Positions 1-64,000 of a stretch of 64,000 bases of DNA are shown here, piece by piece. Under the pieces are notes generated by a model. That model made no database searches. It saw only the letters and a list, made by a program, of their open reading frames with translations, and had not been told where the DNA came from. The DNA comes from Synechococcus sp. RS9916 (lineage in GTDB: Bacteria; Cyanobacteriota; Cyanobacteriia; PCC-6307; Cyanobiaceae). The stretch spans positions 2,411,707-2,475,706 of the forward strand of contig NZ_DS022299.1 in assembly GCF_000153825.1 (NCBI RefSeq), read 5' to 3'. The position numbers and the translations under genes are program-made. Positions within the stretch are counted from its first letter, which is position 1, and the number at the start of each line of letters is the position of its first letter.

Positions 1-1101
1 GCTGGCAGTGGTGTGGCCCGGGACTGGTTGCAGACCCATGCATCTGCAGACGGCCTCTGGTGGGACCTCGCCTGGTTTCTGTTGCTCGTGCTGCTCACCA
101 CCCTGGTGGCGGGGGTGCTCCCCAGGGCTTGGGTGTTGAGTTCTCCGGAACGGGCGGCGCTCACCCTGGCACCTGTGCTGGAAGCGGTGATGCGGGTGCT
201 GCGCCCCCTTCTGTCGGTCTTGGGTGGTGTGGCATCTCTTCTGCTTCAGCTGCTGGGTTTGCCGGCCCGCTGGGATTCGCTCGGTTCGCCACTCACCGCC
301 GGGGAGCTGGAGACCCTGATTGAGAGCGGTGGCGTCACCGGTCTGCGTCCGGATGAACGCAACATCCTCGAAGGGGTGTTTGCCCTCCGGGACACCCAGG
401 TGCGCGAAGTGATGGTTCCGCGTTCCGGCATGGTCACCTTGCCGGTGGATGTGCGCTTCGCCGAACTGATGGAAGCGGTGCACAGCACCCGCCATGCCCG
501 TTTTCCGGTGATCGGTCAGTCCCTGGATGATGTGCGGGGTGTCCTTGATCTGCGCTTGCTGGCGGAACCGATCGCCCGTGGCCTGCTGGACGAGAGCTCG
601 CCCTTGGAGCCCTATCTGATTCCGGCGGAACGGGTGCTGGAGACCAGCACCTTGGCTGAGCTGCTTGCGCTGATCCGCAACGGTCATCCCCTGTTGCTGG
701 TGGTGGATGAGCACGGTGGGACCGAGGGTTTGGTCACTGCCGCTGATCTCACAGGAGAGATCGTGGGTGAAGAACCGGAGCCGGACTCCGAAATTCCCGA
801 TTTGGAAGCGCTTCCGCAAACCCCCGGTAGTTGGCTGGTCGCGGGTGATCTGGAGATCTTTGAACTCAACCGTCAGCTGGGTTTGGAGCTGCCGGAAGCT
901 GCCGAGCACCACACCTTGGCGGGCTTCCTGCTGGAGCGGTTGCAGCACATCCCATCCGAAGGAGAGGCGTTGCGACACCTTGGCCTTCAATTTGAAATTG
1001 TGGCGATGGATGGCCCGCGGATTCGCCGGGTGCTTTTGATCACCCCAGAAGAGACATCGGCCGTGCCCGAGGATCACAATCCTGAGATTTCGGACGTCTA
1101 G
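1..1101 (+). CDS. CorC/HlyC-family membrane protein with CBS domains, 5' end outside window
   Basis: The frame is open to base 1, and the first possible start inside the window (GTG at 13) lies inside what should be the N-terminal DUF21 membrane domain, so the true start is probably upstream. Seen from that GTG: hydrophobic segments at about residues 16-38 and 50-85, a CBS pair at about 125-245 (starting near REVMVPRSGM), and a C-terminal CorC_HlyC transporter-associated domain at about 270-345. The family (hemolysin-like, CNNM/CorC type) is linked to divalent cation, especially magnesium or cobalt, transport at the inner membrane; the name hemolysin is historical. The visible length of 362 residues is shorter than the usual 420-450, which fits truncation by the window edge and not a broken gene. 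Confidence 0.85.
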   Translation, partial: AGSGVARDWLQTHASADGLWWDLAWFLLLVLLTTLVAGVLPRAWVLSSPERAALTLAPVLEAVMRVLRPLLSVLGGVASLLLQLLGLPARWDSLGSPLTAGELETLIESGGVTGLRPDERNILEGVFALRDTQVREVMVPRSGMVTLPVDVRFAELMEAVHSTRHARFPVIGQSLDDVRGVLDLRLLAEPIARGLLDESSPLEPYLIPAERVLETSTLAELLALIRNGHPLLLVVDEHGGTEGLVTAADLTGEIVGEEPEPDSEIPDLEALPQTPGSWLVAGDLEIFELNRQLGLELPEAAEHHTLAGFLLERLQHIPSEGEALRHLGLQFEIVAMDGPRIRRVLLITPEETSAVPEDHNPEISDV

Positions 1102-1160
1102 CCGCCGCTTGGTGGTCAGATGATCCCTGATAATCAGCCCAGACCCCCTTTCACCTACCG

Positions 1161-2165
1161 ATGACCGATCCAATGGTGCCGGTGAAGGTGGGTGTGATTG
1201 GCATCGGCAACATGGGCTGGCATCACGCCAGGGTGCTGAGCCTGCTGAAAGATGCGGATCTGGTGGGAGTCGCTGATCCTGATCCTGAACGGGGGCAATT
1301 GGCCACCGAGCAATTTGATTGCCGTTGGTTTGCCGATTACCGGGACATGCTCGCGGAGGTCGAGGCGGTGTGCATTGCGGTGCCGACCCTGTTGCACCAC
1401 CCCGTTGGTCTGGCCTGCCTGGATGCTGGCCTGCATGTGCTGATTGAAAAGCCGATCGCTGCCAGCCAGGAAGAGGCTTCATCCCTGATTGCCGCCGCAA
1501 ACCGTAACGGCCGCTTGCTGCAGGTGGGCCATATCGAACGCTTCAATCCAGCCTTCAGAGAGCTCACCAAAGTGGTGGCCAACGAAGAAGTTGTGGTGCT
1601 GGAAGCTCGCCGCCACAGCCCCCATGCCGATCGCGCCAACGATGTGTCGGTGGTGCTCGATCTGATGATCCACGACCTCGACCTGGTGCTTGAGCTGGCT
1701 CAGGCGCCGGTGGTGAGCCTGGCGGCTGCCGGCGGTCGCACGGCTGATGGTCCGATCGACTACGTCAACGCCACGCTTGGGTTTGCCAACGGTGTGGTGG
1801 CCAGCCTCACCGCGAGCAAGATGAGCCACCGCAAGATCCGCAGTCTCAGTGCCCACTGCCGATCCAGCCTTGTCGAGACCGATTTCCTCAACCACAACCT
1901 GCATATTCATCGCAGGGCGCATGAGTGGTATTCCGCTGACCATGGTGAGTTGCTGTATCGCAACGACGGCTTCATCGAGGAAGTGAGCACCACTTCGATC
2001 GAGCCCCTCTATGCCGAGCTCGAGCATTTTCTGCAGTGTGTGCGGGGTCGTGAAACCCCGGCAGTGGACGGCCTGCAAGCCTCCCGGGCTCTCAAGCTGG
2101 CTGATTTGATCGAGCACGCCGTTGAGCACCCTGGGATCGGAGTGCCTCTCAACGATCCGATCTGA
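1161..2165 (+). CDS. Gfo/Idh/MocA family NAD(P)-dependent oxidoreductase
   Basis: A 334-residue protein with an N-terminal Rossmann fold. The dinucleotide loop GVIGIGNMG is at residues 11-19, and the family hallmark EKP (substrate and cofactor contact) is at 96-98. The C-terminal alpha/beta domain follows, with HSPHADRAND and VVLDLMIHDLDLV near 150-175; the histidine in the latter is the usual catalytic-site position. Members oxidise or reduce hydroxyl groups of sugars, inositols or sugar nucleotides; the exact substrate cannot be read here. It could act on a UDP-sugar for surface polysaccharide, since envelope genes are common in the window, but that is inference. It starts 59 bases after the CorC-like gene on the same strand. 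An in-frame ATG four codons later (1173) is an alternative start. Confidence 0.85.
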   Translation: MTDPMVPVKVGVIGIGNMGWHHARVLSLLKDADLVGVADPDPERGQLATEQFDCRWFADYRDMLAEVEAVCIAVPTLLHHPVGLACLDAGLHVLIEKPIAASQEEASSLIAAANRNGRLLQVGHIERFNPAFRELTKVVANEEVVVLEARRHSPHADRANDVSVVLDLMIHDLDLVLELAQAPVVSLAAAGGRTADGPIDYVNATLGFANGVVASLTASKMSHRKIRSLSAHCRSSLVETDFLNHNLHIHRRAHEWYSADHGELLYRNDGFIEEVSTTSIEPLYAELEHFLQCVRGRETPAVDGLQASRALKLADLIEHAVEHPGIGVPLNDPI

Positions 2166-2198
2166 CTGGGTGCCCGATCCTGAAAGGGCACGGGGTCG

Positions 2199-5100
2199 TC
2201 AGACCAGTCCTTCCTGTTCCGCCAGTTCCCGCAGCGCGACGATTTGCCATTGGCGGCATTGGGCTGGTGAAGAGCGATAGAACCGATCCCAGGCCGCCGC
2301 CTTGTGGTCGCCGTAGCAAGCGGGATCCTGATCCGGGTGGGTGAGCCCCCAGCCGACCCGCACGGCGTGGCCAATCACCACATCCAGGGCAATGTCGTCG
2401 TCGAACTGCACGTCAGGGTTGGCTGCTGTGAAGGCCATCAGTGACAGCAGGCACTCGCTGCAGAGCTGACGGTATTCCGGTGCATTGATCCGGCCGAGCA
2501 AGTGCTCAACCTGCGTCGCAAAGTTGCGTTCACCCGGTGTTTTCTCCAGCAACAGTGCGCTGGTCAGGCGGTTGCGCCGTTCCAGCTTGTCGCCGATCAC
2601 CAGGCCGCGGCAGTGCTGAAGCAGAGACCAGATGCCGGCGTGGAAGTCCTTGGGGACCCGTTGTAGGGACCCGAGGCGGATGCGGTGCTGGAGCCAGTCG
2701 CCCCCGCTGGGTTGCTCATCGAGAGGCGCTGGCACCGTCCACTGCACTGAGCCGCTCAGGTGCAGTTGCTCATGACGTTGAAGGGAGGCTCTGGCGTGTT
2801 CCAGGTCGGCGAGCACGGTCCGTAGGCGCAGGCCGAGGGTGTGGGGTGGTTCGCAGCAGAGTGCTTCGAAGGCTTCGTCCTGGCTGCAGCGACGCTCTGC
2901 TGCCAGTTCGGAGGTGAGCAGCAGCAGCAGTTGCCCGAGCTGGAGGGTGAGGGTGCCTTTGAGCAGCTGGGGCTGTCGTCTGGCCAGGCCATCGAGGGCC
3001 AACAGCAGCTCTTGCTGGAGACTGCTTTCGCGGGCATCGGAGCCGCAGGTTCGGCGGATCAGAGAGGCGATCGAGCCGCTGCCCAAAGGCTGGCTGAGGC
3101 TGGAGTCGGTGGTGTAGTTGCGGCCCACCACCACGGTCTTCTGGCGCGCCAGCAGGTCGATCAGCGCATCTTCCAGCTGAGGGTGCACCAGGCCCAGCAC
3201 GCCGGCGCACCGGCGCACCACATTCCAGTCCTGTTGCTGAAGGCCGCGGCGATAGATCTCCTCCGCCAGCACCCGTAGGCCGATCGTGGTGCTGCCAGGT
3301 CCCTCCAGTCGAGGCTGCCCCCCGAGGCGACGTTGCAGCAGTTCCAGCACTTCGGCTTGCTCCCGCAATGACGCACTGGTCCAGAGCCGTTGACACAGTT
3401 CGCTGACGGAGATGTCGTCGAGTTCCTGTTCCTGGGCTGCTGTCAGATCCGCGAGATCGGTGGAGTCCCGCAGCAGGCGGGTTGGATCAATGTCGGCCTC
3501 AGCGCTCTTGCCGTCGACTGCGGGGTTTGCAGGCGCTTCAGGAAGGTCCACCCATTGGCCTTGCTGGGCGAGTTCATCGAGTGGTGCGCACTGCACGTCA
3601 ATGCCATCGATGAGCCCGTGATTCAGTTGCTCGGCGAGGGCCATCACTGTGTCGGGTGCCCGCTCAAAGACCGCTTCCGGGATGGGAATCAGCAGCAACG
3701 GAGCGCCGGCTCCACGCCAGTGGCGCTGCAGGAGGTGCAATTCATTGAGCACGGTCTCCACCAACTGGCTCGGGTCATCCGCGAGATAGAAGGTGTCGTC
3801 TTCCAGCACGGCCGGAGGGAAGGCCAGCTGGTGCTCGCCATGGCGATAGAAGCGGGCGGTGACCGCCGATTCCATCCGGATCGGTGGATATCCGCTCAGG
3901 CCAAGCCCCCCATTGGCGCCCAAGGGGCGTAGCCGCTGCCTGAGGCAGGCGGATGGTTGAACGCGCACCCTCCCGGTCTCCGGATCGGTGACGGGGATGC
4001 CCCGATCCCGCATCACCTGAGCCTGCTGCGCATTGGCTGGCACCAGGGCCACCAGCACCTGATCGGCGCCTGGCATGGCCGGCAAGCGCCGACCGCAGGG
4101 GTCCAGGTCCTCTGGCAGAAGCAGACCGCTCAGGAGCATCTCCCCCAACCAGGAGAGGCTCTGGGTCCAGAGCAGCGGCACATTGTCGTTGGCATGGCGT
4201 TGCTGGCTTCCCGGCTGGTCGCGTTCCGCTTCCAGGGCCTCTTGCGGCACCACATAGAGCTCTGGATACAGCTGCTCACCGTTTTGCTCTACCGCCAGTG
4301 GTTTCAGCCGTTCCTGCCAATGGCGGGCGTCGTTCCAGCGTTCCTCGCAGCAGGCGGTGAGCAGTTCGTAGGCCAGAAACAGGGGCCATTCCGATTCGAT
4401 TCCCTCGAAGGTGGCTAGCTCATCCCGTTCGTAATGCAGCCGGCTGACGTCTTCCACCACGGTCTGGTGGCCGTCACGGAGGAAACGTTTGTAGCCATAG
4501 GGTCCGCCGAGTTCGCGGCGAACCCGTTCAAGGGTGCGGGCGACCAGCTGGGGATCCTCAACGGCCCAGGCGGGATAGCCGACGACCGACAGACAGGCAC
4601 TATCGGCTTCCTTGCTGGCTGACTCCCGGGGCAGCAGTCCCTGCAGGGCGCGACGCAGGCGCACGAGGGATCCCTGGGGAATCACAACGCGCATACTGCC
4701 GTTCCCGTGAGCGCCAAACAGATCGAGGTCTTCCAGTGCTTCCAGAGCGGCTTTGGCCATGCCGATAGAGCTGGCATTGCGCTCTGGGAGGCCGTGGTTG
4801 CCTTTGTCGCCGCGCTCCCAGATGCCGTAATCGGGAATGCGATACGCCCGGGCCACGTAATACACGAGGTTCTGCACGAAATCGGCTTCGTGGCGGCTGC
4901 TCACCACCGTCAGCCCACCGCGGGTGAGCTGGGCCAGCTGCAGCAAAAACAATGAGGTCGCATCCAGCTGGAGATGGCCCCAGCCGTTGTCGGGCACCAC
5001 CGTGTCCCCGCTCGCCGTGTCGTATTTGGCGTGGAGTGCGTCGAGGGGATGGAACGTGGTTTTGAACCGCTCCACCTTGTGGGCCTGGCGCATCATTGCG

Positions 5101-5411
5101 TTGAGCAATCCACGCATCAGGGCCAGGACGCGCTGCTCCAGTTCCCAGGAGCGGGGTGTGGTTTGGCCGAAATGCCGTCGGTGGGCAAGGGCGAGCCCCC
5201 AGACGCACTGGATCGAGTAAACGCAATCGCGAACCCAGGCATCGCCGTAATTGCCATGCACCGTGTGGGCCGTGCTGGCGGGGAGCAGGCCGGTGATCGG
5301 ATGCTGGCGACTCAGCACCACCCGCGCGATCGCGTCATCCAACTGCAGCAGTAGGTCCTGCTGCTCCTGGTCTGAGCGTGCATCGGTAGGGCTGGGTTGC
5401 GTCAGAACCAT
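2199..5411 (-). CDS. GH15-like / phosphorylase-kinase-alpha-like large protein
   Basis: A 1070-residue soluble protein. The N-terminal half resembles the glucoamylase-like (GH15) fold as found in phosphorylase kinase alpha/beta subunits, with recognisable stretches TVHGNYGDAWVRDCVYSIQ near residue 50, GWGHLQLDATSLFLLQLAQL near 143 and GIWERGDKGNHGLPERNASS near 195. The C-terminal half has no obvious signature. Cyanobacteria have no phosphorylase kinase cascade, so a role in glycogen or other alpha-glucan handling is inferred only. No signal peptide is seen, so it is probably cytoplasmic. It is convergent with the upstream oxidoreductase (33-base gap) and divergent from the WecB-type gene (49-base shared promoter region). 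Confidence 0.75.
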   Translation of the reverse strand: MVLTQPSPTDARSDQEQQDLLLQLDDAIARVVLSRQHPITGLLPASTAHTVHGNYGDAWVRDCVYSIQCVWGLALAHRRHFGQTTPRSWELEQRVLALMRGLLNAMMRQAHKVERFKTTFHPLDALHAKYDTASGDTVVPDNGWGHLQLDATSLFLLQLAQLTRGGLTVVSSRHEADFVQNLVYYVARAYRIPDYGIWERGDKGNHGLPERNASSIGMAKAALEALEDLDLFGAHGNGSMRVVIPQGSLVRLRRALQGLLPRESASKEADSACLSVVGYPAWAVEDPQLVARTLERVRRELGGPYGYKRFLRDGHQTVVEDVSRLHYERDELATFEGIESEWPLFLAYELLTACCEERWNDARHWQERLKPLAVEQNGEQLYPELYVVPQEALEAERDQPGSQQRHANDNVPLLWTQSLSWLGEMLLSGLLLPEDLDPCGRRLPAMPGADQVLVALVPANAQQAQVMRDRGIPVTDPETGRVRVQPSACLRQRLRPLGANGGLGLSGYPPIRMESAVTARFYRHGEHQLAFPPAVLEDDTFYLADDPSQLVETVLNELHLLQRHWRGAGAPLLLIPIPEAVFERAPDTVMALAEQLNHGLIDGIDVQCAPLDELAQQGQWVDLPEAPANPAVDGKSAEADIDPTRLLRDSTDLADLTAAQEQELDDISVSELCQRLWTSASLREQAEVLELLQRRLGGQPRLEGPGSTTIGLRVLAEEIYRRGLQQQDWNVVRRCAGVLGLVHPQLEDALIDLLARQKTVVVGRNYTTDSSLSQPLGSGSIASLIRRTCGSDARESSLQQELLLALDGLARRQPQLLKGTLTLQLGQLLLLLTSELAAERRCSQDEAFEALCCEPPHTLGLRLRTVLADLEHARASLQRHEQLHLSGSVQWTVPAPLDEQPSGGDWLQHRIRLGSLQRVPKDFHAGIWSLLQHCRGLVIGDKLERRNRLTSALLLEKTPGERNFATQVEHLLGRINAPEYRQLCSECLLSLMAFTAANPDVQFDDDIALDVVIGHAVRVGWGLTHPDQDPACYGDHKAAAWDRFYRSSPAQCRQWQIVALRELAEQEGLV

Positions 5412-5460
5412 GACCTCCTGGCCGACCGGCCTTAAATTCTCCCCTGTTGCCGGAACTCGG

Positions 5461-6195
5461 ATGGACGTCCTCAGTACCGATCCGTGTGATCAACGGCGTT
5501 ATCGGGTGCTGGGGGTCGGTGTTGATGCCTGCAGGGATGTGACGGCTGCGGCCATTGGCCTGCATGCGCGGGGAGGCGGCCAGATCGTCACGCTCAATGC
5601 GGAAATGACGATGACGGCACGAGCCAATCCGCAGTTGGGCGAGGCGATTGCCGCCGCTGACTTGGTGATCCCCGATGGGGCGGGTGTGGTCTGGGCCTTG
5701 TCACGCCAAGGGGTGAAGGTGCGACGCAGCCCCGGCATTGAGTTGGCTCGTGATCTACTCAGCTACGCCGAAAGTCATGGTTGGACGGTGGCGCTGATCG
5801 GTGCAGCACCCGAAGTGATGGAGCGTTTGCGTCAGCGGCTGGCCAAGGAGCTTCCTGCCCTGCGCCTGACGATGACGGAGCACGGTTATCAGTTTGCTGA
5901 AGCCTGGCCAGGGATCGAAGCACAGTTGCATGCTCAGAAGCCCGACTTGGTGCTGCTGGCCCTGGGTGTGCCACGCCAGGAGACCTGGGCTCTGCGCGTC
6001 CGTCAGGGGCAGCCTGGGCTCTGGATGGGTGTGGGTGGAAGCTTTGATGTTTGGGCTGGTGTAAAAGAGAGGGCTCCCCAGTGGATGAGTCGTTTCCAGG
6101 TGGAATGGCTCTACCGATTGGTGCAGGAGCCCAGCCGTTGGCGTCGGATGTTGTCGCTGCCAGCGTTCGCTTGGGCGGTGCTCCGCCGCGGCTAG
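5461..6195 (+). CDS. WecB/TagA/CpsF family glycosyltransferase
   Basis: A 244-residue protein of the family that transfers N-acetylmannosamine(-uronic acid) or related sugars to a lipid-linked acceptor in surface polysaccharide or teichoic acid synthesis. Seen: GVGVDACRDVTAAA near the N terminus, TLNAEMTM near 44 (acceptor and base region), IPDGAGVVWALS near 71, LGVPRQETWA near 174, GVGGSFDVWAGVKERAP near 192 and the C-terminal WLYRLVQEPSRWRRM that is typical of the family. The ATG at 5461 is chosen because the conserved domain begins right after it. The frame is open further upstream (to 5251), but that part lies antisense to the GH15-like gene. Peripheral inner-membrane location is expected; its sugar is unknown. 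Confidence 0.85.
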   Translation: MDVLSTDPCDQRRYRVLGVGVDACRDVTAAAIGLHARGGGQIVTLNAEMTMTARANPQLGEAIAAADLVIPDGAGVVWALSRQGVKVRRSPGIELARDLLSYAESHGWTVALIGAAPEVMERLRQRLAKELPALRLTMTEHGYQFAEAWPGIEAQLHAQKPDLVLLALGVPRQETWALRVRQGQPGLWMGVGGSFDVWAGVKERAPQWMSRFQVEWLYRLVQEPSRWRRMLSLPAFAWAVLRRG

Positions 6196-6318
6196 TTGAC
6201 GCTGCCTTTCGCTTCCATGCAGGCAGCGCAAAAAAAAATCCCGCCCACTGGCAGAACCAGCTGGACAGGAGGTGGAAATCGAGTTGTGAATCGGCGCTTG
6301 GTCCGATGCTTGAAGGCT

Positions 6319-6462
6319 TCAGCGGAAGCCGACGGATGCCTGCCAAACGAAGGCGAGAAGCAGGAAGAAGACAGGAATGATCGGCAGGATGTCGACAAGC
6401 GGACCGAAGGCTTGATAAGCCTCGGGCAGTTGGGCCAGAAGATCGAGTGTGGTGGCGGCCAT
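6319..6462 (-). CDS. psbK: photosystem II reaction center protein K
   Basis: A 47-residue protein read on the minus strand from ATG at 6462 to TGA at 6319. The mature part [19 protein letters not shown] followed by the membrane helix [17 protein letters not shown] is the canonical PsbK sequence, preceded by a short leader ([11 protein letters not shown]) that is removed in the mature subunit. PsbK is a single-span subunit of the photosystem II core at the periphery near CP43. The gene follows tgt on the same strand with a 31-base gap, so co-transcription is likely. Confidence 0.95.
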
Positions 6463-6493
6463 CCCGGGGATGTCTAGGTTCGTTGAGCGGACG

Positions 6494-7630
6494 CTACCAC
6501 GTGTGATGGGCCGGCGACTCCGGATCCCAGGGAGCGAAATCCTCTGAAAAACAGCCGTCTTGAATCGCTTGCCGCATGGCGGTGGTGAAGCGGATCAGAT
6601 GGGTGAGGTTGTGCAGGCTGAGCAGCGTCAGTCCCAGCAGTTCTTCACTGCGGATCAGGTGATGCAAATACGCCCTGGTGTGGCCTTTACAGGCCACGCA
6701 GCTGCAGCTGGGATCCAAGGGCGTGTGGTCGTGGCGGAAGCGGGCATTGCGCAGATTCCAGCGTTCGCCTCCCACAAGGGCGGTGCCATGCCGTCCGAGG
6801 CGTGTTGGCAGCACACAGTCGAAGAGGTCGATGCCGTTCGCGACAGCCACGGCCATCTCCCGCAGCGTCCCAATCCCCATGAGGTAGCGGGGGCGATCAC
6901 TGGGGAGCAACGGGGTCACCTGGCGAACGATGCGGTGCATCTCCTCCACGGGTTCGCCCACGCTCACGCCGCCAATGGCGATGCCAGGCAGGTCGAAATC
7001 CGCGGTCGTGCGTGCGCTCAGGTCGCGGAGATGGGGGTAGCAGCCACCTTGAACGATGCCAAACAGAGCTTGATCCGATTTGGTGTGGGCGTCGGCACAT
7101 CGGGCGAGCCAGGCGTGGGTCCGCCGGCAGGCCTCTTCGACGTCGTTTTCCGTGGCTGGATAGGGAGGGCACTGGTCAAAGGCCATGGCCACATCGGCCC
7201 CAAGGGCCATTTGGATCTCCATCGATTTCTCCGGCGTCAGCAGGATGCGACTGCCGTCCCGGGGGTTACGGAAATCCACGCCGTGGTCGTCGATGCGATT
7301 GAGGTCCCCCAGGCTGAACACCTGGAAGCCGCCAGAGTCGGTCAGCATCGGGCCGTCCCAGCCCATAAATCGATGCAGGCCACCGGCATCAGCCACCACC
7401 TGCTCACCCGGTTGCAAATGCAGGTGATAGGTGTTCGAGAGCACCATCTGGGCGCCTGTCTGCGCCAATTGTTCAGTGGTCACCCCTTTGACGGTGCCGA
7501 GGGTGCCCACGGGCATGAATCGCGGCGTGGTCACCGGACCATGGGGTGTGTGAAAGCAGCCACAGCGCGCTTGGGTGTGGCTGCAGTGGGCGTCGATCTG
7601 AAAACGGAACACGGGCCAAACCGGGGCCAT
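6494..7630 (-). CDS. tgt: queuine tRNA-ribosyltransferase (tRNA-guanine transglycosylase)
   Basis: A 378-residue enzyme that swaps guanine-34 of GUN-anticodon tRNAs for a queuosine precursor base. Seen: [20 protein letters not shown] near residue 48, [11 protein letters not shown] near 98 (general acid/base Asp), [17 protein letters not shown] near 267 (nucleophile Asp), and the zinc site CSCVACKGH plus a downstream His (LLSLHNL) near 310-345. Length is normal for the family. It starts 13 bases from an alternative cobS GTG, so the two genes are divergent. A queuosine-precursor transporter of the YhhQ type is encoded at 57083-57808, which fits import of the base or its precursor. Confidence 0.95.
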
Positions 7631-7685
7631 CCCTGACCCTACGGTGAGCTGGATCCCCAGCTCCGGTGCTGCACCGCTCCCGCCG

Positions 7686-8477
7686 ATGGCCGTCGCCCCG
7701 TCCTGGTTGCGCGATCTCGCCGGAGCTTGGGTGTTTTATTCCGTGTTGCCGGCTTGGCCGCGGCTTCAGCCAGGATTTCAGCGCATCGCTCGCTTTGCGC
7801 CCTGGATTGGTCTGGTGATCGCCGCGTTGCAGATCGCTGTTTGGCTGTTGCTCCAGGGCCTGGGGTGGCCCCTGCTGGCCACGGTGCCGGTGTTGATCGC
7901 CCTGGAGGCCTGGGTCACCGGGGGATTGCATCTCGATGGTGTGATGGACACCGCTGATGGCCTTGCAGCCGGAGCCTCCCGCCGACTGGAAGCCATGGAG
8001 GACAGCCGTGTCGGGGCCAGTGGTGTGCAGGCATTGGCTTTCGTGCTGCTGCTGCAAATGGGTGCGTTGTTTTGCCTGGCAGAGCGAGTCCCGATGGGGA
8101 TGCCTTGGGTGTTGGCCGCGGTGGGCTTTTTGAGCCGTTGCTCTCCTCTCTGGGCTGTGGTCCGTTTTCCCTATCTAAAACAAGATGGAACGGCTGGATT
8201 TCACCGGGAGGGAGCACGGGGCTGGCGGGAGGCTCGGCCTTCGTTGCTGGTGATTGTGGTGACCCTGACGGTGGTAGTCGCCGTCGGTCAGGGGGTCTTG
8301 TTGGGCGTGATGCTCCTGGTTGGCCTGGCCTCCGGTCTTGTCGTCGCTGAGGTGCTTGGACGCCGCTTGGGTGGGCACACCGGTGACAGCTACGGGGCTT
8401 GCGTGGTCTGGACCGCAACCCTCATGTTGGTGTTGCTGGCGCTGCTGCAGCCTCTGGCTGTGTCGTTGGCAAGGTGA
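7686..8477 (+). CDS. cobS: adenosylcobinamide-GDP ribazoletransferase
   Basis: The protein has about 263 residues, is polytopic and joins adenosylcobinamide-GDP with alpha-ribazole (phosphate) in the last membrane-bound step of B12 or pseudo-B12 assembly. Seen: FYSVLPAWP near the N terminus, the signature [20 protein letters not shown] near residue 78, [16 protein letters not shown] near 105, and multiple hydrophobic segments to the end. ATG 7686 is preferred because the conserved start [10 protein letters not shown] lies just after it. A GTG at 7644 would add 14 residues and come within 13 bases of the divergent tgt start. The 3' end overlaps the convergent histidine kinase gene by 56 bases. 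Confidence 0.9.
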
Positions 8478-9570
8478 TCACAAACGCATTGCCCTGATCA
8501 GGAAGTGCGGGATCCAGATCGGCGGGACGATTCGCGAGGGCTAGCGTCCCGCCCCGCTCTTCGGCCAGTTGGCGTCCCAGGGCCAGTCCGAGGCCACTGC
8601 CGCTGCGGTCCTGGCTGCTCGTTCCACGGACCCCTCGTTCGAAAATTCGCTCCCGTTCTTCGACTGGAATCGGAGGGCCTCCATCCCAGAGGCACAGTCC
8701 CTGGTCGAACAAGAGCAGCCCAAGGGGAGCCCCTGAGGGGCTGTAGCGAAAAGCGTTCTCCATCAAGTTGGCCAGAATTTCGGCCACCACGGCGTCTGCG
8801 GCAGGCCGTGGTTGTTGCATCCACGTTGGCCACTGATCAGGGCCATGCCATGCCCGTCCCTGCAGGGCTGCTGTGGCGGCTGCTCTCTCAGCCAGTGGTG
8901 TCAAGAGCTCTTGCAGGGTGATTGGGGGCTGATCAGGAAGGACGGGCGGCAGTAACAGTGGAGTGGATGTGTCGCTGATCAAGCGATTCGTGGGATGACC
9001 GATGCGGTCGAGAGCGTTGACATAGCGATCCAGTTGCCCCTGCTCCTGCAGCAGGTTTTCCACGAGAGCCCGGTGGTCGCTGTCAGGGCCAAGGCGGCGG
9101 AGCAGGAGCTGGGCATAGGTGCGGAGGGCTGCCAGCGGGTTGCGCAACTGGTGCACCATCAGATTGAGCTGAAGGCGTTGCTGCTCCAGTTGCTCCAGCA
9201 GCCGGGTTCGCTCCAGATCAAGGCTGAGGCACTGGGCCATTGCACTGGCACTGGCCTGCAGACGTTGATCGAGGTCCTGACTCCATCTGTGATCGCTCTG
9301 GCGTTCAGCGCGGAGGGCGCCCAGCAAGACGTTGCCTTCCCGCAGGGGGTACCAACGACGTTCCGGGCAGGGAGTCCGGAGTGTGGGGTCTGCTTGGGCA
9401 GCCGGTAGCGGCGGGGCGGTATCGGGCCATTGGTCCACCATCACAAGGCTGGCGGCTTCATCGTGTTGTCCCTGGGCTGCGTACAGCACGACATGGGTCA
9501 GACAGCCCGCTGTGCCGAGGCTTTCGAGCTGTTGACGCACCAGTTGCAGAAAACGTTCCGTCAGCTGCAT
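8422..9570 (-). CDS. soluble orphan sensor histidine kinase
   Basis: A 382-residue histidine kinase without membrane segments. The N-terminal 110 residues look like a GAF-type sensor domain (not certain). A short coiled linker at about 115-135 leads to the H-box VHQLRNPLAALRTYAQL with the phospho-accepting His at 140. The ATPase domain has the N-box region EILANLMENAFRYSPSG, the G1 box LWDGGPPIP and the G2 box SGSGLGLALGRQLAEERGG near 335. No response regulator is next to it. Its 3' end overlaps cobS by 56 bases tail to tail. Signal and partner are unknown. Confidence 0.9.
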   Translation of the reverse strand: MQLTERFLQLVRQQLESLGTAGCLTHVVLYAAQGQHDEAASLVMVDQWPDTAPPLPAAQADPTLRTPCPERRWYPLREGNVLLGALRAERQSDHRWSQDLDQRLQASASAMAQCLSLDLERTRLLEQLEQQRLQLNLMVHQLRNPLAALRTYAQLLLRRLGPDSDHRALVENLLQEQGQLDRYVNALDRIGHPTNRLISDTSTPLLLPPVLPDQPPITLQELLTPLAERAAATAALQGRAWHGPDQWPTWMQQPRPAADAVVAEILANLMENAFRYSPSGAPLGLLLFDQGLCLWDGGPPIPVEERERIFERGVRGTSSQDRSGSGLGLALGRQLAEERGGTLALANRPADLDPALPDQGNAFVITLPTTQPEAAAAPATPT

Positions 9571-9921
9571 GGCGTCAATGGTGGCCTTCGATACAGACGC
9601 CCTCCAGGCTTGCCTTCTGCCAGGGGCTTGAAAAATTGGGAAAAAGTCTTAAGATCTGACCAACGACCGATAGCACGACGCCCTCGAGGCGGCTTTGCGT
9701 CACTGTCGAGCCGGCTTTGCTTGCATTTTCCGCAAAAGCAAGGCTACAGCAGAGGTTGAACACAACTCGTCTCTGTCGACGCCGATATTTTCGGTGGTGG
9801 TTTGTCACGTGTCTATGTGTGGGGTGGGGATTCCCGCACTGCTAGTCGCTCTGGCTGCTGACGTCTGGACTTTTGTCCTGCTCTTTGCTCCCTCTATCGC
9901 CCTCACAGGGTCTCCTTAATC
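9571..9921. other. 350-base intergenic region upstream of the DUF3155 gene
   Basis: No convincing coding frame is present; the short frames on both strands lack family features. The region holds one promoter-like pair (see 9628-9655) reading towards the DUF3155 gene. If that promoter is used, the transcript has a leader of about 260 bases, long enough to hold a regulatory RNA structure or a separate small RNA, but no known riboswitch or RNA family was recognised. Confidence 0.4.
9628..9655 (+). promoter_or_regulatory. candidate sigma70-type promoter for the DUF3155 gene
   Basis: TTGAAA (9628-9633) and TAAGAT (9650-9655) are separated by 16 bases, close to the bacterial -35/-10 consensus and spacing. 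It lies in a locally AT-rich patch between two divergent genes and reads towards 9922. The match is by eye only. Confidence 0.4.
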
Positions 9922-10290
9922 ATGTCAAAGAAGCGCAAGCGGATCAGCCGCCGCCGTTTGGCGGGACAGCGGGTCCTCGCCCATGTGCCCACCTACCATC
10001 TCGAAACTGGTGAACACAAGCCGGTGACGGCAGCGCGTCGCTATTTGGCAGAAGGCTGCATCACCCCACCAGCCTTGCTGCGTGTGCGTCGCAATGAGCA
10101 CACCACTGATCATTTCTTCTGGGGCGAAAAGGGCCTGTTCAGCGCCCAATACGCCGAGGAAAATCATTTCCTCTTCCCTTCCCTGCGCTCCATCGTTGAC
10201 AACGTCGGCGAAGAGGTGATTTTCGAAGGCCTGGAGCTGGCCTCCGACGATTGGGAGGAAATGGAAGAGTACGAATACGCGTTCGTCTGA
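9922..10290 (+). CDS. DUF3155 domain protein
   Basis: A 122-residue protein with a strongly basic start (KKRKRISRRRLAGQRVL) followed by AHVPTYHLETGEHKPVTAAR, a WGEKGLFSAQYAEENHFLFP stretch and a very acidic C terminus (DDWEEMEEYEYAF). This pattern is the cyanobacterial DUF3155 family, whose function is unknown. The basic head with an acidic tail suggests nucleic-acid or ribosome contact, but that is a guess. It stands alone, with a long upstream region, and is convergent with the esterase gene 30 bases downstream. Confidence 0.9.
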   Translation: MSKKRKRISRRRLAGQRVLAHVPTYHLETGEHKPVTAARRYLAEGCITPPALLRVRRNEHTTDHFFWGEKGLFSAQYAEENHFLFPSLRSIVDNVGEEVIFEGLELASDDWEEMEEYEYAFV

Positions 10291-10320
10291 AGCCGCCCTT
10301 TGGCGATTCGCCTCAGAGAG

Positions 10321-10956
10321 TCAGCCCTCACGCCCGGCTTGTTCAAGCCAGGTGTTGAGGGCTTTGCTGATGACGGAAAACACGCTCTCTGGAATCGTGT
10401 GGCCGCCGTCGAAGGTTGTAAGGCTCACGTCCGCACGTCCGCTGGATAGGCGACGTTGGATTTCTTCGGCGGCACTGCAAGGCACCACCTCGTCTTGGCG
10501 GCCGTGGATCAGTAGCACCGGAGGCCGTTCTGCCGGTGCGCTCCAGTGGGGATGGGGGTAGCCGCTGCAGGCGATCAGACCGGCAAGGGGTAAGTCGCAG
10601 CCGGTGGACAGGGCCATGGCGGCTCCTTGGGAGAACCCCAGCACCACAGTGCGGTTCAGGGCAACTCCCTCATCCTCCAGTGCCGTCAGCCGGCTGCGTA
10701 AGGCAGCCTCGGCGCTGGGGACGGTATCCCAGTCGGCTGGGAAGAGGCCATACCACTGACGTCCCACGCCCTGTGGATGAGGCTCCGGTGCCGGTAAGGC
10801 CACCAACTCCAGGGGGAGCTGCGTTCGCTTGGCCAAGGTCTCGCCCAGCATCAACAGATCATCAGCATCCGCACCCCAGCCATGCAGCAGCACCAGGCGC
10901 CCCCGAGGGTCTGCGTCGGGCTGAAGGCGAAGAGGGGCTGGAGCGGCTGAAGGCAT
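10321..10956 (-). CDS. alpha/beta hydrolase, carboxylesterase/phospholipase type
   Basis: A 211-residue serine hydrolase. Seen: [15 protein letters not shown] near residue 20 (oxyanion-hole HG), the nucleophile elbow [10 protein letters not shown] near 108, the catalytic Asp in HGRQDEVVP near 152, and the catalytic His in [11 protein letters not shown] near 185. This complete triad and the length match the bacterial carboxylesterase / lysophospholipase (YpfH-like) family. There is no signal peptide, so it is cytoplasmic. The substrate is unknown. It is divergent from purH with a 58-base gap. Confidence 0.9.
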
Positions 10957-11014
10957 CGGAGCTGCCGGAGCGTTGCTGCGTAGGTTGGCTCAGGACCGAT
11001 CTTGCTGCGATCTC

Positions 11015-12577
11015 ATGGCACCTTTCGCGCTGCTGAGTGTCTCCAACAAAACGGGCCTGGTGCCTTTAGCGGAGGCTTTGCATCGTCAGCATGGCTATCA
11101 GCTGTTGTCCAGCGGCGGTACGGCCAAGGTGCTTCAAGAGGCCGGCTTGCCTGTGACCAAGGTGGCGGAACACACAGGAGCACCTGAGATCCTGGGAGGA
11201 CGCGTCAAGACGCTGCATCCACGGGTGCACGGCGGCATCCTGGCCAAGCGTGAAGACGCCTCCCATCGCGCCGATCTCGAGCAGCAGCACATTCCGCTGA
11301 TTGACCTGGTGGTGGTCAATCTCTATCCCTTCAGGGAAACGGTGGCTCGGCCCGATGTCACCTGGGATCAGGCGATCGAAAATATTGATATCGGTGGTCC
11401 GGCCATGGTGCGGGCTGCAGCCAAAAACCACGCTGATGTGGCGGTGCTCACCAGCCCGGATCAGTACGACCACGTTTTAGAAGCGCTGCAAGGCTCCGGT
11501 GGGGGCGTGCCGGCTGATCTGCGTCGTCAGCTCGCTCTGGAGGCGTTTCAGCACACCGCTGCCTATGACACGGCGATCAGCACCTGGATGGGGGCTCAGG
11601 TGGAGACCGATGCCGCTCCTTGGCTGGATGCCGTGCCCCTTCGCCAGACCTTGCGCTACGGCGAGAACCCTCACCAGCAAGCCCGTTGGTACAGCCAGCC
11701 CAAGCAGGGTTGGGGCGGGGCGCTTCAGCTCCAAGGCAAGGAGTTGAGCACCAACAATCTGCTCGACCTCGAGGCGGCACTGGCCACGGTGCGGGAATTT
11801 GGTTTCGGCGTGGATGGTCGCCACCCTGCTCAGCAACCAGCGGCTGTGGTGGTGAAGCACACCAACCCTTGCGGTGTGGCCGTGGGTGATGGTGTGGCCC
11901 ACGCGCTCACCAGGGCCCTCGATGCTGACCGGGTCAGCGCGTTTGGCGGCATCGTGGCCATCAATGGGGAGGTGGATGCGGCCGCGGCCCGGGAACTCAC
12001 CAGCCTGTTCCTGGAGTGCGTGGTGGCTCCGGGATTCACGGCCGAAGCCCGCGAACTGCTGGCTGCTAAGGCCAATCTGCGCTTACTGGAACTCGCTCCG
12101 GCTGCGATTGACGCTGCAGGCCACAACCACGTGCGCAGCATCCTCGGCGGTGTGCTGGTTCAGGACCTCGATGATCAGCCCATTGATCCCACCAGCTGGA
12201 CTGTTGCCACCCAGCGCCCTCCGACGGATCAGGAACGCGCTGACTTGCAATTCGCCTGGCAACTGGTGCGCCATGTGCGTTCCAACGCCATCGTGGTGGC
12301 CAAGGGTGGCCAGAGCTTGGGCGTTGGCGCTGGGCAGATGAACCGTGTGGGCTCGGCCCGCCTGGCTCTCGAGGCGGCTGGCGATCAGGTCAAAGGGGCT
12401 GTGCTGGCCAGTGATGGCTTTTTCCCGTTTGACGACACGGTGCGTTTGGCGGCCAGCCATGGCATCACCGCTGTGATTCACCCCGGCGGCAGCATGCGCG
12501 ATGCCGATTCGATCAAGGCCTGTGATGAGCTCGGCCTGGCGATGCTGCTCACCGGTCGCCGTCATTTTCTGCACTGA
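11015..12577 (+). CDS. purH: bifunctional AICAR transformylase / IMP cyclohydrolase
   Basis: A 520-residue enzyme for the last two steps of de novo purine synthesis (AICAR to FAICAR to IMP). The N-terminal MGS-like IMP cyclohydrolase domain (about 1-190) shows [32 protein letters not shown] and VVNLYPF. The C-terminal transformylase shows [13 protein letters not shown], the catalytic [13 protein letters not shown] near residue 275 and [13 protein letters not shown]-like sequence near 465. ATG 11015 is chosen because the domain begins right after it; the frame extends upstream to 10973 without homology. Confidence 0.95.
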
Positions 12578-12595
12578 GCAGCCGCTTGGAGGGGC

Positions 12596-13090
12596 GTGGT
12601 TCTAGCCTCCTTCAACGCAACGCTTCCTCTGATGCTGGCCGTCCTTCCTTTCAGCCTTAATTTTGTACATCCCTTGATGATGTTGATGCTGCTGGCCGCC
12701 GGTGGCTACGCCATGTTCTTGGGCATCAAGGCCAAGAAGGTGCGTACAGGCACCCCGGAGCAGCGTAAAGCTCTGATCCCCGGCAAGTTTGCTCAGCGTC
12801 ACTACCTCTGGGGAAGTGCCGTATTGGCCGTGATGGTGTTCGGCACCCTTGGAGGTATGGCCGTCACTTACCTCAACAATGGCAAGCTTTTCGTTGGCCC
12901 TCACCTGCTGGTGGGCCTGGCGATGACCGGGATGATTGCAGCAGCAGCATCTCTTTCTCCGCTGATGCAGCAAGGCAATCTGATTGCCCGTAAGGCCCAT
13001 GTGGGTCTGAACATGGGCATGCTCACCTTGTTCCTTTGGCAGGCCGTCAGCGGCTTCGAGATCGTCAACAAGATCTGGACCAACCGCTGA
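12596..13090 (+). CDS. DUF4079 membrane protein
   Basis: A small membrane protein with four hydrophobic segments, including VHPLMMLMLLAAGGYAMFLG, YLWGSAVLAVMVFGTLGGM, LVGLAMTGMIAAAASLSPL and GMLTLFLWQAVSGFEIVNKI, plus histidines positioned near membrane faces (VHP, RHY, PHL, KAHVG). This matches the cyanobacterial/chloroplast DUF4079 family of unknown function, whose histidines suggest a cytochrome-like fold (inference). GTG 12596 has a GGAGG six bases upstream; ATG 12632 (start MLAVLPFSL) is a plausible alternative without a ribosome site. It follows purH by 18 bases and may be co-transcribed. Confidence 0.8.
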   Translation: MVLASFNATLPLMLAVLPFSLNFVHPLMMLMLLAAGGYAMFLGIKAKKVRTGTPEQRKALIPGKFAQRHYLWGSAVLAVMVFGTLGGMAVTYLNNGKLFVGPHLLVGLAMTGMIAAAASLSPLMQQGNLIARKAHVGLNMGMLTLFLWQAVSGFEIVNKIWTNR

Positions 13091-13136
13091 CGCTGCTGGG
13101 GGCGATCACACCTGGCGCCTCAGACATCTTGATGCG

Positions 13137-13169
13137 AAAAAGGGCGGTGTTTAGAACGCCGCCCTTTTT
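13137..13169. terminator. bidirectional hairpin terminator shared by DUF4079 and DUF1997 genes
   Basis: AAAAAGGGCGGTGT (13137-13150) pairs with ACGCCGCCCTTTTT (13156-13169) across a five-base loop. Runs of A and T flank both arms, so it works as an intrinsic terminator in both directions. The right arm also encodes the last codons of the convergent DUF1997 gene, whose stop lies in the loop. Confidence 0.85.
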
Positions 13170-13789
13170 CGTGCTGGGCAAGCAAGGCCATGGGTGGCAT
13201 GGAAGTCTTCCTGCACTTTCCAGGTCAGCCGACGGGAGATCTGGCGAACGATTTGACGCAGCAGGTGGTCGCCGCTGGATTGCACCAGCCCCTCAGGGAG
13301 CATGGTGATCACTTTGGGGAGCTTGATCCAGACCGACAGGTCGAGGTCCCAGCTCACGCTTGTGGAGGGGCTTGCATTGCCACTGTCGTCTCTTCCGGTT
13401 GGTTGCTCCTCGAGGCGCAGCGATGCCTGGAAGTCCACGTCGTAAAGCGCATTGATGCCATCGTTGCGTCCAGGCACTGGCTCGGTGGTGATGGCATAGG
13501 TGCCTTGCTGCTGGGGCAAGAGACGCAGGCCGATGGTGGGCTCCACTTCAAAGCCGAAATTGCCAAACCGGCCGAGGCGCAGGGCATAGGCCTGAGCATC
13601 GAGCACGTCGACGTCCATGGGTTTGGCGCAACGCCGGAACCACCCCTCATGCCGATCGAGATAGGCACCCACCTCACGCGTGGTGGCGCGCATCTCCATC
13701 TGATCCGAGAAATGGCTGCTGTAGCAGCGGATCTGCGGGTCGTCGCTGTGGCGCAGGGAATCGGCTGGATGTCTCGTCAAGAGCAGCAC
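13151..13789 (-). CDS. DUF1997 family protein
   Basis: A 212-residue soluble protein of the cyanobacterial/plant DUF1997 family (function unknown). Recognisable features are the N-terminal RCYSSHFSDQMEM, a YLDRHEGWFRRCAKP segment near residue 43, RFGNFGFEVEPTIGLRLLP near 73 and a C-terminal amphipathic LPEGLVQSSGDHLLRQIVRQ segment that resembles the lipid-binding-like SRPBCC fold (inference). Its 3' end is built into the hairpin at 13137-13169. An alternative start at the Met in QMEM is possible. It is on the same strand as ispH, which lies upstream. Confidence 0.8.
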   Translation of the reverse strand: MLLLTRHPADSLRHSDDPQIRCYSSHFSDQMEMRATTREVGAYLDRHEGWFRRCAKPMDVDVLDAQAYALRLGRFGNFGFEVEPTIGLRLLPQQQGTYAITTEPVPGRNDGINALYDVDFQASLRLEEQPTGRDDSGNASPSTSVSWDLDLSVWIKLPKVITMLPEGLVQSSGDHLLRQIVRQISRRLTWKVQEDFHATHGLACPARKRAAF

Positions 13790-13851
13790 GGATGGAGGTC
13801 CCTCTCCGGGGACAATCCCCGCATGTCAACCAATGTAAAGGGGGCTGGGGG

Positions 13852-15048
13852 TCAGGATTCGCTCAGGCCGATCAGTCGCTGAATCACGTGCTCCACGACC
13901 CGATCAGGGGTGGAGGCACCCGAGGTGATGCCGACATTGACGGGACCTGCTGGCAGGAAATCGGCTTCGCGGATCAAGTCTTGGCCCAGGGGTTTGTGCT
14001 CGATGCTGTTATCGGCCCCGATCCGCTCTGGAGTGTCGATGTGGAAGGAGCGGATGCCGCGACTCACGGCGATTTCCTGCAGGTGGGTCGTGTTGGAGGA
14101 GTTGTAGCCGCCGATCACCACCATCAGATCGAGGGGTTCGTCCACGAGGGAGAACATCGCGTCCTGGCGCTCCTGGGTGGCGTCACAGATGGTGTTGAAC
14201 GCCAGGAAGTGTTCGTTGAGGGCGGTGGGGCCGTATTTGCTCAGCATCGTCCGCTCGAACAGGCGGCCGATTTCCTCGGTTTCACTCTTGAGCATGGTGG
14301 TCTGGTTCGCCACTCCCAGGCGTTCGAGGTCGCGGTCGGGATCGAACCCCTGCGAACAGGCATGGGCGAATTTGGTCATGAAGGTCTCACGATCTCCATT
14401 GCCCAGGATGTAGTCGGCCACCATTTGGGCCTCCTTGAGGTCGAGCACCACGAGGTAGGTGCCGGCGAAGGAGCTGGTGGCGAGGGTTTCCTCGTGCTTG
14501 ACCTTGCCGTGAATGATCGAGGTGACCGTCTGTTTTTTGTGCTTCTCCACGGTGGTCCACACCTTGGACACCCAAGGGCAGGTGGTGTCCACGATGTGGC
14601 AGCCGCGTTCGTTGAGGAGCTGCATCTCCTGCACAGTGGCTCCGAAGGCGGGAAGGATCACCACATCCCCTGAGGTGACGCCGGAGAAGTCTTTGACGCC
14701 TTGATCAACGGCGATGAACTCCACGTCCATCTCCCGCAGGTGGTCATTCACAGAAGGGTTGTGAATGATCTCGTTGGTGATCCAGATGCGTTCATCCGGA
14801 TAGTGCTTACGGGTTTCGTAGGCCATGGCCACAGCCCGCTCGACGCCCCAGCAGAAGCCGAAAGCCTCGGCGAGGCGAACGTTGAGCCGCCCATGGGTGA
14901 GGCGATAGTCGTTGTCGCGAATTGAGCCGATCAGACCGCTCTGATAGGCCTGCTCCAGGCTGCCGGCAACTTCTTCTGCGCGGCCGAATCCACGCCGGTT
15001 GTAGCGATCGGAATGGTGCAGCGAGCGCTTAAAGGCGTGGGTATCCAT
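13852..15048 (-). CDS. ispH: 4-hydroxy-3-methylbut-2-enyl diphosphate reductase
   Basis: A 398-residue iron-sulfur enzyme for the last step of the MEP isoprenoid pathway (HMBPP to IPP and DMAPP), in the long cyanobacterial/plastid form. Conserved Fe-S ligand sites are visible: [14 protein letters not shown] near residue 60, [14 protein letters not shown] near 155, and the third ligand cysteine in [14 protein letters not shown] near 280. [12 protein letters not shown] follows near 315. ATG 15048 is chosen over ATG 15057 because the family starts with a DTHAFKRSL-like sequence; both are in frame. A terminator at 15116-15147 separates it from amt upstream. Confidence 0.93.
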
Positions 15049-15115
15049 ATCCGGCAAAGCAGTGGGATGACTCTATGGGCAGCCCCTGCAGGTTGACGCG
15101 CGGGGGCAACAGGGC

Positions 15116-15147
15116 AAAAAAAAGTCCGGCCGATGGGGCCGGACTTG
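15116..15147 (-). terminator. intrinsic terminator of amt
   Basis: On the minus strand AAGTCCGGCC and GGCCGGACTT (15123-15132 and 15138-15147) form a 10-bp perfect stem with a five-base loop, followed by a run of eight T (A at 15116-15124 on plus). It sits 35 bases after the amt stop. Confidence 0.9.
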
Positions 15148-15181
15148 AGAGGAGCTGATCGGAAACGCGGGACGCGTTGGT

Positions 15182-16696
15182 TCAGCTGTTGGTGGTGGCG
15201 AAGTCGGGATAGGCCTCCATGCCGTGCTCACCGATGTCGAGACCTTCGATCTCTTCTTTTTCGGTGACGCGGATGCCACCGAAGAGAGCGCCGATCACAG
15301 ACCAGGCGATGAAGCAGGTGACGAGGGTCCAGATGGCGTAAGCAGCACAGCCAAGGGCCTGGATCCCCAGCTGGGAGAAACCACCACCGTTGAACAGGCC
15401 AATGCCCACGGAGAATTCGTCAGGAGCCATGCCCTTGACACCCCAGAGGCCGATCACGATCGTGCCCCAGACACCGCACACACCGTGCACAGAGAAGGCA
15501 CCCACGGGGTCATCGATGCCAGCTGAATCGAGGGCCGAAACGGCAAACACCACGATGATGCCGCCGACAAGGCCAGCGACCCAAGCGCCAACCATGGTCA
15601 GGTTGCCGCAACCTGCGGTCACGCTCACCAAGCCGGCAAGGATGCCATTGATGATCATGGTGAGGTCGGGCTTGCCCGATGTGATCGTGGAGATCACGGT
15701 GGCGCCGATGGCGCCGCCTGCAGCGGCCAGAGAGGTGGTGACAGCCACGTAAGCCACGTATTGGTCCATTGCCAGCTCGGAGCCGGGGTTGAAGCCGTAC
15801 CAACCGATCCAGAGGATCAAAGCGCCAAGGGTGGCGATGGCCATGTTGTGGCCAGGGATCGCCTGTGGGCGACCGTCAACGAATTTGCCGATGCGGGGGC
15901 CAAGCAGCATGGCGCCGACCAGACCAGCCCAAGCGCCCACGGAGTGAACGATGGAGGAACCGGCGAAATCGATGAAGCCGAGGCTGTCGAGCCAGCCGCC
16001 ATTCCACTGCCAGGAACCGGAGATTGGGTAGATGAAAGCGGTGAGAACCAGGGCGAAGATCACGAATTCGCCGAATTTCACGCGCTCTGCAACCAAGCCG
16101 GACACGATCGTTGCAGCAGTTCCAGCGAAGGCAGCCTGGAAGAGGAAATCGACAGCTGGCACAAGCTGAACACAATCGTCAGCTTTGTCGGCTGCTGCAC
16201 AAGCGATGGCTTCAGTGGCTGAAGGATCGAAGAACAGACCTTTGAAATACAGCCACCCATCAACCACAGAGCCGCCGTACATCAGCGAGTAGCCGATGAA
16301 CCAATACGCCGTCACCGCAAGGGCGAACACGAACAGGTTTTTGGCGAGGATGTTGACGGCGTTTTTCTGACGGCACATGCCGGCTTCGACCATGGCGAAG
16401 CCAGCGTTCATGAAGATCACCAGAATGGTGGCGATCAACAACCAGAGGTTGTCGGCAAGGAAGCTGGTGAGTTGAAGACCAGTCAGATCTTCGAGTTTGG
16501 CGCTTTGCGCGTGGGCAGCAAGGTTGAACAGGCCCAGGCCTGCGAAAGCAACCGGAACGCAAGCGAGCCAGGTTAGTGAGCGATTGGTTCGAAAGCCGCG
16601 GATGCTTTTAAGGAGGAGCATGGGGCCCTCCAGGAGGCTTGCTTCCTGGAGACGCGGCTTGCTCCGCCTGGAAGGCGAATGCAGAGCAGATGTCAT
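15182..16696 (-). CDS. amt: ammonium transporter
   Basis: A 504-residue Amt/MEP/Rh-family channel with an N-terminal extension and signal-like hydrophobic segment (WLACVPVAFAGLGLFNLAAHA) before the eleven-helix core. Seen: NAGFAMVEAGMCRQKNAVN (first core helix), WQWNGGWLDSLGFIDFAGSS near the pore entrance, and a conserved VHGVCGVWGTIVIGLWG segment that contains one of the pore histidines. It imports ammonium, the preferred nitrogen source. ATG 16696 is chosen because the residues after it (SALHSPSRRSKPRLQEA) fit the usual start as I remember it. ATG 16621, with a GGAGG upstream, is an alternative. An imperfect NtcA-like site lies about 90 bases upstream. Confidence 0.93.
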   Translation of the reverse strand: MTSALHSPSRRSKPRLQEASLLEGPMLLLKSIRGFRTNRSLTWLACVPVAFAGLGLFNLAAHAQSAKLEDLTGLQLTSFLADNLWLLIATILVIFMNAGFAMVEAGMCRQKNAVNILAKNLFVFALAVTAYWFIGYSLMYGGSVVDGWLYFKGLFFDPSATEAIACAAADKADDCVQLVPAVDFLFQAAFAGTAATIVSGLVAERVKFGEFVIFALVLTAFIYPISGSWQWNGGWLDSLGFIDFAGSSIVHSVGAWAGLVGAMLLGPRIGKFVDGRPQAIPGHNMAIATLGALILWIGWYGFNPGSELAMDQYVAYVAVTTSLAAAGGAIGATVISTITSGKPDLTMIINGILAGLVSVTAGCGNLTMVGAWVAGLVGGIIVVFAVSALDSAGIDDPVGAFSVHGVCGVWGTIVIGLWGVKGMAPDEFSVGIGLFNGGGFSQLGIQALGCAAYAIWTLVTCFIAWSVIGALFGGIRVTEKEEIEGLDIGEHGMEAYPDFATTNS

Positions 16697-16786
16697 GAAA
16701 GAAGAGCAGGGCTGCAAAGACGTTCTCCGTGGTGTTCGGATGAAGTCGTCGGCACTAAGGGTGACCAATGATCTGCCTGGGTCAAT

Positions 16787-16800
16787 GTTCGCGTTGTTAC
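16787..16800 (-). promoter_or_regulatory. imperfect NtcA-like site upstream of amt
   Basis: Read on the minus strand the sequence is GTA, eight bases, AAC; the NtcA consensus is GTA-N8-TAC, so five of six key bases match. Position upstream of an ammonium transporter in a genome that encodes NtcA in the same window supports it. No clear -10 box at the expected 22-base distance was found, which weakens the call. Confidence 0.35.
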
Positions 16801-16804
16801 AAAG

Positions 16805-17593
16805 TCAAGGATTAGATGCAGAAAATGGGTTGTTTGACGCATTCGTGGATGGCTTGACTGGTCGAAGTCCTTGCCAACGCACTTGATCTACTTCGAAGCT
16901 GAAGCAGCAGGGCAGCACTTCCACACCCGCATCCAGGGCTTCGCGGAACAGTTCTCCGTAGCGGGGGTCGGCGCTGTCGCCGGGAGCAAAAGCGGCCACA
17001 TCCGGTCTGCTCAGGCACGGGACGAGCACCGCGCGAGCGTCCGGCAGTACATCCATCAGCTCCTGCAGGTGCTTCTGTCCCCGTTCGGTCACGGTGTCGG
17101 GGAACAGTGCCAGATCACCATCGGTCCAGGTGGTGTTTTTAACCTCTAAGTAAATGGGCCTGGGATCTTTGGCGTTTTCTGGGGGCTGCAGCAGCAGGTC
17201 GATCCGGCTTTTTCTGTCTCTCCCGTAGGTCACTTCGGCCCGAATCGAGGCGATGTCACCCAGTTGCTCCTGGAGGCATCCGGCTTCGACCGTTGCTCGG
17301 ATCAGGCGATTGGGCAGGGCGGTGTTGATGCCAACCCAGCACGGTGATCCGTCAGCACCGGTGACCTCCGCTTGCTCCCAGGTCCAGGCCAGCTTGCGGG
17401 TGGGAGAGGGCGCATGGCGCAGCCGTACACGCTGACCGGGGATCAACACGCCAGTCATTGGTCCGGTGTTGGCGCAGTGCGCCGTTACTTCACTGCCGTC
17501 GTTGAGGCGCACGTCAGCCAGAAAGCGTTTGTAGCGCTTGAGCAGCACCCCTTCATGCAGGGGTTCGAACTGAAGCAGGGAAAGACCGGACAT
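16805..17593 (-). CDS. sfsA: DNA/RNA nuclease SfsA family protein
   Basis: The protein has 262 residues. SfsA proteins combine an N-terminal OB-like nucleic-acid-binding part with a PD-(D/E)XK-type nuclease core; the name comes from sugar fermentation stimulation in E. coli. Seen: KRYKRFLADVRLNDGSEVTAHCANTG-type start region, GPMTGVLIPG, the nuclease-core RIDLLLQ and YLEVKNTTW (D...ExK), RGQKHLQELMDV and a C-terminal ALDAGVEVLPCCF. ATG 17593 is chosen because the family begins there; the open frame continues 45 codons upstream but overlaps the murJ leader. It is divergent from murJ, 112 bases apart. Confidence 0.9.
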   Translation of the reverse strand: MSGLSLLQFEPLHEGVLLKRYKRFLADVRLNDGSEVTAHCANTGPMTGVLIPGQRVRLRHAPSPTRKLAWTWEQAEVTGADGSPCWVGINTALPNRLIRATVEAGCLQEQLGDIASIRAEVTYGRDRKSRIDLLLQPPENAKDPRPIYLEVKNTTWTDGDLALFPDTVTERGQKHLQELMDVLPDARAVLVPCLSRPDVAAFAPGDSADPRYGELFREALDAGVEVLPCCFSFEVDQVRWQGLRPVKPSTNASNNPFSASNP

Positions 17594-17705
17594 GAGGGGC
17601 CGTGGGCGGGCCAGAGATGGTGGCCATGGTGGCCCCTGGGGGCTTCCCAATGGCGTCAGTCGGTTGAGAATGCAGCCCATCTCTGAGTCGGCTTGCTGTT
17701 CCGCC

Positions 17706-19313
17706 ATGGCGAGATCCCTCAAGCGCATCGCCCTGGTGGTGACCTACGGCACGTTGCTCAGCAAGCTGGGCGGTCTGGTGCGCCAGCTCGTGATCGCTGC
17801 AGCGTTCGGGGTCGGTGCGGCCTACGACGCCTACAACTACGCCTATGTGTTGCCGGGTTTTCTGCTGATCCTGTTGGGAGGCATTAACGGACCCTTCCAC
17901 AGCGCCATGGTCAGCGTGCTCAGCCGGCGGCCCAAAGAGGAAGGGGCACACATCCTCTCCACCCTCAACACCATGGTCAGCGCGGTGTTGCTGCTGGTGA
18001 CCCTGATCCTGGTGCTGGCCGCTGATCCTTTGATCACGTTGGTGGGGCCTGGTCTTTCATCTGAGCTTCACCACAACGCTGTGATCCAACTGCAGGTGAT
18101 GGCGCCGATGGCGCTTCTGGCGGGGCTGATCGGCCTTGGTTTCGGCTCCCTCAATGCGGCGGATGAGTTCTGGATTCCGGCGATTTCGCCGTTGATGTCG
18201 AGTCTGGCCTTGATCCTTGGGGTGTGCTTGCTCTGGTGGCAGCTCGGCCCTTCGATTGCTGCGCCCCAGTCGGCCATCGTTGGCGGGGTGGTGTTGGCCC
18301 TGGCCACTCTGGTGGGGGCCCTGCTGCAGTGGTTGCTGCAGTTGCCGGCCCTGGTGAAGCAGGGTCTGGCGAGGCTCCAGTTGGTGTGGGATTGGCGCCA
18401 TCCCGGGGTGCAGGAGGTGTGGCAGGTGATGGGTCCTGCCACCCTCTCCTCGGGGATGTTGCAGATCAATGTGTTCACCGATCTGTTTTTTGCCTCCGGA
18501 ATCCTTGGGGCGGCGGCAGGCCTGGGTTACGCCAACTTGTTGGTGCAGACCCCTTTGGGGCTGATCTCCAACGCCCTGCTGGTGCCGTTGTTGCCCACGT
18601 TTGCCCGGCTCACAGGGCCAGACGATCGTCCGGCTTTGGTGGCTCGGATTCGTCAGGGCTTGATGCTTTCCACCGCCAGCATGCTGCCGCTGGGAGCCCT
18701 ATTTGTGGCACTGGGAGCCCCGATTGTCTCCTTGGTATACGCGCGTGGTGCCTTCGATCAGCAGGCGGTGCAGTTGGTCACCGGACTTTTGATGGCCTAT
18801 GGCGTTGGTATGCCTGCCTACCTCGGTCGGGATGTGTTGGTGCGGGTGTTCTATGCCCTGGGAGATGGCACGACTCCTTTCCGCCTCTCGATGGCAGGCA
18901 TCGGCATGAATGTGTTGTTCGACTGGCTGCTGGTGGGTGGCCCTACCCCCTGGGGCCCTCAGATGCCCTTCAACTTCGGTGCTCCGGGGCTGGTGCTGGC
19001 CACGGTGGCGATCAATCTGATCACCTGTCTGGCGTTGTTGATCGCCTTGCAAGGGCGTCTCAAAGGATTGCCTCTGCGTTCTTGGGCTGTTGATGCGCTG
19101 CGCTTGCTGCTGGCGGCGCTCCTGTCTGGGCTGGCGGCCTGGGCTCTCAGCACCTGGATCGCCTGGCCGCTTGATTTGCTCGGTCGACTTCTCCAGGTGG
19201 GTCTGTCATCAGCCCTGGGGCTGCTGTTGTTTGTGGGGATTGGCCGCAGCCTTGGGGTGCCGGAGGTGGAGGAGCTGACGGGCACCTTCACTCGGCGATT
19301 CAGTCGTCGCTGA
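17706..19313 (+). CDS. murJ: lipid II flippase MurJ
   Basis: A 535-residue polytopic protein of the MVF/MurJ family with about 14 membrane segments. It moves lipid II across the inner membrane for peptidoglycan synthesis. Seen: SLKRIALVVTYGTLLSKLGG at the start, VLPGFLLILLGGINGPFHSA near residue 48, LGFGSLNAADEFWIPAISP near 142, YLGRDVLVRVFYALGDGTTP near 378. ATG 17706 is chosen because the conserved helix 1 begins there. The 3' end overlaps the convergent hypothetical gene by 14 bases. Confidence 0.93.
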   Translation: MARSLKRIALVVTYGTLLSKLGGLVRQLVIAAAFGVGAAYDAYNYAYVLPGFLLILLGGINGPFHSAMVSVLSRRPKEEGAHILSTLNTMVSAVLLLVTLILVLAADPLITLVGPGLSSELHHNAVIQLQVMAPMALLAGLIGLGFGSLNAADEFWIPAISPLMSSLALILGVCLLWWQLGPSIAAPQSAIVGGVVLALATLVGALLQWLLQLPALVKQGLARLQLVWDWRHPGVQEVWQVMGPATLSSGMLQINVFTDLFFASGILGAAAGLGYANLLVQTPLGLISNALLVPLLPTFARLTGPDDRPALVARIRQGLMLSTASMLPLGALFVALGAPIVSLVYARGAFDQQAVQLVTGLLMAYGVGMPAYLGRDVLVRVFYALGDGTTPFRLSMAGIGMNVLFDWLLVGGPTPWGPQMPFNFGAPGLVLATVAINLITCLALLIALQGRLKGLPLRSWAVDALRLLLAALLSGLAAWALSTWIAWPLDLLGRLLQVGLSSALGLLLFVGIGRSLGVPEVEELTGTFTRRFSRR

Positions 19314-19626
19314 GGATCACATTGCGGTCTTCCCGCACCTGAATGGGCAGCTCGAGTTGCTGGCGGCCCACGACTTGGGGACCCTGCACCGACAGGATCC
19401 GGGCTTCAATTCCAAATTCCTTGAACGCGTTCTCCAGCTCCTGGATCAACGCCTTCTCCACCTGCGCCTCGGCGTCGACCACCTTGCCGATCAAGCGCTC
19501 CCCGAGCTTGCCGATGCGTTGACGCATCACCTCGCGGGCATTGGTGACCTCGATGATCAGCACGGGGGCTCCCGGGTTGGCTGCAACCTTATCGGCAGTG
19601 CTCCTCGAGGATCTCCTCGAGATCAC
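19300..19626 (-). CDS. small conserved-looking protein of unknown function, last gene of a three-gene operon
   Basis: A 108-residue protein without recognised domain. It is alpha/beta in character: VLIIEVTNAREVMRQRIGKL, then a charged helix AEAQVEKALIQELENAFKEF, then a beta-rich tail IEARILSVQGPQVVGRQQLE. The start is uncertain: ATG 19626 overlaps the DUF3181 gene by 38 bases; a GTG at 19563 would remove the low-complexity head and leave the structured part. It lies downstream of DUF3181 and the two-span gene on the same strand, and overlaps murJ tail to tail. Confidence 0.7.
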   Translation of the reverse strand: MISRRSSRSTADKVAANPGAPVLIIEVTNAREVMRQRIGKLGERLIGKVVDAEAQVEKALIQELENAFKEFGIEARILSVQGPQVVGRQQLELPIQVREDRNVILSDD

Positions 19627-19879
19627 GAAGTTGAACAGCCGGGATCAGGCGGGCCAGCGGCAGTTTCGTGCTGCCACCTCCGAGGGGCACTTGAAGTGCT
19701 TCTAGGGACTGACGTGCTGCGATGGCCGCACCTTGGTCGATGCGGGCGCTGCATTCAATGGCCAGGGGTTCGGCTAGGCCAGCATCCCCCAGATACAGGT
19801 GCCAACCGGCCACCTGCAGGAACAGGCGGTCGCTGATGGCGGCGCTGAGATCGCGCAGTTCTGCGGCATCGAGACTCAT
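19589..19879 (-). CDS. DUF3181 family protein
   Basis: A 96-residue protein of the cyanobacterial DUF3181 family (function unknown). Seen: ELRDLSAAISDRLFLQVAGW, HLYLGDAGLAEPLAIECSAR, QSLEALQVPLGGGSTKLPLA and a C-terminal RDLEEILEE helix. ATG 19879 overlaps the stop of the upstream two-span gene by four bases (ATGA), the mark of translational coupling. Confidence 0.85.
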   Translation of the reverse strand: MSLDAAELRDLSAAISDRLFLQVAGWHLYLGDAGLAEPLAIECSARIDQGAAIAARQSLEALQVPLGGGSTKLPLARLIPAVQLRDLEEILEEHCR

Positions 19880-20157
19880 GGTTGATCGCTCGGCGTGCTG
19901 GTCACTGGTGTTGTGGCTCGTTCCTCTGGCCCCGGACGTTGCACGATCACGCTGATCAGTTGCACCACCAAGACGGCAAGCCAGGCTTCCGTGATCCAGG
20001 CGAGGTGGTTCCAGGGGTGACGCATGCCCTGCACAAACCAGAGGCCGCTGTTGACGGCGGCAAAAACCCCCGCATGCAGCGTGCAATTCACGATCCGATT
20101 GAAGTGTCGATAGATCGGGTCTTCGGGGTTAGCCGGGCCGTACCAGCGGATGGGCAT
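19876..20157 (-). CDS. small two-span membrane protein, unknown function
   Basis: A 93-residue protein starting with [20 protein letters not shown], then two hydrophobic stretches ([17 protein letters not shown] and [20 protein letters not shown]). No family is recognised. ATG 20157 is preferred to the longer frame start at 20205 because the residues before it look non-coding. It is the first gene of the coupled trio with DUF3181 and the 108-residue protein. Confidence 0.75.
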
Positions 20158-20251
20158 CGGGCAGCGTCTACGCAATGCCTTGATTGTGGCGGCCGGTTGC
20201 CCCAAACAGTTGACGTTGGGTCCCTCGATAAGGTCAGATAGTCAGGTGCAG

Positions 20252-20325
20252 GCGCTTGTAGCTCAGCGGATTAGAGCATCTGACTACGGATCAGAGGGTC
20301 GGGAGTTCGAATCTCTCCAGGCGCG
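20252..20325 (+). tRNA. tRNA-Arg (anticodon ACG)
   Basis: A 74-base cloverleaf. Acceptor GCGCTTG pairs with CAGGCGC (one G-T pair), the D-arm contains TAGCTCAGC, the anticodon stem-loop CTGACTACGGATCAG carries ACG, and the T-arm has GTTCGAATC. The CCA end is not encoded. It is followed directly by a terminator hairpin. Confidence 0.97.
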
Positions 20326-20331
20326 CTTTTC

Positions 20332-20358
20332 AACTGTCCTTCGGGGCAGTTTTTTTTT
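20332..20358 (+). terminator. intrinsic terminator after tRNA-Arg
   Basis: AACTGTCC - TTCG - GGGCAGTT forms an 8-bp stem with a stable UUCG tetraloop, followed by a run of T to 20358. Confidence 0.9.
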
Positions 20359-20419
20359 GCCCGGCTTCGGGGTGAGACGAAGTCATTTCCTACGATTCAT
20401 CAACAGCAGGCCTTCTTTC

Positions 20420-21712
20420 ATGTCTGACCGCGCTTCCGCACCGATCAACGCCGCTCTGGCCGATGCCGATCCCGCGATCGCTGCCCTGATCGGGCAGGAG
20501 CAGAACCGTCAGGAAACCCATCTTGAGCTGATTGCGTCCGAGAACTTTGCGTCCCGGGCTGTGATGCAGGCCCAGGGCTCCGTGCTCACCAACAAATACG
20601 CCGAAGGCCTTCCTCACAAGCGCTACTACGGCGGCTGTGAGCATGTGGATGCGATCGAGGAACTGGCGATCGAACGGGCCAAGGAGTTGTTTGGTGCCGC
20701 ATGGGCCAATGTGCAGCCGCATAGCGGTGCGCAGGCCAACTTCGCTGTGTTTCTGGCGTTGCTCCAGCCCGGCGACACGATCATGGGGATGGACCTCAGC
20801 CACGGGGGGCATCTCACCCACGGATCTCCTGTCAACGTCAGCGGCAAATGGTTCAACGTCGTGCAATACGGCGTCGATCAGGCGACCCAGCGCCTCGACA
20901 TGGAGGCCATCCGCAAGCTCGCGCTCGAGCACAAGCCCAAGTTGATCGTCTGCGGTTATTCCGCTTACCCCCGCACGATCGATTTCCCGGCCTTCCGTGC
21001 CATCGCCGATGAGGTGGGTGCGTATCTGTTGGCCGACATGGCTCACATTGCTGGACTGGTCGCTGCGGGTGTCCATCCCAGCCCTGTGCCTCACTGCGAT
21101 GTGGTCACCACCACCACCCACAAGACGCTGCGCGGTCCTCGCGGTGGCCTGATCCTCTGCCGTGACGCTGAGTTCGCCAAGCGCTTTGACAAGGCTGTGT
21201 TCCCTGGAACACAGGGTGGTCCGCTTGAGCACGTGATTGCGGCCAAAGCTGTGGCCTTTGGAGAAGCGTTGACCGACGACTTCAAGGCCTACAGCCGTCA
21301 GGTTGTGGCCAACGCCCAGGCCTTGGCCAAGCAGATTCAGGCCCGCGGCATCGACGTGGTCAGTGGTGGCACCGATAACCATGTGGTGCTGCTGGATCTG
21401 CGCAGCATTGGCATGACCGGCAAGGTCGCTGACCTGCTGGTGAGTGACGTCAACATCACGGCCAACAAAAACACCGTGCCCTTCGACCCAGAGTCGCCTT
21501 TTGTGACCAGTGGTCTGCGTCTCGGCACTGCTGCACTCACCACCCGTGGGTTTGATACCGCAGCGTTTGCTGAAGTGGCGGATGTGATTGCTGATCGGCT
21601 TCTCAATCCCAACGACGATGCCGTTCAGGCCCGTTGCAAGGAGCGCGTGCTCACCCTCTGCAGTCGCTTCCCGCTCTATGCAGGCGCAGCGGCTGTTCCG
21701 GCGCTTGCCTGA
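20420..21712 (+). CDS. glyA: serine hydroxymethyltransferase
   Basis: A 430-residue PLP enzyme that interconverts serine and glycine with tetrahydrofolate, supplying one-carbon units for purines and thymidylate (purH and thyX are also in this window). Seen: [20 protein letters not shown] near residue 34, [20 protein letters not shown] near 56, and the PLP lysine motif [16 protein letters not shown] near 228. Length is normal. ATG 20420 is chosen because the frame upstream runs through the tRNA and terminator. Confidence 0.96.
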
Positions 21713-21802
21713 CTGTCCCACTGCGGGCTGGAACTCCGGATTCAGCCTGCCTAGATTGGATTGCATTCACCCGATCTGGGTGCATCCTCACCGGAGTCTT
21801 CT

Positions 21803-22954
21803 GTGATCCTCGCGAGCCATCCACTCGCCGTGGCCGTGATCACGTTGTCGATCGCAGCGGGGATCACCACGTTGGTGGTTCCCCTCGTGCGCACTCTTGG
21901 CCTGCGGATGGGGCTGACGGATCAACCGGATTCCCGCAAGCAGCACACCACGCCGATGGTGCGCCTGGGCGGGGTGGGCATGGTGCTGGGCTTCTGTGGG
22001 GCTCTTGCCTTGACCTGGGCAGTCGGTGGTTTCGGGGTCTTGGCTCCGGATCGCGATCAATTGATCTGGACCACCCTGGCCGGGTCCCTCTGTTTTTTCA
22101 TCATCGGCTTGGCTGATGATCTCTTCGCTCTGTCCCCGTGGCCCCGCTTGGCCGGACAAGTGGCGGTGGCCATGGTGGTGTGGTCCCAAGGCGTGCGCAT
22201 TGGGGCTGTTGATTTCCCTTGGCTGAGTGATGCTTCTTCAGTCCTTGTCCTGCCAGACCTGCTGAGCCTCGCTGCCACGGTGATCTGGCTGGTGGGGATC
22301 ACCAATGCGATCAACTGGCTGGATGGGCTCGATGGCCTTGCCGCTGGTGTGGCAGGCATTGCCGCAGTTGGACTGCTGTCCGTGAGTTTCTCCCTGAACC
22401 AGCCTGCTGCCGGTTTACTGGCGGCGGCTCTGGCAGGAACCTGCTTCGGCTTTTTGCGCCACAACTTCAATCCCGCCCGCATCTTCATGGGAGATGGCGG
22501 TTCCTATTTCCTTGGGTTCACCCTGGCGGCGGTCAGCATCGTTGGCCCTGCTAAAGGCCTCACCACCGTCAGCCTGTTGCTGCCATTGCTGATCCTTTCG
22601 TTGCCCCTGGCAGACATGTCCGCCGTGATCATGGGCCGGCTCAGTGATGGCCATTCACCCTTCTATCCTGATCGCCGCCACTTGCACCACCGCCTGCTGC
22701 GTGCCGGTTTCAGCCACAGGCGCACGGTGCTGTTGATCTACGTGTTTACGCAGTGGCTGGCGGCTCTCGCCATGGTGGTGGCCAATGTGGAGCTTCGTTT
22801 CCTTTGGCTGGCTTTAGCCACCGCGATCCTGGTGGGCACGGTGGTGGTTCTCCGCCGCCGCCAGATGGTCGAAACGGCGCGTAAAGCAGAGCGCCGTCGC
22901 CTCAAGGCAGAGCAGAAGTCGCGTCGTTCGCCCATTCCCCAAAACCATGCTTGA
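21803..22954 (+). CDS. MraY/WecA-family phospho-sugar transferase
   Basis: The protein has about 383 residues with roughly ten membrane segments. It belongs to the polyprenyl-phosphate N-acetylhexosamine-1-phosphate transferase family (WecA/TagO/RgpG type), which starts lipid-linked glycan synthesis at the inner membrane. Seen: [19 protein letters not shown] near residue 40, the aspartate-rich [27 protein letters not shown] near 170, [17 protein letters not shown] near 220 and a basic cytoplasmic [12 protein letters not shown] motif. GTG 21803 is preferred over TTG 21761. A basic tail ([16 protein letters not shown]) ends the protein. It overlaps cinA by eight bases. Confidence 0.88.
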
Positions 22955-24227
22955 ACCGGCCGAGAGCCGTGGCGTTGAGCTGCTCTGTGTCGGTACGGAG
23001 CTTCTCCTGGGCAACATCCTGAATGGAAACGCCCGTTGGATCGGGGAACGGTTGGCAGGCCTCGGCTTGCCCCATTACCGCCAGTCGGTGCTGGGGGATA
23101 ACCGCGAGCGTTTGATCGCGTTCGTGCGGGAGGCGGCTCAGCGCTCCCGCGTGTTGATCACCACCGGTGGTCTCGGACCCACCCCAGATGACCTCACCAC
23201 GGAAGCCATCGCTGCAGCCTTCGGCGTCCCTATGGAGGAACGGCCTGAGGTGTGGGCCGACATCCTCGCCAAATCGCGCAGTCGAGGACGAGAACCCTCC
23301 CCCAGCACCCGTCGCCAGGCCTTGCTCCCGCAGGGGGCCCAGGTGCTGCCCAACCCAACCGGCACTGCGCCAGGCATGATTTGGTCGCCTCAGCCCGGGT
23401 TCACCCTGCTCACGTTTCCTGGTGTTCCCAGCGAAATGCGGGCGATGTGGGATGTCACCGCAGGGCCTTGGTTGCAGAACTCTGGCCTTGCTAGCGGTGT
23501 GTTCACCAGCCGGCAGCTGCATTTCTGGGGTATCGGTGAGTCCACGCTCGCCGAGCAAATTGAGGATTTGTTGGCTGGGAGCAATCCCACCGTGGCTCCC
23601 TATGCCGGGGGTGGCGAGGTGATGCTGCGGCTCACCGCATGTGCCGATACCCCTGAGGAAGGGAGGGAGCTTCTCAAGCCGGTGGAAGTCGACTTGCGGC
23701 GCCGATTCGGTCAACGTTGTTTTGGTGCTGATGCCGACACGCTGGCTTCTGTGGTGATCGAGCAGTTGCGCCGTTGTGGCCAGACCGTGGCCGTCGCGGA
23801 GTCCTGCACTGGTGGTGGACTGGGCGCAGCTCTGACGGCGGTGCCGGGCTCGTCTGATGTGGTGCTGGGCGGTGTCATCGCCTATGCCAATGCGATCAAG
23901 CAGGCCTTGCTGGGCGTGCCGGCTGCACTGCTTGAGCAGCATGGGGCCGTGAGTGATCCCGTGGCGGAAGCCATGGCGGAGGGAGTCCGTCGCTGCACCA
24001 GCGCCGACTGGGGCGTGGCGATTACAGGCATTGCTGGCCCTGGGGGCGGATCGGAGGAGAAGCCTGTTGGGTTAGTGCATCTGGCCGTTGCTGGCCCCGA
24101 TGGCTGTTTTGCGCAAGCGCGGCGCTACGGCGACAGCCGTGGTCGTGAGTGGGTGCGCAGGCTCAGTGCCGGAGATGCTTTGGATCAGTTGCGCCTGCGT
24201 CTTCAGACCCCGATGGAGGGCAGCTGA
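22947..24227 (+). CDS. cinA: CinA family protein (competence/damage-inducible, nicotinamide-nucleotide amidase)
   Basis: A 426-residue two-domain protein. The N-terminal molybdopterin-binding-like part has [19 protein letters not shown] and [20 protein letters not shown]; the C-terminal CinA (PncC-type NMN deamidase) domain has [20 protein letters not shown] near residue 285 and [20 protein letters not shown] near 360. Deamidation of NMN recycles NAD by-products. The gene overlaps the transferase upstream by eight bases, so they are probably co-transcribed. Confidence 0.93.
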
Positions 24228-24266
24228 GGCTGGCGCGTAGGGTGAACGGCTGATCACTTGGCCGGA

Positions 24267-25682
24267 ATGAGCAGCGGCACGCTTTACGACAAGGTCTGGG
24301 ATTTGCACCGTGTCGCAGATCTCCCCGGTGGGTCCACCCAGCTGCTGATCGGTCTGCACCTCATTCACGAGGTCACCAGTCCGCAGGCTTTTGCCGCCCT
24401 CGAGGACAAGGGGCTGCCGGTGCGTTGCCCAGAGCGGACGGTGGCCACCGTGGATCACATCGTGCCCACCACCAGCCAGGCCCGCCCGTTCGCCGATCCT
24501 CTGGCGGAGGAAATGCTCAGCACGTTGGAACGCAACTGTGAGCGCCATGGCATCACCCTTCATGGTCTGGGCAGCGGCCGTCAGGGCATCGTGCATGTGA
24601 TTGCTCCTGAGCTTGGGCTGACCCAGCCGGGAATGACCGTGGCCTGCGGTGACTCCCACACGTCGACCCATGGCGCCTTTGGTGCGATTGCCTTCGGCAT
24701 CGGTACCAGCCAGGTGCGCGATGTGCTCGCCAGTCAGAGCCTGGCGATGAACAAGCTCAAGGTGCGGCGTCTCTGGTTCGACAACCAGCTCAGTGCCGGT
24801 GTGTTCGCCAAAGACCTCATCCTTCACGTGATCCGCACGCTGGGGGTGAAGGCAGGGGTGGGTCATGCCTATGAGTTCGCCGGTCCGGCGATTGAGGCGC
24901 TGTCCATGGAGGAGCGCATGACCCTCTGCAACATGGCGATTGAGGGTGGGGCCCGCTGCGGCTACGTCAATCCCGATCAGGTCACTTTCGATTACCTGGC
25001 GGGCCGCCCGGAAGCGCCGAGTGGCGAGGCTTGGGAGCGGGCTGTGCAGTGGTGGCATGCGTTGGCCTCAGATTCTGATGCTCACTTCGACGATGAAGTG
25101 CGCTTTGACGCTGCTGCGATTGCCCCAACCGTCACCTGGGGGATCACCCCTGGGCAGGGCATCGGTGTTGATGAAACGGTCCCCACGCCTGAGCAGTTGG
25201 ATCCCTCCGATCGTCCGATCGCGGAGGAGGCCTACCGCTATATGGACCTTGCCCCCGGCTCAGCCATTGCCGGTGTTCCTGTGGATGTGTGTTTCATCGG
25301 CAGTTGCACCAACGGCCGTCTCAGTGATCTGCAGGCGGCGGCCAGCGTGGCTCGAGGCAGGCAAGTGGCGTCTGGCATCAAGGCGTTCGTCGTGCCTGGA
25401 TCGGAGCAGGTGGCGCGTGCCGCCGAAGCCGAGGGCCTGGACAAGGTCTTCCGCGCTGCAGGTTTCGAATGGCGTGAACCCGGCTGTTCGATGTGTTTGG
25501 CCATGAACCCTGATCGCCTTGAGGGGCGTCAGATCAGTGCCAGCTCCAGCAATCGCAATTTCAAAGGTCGCCAGGGTTCGGCCAGTGGTCGCACCTTGCT
25601 GATGAGTCCAGCGATGGTGGCTGCTGCCGCGATCGAAGGCAGTGTCACCGACGTGCGCTGCTTGGCGCCGCTTGAGGGCTGA
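24267..25682 (+). CDS. leuC: 3-isopropylmalate dehydratase large subunit
   Basis: A 471-residue aconitase-family protein for the second step of leucine synthesis (2- to 3-isopropylmalate). Seen: [11 protein letters not shown] at the start, DHIVPTT near residue 69, [20 protein letters not shown] near 130, and Fe-S ligands in [10 protein letters not shown] near 345 and [11 protein letters not shown] near 408. ATG 24267 is chosen over an in-frame TTG at 24258. LeuD follows after 53 bases, giving the heterodimer. Confidence 0.96.
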
Positions 25683-25735
25683 ACCAGCCTGTTGTTGCTC
25701 TCGTTGTTCCTTTTCAAGACCGTTCCACTGCAGCC

Positions 25736-26353
25736 ATGACCCAGACCGGCCCTTTCCCCCAGGGAGCGATCACCAGCGTCAGTGGGCGGGCCTTTGCCCT
25801 GCGCGGTGACGACATCGACACCGATCGCATCATTCCGGCTCGTTTCCTGAAGTGCGTCAGTTTTGACGCCCTGGGTGCCCAAGCCTTCGCTGATGACCGC
25901 AAGGAACTGGATGGAGCGCATCCCTTCGACCAACCGGCCCATGCCGGCGCATCGATTTTGGTGGTGAATGGAAACTTCGGCTGTGGTTCCAGCCGTGAGC
26001 ATGCTCCCCAGGCGCTGATGCGTTGGGGCATTCGTGCCGTGGTGGGTGTCAGTTTTGCCGAGATCTTTCATGGCAACTGCCTGGCTCTGGGCATTCCCTG
26101 CGCCACGGCGTCACCAGAACAGATCCTTGCGTTGCAGGATGCGGTCTCGCAGGATCCAAGCGTTGCGTGGACCCTTGATCTTCAGGCCCGTCAGTGCCGC
26201 AGTGAGGGATCCGGATCCTGGGATGTCGGCTTTGATGCTGGTGCTCTCGAGATGCTGCTCAGCGGTCGCTGGGATGCCACATCTCAGCTGGTGTCGCGGG
26301 ATGCTGAGTTGAAACAGACAATGGCGGCCTTGCCGTATCTGAACGGGTTCTGA
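25736..26353 (+). CDS. leuD: 3-isopropylmalate dehydratase small subunit
   Basis: The partner of LeuC has 205 residues. Seen: GDDIDTDRIIPARFLK near residue 23, the swivel-domain signature GNFGCGSSREHAPQAL near 80 and VVGVSFAEIFHGNCLALGIP near 102. Normal length and directly downstream of leuC. Confidence 0.95.
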   Translation: MTQTGPFPQGAITSVSGRAFALRGDDIDTDRIIPARFLKCVSFDALGAQAFADDRKELDGAHPFDQPAHAGASILVVNGNFGCGSSREHAPQALMRWGIRAVVGVSFAEIFHGNCLALGIPCATASPEQILALQDAVSQDPSVAWTLDLQARQCRSEGSGSWDVGFDAGALEMLLSGRWDATSQLVSRDAELKQTMAALPYLNGF

Positions 26354-26412
26354 GCCTGCTGGCGGCAGACACTTGCTGCAGTGTCTAAGACGGAGATAGA
26401 GGCGTGCGTCTG

Positions 26413-26874
26413 ATGGCCCGTTCCCGACTCTCTTCTTCTGCCCTCGGGCTGCTCGCCCTTTGCATCGGTGCGGCCTCACCGATGGCAAGGGCTGTGCCAC
26501 TCACGATCGAGATTGATCCGGTTCTGCAGCTGCAGTCCACCGGTCAGTGCCGAGGCTGTGATTTGCGAGGCGCTGATCTGCGCGGGGCCCATCTCATTGG
26601 GGTGGATTTACGCGAAGCGGATCTCCGGGATGCTCAGCTTGGGGATGCGAACCTCGAAGGGGCTGACCTCAGTGGCGCTCGCATGGAAGGTGCCGATCTT
26701 CAGCGGGCAGTGCTCAGCAATGCAGAACTGGCGGGTACGGATCTACGCCGCGCCGATCTGCGCGATGCGGTGGTGATCAATGCGTATGCGCCTGACGTGC
26801 GTACAGAAGGGATGCAGTACGCCGGTTCCGATCTCACCGGTAGCCACCTGATTTACGGCGGCGGGGCGGATTGA
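26413..26874 (+). CDS. exported pentapeptide-repeat protein
   Basis: The protein has about 153 residues. A signal peptide (RSRLSSSALGLLALCIGAA...ARA) is followed by about 14 A(D/N)LXX repeats, for example CDLRGADLRGAHLIGVDLRE and LEGADLSGARMEGADL. This forms a short right-handed quadrilateral beta helix. Such proteins are common in cyanobacteria and often sit in the thylakoid lumen or periplasm; the role here is unknown. GTG 26404 is an alternative start three codons upstream. It is convergent with the LptD-like gene 29 bases away. Confidence 0.88.
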   Translation: MARSRLSSSALGLLALCIGAASPMARAVPLTIEIDPVLQLQSTGQCRGCDLRGADLRGAHLIGVDLREADLRDAQLGDANLEGADLSGARMEGADLQRAVLSNAELAGTDLRRADLRDAVVINAYAPDVRTEGMQYAGSDLTGSHLIYGGGAD

Positions 26875-26903
26875 GGCATCCGCCATCGCAATCCGCTTGG
26901 TGA

Positions 26904-29900
26904 TCAGAACAGCCGTTGATCGAGGGCGTTGTTGGGGTTGGAGGGTGAGTAAGGCACAAATGGCACACCGGTGCCGGTGAAGTTGAAGTCGTTGAGGCGG
27001 AAGCGAAAGCCGCCAATGCCTTCGTAAGGGTTGTAGTAGAACCCGAAGTCATACGAGCGTCGTTGCCAGCGCAACTCGATGTTGGAGTTGATCACGTTGC
27101 CGTAGTAATCGGAATTCGGGTCGACGTTGATCGCGACACCGGCATTGATCAGGAGAGGTCCTGCAAGTTGTTGGGTGAGTCCCACGCCCACGGTGCCCAG
27201 ATCGATGGCTTGGTCGAAATCAAAGGGGCTGGAGCCTTGCTTGAGCGTGCCACCACCGGTGAGTGAGAGCTGGGTGTAATCCAGGAAGGGTTTGCTGAAG
27301 GTGCCCAGGGTCAACGTGGGCCCCCCGCTGAGGGAGATGCTGTTCTGCTGGGTCCCATTGCCATAGGCCGCGAGCAAGGTGTTCACGTTGCTGTTCAGCG
27401 TCAGGCCGGGCACGATGGCCACAGGGGAGTAGCGGTAGGCCGCTTCCGGTGTGAGTGGCGCCGGCTTCCCGCGCCAAAGGGGGAAGCTGCTGTTCACTGA
27501 GGCGTAGACATTCGCCCTCCAGAGGTCGGCGAGGTTTTCGCTTTCGAAGGTTTCAGCCTGGTAGTTGCCGACGCCGACGCGCCAGAGATAGTCGTTGGCC
27601 AGCTGACCCCACTGCCAGGCGCCTTTCTGTTCGGCGAAGCCGCCGAAGGCTGAATACACATCGGTCTGGCCGAGGGATCCATTCCACGTGCGGTAGCGGT
27701 AGGCGCCGAACAGGCGCGTTTTGACATTCCCTAGCCAGGGAAGGCCGACGGCATTCTTCAGTTCGCCCCAGTAGCGACTGCCATTGTCCAAATTGTCGGG
27801 ATTCAAGGTGCTGATGTCTGCATTGAGACTGGTCTTCCAACCCCAAACGCGACCGGAGAGTTCGGCCTCCAGGCCAAAGGCATCGCCCGCGCTGATGGGT
27901 TGGGTCACGGTGCCGCTGCCCACCGCGCTGCCGGGGGCGATGTAACTGTTGGTTTGGCCATCAATCGCTCGCTGCACCAGCACCTGAGGTTGCAGATCGA
28001 ACTGGAAATTGCTGCTCAGTTGGATCGGCTTGAGATTGCGACCGATAAAGAAACCATTGCGGTCGTCGTTGTCGATGCCGAGCACCCAGCGGTTCTCGAC
28101 TTCTTCCTGCTTCTGGATGCGCTGACTGCGGCTGACGTTGATCGGCAAGCGTTCTTCCACGATCAGTTGATTGCGCCGTGCCTTGATCAGGATGTCGCCG
28201 TTGGGCTCCTGGGTGGCCACCACATCTTCGGCATCAATGCGGGTCTGGGCTGGGGTATAGGGGTCGTTGGTGAAACCCATACGATCGGCGCTCCAGCCAT
28301 CCGGGGTCAGACGGATGCGGGCCGCTTGGAAACGCCATCGACTGATCTCGCCGGTCACCAGTTGGGCCCGACCGAGCCCCTTGAGCTGGGACGGTTGCAG
28401 GGTTCCGTAGTCGTTCTCCTCCTCGATGGTCTGTTCACGGGTTTCCTGCTTGCGCTGACCACCACCAGGCACCCCAAGTCGGCGCTCAATCGTCAGTGTT
28501 TGCTGGAACTGAATGCTGCTGATGCGCTGATCGATGGCTGCGATGGCCTTGGCTCGCAGGTCTTCCTGTTCGGCCAGTGAGAGGGTCGACTCTGTTGTGA
28601 GTCCGAGCGGTTCCTGCTGGCGAGTCGTGGTCTGAACGGGCAGACGGTCACCACCGAGGCTTCCGTACTCGAGCGCTTCACTGAGGGTCCGTTTGGGCTT
28701 GCGATTCGCGCGGTCAGGGTCAGGACAGCCGAGCGGCGGCGGAACATCGCTGGGTGTTGCCTGTGCCGGATCAGTCCCCCAGCGATAGCGAGCTCCGATG
28801 AGGTAGGCATTGCTGCCCTCACGCACGCCGCTGTAGGTGCCAAAGGCACCAGAGCGATGGTGGATGCGCCCCACCAACGACAAGCGCTTCGAGACCGCCG
28901 CTTCAAGCTCGAAGCCCAGGTAATTGAGGAACTGGGCGTAGTTCTCCCGGTACGTGCGCTCGTAATTGCTGTTGGCGGTGAAGTAGCTCACCCCTTCCAC
29001 GACGCCGAGACTTAGCCAGGGCTGCATCCATAGCCGGGCCCCGATGCCGACGATGCCTTCGCCGAAGCTCTGTTGGGGAGTGTTGGCATAAGGGACGGAT
29101 TGATTGAAAGCTCCGCCGGGTTGTTCGTAGGCCTGGTGGCCAAACAGATTGCCTTCCACTTCGATGGCCAGCGGTCCGGCTTTCCAGATCCGCTTTTGCA
29201 CAGTCACGCCCGAGAGGTACTCCGGTCGCATGCGCCCATTGAAGAAAAACGTGTCCCCGAAGTTGGAGTCGATGCTTTGTCCGCCCCAGACCGTGGCAGC
29301 CCAGGGGTGTGGATGCCACTCCGGGATCGGTGGTAACACCGGGGGACAGGCCATCTCCAGATGGTGTTCCGAATCGGCATTGACTGGGCCTGGAACGACC
29401 CACTCGCTCGAAGCGGGTTGCTCCAAACTCCAGAATCCCCCCTGATCGCCTTGGGGACTGATGCGTTCGGCCGTACTGCCAGCCAGTTCGATCTGAAGTG
29501 CGGTCGGGAAGCCAAGCCCTGAGCTCTCCAGGGTTGGCAATGGTGCGATGTCTCCAGCTCGGTTGCTGCGCTGGGAGCGGTTCGAAGGATCGAGATCGAG
29601 GGCAGCCGTGTCGAGATCAAGGACGCCATAGACGTCTTCGAAGACTCCTTCGTTCTGGATCAGGCTGAAGCGCAGGCTTCCCGCTTGGAAATACTGGGAC
29701 CCTTTGCGGTAGCGAACACTGCCTCGAGCCGCAAACGTGTTGAAGCTGGAGTCGAACTCGATTCGATCCGCCTGCAACAGACCACCATTAATCCTGGCGG
29801 TGACATTGCCCTCAGCCACGAAGAGGTTTCGCTGACCGTCGAAAACCTGACGATCCGCCTTCAGCTGGATCGCGACAGGTGCATCAAAAGCTTTGGTCGC

Positions 29901-30053
29901 TTTGGACCGACTACCGCTATTGCGTTCACGCTCTGGTGAGAGGGACGGGCCTGAATCACCGGCGACCGCCTGCTCAGCCGTGACGAGCATCAACGCTGCA
30001 GCCCCGATCGAAATCAGGCTGGGGCGTAGAGGCTTGGCGAATCGACCTGGCAA
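26904..30053 (-). CDS. LptD/OstA-like outer membrane protein (DUF3769)
   Basis: A 1049-residue protein with a signal peptide (SLISIGAAALMLVTAEQAVA). An OstA/LptA-like region at about residues 55-140 (VAIQLKADRQVFDGQRNLFV, then VRYRKGSQYFQAGSLRF) is followed by a long, aromatic and glycine-rich C-terminal part with alternating strands, consistent with a beta barrel ending in the outer membrane. It is the cyanobacterial counterpart of the LPS-transport protein LptD (DUF3769 family). The middle (around 450-560) is proline- and glutamine-rich and probably a flexible insert. It lies downstream of psbI on the same strand (107-base gap). Confidence 0.85.
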   Translation of the reverse strand: MPGRFAKPLRPSLISIGAAALMLVTAEQAVAGDSGPSLSPERERNSGSRSKATKAFDAPVAIQLKADRQVFDGQRNLFVAEGNVTARINGGLLQADRIEFDSSFNTFAARGSVRYRKGSQYFQAGSLRFSLIQNEGVFEDVYGVLDLDTAALDLDPSNRSQRSNRAGDIAPLPTLESSGLGFPTALQIELAGSTAERISPQGDQGGFWSLEQPASSEWVVPGPVNADSEHHLEMACPPVLPPIPEWHPHPWAATVWGGQSIDSNFGDTFFFNGRMRPEYLSGVTVQKRIWKAGPLAIEVEGNLFGHQAYEQPGGAFNQSVPYANTPQQSFGEGIVGIGARLWMQPWLSLGVVEGVSYFTANSNYERTYRENYAQFLNYLGFELEAAVSKRLSLVGRIHHRSGAFGTYSGVREGSNAYLIGARYRWGTDPAQATPSDVPPPLGCPDPDRANRKPKRTLSEALEYGSLGGDRLPVQTTTRQQEPLGLTTESTLSLAEQEDLRAKAIAAIDQRISSIQFQQTLTIERRLGVPGGGQRKQETREQTIEEENDYGTLQPSQLKGLGRAQLVTGEISRWRFQAARIRLTPDGWSADRMGFTNDPYTPAQTRIDAEDVVATQEPNGDILIKARRNQLIVEERLPINVSRSQRIQKQEEVENRWVLGIDNDDRNGFFIGRNLKPIQLSSNFQFDLQPQVLVQRAIDGQTNSYIAPGSAVGSGTVTQPISAGDAFGLEAELSGRVWGWKTSLNADISTLNPDNLDNGSRYWGELKNAVGLPWLGNVKTRLFGAYRYRTWNGSLGQTDVYSAFGGFAEQKGAWQWGQLANDYLWRVGVGNYQAETFESENLADLWRANVYASVNSSFPLWRGKPAPLTPEAAYRYSPVAIVPGLTLNSNVNTLLAAYGNGTQQNSISLSGGPTLTLGTFSKPFLDYTQLSLTGGGTLKQGSSPFDFDQAIDLGTVGVGLTQQLAGPLLINAGVAINVDPNSDYYGNVINSNIELRWQRRSYDFGFYYNPYEGIGGFRFRLNDFNFTGTGVPFVPYSPSNPNNALDQRLF

Positions 30054-30160
30054 GCGATCTCTCCTGAGGCCGCTGATCTTGCCATGGTGTGAAGGCTGGT
30101 TTGATCAGGCGCTGACCAGTGTTCGGCGTGACCGACAGCTCTGGATCAGCGCACCAGGAT

Positions 30161-30280
30161 TCAATCTTCGAGATCCTTCCGGCTGGGGGTGCGGCTGGGA
30201 TCGCTAGCCAGGAAGCCAAACACGAAGATCCCGAGGAAGAAGAAGACGACCGAATAAACGGAGATCTTGAGGGCGAGCAT
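30161..30280 (-). CDS. psbI: photosystem II reaction center protein I
   Basis: A 39-residue protein read on the minus strand from ATG 30280. The sequence [20 protein letters not shown] followed by [18 protein letters not shown] is the canonical PsbI single-span subunit of photosystem II, which sits next to D1. A possible -10 hexamer (TAGGAT on minus, 30313-30318) lies 33 bases upstream, without a clear -35 box. It is divergent from the GH38 gene. Confidence 0.95.
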
Positions 30281-30341
30281 GGAGACCGACCGGCGTCAGG
30301 GACAGCGCCATCATCCTATGGGGCAATGTTTGGAAGACACG

Positions 30342-33300
30342 ATGCAGAACCGTCTTCAGGCCCGGCGATCGGAGTGGATTGAAACGTTTCGCAGTCGCGC
30401 GCGCCTGGATCTGCTGCCGCAGTGGTCTTGCATGGATGCTCCTGAGCGGGGTTCGGCCCTTGCGGACCCCTGGGCCCAGATCCATCGCCCTGACTGGGCC
30501 AAGCGTGGTTTGCTCAGTTGGCCGCGAGGTGGAATCTGGAAGCGTTTGCGGCTGCAACTTCCCTGTCCGGAGGCCTGGTGCCATTCCGCCTGCGGACAGG
30601 AGCGATTGGTGCTCAGTTGGTGGGCAGACCAGGTGCGCCTGTGGGTCGATGGGGTGCTCGTGCACGAAGGCGACCTGTTCGACACGCGTTGTCGCTGGCC
30701 TCTGCCCCCCTCTTGGCGCCAGGGGCAGGCATTGGATCTGGTGCTTGAACTGCGCAGTCCCTGCCATGACGACGGCGCCCTGATTACCAGCGATGTGGTG
30801 CGCGAACCGTTGACGGCTGCTGATGATCCGGAGCAGTTGCTGTTGCCCGAAGCGCTCGATCTGGCGCTGCCATCGCTGGATGCCCTGCCTGAGGCCTGGC
30901 TTGTCCTGGATCCGGATTCTTCCCAGGCCATCGAAGCGGTGGGCGACTTTCTTGCGTCCAGGCCTGCTGCGGCTGGTGAGGTCCATTGGGTTGGTCATGC
31001 CCACCTCGACCTGGCCTGGCTCTGGCCTGTGGCTGACACCTGGCAGGCGGCCGAACGCACCTTCCGATCAGCGCTTGATCTGATGGAGCGCTTCCCGCCA
31101 TTGCGTTTTGCCCACTCGACGCCGGCGCTCTACGCCTGGATGGAGCGCTTCCGGCCAGCGCTGTGGTCGCGCCTGCAGTCAGCCAGTGATGCGGGGCGAT
31201 GGGAGCCGATTAATGGGCCGTGGGTGGAGAGCGATTGTGTTCTGGTCAGCACGGCCTCGCTCTGGCAACAGTTTTCGATCGGTCAGGCTTTTAGCCGCAG
31301 GGCTTTTCCGCAATGGCGCCATGAGCTGGCCTGGTTGCCCGACAGCTTTGGCTTTGCAGCGGGACTGCCTGCTGTGGCGGTGGCGGAGGGGGTGCGCTGG
31401 TTCTGCACGCACAAGTTGGCTTGGAATGCCGGTGTTCCGTTCCCCCATCGTTTGTTCCGCTGGCGCAGTCGGGGTGGAGCCGAGCTCAAGGCGCTGATGT
31501 TGCCACCGATCGGCACCAGCGCTGAACCGGCAGCCATTGAGGCGGAGCAGCGAGCGTTTCGTCTGGCGACGGGGATGGCCAAAGCCCTTTGGACCCCAGG
31601 TGTGGGGGATCACGGAGGTGGACCGACCGCTGAGATGCTCGAGCAGATGGGCCTCTGGGAGGACCACCCCCAGGTCACACCGCGACGCCCGTCCACGGTG
31701 AGGGCCTATTTGGATGCACTGGAGCCGTCCGTCGCCACCCTTCCGGTGTGGCGGGATGAGCTTTATCTCGATCTGCATCGCGCCTGTGCGACCAGCCGTC
31801 CGGATCAGAAGCGCCACAACCGCAGCCTGGAGCGTCTGTTGCGTGAGGCGGATCTCACCACTGCTTTGCTTCGCCTGGGTGATCCCGCTGGGGTCCCTGA
31901 GGTCGCGGACTGGACCACCCTGCTGTTTCATCAGTTTCACGACATCCTCCCCGGGACCTCCATCCCTGAGGTGTTCGACCAGGCGGAACCGCTTTGGCGC
32001 CGATCACGCCGCTCGGCCTCAGCGCTGCGCAATCGTCAGTTGACCCAGCTCTTGGGTAACAGGCAAGTGGATCAATGGGCCTGGATCGGACTGCAGCCGT
32101 TGGCGCGCTGGTCCCCGGTGTTGCGTTTGCCGCGAGGGGAGTGGGCGTCTCAGGGGCAAGGCCTGGCGGTGCAGACGGCCAACCAGGGCGGCACCTGGGT
32201 GCAGCTGCCGGAACAGCACGGTGTGGCGTCGCTTCCTTTGGAACGCCGCCCATCCTCTGAACAGCGCACCGCTGTCTCGGCCCCCGCTGTTCGAGGCGCC
32301 GTAACGCTCAGCACGACGGCAGATGGTGGTCTTGTGTTGACCAACAAGCATCTGTCGGTTGAGCTGGGAGCAGCCGGCGTCGTGCAGCTCTGGGATGGAG
32401 CGGGTCGGCCCCAGCTTCAGGCTCCGATCGCCCTCTCGCGCTTTCGTGACCATGGCGAGTTCTGGGATGCCTGGGACCTGCCGGCGGACTATCGCGACCA
32501 TCCCCTGCCGGTGCAGTGGGATGCGGCGTCGCTGGACGTCGTGGAGACGGGGCCATTGGTGGCACGGGTGCTCATGCGTGCCCGCGTTGGCGAGAGTTGC
32601 GTTCGGTTGGATTGTCAGCTGCGGGCCGACAGTCCTTGGCTGGAGCTCACCTGCAGCGTGGCCTGGCGCCAGACCCATGAGCTGTTGCGGCTGGAGGTGC
32701 CTCTGGCTCAGACGGCGATCCGCTGGGCTGCCGACACCAGCGGTGGTGTGATCACCCGTCCTGCGCGGGCTTGCACTCCTGGGGAACAGATGCGCTGGGA
32801 AGTGCCAGTGATTTCTTGGTGTGCCACCGAGGTTGCTTCGCCTGGCGGAGGGCTGGCCTTGTTGCTCGACGGGCCTCAGGGGGTTGATGCGACCCCAGAC
32901 CGACTCGGGGTCTCCCTGGTGCGGGGGGCGACGTGGCCCGATCCTGGGGCCGATCGTGGTTGGCACCGTCAGCGCCTGGCTTTGATGCCTGCCTCTCAAG
33001 GGTGGTGCCGCGGAGGCATCCCTCAGGCGGCCATCGCCTTTCGTGAGCCCGGCTGGTGGGGGCCTGCCGGGCTCGCTGAGGCCCAACAATGGCTTCCGCC
33101 CCTGCCGGACGGCCTGGTGCCGGTGGCTGTGGAGACGCCCCGAGATGCTGATCGGAGCTTCAACCCTTCAAAGGGTTTGCGTCTGCGTGTGCTCAATCCG
33201 GGGGGGCGCCGTCAGCAATGGGGCCCCCCGGGGTGGGTGATCTCTCGACTCGCGGAAGCTGTTAATTGGCAAACAGCTGCTGATCCCAAAGGCACAGCCG

Positions 33301-33404
33301 ATCGCGGTTGCGCCTGTGCAGCGCAAGGGATCGTCTTCAGTCCCGGAGAACTGGTGGAAGTGGTGCTGACTCCGCTTGAGGGAGACGTCGATCAGTCGTC
33401 GTGA
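30342..33404 (+). CDS. glycoside hydrolase family 38 alpha-mannosidase
   Basis: The protein has about 1020 residues. The GH38 catalytic domain shows VHWVGHAHLDLAWLWPVADT near residue 212 (metal ligands His and Asp), WLPDSFGFAAGLPAVA near 331 (nucleophile-bearing Asp) and TLLFHQFHDILPGTSIPEV near 525. Then come a middle helical domain and the C-terminal beta-sandwich with substrate-contact sequences (FRDHGEFWDAWDLPADY near 700). There is no signal peptide, so cytoplasmic turnover of mannose-containing glycans is likely. ATG 30342 is chosen (MQNRLQARRSE); ATG 30318 is an alternative. The stop overlaps the psbN stop region by 13 bases. Confidence 0.9.
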   Translation: MQNRLQARRSEWIETFRSRARLDLLPQWSCMDAPERGSALADPWAQIHRPDWAKRGLLSWPRGGIWKRLRLQLPCPEAWCHSACGQERLVLSWWADQVRLWVDGVLVHEGDLFDTRCRWPLPPSWRQGQALDLVLELRSPCHDDGALITSDVVREPLTAADDPEQLLLPEALDLALPSLDALPEAWLVLDPDSSQAIEAVGDFLASRPAAAGEVHWVGHAHLDLAWLWPVADTWQAAERTFRSALDLMERFPPLRFAHSTPALYAWMERFRPALWSRLQSASDAGRWEPINGPWVESDCVLVSTASLWQQFSIGQAFSRRAFPQWRHELAWLPDSFGFAAGLPAVAVAEGVRWFCTHKLAWNAGVPFPHRLFRWRSRGGAELKALMLPPIGTSAEPAAIEAEQRAFRLATGMAKALWTPGVGDHGGGPTAEMLEQMGLWEDHPQVTPRRPSTVRAYLDALEPSVATLPVWRDELYLDLHRACATSRPDQKRHNRSLERLLREADLTTALLRLGDPAGVPEVADWTTLLFHQFHDILPGTSIPEVFDQAEPLWRRSRRSASALRNRQLTQLLGNRQVDQWAWIGLQPLARWSPVLRLPRGEWASQGQGLAVQTANQGGTWVQLPEQHGVASLPLERRPSSEQRTAVSAPAVRGAVTLSTTADGGLVLTNKHLSVELGAAGVVQLWDGAGRPQLQAPIALSRFRDHGEFWDAWDLPADYRDHPLPVQWDAASLDVVETGPLVARVLMRARVGESCVRLDCQLRADSPWLELTCSVAWRQTHELLRLEVPLAQTAIRWAADTSGGVITRPARACTPGEQMRWEVPVISWCATEVASPGGGLALLLDGPQGVDATPDRLGVSLVRGATWPDPGADRGWHRQRLALMPASQGWCRGGIPQAAIAFREPGWWGPAGLAEAQQWLPPLPDGLVPVAVETPRDADRSFNPSKGLRLRVLNPGGRRQQWGPPGWVISRLAEAVNWQTAADPKGTADRGCACAAQGIVFSPGELVEVVLTPLEGDVDQSS

Positions 33405-33532
33405 TCGTCGAAGGGATCATCGAGTTTCTTGGAGGGCGGGCCAAAAGCGGTGTAAACGCCGAATCCTGTGAGGCCGAGCAACACAGCCAGAACGGCAATA
33501 GCAACAGACAGTGCTGGTGAGGAGGTTTCCAT
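33392..33532 (-). CDS. psbN: photosystem II assembly protein N
   Basis: A 46-residue single-span protein ([20 protein letters not shown], then [20 protein letters not shown]). It is typical PsbN, needed for photosystem II assembly and not a stable subunit. It is divergent from psbH, the arrangement also seen in chloroplasts. Its 3' end overlaps the convergent GH38 gene by 13 bases. Confidence 0.95.
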
Positions 33533-33544
33533 CACATCTCTCGA

Positions 33545-33596
33545 CAGGTTCGGCCTTATCAGGACCAGGACCCCTACAGTATCCAGACCGAACCTG
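33545..33596. promoter_or_regulatory. 9-bp inverted repeat between psbN and psbH
   Basis: CAGGTTCGG (33545-33553) and CCGAACCTG (33588-33596) are exact reverse complements separated by 34 bases. A possible psbH -10 (TACAGT, 33575-33580) lies between the arms. The element fills most of the 85-base region between two divergent photosystem genes. It may be an operator, or an RNA stem in a leader, but no known factor is assigned. Confidence 0.4.
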
Positions 33597-33617
33597 AACC
33601 GAGAACCAAGCGCCGCT

Positions 33618-33818
33618 ATGGCTCAACGCACTCGTCTGGGAGATCTCCTCCGTCCCCTCAACTCCGAGTACGGCAAGGTTGTGCCTGGCTGGGGAACCAC
33701 TCCGGTGATGGGCATTTTCATGGCCCTCTTCCTGGTCTTCCTGCTGGTGATCCTCCAGCTGTACAACAAGTCCCTGATCCTCGAGGGCATCAACGTCAAC
33801 TGGAACGGCCTCGGCTGA
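33618..33818 (+). CDS. psbH: photosystem II reaction center protein H
   Basis: A 66-residue protein ([20 protein letters not shown], then one membrane helix [20 protein letters not shown], then an exposed tail). PsbH is a single-span core subunit of photosystem II, near CP47. ATG 33618 is chosen because the conserved protein starts there; the open frame upstream runs antisense to psbN. Confidence 0.96.
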
Positions 33819-33827
33819 AGCTGATTC

Positions 33828-34088
33828 ATGAACGTTTTCGGGATCGGCCTTCCTGAGATGGCCGTTATTGGCGCTGTGGCCCTGCTGGTGTTTGGGCCCA
33901 AGCGCCTCCCCGAGCTCGGTCGCACATTGGGCAAGACTCTCAAGGGTTTTCAGGCGGCCTCTAAGGAGTTCGAGCGTGAAATCAACAAAGCGATGGCAGA
34001 GCCTGAGCTGAAGGGTGATGAACCAGAGGTTCTCCCTGCAGAGGCTTCGTCTGCGCCGTCACAGGTGCCCCCCAACGAAGAGGGCTGA
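33828..34088 (+). CDS. tatA: twin-arginine translocase subunit TatA/E
   Basis: An 86-residue protein: one N-terminal membrane helix (GIGLPEMAVIGAVALLVFGP), the hallmark FGPKRLPELGRTLGK, an amphipathic helix, and an acidic proline-rich tail (LPAEASSAPSQVPPNEEG). TatA oligomers form the pore for folded proteins with Tat signals. It starts 9 bases after psbH and overlaps pth by one base, suggesting a psbH-tatA-pth-DUF3146 operon. Confidence 0.93.
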   Translation: MNVFGIGLPEMAVIGAVALLVFGPKRLPELGRTLGKTLKGFQAASKEFEREINKAMAEPELKGDEPEVLPAEASSAPSQVPPNEEG

Positions 34089-34708
34089 TGCAGAGCGGTG
34101 ATCTCCGCTTGCTGGTGGGGCTCGGCAATCCTGGTCAGCGCTATGCCGGCACGCGCCACAACGTGGGGTTTATGGCCCTGGAAGCCTTGGCTTCTGGCGA
34201 GTCTGCTCGCTTCAAGGCGATGGCCAAGCTGCAAGGGGAGTTGGCGGAAGTCGGTGTGGGCAGCAATCGCCTCAGGTTGCTGATGCCCCAGACCTTTATG
34301 AATGAGAGTGGTCGTTCGATTCGGGCTGCTCTCGACTGGTTTGATCTCTCCTCAGATCAGGTATTGGTGCTTGTCGATGACATGGACCTTCCGTTGGGGC
34401 GGCTGCGGTTGCGTGCCAAAGGAAGTGCCGGTGGCCATAACGGGCTCAAGAGCACGATTCAGCATCTGGGAACCCAGGAGTTCGCGCGCTTACGGATTGG
34501 TATTGGGGCTCCCGGTCGATCGGCGGAGGAGCGTCGTGCTCGCACGGTGTCCCATGTGTTGGGCAGTTTTCATCAGGCGGAGCAGTCCCTGCTCAAGGAC
34601 GTGTTGGATGAAGTGTTGCGGGGTGTCGATCTGATTCAGCGTCAAGGCTTGGAGCGGGCAGGCAACCGCCTCAATGGACTGAATCTGGCTCCGGAGGAGC
34701 CTGCGTGA
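34088..34708 (+). CDS. pth: peptidyl-tRNA hydrolase
   Basis: A 206-residue enzyme that frees tRNA from drop-off peptidyl-tRNA. Seen: LVGLGNPGQRYAGTRHNVGF (catalytic His) near residue 8, LMPQTFMNESGRSIRAAL near 67, VLVDDMDLPLGRLRLR near 95 and GSAGGHNGLKSTIQHLGT near 113. The start overlaps the tatA stop (TGATG) and its stop overlaps the DUF3146 start. Confidence 0.95.
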   Translation: MQSGDLRLLVGLGNPGQRYAGTRHNVGFMALEALASGESARFKAMAKLQGELAEVGVGSNRLRLLMPQTFMNESGRSIRAALDWFDLSSDQVLVLVDDMDLPLGRLRLRAKGSAGGHNGLKSTIQHLGTQEFARLRIGIGAPGRSAEERRARTVSHVLGSFHQAEQSLLKDVLDEVLRGVDLIQRQGLERAGNRLNGLNLAPEEPA

Positions 34709-34962
34709 CCCCTCTCCCAGTTACCACGGCCCATCTGCGCGTGCTGAGGCAGAGCTTCCAGGACAAGTGCCTGGAAGGTGAAGTCAGTGCCGGTGGCTTC
34801 AACTGGCAGTTTTGCTGGACATTCGAAGGGGGCGAACTCACGGTGGAGCCTTCGTTAGGCCGGGCGTTGATCCAGGACGCCCTGCTGCGGTTTTTGGTGA
34901 AGGCCGACTATCACCTGGAAGCAGGAGGCGATTACACCTTCACCGTGCGGGCACGGTTCTGA
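34705..34962 (+). CDS. DUF3146 family protein
   Basis: An 85-residue protein of the small cyanobacterial DUF3146 family: TTAHLRVLRQSFQDKCLEGE, then GGFNWQFCWTFEGGELTVEP and FLVKADYHLEAGGDYTFTVR. It is beta-rich; function unknown. The GTG start overlaps the pth stop (GTGA). Its 3' end overlaps the convergent YqgF-like gene by 23 bases. Confidence 0.85.
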   Translation: MTPLPVTTAHLRVLRQSFQDKCLEGEVSAGGFNWQFCWTFEGGELTVEPSLGRALIQDALLRFLVKADYHLEAGGDYTFTVRARF

Positions 34963-35425
34963 GTCCAGGTCCTTGTTGGGGAGGATGGCTCCAGGTCAAG
35001 GGATGAGGGAGCTGATCTTCCAGCAAGACCAGCGCCGCGATGCCGTCCAATTCGCCGGGGGGGAGCTGGAGGCCCTTGGGCAAGAACCGCCGCCACCCGC
35101 GAGCGGGCCAGATTTGCCAGTAACGGTCTCTGGCGCGCAGGGTCGTGCCCGCTTCCTTCACGATGCGCATTGGAGCGAGGTGTTGGAGTTGCTGCTGCCA
35201 TGCCTTGCTGGAGGTGCCATCGCCGATCACCAAAGCTTCCAGGGGTGTGTGTTGGTGCCACCGCTCCAGTTGGGTGCGAGTGTCGTCTGCAAGCACCACG
35301 AGGGCATCTTTGATTTCACCCTGGCTGCAGTCAGCCAGCACAAGGCCGCATTTGCTGCGACCGGGATCAACTGCAGCGACCATGCCGCGAAGGGGTGGCT
35401 GAGTTCGCTCAGTTACGGCGTTCAT
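34940..35425 (-). CDS. YqgF/RuvX-like RNase H-fold protein
   Basis: The protein has 161 residues. The N-terminal MVAAVDPGRSKCGLVLADCS matches the first catalytic-Asp strand of YqgF/RuvX and related RNase H-fold nucleases. A KIVKEAGTTLRARDRYWQ-like segment (RIVKEAGTTLRARDRYWQ) and LPPGELDGIAALVLLEDQL near the C terminus fit a second acidic site. The standard family processes the 16S rRNA 5' end or resolves DNA junctions; this copy is a divergent cyanobacterial form and could instead be a distinct subfamily. It overlaps the DUF3084 gene by 17 bases and is probably translated from the same mRNA. Confidence 0.75.
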   Translation of the reverse strand: MNAVTERTQPPLRGMVAAVDPGRSKCGLVLADCSQGEIKDALVVLADDTRTQLERWHQHTPLEALVIGDGTSSKAWQQQLQHLAPMRIVKEAGTTLRARDRYWQIWPARGWRRFLPKGLQLPPGELDGIAALVLLEDQLPHPLTWSHPPQQGPGLRTVPAR

Positions 35426-36617
35426 TGATGCGCGCTTGGGGAATGGTGCCGACCGGCTCGATCCGCACGATCACCGGATCTGCGGTGTCGCTGCGTTGAT
35501 TGGCAATCACCTTCAGTTCGATGCGAGAGGGAGAACGACGCAGCAGCGTGCTGCCGAGTTGGTTCAGGGCATTGGTATCGAACTGCAAGCCTTGCACCAG
35601 CGACCCGCGTCGCTGCGCTTCAGCGAGAGCCGATGCCAGCAGTAGGTTGAGGCGGTTGCGCACGGCTTCGCTGTTGGTTTCATCCCGTTCCAGCGCGGTT
35701 CGGGCCAGCACCGCATCGCGTTGCACCACGGTGGTGTTAGGTCTGACTTCCGGGAAGGCGTAGACCACTTCCTCTCCCAGCAACACATTGGCTGCCGAGC
35801 GGATGTTCACAACCCAGGTTCCCGGCTTTGTGATGGTGGACTCGAGGCGCTGGATGTCATTGCGGGGCACCAACAGGATCTGGCGGTCGGGGGTTTCCCC
35901 AGGGAGCACGCGTTGGTAGGCCTGGAGATTGGCTTCCCGCAGCAATTGGTCGATCACCTGTTTGGCCTGGTTGGGACGATCCAAACGGAGCGTGGCGGTC
36001 GCTAAGGGCTGGCCGCTGCTGAGCACCACATTGCCGAGGCGCAGAGCGAGTCGCTGCTGTTCCAATTCGCGCAGTTCGGCTTCGCCCTTGCTGATGCGTG
36101 ATCGCACGTCGGCCAGCTCGTTCTCTGTGCGCTGGATTTCTGCATCGCGGGCCTGGACATCCCGGCTGAGGCGCTGTCGCTCAGCTTCAAGCCGTTGCCG
36201 TTCTTTCTGCAGGGGCACCAGGGTTTGGCGCAGTGCATCGGCTTTCGCTTTGGCTGTTGTGAGATCCAGGCGGGCCTGCTCACTTTCCCGCTGGGCTTGG
36301 GAGAGAGAGCGGGCTGCTCCGGCCTGGGCTTCACGGCTGCGTTCCAGTTCGCTGCGGCTGATGCGCAATTTCTCTTGAAGCGCATTGAGCTCAAACAGAC
36401 CGACCCGCAGTTGACGACTCACCAGCAGCAGCAATCCCAGCGAGAGCGCTGAAATCAGGCTGCCGGTCAGCACTGTGATCACCACAGCGGTGCTGCGGGG
36501 GCGAAGGCCCAACAGGCTGAGGCGCGCCTTTCCAACGCTGGACCCCAGACGATCGCCCAGGGTGGAGAGGACTCCACCAAGGACAAGCAGGATCAGGATC
36601 AGCAGCCAGCCGGTCAA
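35409..36617 (-). CDS. DUF3084 membrane coiled-coil protein
   Basis: A 402-residue protein: two N-terminal hydrophobic segments (GWLLILILLVLGGVLSTLG and TAVVITVLTGSLISALSLGL), a long heptad-rich helix at about residues 75-200 (for example QAGAARSLSQAQRESEQARL), and a C-terminal alpha/beta domain. It is the cyanobacterial DUF3084 family, function unknown; the layout suggests a membrane-anchored scaffold. The start codon is TTG at 36617, with no ATG nearby that keeps the first membrane segment. Confidence 0.88.
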   Translation of the reverse strand: MTGWLLILILLVLGGVLSTLGDRLGSSVGKARLSLLGLRPRSTAVVITVLTGSLISALSLGLLLLVSRQLRVGLFELNALQEKLRISRSELERSREAQAGAARSLSQAQRESEQARLDLTTAKAKADALRQTLVPLQKERQRLEAERQRLSRDVQARDAEIQRTENELADVRSRISKGEAELRELEQQRLALRLGNVVLSSGQPLATATLRLDRPNQAKQVIDQLLREANLQAYQRVLPGETPDRQILLVPRNDIQRLESTITKPGTWVVNIRSAANVLLGEEVVYAFPEVRPNTTVVQRDAVLARTALERDETNSEAVRNRLNLLLASALAEAQRRGSLVQGLQFDTNALNQLGSTLLRRSPSRIELKVIANQRSDTADPVIVRIEPVGTIPQARINERRN

Positions 36618-36678
36618 CGTCGTTCAGCGGTCGGGAAACGCTCAGGCCAACCGGCGACCATTGTCACCTGAAGATCCC

Positions 36679-37395
36679 TCAGCTGAACTTTTTGGCCAGC
36701 GCGATCGGATCCAACACCGTGATTTTTTTGCGGTCAATCTCCACCAGCCCGGCGTTGCGGAGATCGCCCAGCAGGCGAGTGATGGTGACGCGAGTCGAAC
36801 CGATGGCTTCGGCGATCGCTTGATGGGACAGGCGCAGATCGATGGTGATCCCGCGATCGCCTGGCACGCCGAAATCTCTGCAGAGCACCAGTAGAAAACT
36901 CACCAGTCGCGACGACATGTCGCGGTGGGTGAGGGTCTCGATCATCGTTTCGGTCTGCAGAATCCGGCTGGAGAGGCCCTGCAATAACAGCAACCCCACA
37001 CTCGCGTCCGCTTCGATCGCCTGACGTACGGATGCGGCGGGGGCTGTCAACATCTCCACGCGGGTGAAGGCCACGGAGTGATAGAAGCGATCGGAGCGAT
37101 GGCCGGTCAGCAACGACAGCACACCGAACAGGCTGTTTTCCCGCAGCAGCGCCACGGTGATCTCTTCCCCTGACTCGTAAACCCGCGACAGGCGCACAGC
37201 ACCGCGACGGATCAGGTACACCCGCTCTGCAGGATCTCCAGGGAAGAAGATCGTTTTATTGCGCTCCACCATTTCCGAGGTAGCGCCATCCAGTCCACGG
37301 ATCACATCCAGGAGGGTGCGCTCCTTCTTCTCGGGGGTGTTCACCAGGGTCATCGGTCCCGGTACTGGAGTAACGGTACGGCTGAAGCCGTGCAT
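36679..37395 (-). CDS. ntcA: global nitrogen regulator NtcA
   Basis: The protein has about 238 residues and belongs to the CRP/FNR family. The sensor domain ([60 protein letters not shown]) binds 2-oxoglutarate. The C-terminal helix-turn-helix ([20 protein letters not shown]) recognises GTA-N8-TAC. NtcA activates nitrogen-assimilation genes when ammonium is low. The start is uncertain: ATG 37395 gives a 15-residue variable head, ATG 37353 starts at [10 protein letters not shown] half-matching NtcA-like site at 37448-37461 fits autoregulation. Confidence 0.95.
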
Positions 37396-37447
37396 GACTC
37401 CCGGCATGGATGGCTTTGCAGGTGACTGGAAGTTACGGATCAGTTCC

Positions 37448-37461
37448 GTAGTGCCGTGTAG
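37448..37461 (-). promoter_or_regulatory. imperfect NtcA-like site upstream of ntcA
   Basis: The minus strand reads CTACACGGCACTAC, that is CTA-N8-TAC against the consensus GTA-N8-TAC; one base differs. It lies 53-66 bases before the chosen ATG and just after the rph stop. NtcA autoregulation is known in other cyanobacteria, which supports the call. Confidence 0.4.
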
Positions 37462-37467
37462 CAACCA

Positions 37468-38235
37468 TCACGAAATCGAGCGATTACGGAGCGCCTGGCG
37501 CTGGCTGTCCATCAACTGCTGCAGGCCTGGTTCAGCCAGATCCAGCAGGCCATTGAGTTCGCTACGGCTGAAGGCTGCTCCCTCGGCAGTGCCCTGGATC
37601 TCCAGCAGATGCTGGTGCTCGTCCATCACCACATTCAGATCCACATCCGCACGGCTGTCTTCGCTGTAGTCCAGATCGAGCAGTGGGGCGCTGTTCACCA
37701 GGCCCACCGAGACGGCGGCCACCTGCTTGGTGATGGGTTGGCGCGTCACCAGTCCCTGCGCCAGCAGTTGGTCGCAGGCGTGCTTCAGCGCGACCCAGGC
37801 CCCTGTGATGGATGCGGTGCGCGTGCCTGCATCGGCTTGGATCACGTCGCAGTCGATCAACAGGGTGTTTTCTCCCAGGGCTTCCATGTCGATGCAGGCC
37901 CGCAGGCTGCGGCCGATCAGCCGCTGGATTTCCTGGGTTCGCCCCGAGAGCTTGAGCAGTTCCCGGTTTTGGCGCTCGGGGGTGGAACCCGGCAACAGGC
38001 GGTATTCGGCACTCAGCCAGCCTTTGCCTTGTCCTTTCCGCCAGCGGGGCACGCCCTCCTGGTGACAGACGCTGCAGAGCACGGCCGTGCGCCCCGTGCG
38101 CACGATCAGGGAGCTTATGGCGAAGCCCATCGGATCCCAGTTGATGGCAAAGGGGCGAAGGTCTGCGGCGCTGCGGCCGTCGTTGCGCTCCTCGCCAGGC
38201 GTTGAGTGGGTGCCGCTGCTGCTGAGGCTGGTCAT
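37468..38235 (-). CDS. rph: ribonuclease PH
   Basis: A 255-residue phosphorolytic 3'-exonuclease that trims tRNA 3' ends. Seen: GRSAADLRPFAINWDPMGFA near residue 20, GWLSAEYRLLPGSTPERQNR near 72, IGRSLRACIDMEALGENTLL near 107, IDCDVIQADAGTRTASITGA near 127. ATG 38235 is chosen because the family begins there. ntcA is downstream on the same strand with a 72-base gap. Confidence 0.94.
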   Translation of the reverse strand: MTSLSSSGTHSTPGEERNDGRSAADLRPFAINWDPMGFAISSLIVRTGRTAVLCSVCHQEGVPRWRKGQGKGWLSAEYRLLPGSTPERQNRELLKLSGRTQEIQRLIGRSLRACIDMEALGENTLLIDCDVIQADAGTRTASITGAWVALKHACDQLLAQGLVTRQPITKQVAAVSVGLVNSAPLLDLDYSEDSRADVDLNVVMDEHQHLLEIQGTAEGAAFSRSELNGLLDLAEPGLQQLMDSQRQALRNRSIS

Positions 38236-38316
38236 GGCGTTGTGGGGCGCAGGCGTGAATGGTCTGAGCCTGGCAGGGGCCGTTTGCCGGTTTCCACAGC
38301 CGCATGGGGAGAGAAG

Positions 38317-38353
38317 GGTGTCGGTCGACACCGTGACACCAGGGATAGTGTCA
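38317..38353. promoter_or_regulatory. two adjacent GTGTC palindromes between rph and the CobO-like gene
   Basis: GGTGTCG-GT-CGACACC (38317-38332) is a 7-bp perfect inverted repeat; right after it, TGACAC-N8-GTGTCA (38334-38353) is a second one with related half sites. Both sit in the 190-base divergent intergenic region. This looks like a double operator for an unknown dimeric regulator. No T-run follows, so it is not a classical terminator. Confidence 0.45.
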
Positions 38354-38425
38354 AAAGGCTTGTGAACTGATCCGGCGGCGCTAGGTTTGAATCCAGCGGG
38401 TCACCCCCGGACGCACGAGCTCTTG

Positions 38426-39034
38426 ATGACAGCAAGCCTCAGCACCAGTCACCGTCCCGGCGAGGTCCGCAGCGCAGATCACCGGACACTGGAGCGTGCA
38501 GGTCTGCATCCTCTGCCTCAGCTGCCAGCTCGCCCTCCCCTGCATCTGGTGTCTCCAGAGGGGCAGCTGCAGGTGCATACCGCTCCCTATCGGGGCAGCT
38601 TTGCTTCCGTTTTGAGCCAGGCCCTGCGTGCTGCAGGTCTCGGCAGCCGGGTGATGGTGGTGCAGTTTCTCAAGGGAGGGGTGGCTCAGGGGCCTGATCG
38701 CCGCCTCACCCTTTGTGGCCGGCTCCAGTGGTTGCGGCCTGATGTTGCTTGCTGTCTGGCCGAGCCCGCTTCGGAACAGGAGCCAGACACCCTGGCTGCA
38801 GTTCAGGCCCTCTGGGCTGAGTGCCGTTCCCAGCTCCTGAATGGTGAGCTGGATCAGCTGGTGATGGATGAACTTGGGCTCGCTGTGGCCCTTGGCTACC
38901 TCGATGAGCAGGACGTGCGCAGCACCCTGGAGCAGCGGCCAGGATCGATGGATGTGATTGTCACGGGGCCTGCCATCCCAGACTCTCTGATGGACATGGC
39001 TGACCAAGTCACCGAATTGCGCCGGGGTTTCTAA
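38426..39034 (+). CDS. CobO/BtuR-like protein with a lost Walker A loop
   Basis: A 202-residue protein that follows the cob(I)alamin adenosyltransferase (CobO/BtuR) pattern: ALRAAGLGSRVMVVQFLKGG near residue 66, LDQLVMDELGLAVALGYLDE near 141, VIVTGPAIPDSLMDMADQVT near 180. However, where active CobO has a GxGKGKT phosphate loop this one has APYRGSFASVL (53-63), with no Lys or Thr at the key positions. ATP binding by the normal mode therefore looks lost, so catalysis is doubtful. ATG 38426 is chosen over a longer frame from 38387. Its stop TAA shares the A of the dcd ATG. Confidence 0.75.
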   Translation: MTASLSTSHRPGEVRSADHRTLERAGLHPLPQLPARPPLHLVSPEGQLQVHTAPYRGSFASVLSQALRAAGLGSRVMVVQFLKGGVAQGPDRRLTLCGRLQWLRPDVACCLAEPASEQEPDTLAAVQALWAECRSQLLNGELDQLVMDELGLAVALGYLDEQDVRSTLEQRPGSMDVIVTGPAIPDSLMDMADQVTELRRGF

Positions 39035-39627
39035 TGCTCAAGAACGACCGCTGGATCACCGAGCAGGCCAATGCCGGAATGCTGGAGCCGTTCCAGTCGG
39101 GACTGGTGCGTCACCTTGATCCTGAGCAGCGGCAGCATCCTGTTCTCAGTTTTGGTTGCTCGTCGTATGGGTACGACCTGCGCCTGTCACCCCAGGAATT
39201 CCTGATCTTTAAGCACGTGCCCGGCACGGTGATGAATCCCAAGCGATTCAATCCCGCCAACCTCGAGCCCACCGAGCTGCATCGCGACGAAGACGGCGAC
39301 TACTTCATCCTTCCGGCCCATTCCTATGGCCTCGGTGTGGCCCTGGAAAAAATGAAGGTGCCGCCCAACATCACGGTGATCTGTCTCGGCAAGAGCACCT
39401 ATGCCCGTCTCGGCATCATTGTGAATACAACGCCTGCTGAAGCCAGCTGGGAGGGGCATCTCACCCTGGAGTTCAGTAACAGCTCCGGTGCTGACTGCCG
39501 CATCTATGCCAACGAAGGCATCTGTCAGTTGCTGTTTTTTGAGGGTGATCCCTGCGACACCACTTACAGCGACCGTCAAGGCAAATACCAGCATCAGCCC
39601 GAACGGGTGACCCTGGCTCGGGTTTAA
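39034..39627 (+). CDS. dcd: dCTP deaminase
   Basis: A 197-residue trimeric enzyme converting dCTP to dUTP, the first step to dTMP. Seen: LSFGCSSYGYDLRLSPQEF near residue 36, HSYGLGVALEKMKVPPNITV near 96, and GKSTYARLGIIVNTTPAEAS followed by WEGHLTLEFSN near 120-150 (catalytic Glu region). It is a standard bacterial Dcd and not a phage dUTPase. It is coupled to the CobO-like gene and convergent with thyX, the other dTMP gene. Confidence 0.95.
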   Translation: MLKNDRWITEQANAGMLEPFQSGLVRHLDPEQRQHPVLSFGCSSYGYDLRLSPQEFLIFKHVPGTVMNPKRFNPANLEPTELHRDEDGDYFILPAHSYGLGVALEKMKVPPNITVICLGKSTYARLGIIVNTTPAEASWEGHLTLEFSNSSGADCRIYANEGICQLLFFEGDPCDTTYSDRQGKYQHQPERVTLARV

Positions 39628-39657
39628 CGCAACCTCGGCAAACCAATCGGATCGATT

Positions 39658-39680
39658 CGCTTGGCTCAGGGAGCCAAGCG
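39658..39680. terminator. hairpin at the dcd/thyX convergent junction
   Basis: CGCTTGGCTC-AGG-GAGCCAAGCG is a perfect 10-bp stem with a three-base loop. It overlaps the thyX stop codon. There is no long T-run on either side, so it is a weak or factor-assisted terminator rather than a classical one. Confidence 0.55.
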
Positions 39681-40391
39681 CGCTTTGTGCAACCTGGTTT
39701 TTTCATACCAAGCAGCGAATTCAGGCGCCCAGCTCTGCAGGTGGGGCCACATCAGGTCGCATAACTCGCGAATTTCCTGCTGGGCATCGAGCTTGGCCCG
39801 CAGATCCATGAAGTGCAGAAAGGCCCGCAGGCTGAAGCTCACCACGAAATGCTGGCGATAGTCGAAGGGAAGAATGCCTCGGGCATGCTCTTCTGCGAAG
39901 CCGGCATTGAGCAGGTCGCGGTAGCGCTCCGCTGCCTGCTGACAATGGGCGAGATCCTGTTGGCGTAGTTCTTCGCTGTAGAGATATTTCTTGCCCTGGC
40001 GATCGCTGTAGGTGCCCACGGGGCGCAGGTAGAAGACCTCTTCAAGAGGCAATTCACCGTTGGCTGCGCGGCAGATCCGCTCGCCCGTGTAGCGCATCGA
40101 CTGCACATCGAAGCTCACCCCCACGCGGTGGGTGCGGGCTTGCTGCATCACGGAATGGGGAAACCAGCCCACGTTGAGAACGATCTGGGCGTGCTCGAGC
40201 GGCCCGTAATGGCCTCGCTCACCGGCGAGGAGGCGCTTGACGCAGATCTCGCCTGCCTTGGTTTCATCAGGCCATTGCTCACGGTCCCCCGCGACGAATC
40301 CCTCGCTGTAGTCCTGATGCATGCCGGCATACACGCACTGCTGGGGGTTGGGTGTGGCGGCAATCAGGTCGACCCGGAAGCGGGGATCCAT
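39666..40391 (-). CDS. thyX: FAD-dependent thymidylate synthase
   Basis: A 241-residue flavoenzyme that methylates dUMP to dTMP. Seen: GHYGPLEHAQIVLNVGWFPH near residue 60, the ThyX region VMQQARTHRVGVSFDVQSMR followed by YTG near 80-100 (it reads RTHR-x7-S, close to the RHRx7S motif but not identical), and a C-terminal FSLRAFLHFMDLRAKLDAQQ. Use of ThyX and not ThyA is common in this group. It is convergent with dcd. Confidence 0.93.
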   Translation of the reverse strand: MDPRFRVDLIAATPNPQQCVYAGMHQDYSEGFVAGDREQWPDETKAGEICVKRLLAGERGHYGPLEHAQIVLNVGWFPHSVMQQARTHRVGVSFDVQSMRYTGERICRAANGELPLEEVFYLRPVGTYSDRQGKKYLYSEELRQQDLAHCQQAAERYRDLLNAGFAEEHARGILPFDYRQHFVVSFSLRAFLHFMDLRAKLDAQQEIRELCDLMWPHLQSWAPEFAAWYEKTRLHKARLAP

Positions 40392-40442
40392 GGCGTTGCG
40401 ACGTGTGGGTTGACGGGTGTGGGCTGATCATGCCCGGATCCT

Positions 40443-41003
40443 TCAGCCGTGGCTGCGCGGACCGGCACTGGTTGGCGTGGCTGTAGCAATGCCATCGCCG
40501 TCTTCGAGACGGCTGACGCTGCCGATGCCGGCGAATTGAGGCAAGGGCGTATTGGCAATCAGGGCCGTGCTCAGGGCTTCCAGTTGTTGGGGTGTGCGCA
40601 CGCCGAGGGAGCGACCGCGCAGGCTGCCATCGGCAGCGAACAGATTCAGTTGCGGGATGCCGTTGACCTCATAACGGTCAATCAGGTCTTGCCACTGGGG
40701 GTTGTCGATGTTGACCAGCACCACATCCATCTGGCCGTTGGTGCGGCGTTCGGTTTCGAGCATGGCGGGGGCCATCTCCCGGCAGGCTTCACACCAGTCG
40801 GCATAGAACTCGAGCATGGTGGGTTTCTGATTGCTCAGGGCGACTTCTGGGGCCAGAGAGCGCCGGGCCAATTGGTCCATCGGTGATTCAGCCGATAGGC
40901 CATTGCGCAGCAGGAAGAGCACCACCGCCAACACCAGCGCCGTCACCACCAACAGGCCTTTCTGGAGCCCGCTGAGACTGCTGGAGGCACTGTTTGCAGG
41001 CAT
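40443..41003 (-). CDS. membrane-anchored thioredoxin-like protein (TxlA/HCF164 type)
   Basis: A 186-residue protein: one N-terminal membrane anchor (LLVVTALVLAVVLFLL) then a thioredoxin domain with FYADWCEACREMAPAMLETE (active site WCEAC, near residue 70), VVLVNIDNPQWQDLIDRYEV and NGIPQLNLFAADG with the cis-Pro. This layout matches TxlA and chloroplast HCF164, which pass reductant to the lumen side for cytochrome c/b6f assembly. ATG 41003 is chosen because the residues before it are not conserved-looking. Confidence 0.87.
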   Translation of the reverse strand: MPANSASSSLSGLQKGLLVVTALVLAVVLFLLRNGLSAESPMDQLARRSLAPEVALSNQKPTMLEFYADWCEACREMAPAMLETERRTNGQMDVVLVNIDNPQWQDLIDRYEVNGIPQLNLFAADGSLRGRSLGVRTPQQLEALSTALIANTPLPQFAGIGSVSRLEDGDGIATATPTSAGPRSHG

Positions 41004-41098
41004 GCCGCAGATCAAAGATGAGTCGTCACTCTGGCAGGCCTGCACGGCTGGCGTTGCTAGCGTTTTTTTAGGCACTACTGCTGCTGCAACTGCTGCTG

Positions 41099-41596
41099 AT
41101 GCCGCTGCTGAGATTTCTGTTGTTGCCTTTCCGCGCGCCGTTGGTGCTGCTGCTGTTTGCGGTGGCCACGGTGATGGGGAACCACTGGACGGTGTTTCAG
41201 CAGCAGCTGTTGCAGAGCAATGGCCTTGATGCGCCTGTGTTCTGGACCGTTGAGGTGTTGCAGGCCCTGGTGGTGGTGGTGGTCTGCACCATGCCGGATC
41301 TGTTGCTGCGTCAGATCTCGATGCTGATGGCCTCGAGTCGGGTGTTCAGCCTGGTGGTGACGCTGCTGTTGGTGATCACCAGCGGCCTCTATTTGCTTCA
41401 GCTGAAGCTGCTGGCGGATGTGTTGATCCTGGCGTCGGCAGTGCTGTTGGCTCGGCTTGATCTCACACGCATCCGGGTGGTGCCTTCGCCACAGGTGATG
41501 GCGTTCTGGATGGCTGTGATTGTGTTGGCTGGGATCTGGCTTGGCCACAACCTGCCGATTCCCCTGCTGATGCAGCCGGCATCCGTTCCGATCTGA
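41099..41596 (+). CDS. small polytopic membrane protein, unknown function
   Basis: A 165-residue protein with about five hydrophobic stretches (RFLLLPFRAPLVLLLFAVAT, VEVLQALVVVVVCTMPDLLL, FSLVVTLLLVITSGLYLLQL, LADVLILASAVLLARLDL and VMAFWMAVIVLAGIWLGHNL). No family is recognised. It starts 95 bases from the divergent thioredoxin-like gene. The antisense reading is glutamine/histidine-rich and not believable. Confidence 0.78.
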   Translation: MPLLRFLLLPFRAPLVLLLFAVATVMGNHWTVFQQQLLQSNGLDAPVFWTVEVLQALVVVVVCTMPDLLLRQISMLMASSRVFSLVVTLLLVITSGLYLLQLKLLADVLILASAVLLARLDLTRIRVVPSPQVMAFWMAVIVLAGIWLGHNLPIPLLMQPASVPI

Positions 41597-41610
41597 TCCC
41601 GAAGGATCAG
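41593..41610. terminator. hairpin after the 165-residue membrane protein gene
   Basis: CTGATCC-CGAA-GGATCAG forms a 7-bp stem with a tetraloop, overlapping the stop codon of the plus-strand gene, in a 30-base convergent gap. There is no T-run, so termination strength is doubtful. Confidence 0.4.
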
Positions 41611-41626
41611 TCGCCGACGACATCAC

Positions 41627-43663
41627 TCAGCCGGAGCAGGGTGCTTCTTCGGCGTGGAGGTAGGCCCAGAGATTCCCGAGCACTTTTTTGGTGTAGATCC
41701 GCGTCTCGGGGTAAGGAATCCGTTCGGCCCAGAGCTCAGGGTCCTGCTGCAGTTCTGGTGTGCGCCAACCGCCAGCTGCACCGGGGCCGGCGTTGTAGCT
41801 CGCCACCGTGAGCCAGGGATTGCCATCCCATTGCCTCAGCAACTGCTGGAGATAGAGGGCTCCCAGTTGGGTGTTGATGTCAGGGTTGGTGATCTCTGTT
41901 GCGCTGAGGGGGTGGCCCGCCACTTCGGCAGCGGTGGCAGGCATCAGCTGCATCAGTCCCTGCGCACCCACCGGAGATTGCACTCCTGGGGAGTAGCGCG
42001 ATTCCTGTTTGGCGATCGCCCGCAGAAGGGCTTCATGCACCACCGCCTCGTCGCTGGCCGATGTGAACGCGTCCCCGAACGGCCTTGGGTGCTGCTGCTG
42101 ATGCAGCGCAAAGCGGGTGCTGCAGGCTTCACCCACCAGCCGCAGACTGCTGCGCCATAGGGAATCGAGTCCGCGCCAGGCATTGCCTGTTGCCAACAGC
42201 AGCTGACCGTCGGTGATGCGTTCCGTCGGGCTGGGCTCTGCCGTCAGGCGGTCGGGATTGAGAGGTGCTTGCTGGCGGCTGTGCCACGTCTCGCGCGCGT
42301 CTTGGACCATCCCCAGTCGCCAGAGCTGGTCGACGACGGGATCGCCGCTGTTGAGAGGTTGCCAACTCGATGGTGGTGGGGGCAGTGGAGTGGCTTGCGC
42401 CAGTGGGGGCAGGGTGGATTCCCCCAGCCGAACGGCAGCGCGCCAGCTGTAGTAACCGGGTGGGTGTTGGGTCAGCAGCGCCCGCCATTGGTTCTCAGCA
42501 TCCTGTGGCCGGCCCTGTTTGGCTGCGCTGAAACCGTGCCAGAACCGTTGTCGTGCTGCCAGTGGCTCAGGCAGCGTGTCGTGGGGGAGTGCCGCGAGCC
42601 AGGTCTCTGCCTCAGCCCAGCGGCCCGCCAGCAGATCAGCGCGGGCCAGATCCCACTGCAGCTGCCAGCTGGCGGGATGATCGGGCCAGCGGTTGAACAC
42701 GCTGGCGGCCGTGCGCTGACCCAGCCGCACCTGGGCGGCTGCCACATCGGCGGAGTGCTTGCGCAGGGGTTCGGGCAGCTGGGCCAGCAAGGCCTGATCG
42801 GGCTGGAGAGGTTCGCTGAGCAGTCGCGCGGCCTCCAATGTGGTGCCGCTGACGGGTGGGTTGGCCGTGCGGGCCATGCGCACCAGCACTGTTTCCCCCA
42901 GGTGCCGTTGGGCTGCGTCGCCCCGCAGCAAGGAACGGCCGATGGCGACGGCTGTGGCCGGAGCTGGCGGTGCAGCCTGTAGGCAGTCGAGTCCCCTCTG
43001 CCCATCCCCGAGACGGGCGAGGGCCAGCGCCAGGTGCTGACGGTGAGTGGTGCTTGTGCTGGCTGTGGGCGCGCAGGCGGCCCGGATCACCGCAACTGCC
43101 CCTGGATGGGCGGCGCCCCAGCGGGCCAGGTGCATGGCCTGTTGCGCGTGCACGGCCTTCTCAAGAGTGGCCGGATGGGCTGGATGGTGTTTCAGCAGCC
43201 AGCGTTGGAGTGCGCTGTTTTCGCTGGAGAGTTGATAAGCAGCATCAGCGCTGAGTGGGTGGTGTGGGAATCGGGCGAGCAAGGCTCGCCAATGGCCATC
43301 AGCACTCTGCGCCTCACCCAGTTGGTCAGCTGTGCGGGCTTGCTGCACCAGCACTGCTGCTGCCACCTGCGCCTGCCCCCAGGCTTGACCCTGCAGCAGT
43401 CGCTGTCGCCGCCCAGGGGAGTCGCGGTCGCTGGCGGCCAGCAGCAAGGCGGCGTCGCGCCGCTCGGATGGGTCCCAACTCCAGCGGTAACGCCTCCAAA
43501 GTTCGGCCGGAGTGGCGGCTGGCGTCAGGGGTGGCTGCTTCCACTGCTGCAGCCACCGTTGGGCGACCACGATGATTCCCAGGCTGCCGATCACTGTCCC
43601 GGTGAGCAGCAGCAGTCCGCGGGAAGGACGCACAGGCAAGCCGTAGGCAAAGACTGCTGTCAT
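41627..43663 (-). CDS. lytic transglycosylase (Slt70-like)
   Basis: A 678-residue murein hydrolase: an N-terminal membrane anchor or signal (RGLLLLTGTVIGSLGIIVVA), a long alpha-superhelical region with TPR-like repeats, and a C-terminal SLT domain with LLRAIAKQESRYSPGVQSPV (catalytic Glu), GAQGLMQLMPATAAEVAG, TNPDINTQLGALYLQQLLRQ, and AGPGAAGGW. It cleaves glycan strands to 1,6-anhydro products for growth or recycling. ATG 43663 is chosen because the frame upstream has no features. It is divergent from the 67-residue gene by 26 bases. Confidence 0.9.
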   Translation of the reverse strand: MTAVFAYGLPVRPSRGLLLLTGTVIGSLGIIVVAQRWLQQWKQPPLTPAATPAELWRRYRWSWDPSERRDAALLLAASDRDSPGRRQRLLQGQAWGQAQVAAAVLVQQARTADQLGEAQSADGHWRALLARFPHHPLSADAAYQLSSENSALQRWLLKHHPAHPATLEKAVHAQQAMHLARWGAAHPGAVAVIRAACAPTASTSTTHRQHLALALARLGDGQRGLDCLQAAPPAPATAVAIGRSLLRGDAAQRHLGETVLVRMARTANPPVSGTTLEAARLLSEPLQPDQALLAQLPEPLRKHSADVAAAQVRLGQRTAASVFNRWPDHPASWQLQWDLARADLLAGRWAEAETWLAALPHDTLPEPLAARQRFWHGFSAAKQGRPQDAENQWRALLTQHPPGYYSWRAAVRLGESTLPPLAQATPLPPPPSSWQPLNSGDPVVDQLWRLGMVQDARETWHSRQQAPLNPDRLTAEPSPTERITDGQLLLATGNAWRGLDSLWRSSLRLVGEACSTRFALHQQQHPRPFGDAFTSASDEAVVHEALLRAIAKQESRYSPGVQSPVGAQGLMQLMPATAAEVAGHPLSATEITNPDINTQLGALYLQQLLRQWDGNPWLTVASYNAGPGAAGGWRTPELQQDPELWAERIPYPETRIYTKKVLGNLWAYLHAEEAPCSG

Positions 43664-43689
43664 TCTGTTGGGCGGCCAGCAGCATCGGT

Positions 43690-43893
43690 ATGGCGAGACT
43701 GAAGCGAGCAGGAGGTCCTGGTCAGATGCAGCAACGTCGCTGCGGCCTCTCCTGGCTTGTGTTGCTGTTGGTCTGGGGGTGTCGCTGGCTTTGGCCGTTG
43801 GTCTGGCTGCCGGGCTGGGTGGTGGTGCTAATCGCCATCTGGGCCGTCCTGGAGTTGGTCGCACTGCTGCTGGCTCCGCGGCGCTGGAGCTGA
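43690..43893 (+). CDS. small hydrophobic protein, unknown function
   Basis: A 67-residue protein: a basic head (ARLKRAGGPGQMQQRRCG) and two hydrophobic stretches rich in tryptophan (LSWLVLLLVWGCRWLWPLVW and GWVVVLIAIWAVLELVALLL). No family is recognised. Its stop lies inside the first unit of the 15-bp tandem repeat that follows. It may be a real membrane peptide, but no independent evidence exists. Confidence 0.5.
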   Translation: MARLKRAGGPGQMQQRRCGLSWLVLLLVWGCRWLWPLVWLPGWVVVLIAIWAVLELVALLLAPRRWS

Positions 43894-43955
43894 CCGCTTT
43901 GGGGCTGTCCGCTTTGGAACTGTCCGCTTTGGAACTGACCGCCTTGAAACTGTGC
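43881..43955 (+). repeat. five 15-bp tandem repeats
   Basis: Units at 43881, 43896, 43911, 43926 and 43941 follow the pattern GC(T/G)(T/C)TGGA(A/G)CTG(T/A)CC with one to four differences. In one plus frame they spell ALELT, ALGLS, ALELS, ALELT, ALKLC, that is the pentapeptide-repeat pattern A(D/N)LXX; in the other strand they give glutamine-rich pentamers. They start inside the last codons of the 67-residue gene and end 75 bases before glmM. Confidence 0.8.
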
Positions 43956-44030
43956 GTTTGGGGGTTCCCTGGTTTGCAAAGACTGCTTGAGCAGTCCGAC
44001 TAACCTCCTGCTCTCTCCACTGCTTTGTTG

Positions 44031-45428
44031 ATGGCCGACCACGCCACACCGCCCCTGGGGATTCCCCACCACCCGTCTCAGGCGGCCTTTGGCACCGATG
44101 GTCTGCGCGGCCGCGTGGGCTCAGCCATCACCCCGGCCTTAGCGCTGCAGGTGGGGTATTGGTGTGGTCGTGTGTTCCCCCGTGAGGGGCCCGTCTTGAT
44201 CGGCATGGATTCCCGCAGCAGTGGCGCCATGGTGATGGCGGCTCTGACTGCTGGCCTCACAGCCGCTGGCCGTGAGGTGTGGACCCTCGGGCTGTGTGCC
44301 ACCCCCGCGGTGCCGCTGTTGATCCGCCAGTGCGGTGCTGCCGGTGGTCTGATGGTGTCTGCCAGTCACAATCCGCCCCACGACAACGGCATCAAGGTGT
44401 TCGGTGCCGATGGAAATAAGGTGCGCCCTGAGCTGCAGCGGTCGATTGAGGCTGGGCTCAGAGGCGAGGCTGCTGAGGCTGAGGCGGCGATGACGACGGC
44501 CTGTGCACCGGCCCATCACCGTCCTGAGCTGCTCTGCCATTACCGCGATGCGCTGCTGGCCAGCGTGCCCGGTCAGGGGCTGAGCGGCGTCAAGGTGGTG
44601 CTGGATCTCTGTTGGGGCTCTGCCACTGCTCTCGGCGCCGAGGTGTTTCAGGCCTTGGGCGCTGATCTCACCGTGTTGCACGGTGAACCGGATGGCAGCC
44701 GAATCAACGTGGGATGCGGTTCCACCCACCTCGCCCCTCTGCGGGAGGCGGTGGTCAACAGCGGCGCCGAGATGGGGTTCGCCTTTGACGGTGATGCGGA
44801 TCGGATGCTCGCCGTGGATGGACAGGGCCGGGTGGTGGATGGTGACCACGTGCTGTTCCTCTGGGGTTCAGCGCTGCAGGAGCAGGGGGCGCTGCCGGAT
44901 CAGCGACTGGTGGCCACGGTGATGTCCAACCTGGGCTTTGAACGGGCCTGGCAGGCACGTGGCGGCGTCCTTGAGCGCACGCCGGTGGGGGATCAGCATG
45001 TGCATGCCGCCATGGTGAGCAGTGGTGCTGCCCTGGGTGGTGAGCAGTCCGGCCACATCCTGTCGTCCGCCTATGGGCTGGCTGGTGATGGCGTGCTCAC
45101 GGCGCTGCAGATCGCCACGCTTTGCCACCAGCGTCAGCTCAGCCTTGGCGCTTGGCGGGATGAGAGTTTCCAGTCCTATCCCCAGAAGCTGGTGAATGTC
45201 ACCGTGGCCGACAAGGGCCGCCGCACCGGCTGGGAGGCCTGTGAGCCCCTCACCCATGCGGTGAGCGATGCGGAAGCCGCCATGGCCGGCAGCGGCCGTG
45301 TGTTGGTACGGGCCAGTGGTACGGAACCGCTGCTGCGCGTGATGGTGGAAGCGGCCGAGCAGACCGATGTCGACCACTGGAGTCAGCACCTGGCCCAGCT
45401 GGCGGATCAGCATCTCAACGCTGCTTGA
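44031..45428 (+). CDS. glmM: phosphoglucosamine mutase
   Basis: A 465-residue enzyme converting glucosamine-6-P to glucosamine-1-P for UDP-GlcNAc. Seen: QAAFGTDGLRGRVGSAITPA near residue 19, the phospho-serine loop GGLMVSASHNPPHDNGIKVF near 105, the metal site GFAFDGDADRMLAVDGQGR near 248, and LVRASGTEPLLRVMVEA near 425. ATG 44031 is preferred over the in-frame TTG 44025. The 3' end overlaps the convergent sugar kinase gene by 14 bases. Confidence 0.95.
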   Translation: MADHATPPLGIPHHPSQAAFGTDGLRGRVGSAITPALALQVGYWCGRVFPREGPVLIGMDSRSSGAMVMAALTAGLTAAGREVWTLGLCATPAVPLLIRQCGAAGGLMVSASHNPPHDNGIKVFGADGNKVRPELQRSIEAGLRGEAAEAEAAMTTACAPAHHRPELLCHYRDALLASVPGQGLSGVKVVLDLCWGSATALGAEVFQALGADLTVLHGEPDGSRINVGCGSTHLAPLREAVVNSGAEMGFAFDGDADRMLAVDGQGRVVDGDHVLFLWGSALQEQGALPDQRLVATVMSNLGFERAWQARGGVLERTPVGDQHVHAAMVSSGAALGGEQSGHILSSAYGLAGDGVLTALQIATLCHQRQLSLGAWRDESFQSYPQKLVNVTVADKGRRTGWEACEPLTHAVSDAEAAMAGSGRVLVRASGTEPLLRVMVEAAEQTDVDHWSQHLAQLADQHLNAA

Positions 45429-46359
45429 TCAGGCCTCTGGCCAGACTCAGGGCGCCATCACAGGCATCCCCGCCGTGGTCACTCCAGTGCCAGTGGCCCA
45501 GCTGCTGGTCGAGTTGATCGCTCACCAGATCGCGTAACCCTTGCAGGTGGGTGATCGCTCCCCCTTGGGCGCTGATTGCAGGTGCTTGGAGCGAGAGGGC
45601 TTGGGCCACTGTGGTCACAGCTTCGGCCAGGGCGGTGGCGGAGCGGGCTAACACCTCCAGAGCCTGGGTATCGCCACGGGTGGCTTCGGCATGCACCAAC
45701 GGGGCAAGCCGTGCCAGAGCGGCCACATCCAGCGCCGATCCAGCCGCCAGGGCTTTGACCTCTGCGGGACTGGTGCAGCCCAGGGCGTCCCAGAGTTGGC
45801 GTCGCAAGGGTGTCTCCGCAATCCGCCCATCGGCCATGCGCAGGCTGAGCTGCAACCCCTGATGGCCGATGTCGAAGGCTGAGCCGGCGCCGTCCAGACG
45901 CCATCCCCAGCCTCCGCACCGGTGCTCCCGGCCGGTCTGATCCCGTCCAAGGCAGATCATCCCGGTGCCACTGATCAGCGCGATGCCGGCGCCGGCTGGG
46001 AAGGCGCCATGCAGGGCGGTGCGTTCATCGCCGGTCACCAGCGTCTGGGTGGCGGGGAGATCCAGGACTTTGCTGAGGAGGCGCTGACCGCGTTGTTGCA
46101 GTGTTGTGCCGTGTTCAATGCCGCTGGCTCCGACGACCGCCGCGTCAAGGCGGCTGTTCAGGGGCAGTCCGGCCGCCTGCAGGGCGGCATCCAGGCTGGA
46201 GCGCAGCGCGGCTTGAAATCGCGCTTCACCCTCCGCAGCATCCAGGTGGCAGACACCACTGCCGTCGCCTTCGCCCTGAGTGGTGTCGTCCTCGGGCTCG
46301 ACCCGCAGCAGGCGGCAGCGGGTGTGAGTCTGCCCGGCATCGAATCCACCGATCAGCAT
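45415..46359 (-). CDS. BadF/BcrA-type ATPase, N-acetylglucosamine kinase-like
   Basis: A 314-residue ASKHA-fold protein: GGFDAGQTHTRCRLLRV (phosphate 1 loop) near residue 4, GAFPAGAGIALISGTGMICL near 120 (phosphate 2), GWRLDGAGSAFDIGHQGLQL near 152. This matches bacterial GlcNAc kinases and the BadF/BadG/BcrA/BcrD family. Phosphorylating amino sugars freed by murein turnover would feed GlmM next door, but that is inferred. It overlaps ictB by seven bases on the same strand. Confidence 0.8.
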   Translation of the reverse strand: MLIGGFDAGQTHTRCRLLRVEPEDDTTQGEGDGSGVCHLDAAEGEARFQAALRSSLDAALQAAGLPLNSRLDAAVVGASGIEHGTTLQQRGQRLLSKVLDLPATQTLVTGDERTALHGAFPAGAGIALISGTGMICLGRDQTGREHRCGGWGWRLDGAGSAFDIGHQGLQLSLRMADGRIAETPLRRQLWDALGCTSPAEVKALAAGSALDVAALARLAPLVHAEATRGDTQALEVLARSATALAEAVTTVAQALSLQAPAISAQGGAITHLQGLRDLVSDQLDQQLGHWHWSDHGGDACDGALSLARGLIKQR

Positions 46360-47669
46360 GGTTGATACTCAGGTGATCGCTCGAGCGGTTGGGCCAGGGT
46401 GGCCAAACAGAACAGACCAATCACCTGCACTTCGGGCCGGAAGAAGATGGTGTCGGTGGCACCTTGCACCAGCAGGCCGGCGATCGCGGCCAGGCAGGCC
46501 AGTCGTTGCAGTTGCAGTGGTCCCTCACCCTTCAGTCCTGCCAAGCCCTGGCGCAGGCTGCTCCAGGCCAGGCCAAGGCAGGCGATCAGACCGGGGATGC
46601 CGGTCTCCACAAGGATCTCGAGAGGCACCGAGTAGGCGCTCAGGGCATTGAAACGGGGCTGTTGGTAGAGCGGATAAATGCTGTTGAAGGCGTTGTTGCC
46701 AGGGCCGATACCTAGCCAGGGGCGGTCTTGCACCATCGCCAGCGCCGACATCCAGACGTTGATCCGAAAGTTGTTGGAACTATCGCCCCTGCCGGCCAAC
46801 AGGCTGGCGACGCGGGTGCGCACCGGCTCCACCTGGGTGACGGCGATGGCGATCAAGGCCACACCAAGCACCAAGAGGGCGAGAGGGACCAGACGGCGCC
46901 AAAGCGGCGGCCAGTGGCGAATGCTGCGCAGCACCACCAGCAGCACCACCACGCCCAAGGCTGCGAGCATTCCCAGCCAGCCCCCACGGCTGTAGCTGAA
47001 CAGGGTGGATACAGCCCCGAGCAGCAGGCTCGCCCCGGCGAACAGGCGTTGTCCCCACCCCTGCCAGCGCAGCAGGGCCACCAGGGCAAGGGGCAGCAGT
47101 GGCACCAGATAGCCCGCCAACAGGTTGGGGTTGCCGAGGGGGCCATAGACGCGGATCGTGCCCTCCGCCACGGAATTGGGATCGGCCCAGCCCGCCAGTT
47201 CTTCCGTCGGCCCGTAGAGCTGTCGCAGTGCGATCACACTGCTTAAGAGGCCCCCACTGAGCAGTGCCGCCACCAGACGATCCCACCACTGGGGGCGCTG
47301 CAGCAGCAGTTGGCGCAGCAAGGCATAGATCCCTAAGTAACTGAGCAGCTTGATCAGTCCCTTGGCCGCGGCGACTGGGACCGGCGAAAAGCCCGTGGCC
47401 AGCGTGGCGATTGCTAGGTAGAGCAGAAGCCATCCACTGATGGCCCCGATCCGGCTTGGCGGGGTGATCAGGGCCCAGAGCAGCCAGAGGGCACCGCAGG
47501 CGGTCACCACCAGGGCAAGGCCCGGTCTGCTGATGACCGGCAGGGTTGCGAGCAGGCCCATCAACACTAGGCAGGCCACGGCCTGCAGGCGCCGTTGCTG
47601 GGGCTGGGAGCTGGGAATCAGGCCCTGCCAGCGCAGTAGCAGCGGAGCCTCGGCAACCGCATCAGCCAT
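46353..47669 (-). CDS. ictB: IctB-type membrane protein (O-antigen ligase family)
   Basis: A 438-residue protein with about ten membrane segments. The conserved periplasmic stretch RGDSSNNFRINVWMSALAMV, DRPWLGIGPGNNAFNSIYPL and YQQPRFNALSAYSVPLEILV is typical of cyanobacterial IctB. It was once described as inorganic carbon transporter B, but the fold is that of O-antigen ligase/polymerase (Wzy_C). A role in surface glycan ligation is as likely as one in carbon uptake. It lies between the sugar kinase and trmB on the minus strand. Confidence 0.85.
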   Translation of the reverse strand: MADAVAEAPLLLRWQGLIPSSQPQQRRLQAVACLVLMGLLATLPVISRPGLALVVTACGALWLLWALITPPSRIGAISGWLLLYLAIATLATGFSPVPVAAAKGLIKLLSYLGIYALLRQLLLQRPQWWDRLVAALLSGGLLSSVIALRQLYGPTEELAGWADPNSVAEGTIRVYGPLGNPNLLAGYLVPLLPLALVALLRWQGWGQRLFAGASLLLGAVSTLFSYSRGGWLGMLAALGVVVLLVVLRSIRHWPPLWRRLVPLALLVLGVALIAIAVTQVEPVRTRVASLLAGRGDSSNNFRINVWMSALAMVQDRPWLGIGPGNNAFNSIYPLYQQPRFNALSAYSVPLEILVETGIPGLIACLGLAWSSLRQGLAGLKGEGPLQLQRLACLAAIAGLLVQGATDTIFFRPEVQVIGLFCLATLAQPLERSPEYQPC

Positions 47670-47681
47670 CGGCGTGCGCCC

Positions 47682-48389
47682 TCACGGTGTGGGTGTGTTC
47701 TCCGCCGGATTATCGACCCGTTCCCAGCGTTGTTCGAGATCTGCAACGGATGGCAGTGGTGTGGTGTTGCGTTGGTACAGCACTCGGTAGACGGGAAGCT
47801 CCTGGTCGAGCACGTAGCGCTCCCGTTCTGTTTGCACTGGCAAGGGACTGGGGCCCCGCCAGGGCCGGGGGTCAGCCTCGGGTCGCTCGAAGCAGCCACT
47901 CAGTTCGGTGAGGGCCACCATCGGCTCGATCACTTCCAGCACATCGCTCTGCATGAACAGCTCTCGCCCTGGTTGCAAGGCCGCGGCAATGGCCAGCAAC
48001 AGCGCGGGTTGCAGCACTCTGCGCTTCTGGTGGCGCTTTTTGAACCAAGGGTCAGGGAACTGGATTGAGACTCGCTGCAGGCGGTCTGGTGGCAGGGCTT
48101 CCATCCATCCCTGCACGCTCACGTTGGCGTTGCAGAACAGGAAATGAAGGTTCTGCATCTCCCGTGCATCGCGGTCACGCTGTGCCGCTGCCACCAAGGG
48201 CCGGCGAATCTCGACGCCAAGGTGGTTCCACTCGGGTTGCACGTCTGCCAGGGCTAGCAGAAACTGACCGCGGGCCGAGCCGATGTCGAGATGAATCGGT
48301 CGGTTGGGATCGTCGAACAGCGCCTCGGGACCGGGCAGCTCCAGGGGCAGCTGGAAGAAGCGGCTGAGGGGATTGACGTGCTGGCGCAA
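47682..48389 (-). CDS. trmB: tRNA (guanine-N7)-methyltransferase
   Basis: A 235-residue SAM enzyme that makes m7G46 in tRNA. Seen: [20 protein letters not shown] near residue 33, [17 protein letters not shown] near 58, [20 protein letters not shown] near 112. Normal length. It follows the FIST gene after three bases, and ictB follows after 12 bases, so the minus-strand genes from FIST to the kinase form one likely operon. Confidence 0.94.
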
Positions 48390-48392
48390 GGG

Positions 48393-49676
48393 TCAGGCGT
48401 TGGGGTCAACCTCTGAGATTGCCAGGGGGGCATGGCGCAGAAGGCCCCAACAGGCGGTGTAGCCGTGCAAGTGGGTGCTGCCGGCGAGGGGGCCCACTTC
48501 TCCGTTGCAGAAGGCTCCAGCGATCGGAAGATCAGGGATCACCGATCGGGCGATGGCCACATCCCCATCGGGGCATCCATACAGGCCCTCTCCTCTGCCC
48601 AGGCAGGCAAACAAAAGGCCGAAATGGGGTTCTTCGCCGCAGCGGTCCCGGGCATCGCACAGCAGCTGACGGGCTTCCTGGCGGGAGGCATCGGCTTCCC
48701 GCAGCTGAAACTGCACGTTCTGTCCCACCCGGATGCGTTCGGCCACGGCCACAGCTCCATTGCGCGGATCCACCCCGATCAGATTGCGCACCAGAAAGGC
48801 GCTGCGGGGTTCTGGGGTTCCGCTGGGGCCCATCAGCAGAGCCTGCCGTTCAACACCGAGGAACAGGGAGTCTTTGACGGCCTCGCGCTCGTCTTCGTTG
48901 AGCTCGGCCAGGACCCGTTGCAGGCACTCCACGGGGGTATTGCGCTTTTGATCGTGGCTGAGCTCCAGCAGCACATTGCGCTCGGCCTGTTCGATGGCAA
49001 ACACTGGGCCGATGGGCTTGCAGCCTTGTGCCACGGCGGGCTCCAAGGTCCAGTCTCCGCCGATGGCCAGGCCCACCACCCCACTGGCCACGTTCTGGCC
49101 TTGCAGCAGAGACCCGTGGGGGGCTGCATGGGGTGCTGCGATGCCTCCAAGGCAGGGGGCGGAGGGGAAGGCGTAGTCGAGTCCACTGATCAAATCAGTG
49201 ATGCCGCTGCTGGTGGGGTCGATCAAGACCACCAGCGATCGCAATTGGGAGGGATCCAGCCCCAGCCATTGCTGCCATTGTTCGTTGGAGCCGTCGAGGT
49301 CGGGCAGCTGATTGGTGTCAACGGCAAAGGGTTGCAGCACCGCCCCCGGCAGATTCAGCAGCGTCACGCTCAGAGCTGGGGTCTGCTCCAGCTCATGGGC
49401 TTCTCCGTTGCGGTCAGTGCCGACCACGCCACCCACGATGCAGCCGAGCCAGTGCTCCGCGTGCAGGGTCGCCTGCAGCAGGGGCAGCAGCCTGGGTAGA
49501 TCGCTGGCGAAATGACTCGAAACGAAGACCAGGGCCAGATCGGCGCTCCCCTTGCCAAGCACGGCGCTGACCTCCTGGACGGCCGCATCCAAGGAGGTCT
49601 GACTGGACAGGGCTGTACGACAGCGGGCCTGCGCCTGGCGCGAGCGGAACCAGTTGAACGGCTGAAACGGCCCCAT
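48393..49676 (-). CDS. FIST domain protein (FIST_N and FIST_C)
   Basis: A 427-residue soluble protein. FIST_N part (about 30-235): ADLALVFVSSHFASDLPRLL, EHWLGCIVGGVVGTDRNGEA, DLISGLDYAFPSAPCLGGIA. FIST_C part (about 250-400): SLFLGVERQALLM, FLVRNLIGVDPRNGAVAVAE, FGLLFACLGRGEGLYGCPDG and PDLPIAGAFCNGEVGPLAGS. FIST proteins are proposed small-ligand sensors (amino acids suggested) and often feed into signalling or, in cyanobacteria, stand alone. It heads the likely operon with trmB. Confidence 0.9.
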   Translation of the reverse strand: MGPFQPFNWFRSRQAQARCRTALSSQTSLDAAVQEVSAVLGKGSADLALVFVSSHFASDLPRLLPLLQATLHAEHWLGCIVGGVVGTDRNGEAHELEQTPALSVTLLNLPGAVLQPFAVDTNQLPDLDGSNEQWQQWLGLDPSQLRSLVVLIDPTSSGITDLISGLDYAFPSAPCLGGIAAPHAAPHGSLLQGQNVASGVVGLAIGGDWTLEPAVAQGCKPIGPVFAIEQAERNVLLELSHDQKRNTPVECLQRVLAELNEDEREAVKDSLFLGVERQALLMGPSGTPEPRSAFLVRNLIGVDPRNGAVAVAERIRVGQNVQFQLREADASRQEARQLLCDARDRCGEEPHFGLLFACLGRGEGLYGCPDGDVAIARSVIPDLPIAGAFCNGEVGPLAGSTHLHGYTACWGLLRHAPLAISEVDPNA

Positions 49677-49745
49677 GGCTGGACCTTACCAACCCTGGCG
49701 GAACCGGCGCGGGCGTCGATAATGACGCCGACTTGAACCGCGCTG

Positions 49746-50357
49746 GTGCCTGACCTTCCCTATCGCAGCCTGGTGTGGCTGACCTATCGCCTCGGGGCCA
49801 CCTTCGCGCTGGGTCTTCCCTTGGTGTTGTTGGTGTGGGCCTCCGTTCGGAGGGAGACGGCGATCTCCCGGCTGATGGGCATCTACTGGAAGGTGGCGAG
49901 CCTGCTGGTGATCACCCTGCTGCTACTAACCGATCAGCGGCCTCTGGGCTACGTCACCGCGTTGGTGGCTCCGGTGCTGATGACGGTCAGCGTCTGGTTC
50001 TGGGTGGATCTCAACGAGGAGCTGGCTGATCGACCCTTGCGGCAACCGTTGGTGCTGACGGTGCGCTTGTGGCGCTGGGCCCTGAGCGGTTTTTCCGTGA
50101 TCGCTGCCGGCATGGCGATTAGCAGCCTGTCGTGTGTCTCAGCCGTCGAAGGTGCCGATTGCAAGGCCTGGCTGGAGGCTCCTCAGGGGCTTCATCTGGT
50201 GCTGGAGGGGCTGTTTGATTTCCTGTTTGGCGGCGACTGGAATGAGGCCGTGGCTGCCTTCCTTGGTTATGTGATGTTGGTGGCCTACGCCGTTGGTCTG
50301 CTCCAGTGGCTGTTGATTCGTCTTCCCCGTCAGGGGCGTGTGGCCGGTGAATTCTGA
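49746..50357 (+). CDS. DUF3177 membrane protein
   Basis: The protein has 203 residues and starts with GTG. About five hydrophobic segments: YRLGATFALGLPLVLLVWAS, VASLLVITLLLLTDQRPLG, VTALVAPVLMTVSVWFWVDL, WRWALSGFSVIAAGMAISSL and AAFLGYVMLVAYAVGLLQWL. It belongs to the cyanobacterial DUF3177 family, function unknown. It overlaps the following small gene by 11 bases (GTG 50347 against stop 50357). Confidence 0.86.
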   Translation: MPDLPYRSLVWLTYRLGATFALGLPLVLLVWASVRRETAISRLMGIYWKVASLLVITLLLLTDQRPLGYVTALVAPVLMTVSVWFWVDLNEELADRPLRQPLVLTVRLWRWALSGFSVIAAGMAISSLSCVSAVEGADCKAWLEAPQGLHLVLEGLFDFLFGGDWNEAVAAFLGYVMLVAYAVGLLQWLLIRLPRQGRVAGEF

Positions 50358-50655
50358 GCAGCTGCAGGCCCTCGAATCGATTAGTCGCGATCACCCCGAC
50401 CGGGTGGTGCGACTGGAGGGTTCTGTGCGCCTCGAGAGCGGATCCGAGGAACCTCTCGAACTGCTGATCTTCCGCGGGTTCAGCAGTTGCATCACCCATC
50501 CCACAGCTTTCGATCCTGATCAGAGTGTGCTGCCGCATGGCGCGACGATTGAGAACGCTTACCTGCTCCAGGGGCCGCTTAATCCCGCTGCAGAGCAGCT
50601 GCTGATGGGACCAGTGCCCGTTCAACAGCTGCTCGACCCCAACGCCTGGGGGTGA
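50347..50655 (+). CDS. small soluble protein, unknown function
   Basis: The protein has about 102 residues, no membrane segment and no recognised family. Seen: SEQLQALESISRDHPDRVVR, then beta-rich LELLIFRGFSSCITHPTAFD, then TIENAYLLQGPLNPAAEQLL. GTG 50347 overlaps the DUF3177 stop; GTG 50338 is three codons longer. The tight overlap suggests the two are made together, so it may be a partner of the membrane protein. It is convergent with ileS, 15 bases apart. Confidence 0.78.
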   Translation: MNSEQLQALESISRDHPDRVVRLEGSVRLESGSEEPLELLIFRGFSSCITHPTAFDPDQSVLPHGATIENAYLLQGPLNPAAEQLLMGPVPVQQLLDPNAWG

Positions 50656-50670
50656 ACTGAGGTCGTTGGT

Positions 50671-53607
50671 TCAGCGGCGCTCCAGCACCGCCACGCAACG
50701 CCCGCAGAGATCGGGATGGTCACTGTGCTGACCAATATCGGTTTCGTAATGCCAGCAGCGCTCGCATTTCTGGCCGCGGGATCGGGCCACCTCGATGGCC
50801 GCCAGTGGGCTGTCTTCGCTGGCGAGCACTTCGGCCCAGGGTTCGCCGCCCAGCTGCAGTTGCGACACCAGCAGCCAGTCATGCAGTCCATCCACCTCGG
50901 AATGGCCGTGCTCCTGCAGCCAGTTCACCGCCTTCTGCAGCTCTGGATCGCGCACGTCGATGCGCACGGCAGCCTCCAAGGAGGCACCGAGCTCTCGCTT
51001 GCCCCGGCAATCCTCCAGCACGCGGTTCACGGCACTGCGCAGGTCCCGCAGTTGTTGCATCGGCGCATTGAGGCTTTCGTTCCGCCAGTTGTCCGGCACC
51101 GTGGGCCAGCCGCGGCGGAACACGGAGGGTTCTGCCACCGGGTAGGGAAGGTTCTGCCAGATGTCTTCTGCCATGTGGCAAAGCACTGGGGCGATCGCGC
51201 CCGCCAGACGCTCGATGATCAGGGCCATCACCGTTTGGCAGCTGCGCCGGCGCCTGTCGTTGGGTGCGCTGACGTAAAGCCTGTCCTTGGCGATGTCGAG
51301 GTAGAAGTTGGAGAGATCGCTGACGCAGTAGTTCTGCAGTAGTTGGAAGAAGCGGAAGAATTCGTAGTTGTCGAAGGCTTCGGAAATGCTGTCGAGCACC
51401 ACAGCGGTGCGCTGCAGCATCCAGCGATCCAATAGGGGCAGGTCCTCGATGGCAACGGCATCGCGAGCGGGATCGAAGTCGTGGAGATTGCCCAGTAGGT
51501 ACCGCGCGGTGTTGCGCACCTTGCGGTAGACGTCTGCCAGTTGGCTCAGGATGCCGGCACCGATCGGCACATCAGCGGAGTAGTCGACGGAGCTCACCCA
51601 CAACCGCAGCACATCAGCGCCGTAGGGGGGCTCCTGCTTTTGGTTCTTGCCGCCTTCGATGATCACCATCGGATCAACGACGTTGCCCAGCGATTTGCTC
51701 ATCTTGCGGCCCTTTTCATCCAGGGCGAAGCCATGGGTGAGCACGGTGCGGTAAGGCGCGTGACCGTTGACTGCGACGGACGTGAGCAGGGAGCTTTGGA
51801 ACCAGCCGCGGTGCTGGTCGGAGCCTTCCAGGTAGAGATCTGCTGGATAGCTGAGGCCATCCCGCTTGCTGGCGACTCCCGCCCAGCTCGAGCCGGAGTC
51901 AAACCACACGTCCATCGTGTCGGTGCCTTTGCGCCATTGATCGGCTTCGGCCTGATGGCTGGGAGGCAACAGTTCGGACTCGTCTTTCTCCCACCACACG
52001 TCGGCCCCGTGTTGGGCGATCAGGGCCTGAATATGGGCGATTGAGTCGGCATTGAGCAGCACGTCGCCACTGCTGCGGTGGTAGAAGACGGGAATGGGTA
52101 CGCCCCAGGTGCGCTGGCGGGAAATGCACCAGTCGCCCCGCTCACTCACCATCGACTCAATGCGGTTGCGACCTGAAGCCGGCAGCCAGTTGACCTGGTC
52201 AATGGCCTCGAGGGCTTCGCTTCGGAACCCCTCCACGGAGGCGAACCATTGCTCAGTGGCGCGGAAGATCGTGGGCTTCTTGGTGCGCCAGTCGTAGGGG
52301 TAGCGGTGGCCATAGCTCTCGTGCTTGAGCAGGGCCCCGGATTGCTCCAATGCCTCCACGATTGTGGGATTGGCATCTTTGAGCACGTTCAGACCGACAA
52401 ACGGCCCGGCTTCATCGGTGAGGGTGCCGGCTTCATCCACCGGGCAGAGCACAGGTAGGCCGTGCTTGCGGCCGGTGTTGAAGTCGTCGACGCCGTGGCC
52501 GGGGGCGGTGTGCACCAGGCCGGTGCCCGATTCGGTGGTGATGTACTCCCCACCAACCACAACCGGGCTCTCTCGCTCCAGCAGGGGATGGCGATAGCGC
52601 AGTCCGGCCAGGTCGGCGCCTTTGACCACGGCCTTGGTCTCAAGGGTGGTTTCGAATTTGGCGGCCAGAGCGTCGCGCAGGTCGTTGGCAACGATCAGGA
52701 GGCGACCACGGTTATCGGCGCAGAGGGCGTAGTCGAGGCGATCATTGACCGACACCGCCAGGTTGGCCGGCAGGGTCCATGGGGTCGTGGTCCAGATGGA
52801 GACCTGAAGGACATCGCCGAGAGCATCGCCATCGGCCGGCAGCTCCAGGCCCTGTTGGCCGAGGCTCTGACGCAGGGCGTCCGGCAGCGCCACGGCTGGG
52901 AAGGCCACGTACACACTGGGGCTGGTGTGGCCGTCGGGGTATTCCAGTTCGGCTTCGGCCAGGGCCGTGCGCGAGCTGGGACTCCAGTGCACCGGCTTGA
53001 GGCCTCGATAGATGTGGCCCTTGAGGGCCATCGCCCCGAAGACTTCGATCTGGGCAGCCTCGTAATCCTTCTGCAGCGTGAGGTAGGGGTTCTCCCAGTC
53101 AGCCCAGATGCCCCAGCGCTTGAAGCCGGCCATCTGGCCATCCACCTGCTTGCGGGCATAGGCCGCGGCTTTCTTGCGCAGCTTCACGGGGGTGAGTGCT
53201 TTGCGCTGCTCCTGGTCCATGCCCTGGAGCACCTTGAGCTCAATCGGCAGTCCGTGGCAGTCCCAGCCAGGCACGTAGCGCACTTTGCGCCCTTGCATCA
53301 CCCGGTGCTTGTTGATGATGTCTTTGAGCACCTTGTTGAGGGCGTGGCCCATGTGTAGGGCGCCGTTGGCGTAGGGCGGGCCGTCGTGGAGGGTGAACGG
53401 TTCTCCGGTGTTCTCCTCCCCAAGGCGTTGATCGATGCCCTGTTCCTTCCAGAAGGTCTGCAGTTGAGGCTCTCGCTGGGTGGCGTTGGCCCGCATGCCA
53501 AAGCCTGTCTCGAGCAGGTTCAGGGTCTGCTTGTAGGAGGGCTTGTCCGCGCCGGCCGGCTGCTGCTTCTGCGATGGGCTCTCCTGAGACCGGCTGTCCT
53601 TCGACAC
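50671..53607 (-). CDS. ileS: isoleucyl-tRNA synthetase
   Basis: A 978-residue class I synthetase. Seen: [20 protein letters not shown] near residue 76 (HIGH region as HMGH), [20 protein letters not shown] near 110, the editing domain threonine-rich [20 protein letters not shown] near 270, KMSKSLGN near 636 and a C-terminal zinc site [10 protein letters not shown]...CGRC near 943-970. Complete and of normal length. An N-terminal tail ([20 protein letters not shown]) of low complexity is present. Confidence 0.97.
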
Positions 53608-53632
53608 GGTGGCGCTGCTGCAGCTGGAATTA

Positions 53633-54454
53633 TCAGTCCTGGTCGGTGCCGATTGGAGGCAAGGGAGAAGGTTCCTCTGTTGCGGAGGGTTGATCAGGCT
53701 CTTGTTGTTGTTGCTCCGCAGGGTCGCTGGGTTGGTCTGAAGGTGGTGTGGCTTCGGGCTCGGGGCGGACCCAGCGCTTGCCTTTTCCCTTGCCTTGCTT
53801 GCGAGGTGCGCCGAATCCCTTGGTCCTGAGCGGCTGGGGTTGCTCGGCGGCTGCCGCAGGCTGTTCGGGTTGCGTCTGGTCTTCCGTGTCTGCGGCGGTT
53901 TCGGTGTTGGAGGCTTCTGCTGAAGCTGATGGGTTGGAGGTCTCTTCGGCTGCCTTGCTTGCGGGTGTTGCGGTGCCGACCGGTGGTTCGGTCTCTGTGG
54001 GGCTGGCTTCCGGTCTCACCCAACGTTTGCCGCTCTTGCTGGCTCCTTCCCGTTTTGGGGTGGAGCCCGTCGTCGGCAAGCTTGGTTTGATGCTGCTCAG
54101 CAGGCTGCCGGCATTGCCGCTGAGACTCACCACTGCAGCGATCAGCTGTTGAACGCTGGTGCTCCAGCGCTCGCTTGAACTCAGGCGTTGTTGTTCTTCG
54201 CTGCTCAGTTGATTCCAACGGGCCTGGGCGACTTCCACACCCAAACGGCTGATCAGCAGGGCTCCACAGGCCACCGCCAACATGGGTGCCCCGCGCAGGC
54301 GGTCGCTGCTGGTCACGAGCACGAGCCCCAGCAGTAAGACAACCGCTCCCCAGACGCCGTCTCGCGGTCGACTCAGTTCGGTGGCCAGGAGGGGCAGAAG
54401 CAGGACCACCAGTCCCACCAGCAGGCAGAGGTCTCCAGTGAGGGTGGCCAGCAT
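53633..54454 (-). CDS. Ycf66 family protein
   Basis: A 273-residue protein: two or three N-terminal hydrophobic segments ([56 protein letters not shown]) and a long, low-complexity tail rich in Pro, Glu, Gln, Ser. The peptide KRWVRPE occurs twice in the tail (about 70 residues apart). The N-terminal part is the Ycf66 family of cyanobacteria and plastids, function unknown. ATG 54454 is chosen because homology begins there. It lies 25 bases downstream of the ileS start on the same strand. Confidence 0.82.
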
Positions 54455-54511
54455 CAGGAGTGGGGGTCCAGGTTGGCCCCATTGTGGGTCGATGCCTAAA
54501 GTTCGGCTCTT

Positions 54512-54593
54512 GCCCACCTGGCGGAATTGGTAGACGCGCTGGTTTTAGGTACCAGTGGCTTCGGTCGTGGGGGTTCAAGTCCCCCGGTGGGCA
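54512..54593 (+). tRNA. tRNA-Leu (anticodon TAG)
   Basis: An 82-base class II tRNA. Acceptor GCCCACC pairs with GGTGGGC plus discriminator A; the D-loop contains GGCGGAATTGGTAGACGC; the anticodon arm CTGGTTTTAGGTACCAG carries TAG; a short variable arm precedes the T-arm GGGGGTTCAAGTCCCCC. CCA is not encoded. Confidence 0.97.
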
Positions 54594-54649
54594 TCACGCT
54601 TTCCTTAGGGTCAAGCGCTTGTGACATGTTGAGAAGGCTGCGTCGACCG

Positions 54650-55675
54650 ATGACCAACGCAACCGTTGCTGCTGTCGTTACGCCCCCCTCAGCTGAGCGG
54701 CGATTGCGCTCTGTGCCGAAGGAGTTCCTCGATCCACCGGGCCCCTGGAATCCAACGGTGGGTCTGTTTCTGGGTGGCTATGCCCTGGCAGCACTCACGG
54801 TCTGGGGCTGGTTTGTCGGGGGCTGGTCATTGCCGGTGTTGCTGCTGACTGGCTTTTTGGCCTTGCATCTGGAGGGCACGGTGGTCCATGACGCCTGCCA
54901 CAAGGCGGCCCATCCGGTGCCTTGGATCAATCAGGCCATGGGCCATGGATCAGCCCTTCTGTTGGGTTTCAGTTTTCCGGTGTTCACGCGGGTGCACTTG
55001 CAGCACCATTCCCACGTCAATGATCCCAAAAACGATCCCGACCACATCGTCAGCACCTTCGGGCCGCTCTGGTTGATCGCGCCGCGATTCTTCTATCACG
55101 AGTTCTTTTTCTTTCAGCGCAAGCTTTGGAAGCGCTGGGAGTTGATGCAGTGGGGGCTGGAGCGCGCCGTGTTCATCACGATCGTGGTGGCTGCTTTCCG
55201 CTTCGAGTTCCTTCCGTTCATCTTCAACTGCTGGTTCGCTCCAGCCCTGATGGTTGGGGTCACGCTCGGCCTGTTCTTCGATTACCTGCCGCACCGCCCT
55301 TTCCTGTCCCGCAACCGCTGGCAGAACGCCCGCATTTATCCAGGGCGCACCATGAATTGGCTGATCATGGGTCAGAACTACCACTTGGTGCATCACCTGT
55401 GGCCGTCGATTCCCTGGTTTGAGTACAAGCCGGCGTATGAAGCCACCAAGCCGCTGTTGGATTCCAAGGGCTCACCGCAACGGCTGGGTTTGTTTGAGAC
55501 CCGCAAAGACCTGACCAATTTCCTCTACGACATCTTCCTTGGCGTGCGCAGCCACAAGCCCCACGGCAGCAAGATGCGCCGCTTGGCACGGGTGATGCCC
55601 AGTTCTCGGATGCGCCGTGGCTGGATGGGGCTCTTGCAACGCACCGCAGTCACTCCGGCACGTCGGCGTTACTAA
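54650..55675 (+). CDS. crtR: CrtR-type beta-carotene hydroxylase
   Basis: A 341-residue membrane di-iron enzyme with the three-box histidine layout of fatty-acid-desaturase-like hydroxylases: HDACHKAAH near residue 82, RVHLQHHSHVNDPKNDPDHI near 115, and NYHLVHHLWPSIPWFEYKP near 243. CrtR adds 3-hydroxyl groups to carotenoid rings to make zeaxanthin, the main photoprotective pigment in this group. ATG 54650 is chosen; ATG 54626 is eight codons longer. It starts 56 bases after tRNA-Leu. Confidence 0.92.
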   Translation: MTNATVAAVVTPPSAERRLRSVPKEFLDPPGPWNPTVGLFLGGYALAALTVWGWFVGGWSLPVLLLTGFLALHLEGTVVHDACHKAAHPVPWINQAMGHGSALLLGFSFPVFTRVHLQHHSHVNDPKNDPDHIVSTFGPLWLIAPRFFYHEFFFFQRKLWKRWELMQWGLERAVFITIVVAAFRFEFLPFIFNCWFAPALMVGVTLGLFFDYLPHRPFLSRNRWQNARIYPGRTMNWLIMGQNYHLVHHLWPSIPWFEYKPAYEATKPLLDSKGSPQRLGLFETRKDLTNFLYDIFLGVRSHKPHGSKMRRLARVMPSSRMRRGWMGLLQRTAVTPARRRY

Positions 55676-55728
55676 AAAGCGCTTTCTGTGTAACGTATTC
55701 GTGCCGGAAGTGGGTTCTGTCGCTGGCC

Positions 55729-56022
55729 TCAGTCGGCCAGGATTTTGGGCACTCGGAAGAAGTCGCCTTCTCGCTGAGGGGCTTGGTCCAGTAATTCTTC
55801 GCGCACGTCCGTCGACACCACGGCGTCTTCGCGGGTGACATTGACCACTTCCACGGCGCGAGTGGTCGGGGGTACGCCTTCGGTGTCGACCGCTTGCAGC
55901 TGATCCACGTAATCAAGAATGCGCTCGAGCTGACCGGTGTAGGTGGCAATCGTCTCTTCCGGCAGGTTGAGGCGCGACAGCTTGGCCACCTTGCGCACGT
56001 CGTCGGCGGTGATCTTGCTCAT
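55729..56022 (-). CDS. gatC: Asp/Glu-tRNA amidotransferase subunit C
   Basis: A 97-residue protein: [40 protein letters not shown] and [20 protein letters not shown] followed by FFRVPKIL. This is the complete GatC pattern. GatCAB makes Gln-tRNA (and Asn-tRNA) by amidation of misacylated tRNA. The ATG overlaps the creatininase-like stop by four bases, so the pair is translationally coupled. Confidence 0.95.
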
Positions 56023-56807
56023 GCGGCGGCGAGAAAGGTTTCGAGATCATCGCGCAGCGCCGTCGCCGCCGTGGTCAGGAATTCCGCGCCATGGTCCGGC
56101 TTGGCGAGGTAGGGATCGGAGCCCATGCGGCCGTCCGGGTAACGGCGGCGAAAGTCGGCCGGACCATGGATGGAGCCACAGGGTGCAGCCTCCGGTAAGG
56201 GCCGCTGCTTCTCCATCAGGCTGTCGTGGAGGTGCAGGGTGAGAGCAATTTCGCTGGGGGTCGCGTGCTGCCCCTCACGGTTGCCGTAGAGCTCGCGGGC
56301 CCGTTGCATCACCGGTCCGGCCATGAACCAGTTGGCCATGCGACAGCGCAGGCGTGGTGCGACGGGCAAGTCGCGGCTGGTGGCGGTGCCATAGGCCTGG
56401 GCGAAGGCGGCCTTGGCGGTGGCGATGTTGCCGCCGTGGCCATTGACCACAAAGATCCGCTCAAAGCCATGGGTGGCAAGCGACAGCACCAGATCGTGCA
56501 GCACCGCCATCAGGGTGCTGGGTTGGAGGCTCATGGTGCCAGCAAACCCCAGGTGATGTTCAGCCATCCCGAACGCCTGGGCTGGTGTCACGAGCACGCC
56601 ACTGCGGCGTCCGAGTTCTAGAGCCACCGCTTCAGCAGTGAGGGCATCGGTGCCAATGGCCCCCGTGGGGCCGTGCTGTTCGGTGGAGCCCAACGGAATG
56701 ATCACGCCTTTGCACTGCTCGAGATACGTGTCCACTTCGGGCCAGCTGCGCAGGGCCAGGCGAATGGCATCAGAGCTGGAGACTTCTCCAGGCAGGGTGG
56801 AAGGCAT
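56019..56807 (-). CDS. creatininase family amidohydrolase
   Basis: A 262-residue metal-dependent hydrolase. Seen: [20 protein letters not shown] near residue 34 (metal ligands Glu and His, Asp follows), [20 protein letters not shown] near 120, [18 protein letters not shown] near 193. The family includes creatininase and enzymes acting on formamide-type intermediates of riboflavin/F420 synthesis; here the substrate is unknown. It is coupled to gatC. Confidence 0.88.
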
Positions 56808-56864
56808 GGGGATTGGTCAGTGGTGTCAGTCTGCGCAGCCGTTGAGCGCAGTGATGGAGAGCAG

Positions 56865-57008
56865 TCAGTGAGCGGAGCCGTTGCCGTCGTACTTATCGGT
56901 GTTGTAGTAGCCGCCCTTGGTCCCGAAATACAGGGTGGCCAGCACAAAGAATCCGCAACCGAACAGCAGCACGGTGCCAAGGTTGAACCCGGAAAGAGCT
57001 GCTTCCAT
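56865..57008 (-). CDS. 47-residue single-span membrane protein, unknown function
   Basis: Read on minus from ATG 57008: a short head (EAALSGFNLGT), one hydrophobic helix (VLLFGCGFFVLATLYFG) and a Tyr/Gly-rich charged tail (TKGGYYNTDKYDGNGSAH). Size and layout resemble small thylakoid-complex subunits such as those of photosystem II or the NDH-1 complex, but no family is recognised. The stop is 57 bases before the creatininase-like gene on the same strand. It is too short for standard gene lists. Confidence 0.7.
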   Translation of the reverse strand: MEAALSGFNLGTVLLFGCGFFVLATLYFGTKGGYYNTDKYDGNGSAH

Positions 57009-57082
57009 TCATTCGTCGTTCGTTGGATCCCAGCCTGGCAGTTGCAGCCCAGGGCTCAAGGTCTCGGTGGGTGAATCGTCAT

Positions 57083-57808
57083 TCAGCCTGTAATTTCACT
57101 GCCGGCGCCAGGAACCTCCAGCCATCGGCGCAACCACCCGGTGAGCCAGATGAATGGAAGGGTGTCTGCCAAGGCCGCGATGGCTTTAAACAGATAACCG
57201 CTGGCGATGAAGGCTGCTAGCTGGGGTAGCACCGGTTCTCCGCCGCGCACAGGCAGCACATGGGCGCCGTAGTGGCTGATCAGCACCACTGCCGTGGTGT
57301 CCACCAATTGGCTGACGAGGGTGGATCCGTTGTTGCGCAACCAGAGTGCTTTCCCCTCGGTGCGTTGTTTCCAGAAATGGAACAGACGCACATCGACGAA
57401 CTGGGCCGTGAGATAAGCCACCATCGAGGCCCCGACGGATCCGAAGGCCAAACGCTGAATCTCAAAGAAGGTGTCTTCCGGCCCTCCACTCAGGCCTGGC
57501 ATCACCCCGCCCAGCCAGAGGATCAGCACCACCCAGCCATTGAGCAGCAGTCCCACCCACACCACCTGGGCGGCTTTCTCTTCTCCCCAGAGTTCACTGA
57601 TCAGATCGGTGCACAGGAACGTGACTGGATAAGGAAGGGCGCCGACGGCCACAACGATGGGCCACGAGCCGATTTGCCCTAAGGCCAGAAAACGCGTCAG
57701 GCCAAGGATGTTGAGCATCCCCAAGGTGCCCAGAAACAGGCCGGCCAGCACCAGAAACACCAGATCGCGCCGGGCCTGGATGGCATGGGTGGTCTGGGCG
57801 TCTGGCAT
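57083..57808 (-). CDS. queuosine precursor transporter (YhhQ/VUT family)
   Basis: A 241-residue protein with about six membrane segments: FLVLAGLFLGTLGMLNILGL, FLALGQIGSWPIVVAVGALP, YPVTFLCTDLISELWGEEKA, RLAFGSVGASMVAYLTAQFV, and STLVSQLVDTTAVVLISHYG. The conserved FLCTDLISELWGEEKA and AYLTAQFVDVRLFHFWK belong to the VUT family, of which E. coli YhhQ imports preQ0/preQ1. With tgt at 6494-7630 this supports a queuosine salvage route. ATG 57808 is chosen over 57913. Confidence 0.85.
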   Translation of the reverse strand: MPDAQTTHAIQARRDLVFLVLAGLFLGTLGMLNILGLTRFLALGQIGSWPIVVAVGALPYPVTFLCTDLISELWGEEKAAQVVWVGLLLNGWVVLILWLGGVMPGLSGGPEDTFFEIQRLAFGSVGASMVAYLTAQFVDVRLFHFWKQRTEGKALWLRNNGSTLVSQLVDTTAVVLISHYGAHVLPVRGGEPVLPQLAAFIASGYLFKAIAALADTLPFIWLTGWLRRWLEVPGAGSEITG

Positions 57809-57819
57809 GGGCGACAAGC

Positions 57820-58611
57820 TCAGCAGGGCAGATAGTGACTGAAGGACAGGTCGTCCTGCTGCCATCCACCACCCAACGGTCGCTTGATGAAACGCGTGGT
57901 GCACACCTGCCAACCTGGATGCTGTTGGCCGATGGCCGGTGGTTGCCGCTCCAGCACCGTGGACTGCACCAGGGTCTGCAGGGGTTTGGCTCCCGGTCCC
58001 AACAATTCACTGTGCACCGTGTGACTGCCGAGGCTGATGCGCAACAGCACGGGCGTTGGAAAGGGATTGCGGATCGCGAGATCCTTGGTGCCATAGGCAA
58101 TGGCTGCGTCTTCTCCGAGAGCAAAGAACCGCTCTTCGCCGTAGGCATCAATGCTGTGGTTGTGGCGCTCGAGGATGCGGCAGCCGGCGTGTAGGAATAA
58201 CTGATAGAGATTGGTGGCAATCAGGCAGAGGCCCCCTCCGCTGTCTTGGAGCACCTGCCCCTTCACAAAGACGGGCCCGGCCCGGTAACCAGCAGCTTCG
58301 CTGGGCTCCCCCAGTTGCTGGGACAGGCTGAATGCGCCGCCAGGAGGAATGAGCTGTTGGTGCAGGCTGCGGATCGCTAAGGCGAGGTTGTGGCGCCGAT
58401 TGACGCAGGTGGTGGCATCGCCTCGGTTAGGGATCGGCGTGGAAATGCTTTGCCACAGGCTCCATTGGGCGGCCAAAGACTGAGCCGCGTCGTCATTCAG
58501 TTGCCGTTTGCGCCGTGCGTTAGAGCTGGGATACCGCCGCCATTGCGCCATGGCTTGGCAGCCTGCAAGGCGAAGTTGTCGCTTCAGAGGCGCGGGTAGT
58601 TTGCGCAACAT
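57820..58611 (-). CDS. VanW family protein
   Basis: The protein has about 263 residues with a VanW domain: HNLALAIRSLHQQLIPPGGA, FSLSQQLGEPSEAAGYRAGP, GQVLQDSGGGLCLIATNLYQ, FLHAGCRILERHNHSIDA. The VanW name comes from glycopeptide-resistance clusters; its biochemistry is unsettled. ATG 58611 starts at LRKLPAPLKRQLRL; a longer frame from 58728 exists but its first 39 residues show no homology-like features. It ends 11 bases before the YhhQ-like gene on the same strand. It is the last gene with core-like base composition. Confidence 0.8.
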   Translation of the reverse strand: MLRKLPAPLKRQLRLAGCQAMAQWRRYPSSNARRKRQLNDDAAQSLAAQWSLWQSISTPIPNRGDATTCVNRRHNLALAIRSLHQQLIPPGGAFSLSQQLGEPSEAAGYRAGPVFVKGQVLQDSGGGLCLIATNLYQLFLHAGCRILERHNHSIDAYGEERFFALGEDAAIAYGTKDLAIRNPFPTPVLLRISLGSHTVHSELLGPGAKPLQTLVQSTVLERQPPAIGQQHPGWQVCTTRFIKRPLGGGWQQDDLSFSHYLPC

Positions 58612-58764
58612 GCTGTCGACGCGTCCCTCTCCAGCCAAGCAGACCAATGCGCTCAGGTGCCGGGCAGGGGCTTGAGTTTGAGCACTAGAGAGCAATGGTG
58701 ACGGGGTATCACCCTCAAACCCTGCCAAACAACCTGGTTCTCAGTGATTGTGCTGTGCCTGTGC

Positions 58765-59082
58765 TTACCAAGCACACCAGTTCCCGTAACTCTTGGGGCC
58801 TCGCCGGATGGCCGTGACCCGGCCGTTGTTTCCGATTAGAAAGATTGTTTTGCCATGCCTTGAGAATCTGGAGTTTTCACAAACGGCAAAGCCATTCATC
58901 CCTGCATTGAGGGTGATTGTGGAAGGACATGCTCCGTTCATTCCCCCAATAATTTCTGTTAGAGAGGCGCCGCGTTGGTAGCTATCCAGGTGGCCAACAT
59001 CGGCGCAAGCATGGGATTGAGGGGCATCGGCAAAATAGAGGCTGCTTGCTGCGACAGTCATCGCGAGGGTTTGTCTAAGCAT
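58765..59082 (-). CDS. small exported protein, unknown function
   Basis: The protein has about 105 residues: a signal peptide (LRQTLAMTVAASSLYFADA), then a mature part with four to five cysteines (HACADVGHLDSYQRGASLTE, GGMNGACPSTITLNAGMNG, FAVCENSRF, SYGNWCAW). No family is recognised; disulfides in the periplasm are likely. The longer frame start at 59151 would hide the signal peptide, so ATG 59082 is chosen. It marks the start of the AT-richer, exported-protein-rich stretch. Confidence 0.7.
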   Translation of the reverse strand: MLRQTLAMTVAASSLYFADAPQSHACADVGHLDSYQRGASLTEIIGGMNGACPSTITLNAGMNGFAVCENSRFSRHGKTIFLIGNNGRVTAIRRGPKSYGNWCAW

Positions 59083-59192
59083 CGTGAAAGCAGGGGATTG
59101 GTTTGCAGCTTGCCTAAGCACAATGCTCTTCGTCACTCTCGTGTTAAGCAAGATTGCCCGTGAAGGACGAACAGTCGCAGTGTGCTGTTGGT

Positions 59193-59591
59193 TTAGAGCT
59201 TGACTTTGCAGGCTCCTGACCAGCCACGATGTTGGACGCTATTGGCGATTGCTTCCTCGACCTCAAAAATTTTCTTGCGGCTTCCCATGATGTATGTGCT
59301 GTAATCCGTTCCGTCTTTGCTGCAAGACATCCACTTGTATCCAGGTGGGTTGTTTTTGATGGTGCAAAGCGCACGTTGTCCGCCTCGCTTGCCAGTCATA
59401 TTGCGTCCGTATTCTTCTAGCTCCTGGTATTGAATTAATCGTTGCTCAAGAATGAGATCGCCACTGTTGGTCGCGATGATGGCGTCTCCCAAGGCTTCGC
59501 ACTTGATTGTTGAGGTCGTTTCGGCGGCTGTGCAGGACGTCGTCAATACAGCAGTCGCTGCGAGAGATAGGGTGAAAATCTGTCTCATCAT
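59193..59591 (-). CDS. small putative lipoprotein, unknown function
   Basis: A 132-residue protein with a lipoprotein signal (RQIFTLSLAATAVLTTSC, lipobox LTTSC) and a mature part containing GDLILEQRLIQYQELEEYGR, ALCTIKNNPPGYKWMSCSKD and a C-terminal GWSGACKVKL with further cysteines. No family is recognised. It lies 110 bases from the preceding small exported gene on the same strand. Confidence 0.72.
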   Translation of the reverse strand: MMRQIFTLSLAATAVLTTSCTAAETTSTIKCEALGDAIIATNSGDLILEQRLIQYQELEEYGRNMTGKRGGQRALCTIKNNPPGYKWMSCSKDGTDYSTYIMGSRKKIFEVEEAIANSVQHRGWSGACKVKL

Positions 59592-59902
59592 CGTGCTCTT
59601 TCATGCTTGCATCGATGCTGGCATGAATTGCAGTTTGTTGCCACTGTCTTGATGCTTGAGACTCTTCCGTTCTTTTCGGTGGCTGATTGTGCAGACGTCT
59701 TCTGCAATGCTCTGCATTGTTTCCCCTAGACGCCATGCCCTCTGCGCAAAGTTGTTGAGGCTGTGTTGTGTCTTTGCCACAAGCATTAATTGCAGGGAGC
59801 ATAGGTTTGTTATGAGGAACGTGTGGTCTGCTTTTTCTTCGCTTGCCGTATCCAGTTTTTTTGAGGAATTTATTAGCTTGCGCCTCTCTGAGTTGGTGCG
59901 TT
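59592..59902. other. 311-base region between the lipoprotein and ion-channel-like genes
   Basis: AT-richer DNA. Short open frames exist on both strands (for example minus 59601-59939, plus 59656-59913), but they overlap the channel gene or lack any protein-like features. Nothing convincing is seen. It may hold the lipoprotein promoter. Confidence 0.35.
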
Positions 59903-61105
59903 TTATGAGGTGATCCAGATCGTGACCAGAGAGGTGCACAAGGCAATAACGACCAGGAGGTTTGCCTGCGTCTCCTCGCTTCGTATTCTCTTCGCAGTTT
60001 GATCTCTCTGGTCTTCTGGGGAGCGCGAGATTTTGTTTGCATGCCAGATCGTTATTCCGAAAACTGCGAGGGTCGAAAGATACATTGAGATGTAAAATTT
60101 ATCTAGCAATGTTAGGTATGAAAGTGATGGGGGAAGCATTTGTTTGTACCCATCTTGTAGGAACACCAACGTAAGGATGACGGATGCAGGAAGTGCGATC
60201 TTGGCTTCTGCGGCCCTGGCGTCGATCATGGGTGTCAGGAATGCAACGGCTGACACGATTCCGAGTGGAAGAAGTAGTTGCCATGAGCTCGATCCGAAGT
60301 TTCTTGTGTAGCTGACCTCCGCTAAGAAATTGGGATAAACTCCAATATTCGAATCGCCAAATTCTTCTATGGCGTCTGCATTAAGCCCCATAGCCGTCAA
60401 GTAGATGTGCTTCCTAGTCTGAAATGTTGCCCTATTCAGCGAGTATCCCTGAAGGGCATTTTTTTGGGAGATCCCTGATGATCCTGATGTGTCAGGCACA
60501 AAGGCTAGTTCAGTGAGCCAGAAGTCGTCTGATTCGATTTCGATTGGGAGAGTAATCGATTCAAAGGGGAAGCGTCTGAGGTCAATGTCATTGGCAAGAA
60601 ACCTTCCAGAAAAGACGACTGATTGATAGGTCCAGCCATCGCTGTCTGTGTAGGGGTCTTCAGGGGATAGTTCCTTGACGAAGTCCCAGTGTTCAACAGC
60701 ATTTAAGAACTCAAGGGTTAGCGCTGGATCATTTTGAGTTGCTTCGTCCCACGCCCTCACCGGTTTTTTCCACTTCACCCATGCATATCCATCTCCTGCA
60801 AACGTCTTGGTTTGGGGGTCAAAGGCTGAGATCTTTTGGATGAAGATGCCAATCGTGAATCTTGTGTCAGCCTCTCTGACTTCTTGTGGGGTGGTTGGCT
60901 CGTAGTAGTCTTTCCCGTCTGTGTTGAGTAAATTTCGCTGGGAGTTGGTCGATATTAGAGCAATGATTAGAGCAATAATTGCAAGAATGCCTACGGCGCG
61001 CAATTTGTTTGGACTCAATCTGGGAAAAGCATTTCTTGCACGTTTGCCTAGAGCGACGAAGCCCTTGAAAATATCTTTTGAGTTGACATTTCTGAGACTC
61101 TTCAT
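59903..61105 (-). CDS. pentameric ligand-gated ion channel-like protein (pLGIC)
   Basis: A 400-residue protein. Layout seen: a cytoplasmic basic head (1-35), one extra membrane helix (about 36-53), a beta-rich extracellular domain (about 55-270), then four hydrophobic segments: M1 about 274-293 (SWQLLLPLGIVSAVAFLTP), M2 about 301-325 (AKIALPASVILTLVFLQ), M3 about 331-356 (LTLLDKFYISMYLSTLAVF), M4 about 381-399. Motifs fitting prokaryotic pLGICs: TIGIFIQKISAF near 84, YAWVKWK near 107, the loop DLRRFPFESITLPIEI near 175-190 (counterpart of the Cys-loop, without the cysteines), and the M2-M3 linker MLPPSLSYLTLLDKF. Such channels (GLIC, ELIC) are cation channels gated by protons or amines. The extra N-terminal helix replaces the usual cleaved signal peptide. 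A non-channel paralogue is possible. AT-richer base use than the core genes. Confidence 0.75.
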   Translation of the reverse strand: MKSLRNVNSKDIFKGFVALGKRARNAFPRLSPNKLRAVGILAIIALIIALISTNSQRNLLNTDGKDYYEPTTPQEVREADTRFTIGIFIQKISAFDPQTKTFAGDGYAWVKWKKPVRAWDEATQNDPALTLEFLNAVEHWDFVKELSPEDPYTDSDGWTYQSVVFSGRFLANDIDLRRFPFESITLPIEIESDDFWLTELAFVPDTSGSSGISQKNALQGYSLNRATFQTRKHIYLTAMGLNADAIEEFGDSNIGVYPNFLAEVSYTRNFGSSSWQLLLPLGIVSAVAFLTPMIDARAAEAKIALPASVILTLVFLQDGYKQMLPPSLSYLTLLDKFYISMYLSTLAVFGITIWHANKISRSPEDQRDQTAKRIRSEETQANLLVVIALCTSLVTIWITS

Positions 61106-61380
61106 GATGGCTTGGCTGGTGCTCCTCGCTAGTGCGTTGTGCTAGTCGCGTGGCTTCTGGGTTCTATTTTGCGCCATGTCCATCCTTAGTGGCCTCTTCA
61201 CAGGGTATTTCCTTTCTGTGCCATGCCTTTGTCTGTCGTTTTTGGAGCTTGGTGAAGGTGAGTTTTGGGCTGCGGCCTGACGACTTGGCGCCCCTCGTTC
61301 TGGTTGCTGCTACTTCAGTTGGGCTTGAGTGAGAGTTGGAGGTCGCTGTTAACTTGATTGAGTGTGCACGTGTTGTTGTG

Positions 61381-61719
61381 ATGCGCCAACCAGGCTCGTG
61401 TTTCGTCACCCTAGTGGTAGGTGTGATTGGCCTTCTGACAACTGCTCAGCTCCCTCTGCTTTCTCAGGTCGTCACGCATTGCCCTGGAAGAAAGTTTTAT
61501 CAAACTCCCGCAAGCTCTACTCCTGTTATGCCTGAGCTTCCCTCTGGTGGTCTTGGCATGGTGAGTGCCTCAGGGGTTTCCAATGGTCTCCAACGTGACC
61601 CTCATCGCGTGAATGGTTGGGTCGAAGTGTTTGTCGTTAATGGAAGAGGTGGTGACCCCAAGGGGCCCTATTGGATGACAGAGCAAGATTTTCGTTGCGG
61701 CAAGTTTGTAGGTCGCTAG
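61381..61719 (+). CDS. small exported protein, unknown function
   Basis: The protein has about 112 residues: a signal peptide (RQPGSCFVTLVVGVIGLLTT), then a mature part with two cysteines (SQVVTHCPGRKFYQTPASS, QDFRCGKFVGR) and a WVEVFVVNGRGGDPKGPYWM stretch. No family is recognised. ATG 61381 is preferred over 61336 because the signal peptide starts there. It is divergent from the channel-like gene (275 bases apart), with no convincing gene in between. Confidence 0.65.
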   Translation: MRQPGSCFVTLVVGVIGLLTTAQLPLLSQVVTHCPGRKFYQTPASSTPVMPELPSGGLGMVSASGVSNGLQRDPHRVNGWVEVFVVNGRGGDPKGPYWMTEQDFRCGKFVGR

Positions 61720-62108
61720 CTGTTAATTAGTACGCTTCGTTTTCGTCCAATTTGATTGGAGTCTGCCTGATGTGGTGGTGGCGATTTGGGTGGAGGAGCA
61801 GTCGACGGCTAGGCGTTGTGCAGATCTTTGAATATGTCTGATCAGGTTGGTCTGGTAATTGTGTGAGTTTATAAATCAATCTAATCCTTTATAGAGTCGC
61901 TTTCGGCTTCATTAGCTCATTCAATAGTGCATCCAGGGGGGGGGGGCTGGTTCGTCGTCAGAGAGGTGCTCGGTGAACTTGCAACCAGGCATAGTTGGCG
62001 TCTTTTTATTTCTGATTCTCCTCAAGTTTAAATCCCTTTTCTCTTCGGGCGGAAAGCCTGAGCTTTTTAGAGGTCTATGGGTTTAAGCTCCCCAATATCG
62101 GCAAAGGT
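61720..62108. other. 389-base AT-richer intergenic region
   Basis: No convincing open frame. It contains the G11 tract at 61936-61946 and several stretches rich in T and A (for example TTTATAAATCAATCTAATCC near 61868). It lies between a plus-strand and a minus-strand gene whose 3' ends face each other. A short weak hairpin (AAAGC-TCAG-GCTTT on minus near 62058) could help termination of the downstream minus transcript. Nothing else seen. Confidence 0.4.
61936..61946 (+). repeat. homopolymer tract of eleven G
   Basis: Eleven consecutive G in otherwise AT-rich intergenic DNA. It may be a slippage-prone tract, or an assembly/sequencing error. No promoter with obvious spacing around it was found. 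Confidence 0.9.
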
Positions 62109-62567
62109 CTATTGGCAGCAACTCACGGGGAATGAGCGATAGCCAAACAAATCGTTATTGATAATAAAGTCAACGTCGCCTGTGATGAATTGTTCGCTCT
62201 TTCTTCCTCGAAGGCGGAAAGTGTAGGCTTCGCTTGGTCTTAGTTCTTGGTTGATTGTATAGGAGATTGTGTTGTCAATTGGGATGTAGTCTCCGTCTAT
62301 TTTTGCAAGGGGCTGCAGGCTAAGTTTTTTGTGGAGCTCGTTGTCGATATCGATGTCTGACAATGTCTTCGTTTCGCCAGAATTGTTTGTGACTGTCGCG
62401 ATTAGCTCTACTCTTCCGTCTCCGAAGTCTTGAATCGTTGCGTTAAAGCCCATTTGAGAGGTGTCTGCGCACGCTGCCAGCATGGCCGCTGCCGCAACGG
62501 CTGCGCAACTTTTTAGTGATGTGCAAGCCGATTTGATTCTGTGCATTTTTGATCTGTAATTTCTCAT
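62109..62567 (-). CDS. putative lipoprotein, unknown function
   Basis: A 152-residue protein with a lipoprotein signal (KSCAAVAAAAMLAACADTS, lipobox LAAC) and a beta-sandwich-like mature part (IQDFGDGRVELIATVTNNSG, LHKKLSLQPLAKIDGDYIP, ELRPSEAYTFRLRGRKSEQF). The wording VTNNSGETKTLSDIDI and the later strand pattern resemble immunoglobulin-like accessory domains (inference). It ends in SCC near the C terminus. The start may be ATG 62567 or the Met seven codons later. Confidence 0.7.
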   Translation of the reverse strand: MRNYRSKMHRIKSACTSLKSCAAVAAAAMLAACADTSQMGFNATIQDFGDGRVELIATVTNNSGETKTLSDIDIDNELHKKLSLQPLAKIDGDYIPIDNTISYTINQELRPSEAYTFRLRGRKSEQFITGDVDFIINNDLFGYRSFPVSCCQ

Positions 62568-62595
62568 GACTATATCCCAGGTATTCCTTTGGCTG

Positions 62596-62917
62596 CTACG
62601 GCTTCCTTGGCTCTTCTGTCTTTCTCTTGTCGAGGTGGCTTTCCTCGGCCCAGTTGATCAAGGTTTCGCGAATGCAATTCTTGGCTTCGCTTGGTGTATG
62701 AATCGTGAACTTCTCTTTTTCTTTGCTACTGACTTGCCCTGAAATGACACTCAGGTTCAGAGGATTTTGCTTGTTCTTTTGCGGCTTTTGAAGTTGTCGC
62801 TAGGAAGCCTGGTGAGGGCTTTGCCTTTTCGCCTATCACGCTTTGGATGGCCCCAGTGATGACGAGCAGAAGATGCTTGCTGTGGTGCAGAAGAAAGGGA
62901 AAATACGAGAGCTGCAA
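62596..62917 (-). pseudogene. possible frameshifted small gene remnant
   Basis: Within a 368-base gap two minus-strand frames join end to start. One (62726-62917, 63 residues) ends in GFLATTSKAAKEQAKSSEPE. A second frame, open from 62799 down to the TAG at 62596, continues with protein-like sequence (LSVISGQVSSKEKEKFTIHT, PSEAKNCIRETLINWAEESH) but has no start codon upstream. Together they look like one short gene broken by a shift near 62740. Alternatively it is non-coding, and no homologue was recognised. The rest of the gap shows nothing. Confidence 0.3.
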
Positions 62918-62935
62918 GGATTCATTGGCAGGGTA

Positions 62936-63334
62936 TTAAGGCAAACTTTTTTCGCCTGCTGAGTCGGGTGGAATGATCCAGCTTGGATGCTGGAATGTGA
63001 CTCCATCGGCAAGTGTATAAGCGCGGTTTCCATCCTTTAGTTCAAGTGTGGCTTTTGTCTTGTACTGCTTCTTATCCCCGTATATGACCTCAATCTCATC
63101 TTCAGAGAGCCATTCAAGATAAAAAGTTCCATGTTCAAAAATTACTGCTGATAGTGCAGCTCCACCTCTGCCCCAAGCACATGGTTGGACAGCATTATTG
63201 ATGTAGCAGGCTTCGTAATCGGTGCAACGAGTCCTAGGTTGGCAAAAATGTGGTGAGGTCTGTTCCTCATAGTCTTGACTATGAGCAGGTGAGTTCAAGG
63301 TCATCGCTAGTGTGAGTGCAAGTATTTGAATCAC
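62936..63334 (-). CDS. small exported cysteine-rich protein, unknown function
   Basis: The protein has about 132 residues: a signal peptide (IQILALTLAMTLNSPAHSQ), then a mature part with four clustered cysteines (HFCQPRTRCTDYEACYINNA, then VQPCAWGRGG), then beta-rich YLEWLSEDEIEVIYGDKKQY. GTG 63334 with an AGGA upstream is preferred, since ATG 63379 and ATG 63433 would overlap or abut the divergent gene at 63381. No family is recognised. Confidence 0.65.
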   Translation of the reverse strand: MIQILALTLAMTLNSPAHSQDYEEQTSPHFCQPRTRCTDYEACYINNAVQPCAWGRGGAALSAVIFEHGTFYLEWLSEDEIEVIYGDKKQYKTKATLELKDGNRAYTLADGVTFQHPSWIIPPDSAGEKSLP

Positions 63335-63380
63335 TCTCCCATCCTTTTGAGAAGCTTTTCGATCATGTCTTCTGCTCATG

Positions 63381-64000
63381 ATGCTTTCATACCTTAAAGC
63401 GATCTCCTCAGGAGTGCTTGTTTCGTTTCTCACGTCCTTGTCGCTAATTTTCGGTTCAGAGGCAAGCGAGAAGTCTGCGAGAAACTATCCACCGTTTTTC
63501 TACCGCTGCAACAACGGGCAGACGGTTGTTAGGCGTGCTGAGTACCAAAGAACTAAGGGCACAACTGTCTCCATTTATCCTTTTCCCGTTGAGGAGCAGT
63601 CACAGGTGCTACGGCGACGTCCTGCCAGGTTTACTGAGGGTCGCCACTCGGTTCGCTACTTCATTTCAGATCACGGTCAGGAGTACGACTGCAATCCGTG
63701 GAGTCGTTCTGATGGCGATGTCTTCGGAATCCCTGATCCTGCGGCTTTGCGACGGTATGCCAAGCGGTTCAACCCGGTGGCGAGGAACCGATTCATCTGC
63801 GCGGGCGGGCACTCTGTCGTCCTGCGGATCACGGACTTCGTGGATGCTGGACATCGCCACGGTCTGATGGAAGTGGGTGATGAAGAGCAAATCGGTCTTT
63901 ACTTCACCCGAGGTATATCAGGTCACTTCAACTCCAAGAGCACCTCAACACCAGGACTTTCCTTTGCCTGGGCTGTGCATTTGGATGACGCCCAAAGGTC
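63381..64000 (+). CDS. exported protein, unknown function, 3' end outside window
   Basis: The frame is open from ATG 63381 to the last base, so the stop is beyond the edge. It begins with a signal peptide (AISSGVLVSFLTSLSLIFGS) and continues for at least 206 residues without stop: NYPPFFYRCNNGQTVVRRAE, VRYFISDHGQEYDCNPWSRS, FNPVARNRFICAGGHSVVLR, GLMEVGDEEQIGLYFTRG. Three cysteines in the mature part; no family is recognised. Base composition returns to GC-rich after about 63600, unlike the preceding small genes. The start is close to the divergent gene at 63334, so both share a short promoter region. Confidence 0.7.
   Translation, partial: MLSYLKAISSGVLVSFLTSLSLIFGSEASEKSARNYPPFFYRCNNGQTVVRRAEYQRTKGTTVSIYPFPVEEQSQVLRRRPARFTEGRHSVRYFISDHGQEYDCNPWSRSDGDVFGIPDPAALRRYAKRFNPVARNRFICAGGHSVVLRITDFVDAGHRHGLMEVGDEEQIGLYFTRGISGHFNSKSTSTPGLSFAWAVHLDDAQR

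Follow-up and report, generated by a model that had tools for sequence, protein, structure and literature searches.

The 64,000-nucleotide stretch of Synechococcus sp. RS9916 DNA analysed here (the window) encodes a divergent pentameric ligand-gated ion channel (pLGIC) of the Pro-loop superfamily. The channel is new, divergent and probably mobile, and belongs to a clade that departs from textbook pLGICs in several ways. The gene occupies positions 59903..61105, stop codon included, on the reverse strand. The open reading frame starts with ATG and specifies 400 amino acids, exactly as given in the initial annotation, which had called it a pLGIC. The assignment was made with the ORF translation, a family profile, AlphaFold, Foldseek and VIA.

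Stock profiles were examined for family identity and, taken alone, scored too weakly to decide it. Pfam PF02932 matched the window protein with E 0.0075 and 17 bits (cut-off 28.1), NCBIfam TIGR00860 matched with E 7e-9 and 34.9 bits (cut-off 280.2), and PF02931 gave no match at E≤1. These cut-offs are a sensitivity limit and not a structural criterion. ELIC, the amine-gated pLGIC of Erwinia, was the top sequence match. A phmmer search of the PDB found it at E 3.5e-7 over residues 83-365, spanning both domains, and hmmsearch with a 12-row family alignment found ELIC at E 4.6e-20 and GLIC at E 2e-9. The profile search proposed in the initial annotation was strongly positive with the family profile, while the stock Pfam and NCBIfam profiles agreed weakly, below their cut-offs. 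PADLOC left the channel unmatched. A PF02932 search of the source genome also produced no match and was uninformative, as the control genomes were blank too.

The AlphaFold model (77-row alignment) had a pLDDT of 86.1 and a pTM of 0.79. Foldseek found 1102 matches in the PDB (E≤0.001), the best 50 of which were ELIC, GLIC, a GLIC-GABA-A chimera, sTeLIC, and glycine- and GABA-receptor chains. VIA aligned the model to GLIC with Z 22.6 and an rmsd of 2.8 over 280 residues. Chains of sTeLIC, ELIC, GluCl, alpha7, GABA-A and PDB entry 6v4a, which we take to be DeCLIC, fell within one Z unit of GLIC. DeCLIC is alike in fold (6v4a_D, Z 22.4), but its extra N-terminal domain is folded, whereas the window protein has helices and a linker only. 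AlphaFold, Foldseek and VIA clearly agreed on the beta-sandwich and four-helix layout.

A GLIC/ELIC-type channel had been proposed, which was right for the fold and the pore. The window protein falls in a clade of its own, and its pocket is nearer that of ELIC than that of GLIC. It is ~20% identical to ELIC, with which it has the loop A LEF-x-N motif in common; it differs in having D193 for Phe133, a Pro at M2 position 4', a Glu at -2', an additional N-terminal helix (TM0), and an M2-M3 loop one residue longer. With GLIC, the proton-gated pLGIC of Gloeobacter, it has in common the fold, the -2' Glu, the Pro-loop and the pre-M1 Arg. GLIC differs in its pocket residues, in having Val at 4', and in Glu35 and Glu243, both of which are Lys in the window protein.

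All features of the gene lie on the reverse strand. The protein begins with a basic segment (residues 1-31, 61013..61105) that contains a helix (residues 9-26) and is predicted to be cytoplasmic from its Lys/Arg content and the four transmembrane helices that follow. TM0, an extra N-terminal membrane helix and probable signal anchor (residues 32-56, 60938..61012), was identified by AlphaFold, conservation and hydropathy, and is joined by a linker in the AlphaFold model (residues 57-80, 60866..60937) to the beta-sandwich ligand-binding domain (residues 81-268, 60302..60865; AlphaFold and VIA), which is predicted to be periplasmic. Within this domain the Pro-loop RRFPFES (residues 177-183, 60557..60577) aligned with GLIC RRYPFDS at the Cys-loop position, as had been claimed. 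AlphaFold then placed four long helices: M1 (residues 270-289, 60239..60298), with a kink Pro at P280 and the pre-M1 R268 immediately ahead; the M2 pore helix (residues 299-321, 60143..60211); M3 (residues 333-361, 60023..60109); and M4 (residues 364-399, 59909..60016). The four membrane segments, beta-rich outer domain and M2-like pore helix of the initial annotation are thus all in the model. The Pro-Pro M2-M3 linker is also present (P326-P327), but its second Pro is no family mark, most relatives shown having LPxLPY or LPxLPF. The Cys-loop cysteines are missing, again as noted before: the translation has a single Cys, in M4, and the outer domain is Cys-free. Eukaryotic Cys-loop receptors, in contrast, have a Cys pair around the Pro-loop.

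The part of PMC4795631 consulted, including the consensus in its Table 1, gives the Pro-loop Pro at 100%, the Pro-loop Asp at 93% (Glu 3%), the pre-M1 Arg at 94%, the M1 Pro at 77%, the M2-M3 Pro at 88%, a basic 0' residue at 79% and Leu 9' at 75%. The alignment showed that the window protein keeps P180, E182, R268, P280, P326, K302 (0') and L311 (9'). The salt-bridge pair is retained as E182, the 3% variant that replaces Asp, plus R268. M2 also contains E300 (-2'), P306 (4') and F315 (13'). The Glu at -2', as in GLIC, suggests a channel that is probably cation-selective. P4' and K0' adjoin the filter and could change the selectivity.

Residue counts in relatives set the clade apart. Among 102 aligned rows the Pro-loop Pro was invariant, P4' was found in 102/102, Asp or Glu at -2' in 101 and Arg or Lys at 0' in 102. 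An acid in the Pro-loop was found in only 38 and a pre-M1 Arg or Lys in only 12. These rows are the 107 of the full alignment minus GLIC, ELIC, L024, L025 and L026, and include a few duplicates (L003/L119 and L016/L118; L027 and L114 are close). One scan for relatives was partly seeded on the M2 motif, so P4' is partly built into this count. The count was repeated on unseeded relatives, comprising 34 of 40 loci after removal of L001 (the window itself) and L022-L026 (distant or partial). P4' was present in 34/34, the -2' acid in 33/34, the Pro-loop acid in 14/34 and the pre-M1 basic residue in 4/34; the distant L024, L025 and L026 had P4' in 2/3. Both sets of counts indicate that the salt-bridge pair has been lost in most of the clade and kept by the window protein, which has the clade marks P306, E300 and the hydrophobic helix 32-56. 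A further alignment, A2, contained the window protein and 76 of 78 loci, L070 and L095 having been dropped.

In a tree of 52 rows the window protein paired with L132 in a separate lineage (support 96/99). L132 comes from another genus of the same family as the window strain and is 29% identical over 344 columns. The two have in common FPFE, the pre-M1 Arg, P4' and the longer M2-M3 loop. L132 has no -2' acid and, with D and G at the two positions, no pair of pocket glutamates, so ligand and ion may differ between the sisters. L132 gave no Pfam match at E≤0.001, and it lies beside an ORF that looked recombinase-like by eye and was blank in Pfam. A gene for a Nif11-domain peptide, presumably a prochlorosin-like leader, is located 2.4 kb from this sister channel (L142:252-590).

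Scanning the genus gave a match in 19/31 genomes, the window's own included, the best other being 34% identical. A match was found in 61/388 genomes of the class, many of them weak and distant, and two scans of viral contigs found no relative. Judged by sequence, the window channel is an orphan: in the genomes scanned, relatives that align over most of its length reach at most 34% identity. Other Synechococcus members of the superfamily are already listed in the portions of PMC549065 and PMC4795631 consulted.

The initial annotation placed an extra N-terminal helix where a signal peptide would be. A hydrophobic segment in this position is general in the clade. The best 17-residue span ahead of the outer domain had a mean hydropathy of at least 1.8 in 76/76 proteins scored and at least 2.28 in 34/34 relatives found without seeding. 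With a stricter 19-residue threshold (1.6), L047 and L068 had no N-terminal segment. Conservation of TM0 was compared in 15 relatives with a LivJ-like neighbour, rather than in the window protein, after 4/19 chosen loci were dropped with an unrecognised neighbour signal. Pairwise identity was 54.7% for TM0, 51.6% for M4, 32.3% for the neighbours' signal peptides and 25% for shuffled sequence, and TM0 identity exceeded that of the neighbour signal peptide in 89/105 pairs. By group, TM0 identity was 54% (22 LivJ-type rows), 46% (3 rows), 38% (7 rows) and 24% (17 non-cyanobacterial rows).

The main alternative is that TM0 is an ordinary cleaved signal peptide, leaving a plain four-helix pLGIC as the mature protein. 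It deserves serious weight while being the less probable of the two: section 6 of PMC549065 describes an N-terminal signal peptide for bacterial members, TM0 identity is low in the 24% and 38% groups, and L047 and L068 lack the segment at the stricter threshold. Against cleavage, TM0 conservation resembles that of M4, and no A-x-A was seen by eye after the window TM0. An A-x-A follows or overlaps TM0 in only 16/76 channels, several of them inside the helix, vs 17/19 LivJ-like neighbours. UrtA-like neighbours had an A-x-A in 0/21 (these counts leave out 9/28 LivJ-like and 2/23 UrtA-like neighbours without a start motif); 8 have a lipobox and many are probable lipoproteins. Absence of an A-x-A is therefore a weak sign by itself, and this control slightly lowers the odds that TM0 is retained. 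We consider it fairly likely that TM0 is retained and tethers the N-terminus in the membrane. The earlier claim is thus likely, given a TM0 conserved like M4 in relatives, and short of proof. In one myxococcal clade a Cys ends TM0 in 6/6 proteins by eye; such a helix would be a lipid anchor. A canonical lipobox for this anchor was weakened as a candidate, the strict pattern fitting 1/6.

The gene sits in a low-GC accessory island, the left part of which covers 58729..64000 of the window, on neither strand in particular, and which continues beyond the window to ~72.2 kb. The whole island (L109:6436-19950, ~13.5 kb) lies between the VanW and methylpurine-DNA glycosylase genes, and contains a phage-type integrase gene and an IS200-like transposase gene. 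GC falls from ~0.59-0.65 to 0.46-0.56 directly past the VanW gene. The channel-bearing part is missing in five relatives (L126-L130). In L126-L129, blastn matches extend from the gene for the Vut_1 transporter through to the glycosylase gene, leaving a gap of 78-216 bp. In L130, VanW and the right end of the island with the IS200-like transposase gene were matched, and the 12 kb with channel and integrase is replaced by 844 bp. The island contains four partial copies of the glycosylase gene's 5' portion (97.6, 83.6, 83.4 and 75.6% identity), of which the most diverged lies closest to the channel; they suggest traces of repeated integrations. The GC drop, the blastn absence in relatives and the glycosylase-gene copies confirm the accessory region of the initial annotation. 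The annotated setting among exported proteins without known function also held: in four neighbours (58765-59151, 59193-59591, 62109-62567 and 62936-63433) a hydrophobic segment was seen by eye close to the N-terminus, and Pfam matched none of them at E≤0.01. An orphan on a long branch in an integrase-bearing island might be a non-conducting receptor or a decaying passenger gene. This is very improbable, as the frame is open and the listed core positions are intact, including the R268 that most relatives have lost.

Many relatives have a partner gene. A type-I periplasmic binding-protein gene was found within 600 bp of 59/97 clade channel genes, the window's being among the 97. All 59 binding-protein genes scoring at least 150 by HMM in 1.21 Mb of loci adjoin a channel. 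The rule that every relative has a binding-protein partner was refuted, as 38/97 have none. When 1.5 kb was present on both sides 49/82 were partnered, and some unpartnered genes are near contig ends. In high-GC contigs the ORF caller produced spurious antisense genes, and the binding-protein counts were therefore taken from HMM matches.

The partners are of two types. The UrtA-like type matched Peripla_BP_5 at E 4e-130 in one member and PDB urea-binding proteins at E ~1e-109 in another, and three members scored slightly under or over the NCBIfam cut-off for UrtA. The UrtA-like gene is on the channel's strand in 24/25 loci, often overlapping the channel gene by 4 bp or standing tens of bases away, and lies before the channel in non-cyanobacterial loci and after it in marine Synechococcus. 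The pair is found in Cyanobacteria, Myxococcota, Gammaproteobacteria and Verrucomicrobia. Same-strand pairs were observed at L031, L032, L034, L036, L037, L040, L041, L043, L046, L048, L052, L056, L061-L063, L065, L068, L072, L074, L077, L095, L110, L111 and L117. The LivJ-like type matched Peripla_BP_6 and is on the strand opposite to the channel in 34/34. Three distant cyanobacterial relatives, L022 (G045), L024 (G052) and L026 (G041), have ~430 extra residues ahead of the channel. In L022 and L024, the two scanned, this is a Peripla_BP_6 binding-protein domain fused N-terminal to the channel. L022 has an additional solute-binding domain (SBP_bac_1) behind the channel.

The sections of PMC549065 available describe alpha-proteobacterial channels fused to PBP-I and operons that include a stand-alone PBP-II or Cache protein, list a Synechococcus member and propose a chemotactic role. 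Stand-alone PBP-I/channel pairs are reported neither in those sections nor in the literature searched, which took in few subscription journals and preprints. Unlike the ART-LGICs of PMC549065 with fused or operonic binding partners, as described in those sections, the window gene has no such partner. Neither binding-protein profile matched within its 20-kb locus L109 (flanks of 7.6 and 11.3 kb).

The ligand pocket was compared with that of ELIC. ELIC Y38, E77, E131 and Y175 correspond to Y107, E132, E191 and Y235 of the window protein, F188 to Y257, and F133, N103 and R91 to D193, S162 and D150. With 4/8 positions identical, the pocket exceeds the 17-20% background only modestly. The window protein has both glutamates (77 and 131) and three of the four aromatics (38, 133, 175 and 188), position 133 being Asp. 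The agonist amino group in ELIC sits close to Glu77 and Glu131, and no cysteamine response was obtained when the principal-side residues Glu77, Glu131, Phe187, Phe133, Tyr174 and Ile79 were mutated to Ala (PMC3119659, in the part consulted; its Tyr174 and Phe187 were taken as 175 and 188 of our comparison).

Both pocket glutamates were found in 0/59 partnered and 14/37 unpartnered channels, and the full salt-bridge pair in 0/59 and 5/37. The contrast between Glu77 and partner tracks the tree, with few independent events, and is a lead rather than a test. Gating of the window channel in trans by a periplasmic binding protein, for example the UrtA of its genome, is unlikely. The partners and N-terminal fusions of relatives would suit such gating, and a Peripla_BP_6 search of the source genome found two genes, both UrtA-like. 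These are ~0.5 Mb from the window gene in a urea-transporter-like ORF order, no binding-protein match adjoins the channel, and none of the 59 partnered channels has the two glutamates or the complete salt-bridge pair, all of which are intact in the window protein. The two UrtA-like genes are within 7 kb of each other (L125, G000:C1:1970292-1976985), apparently as the ends of a urea-transporter-like run, judged by ORF order only.

Direct binding of an amine was considered in the light of a freshwater branch of the clade, where the channel is downstream of a PLP-decarboxylase gene in 6/6 loci, two of them near-copies. The run in L086, L089, L092, L098, L104 and L106 is decarboxylase, a Pfam-blank unknown protein, MFS (5/6) and pLGIC; these clusters rest on the same ORF caller and on Pfam for one member. 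The one decarboxylase searched was closest to serine and histidine decarboxylases. These genes make an amine plausible as a ligand for the clade. The freshwater pocket reads YxEDY[YF] and that of the window protein YEEDYY. The 34 LivJ-partnered channels all have Glu131 and the three aromatics as well, so the pattern is not specific to decarboxylase loci, and the odds of an amine ligand are slightly lowered. Based on these pocket residues, an amine is a tentative candidate for the ligand of the window channel.

GLIC-like gating by protons appears still less probable than gating in trans. GLIC chains top the VIA list (Z 22.6), with many other chains scoring within 1 Z unit of them, and both proteins have a Glu at -2'. 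GLIC E35, E243 and H235 are replaced by K100, K321 and Leu in the window protein. We take Glu35 to be the main proton sensor of GLIC, and its replacement by Lys disfavours this mode of gating.

On balance we lean towards a membrane-tethered homopentameric cation channel that is gated by a small, possibly amine, periplasmic ligand. The fold, family, residues and island were computed, as was the lack of a matching partner gene nearby. In the proposed mechanism the subunits would form a homopentamer in the cytoplasmic membrane, with an uncleaved TM0 holding the N-terminus in the membrane and the beta-sandwich facing the periplasm. A site between subunits, formed by Y107, E132, E191, D193, Y235 and Y257, would bind a small ligand, for which a primary amine is the likeliest choice. 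The Pro-loop (P180, E182) and R268 would relay movement to the M2-M3 loop, opening a hydrophobic gate at L311/F315, and cations would enter past the E300 ring. The physiological role may be to turn an outside chemical into a membrane-potential or Na+ signal.

A broader reading of the clade is speculative and clearly less likely than not. In it, channels of four phyla with tethered N-termini have divided the labour. Most would act via a UrtA- or LivJ-like protein and have lost the salt bridge and one glutamate, a freshwater branch would go with amine-making genes, and the mobile, stand-alone window channel would keep an ancestral direct amine pocket. The clade offers a handle on the natural stimuli of prokaryotic nerve-receptor relatives. 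Channel/binding-protein pairs make the ligand class guessable (urea or amides for the UrtA-like type), and the decarboxylase-MFS-channel run hints at a self-made amine. The clade is also a natural case of losing a salt bridge whose two residues show 93-94% conservation across the superfamily, according to the part of PMC4795631 consulted. The window protein, which retains the classical elements and lacks a partner gene, offers a natural contrast.

Two minor observations were made on the loci of relatives. A contig titled as a Bifidobacterium breve MAG contains a picocyanobacterial channel locus (L094) and is probably mis-binned or mis-named. At L061 (G029:C124) three clade channel genes lie within 8.9 kb, one of which is split in two frames (321 and 152 amino acids) and is apparently decaying.
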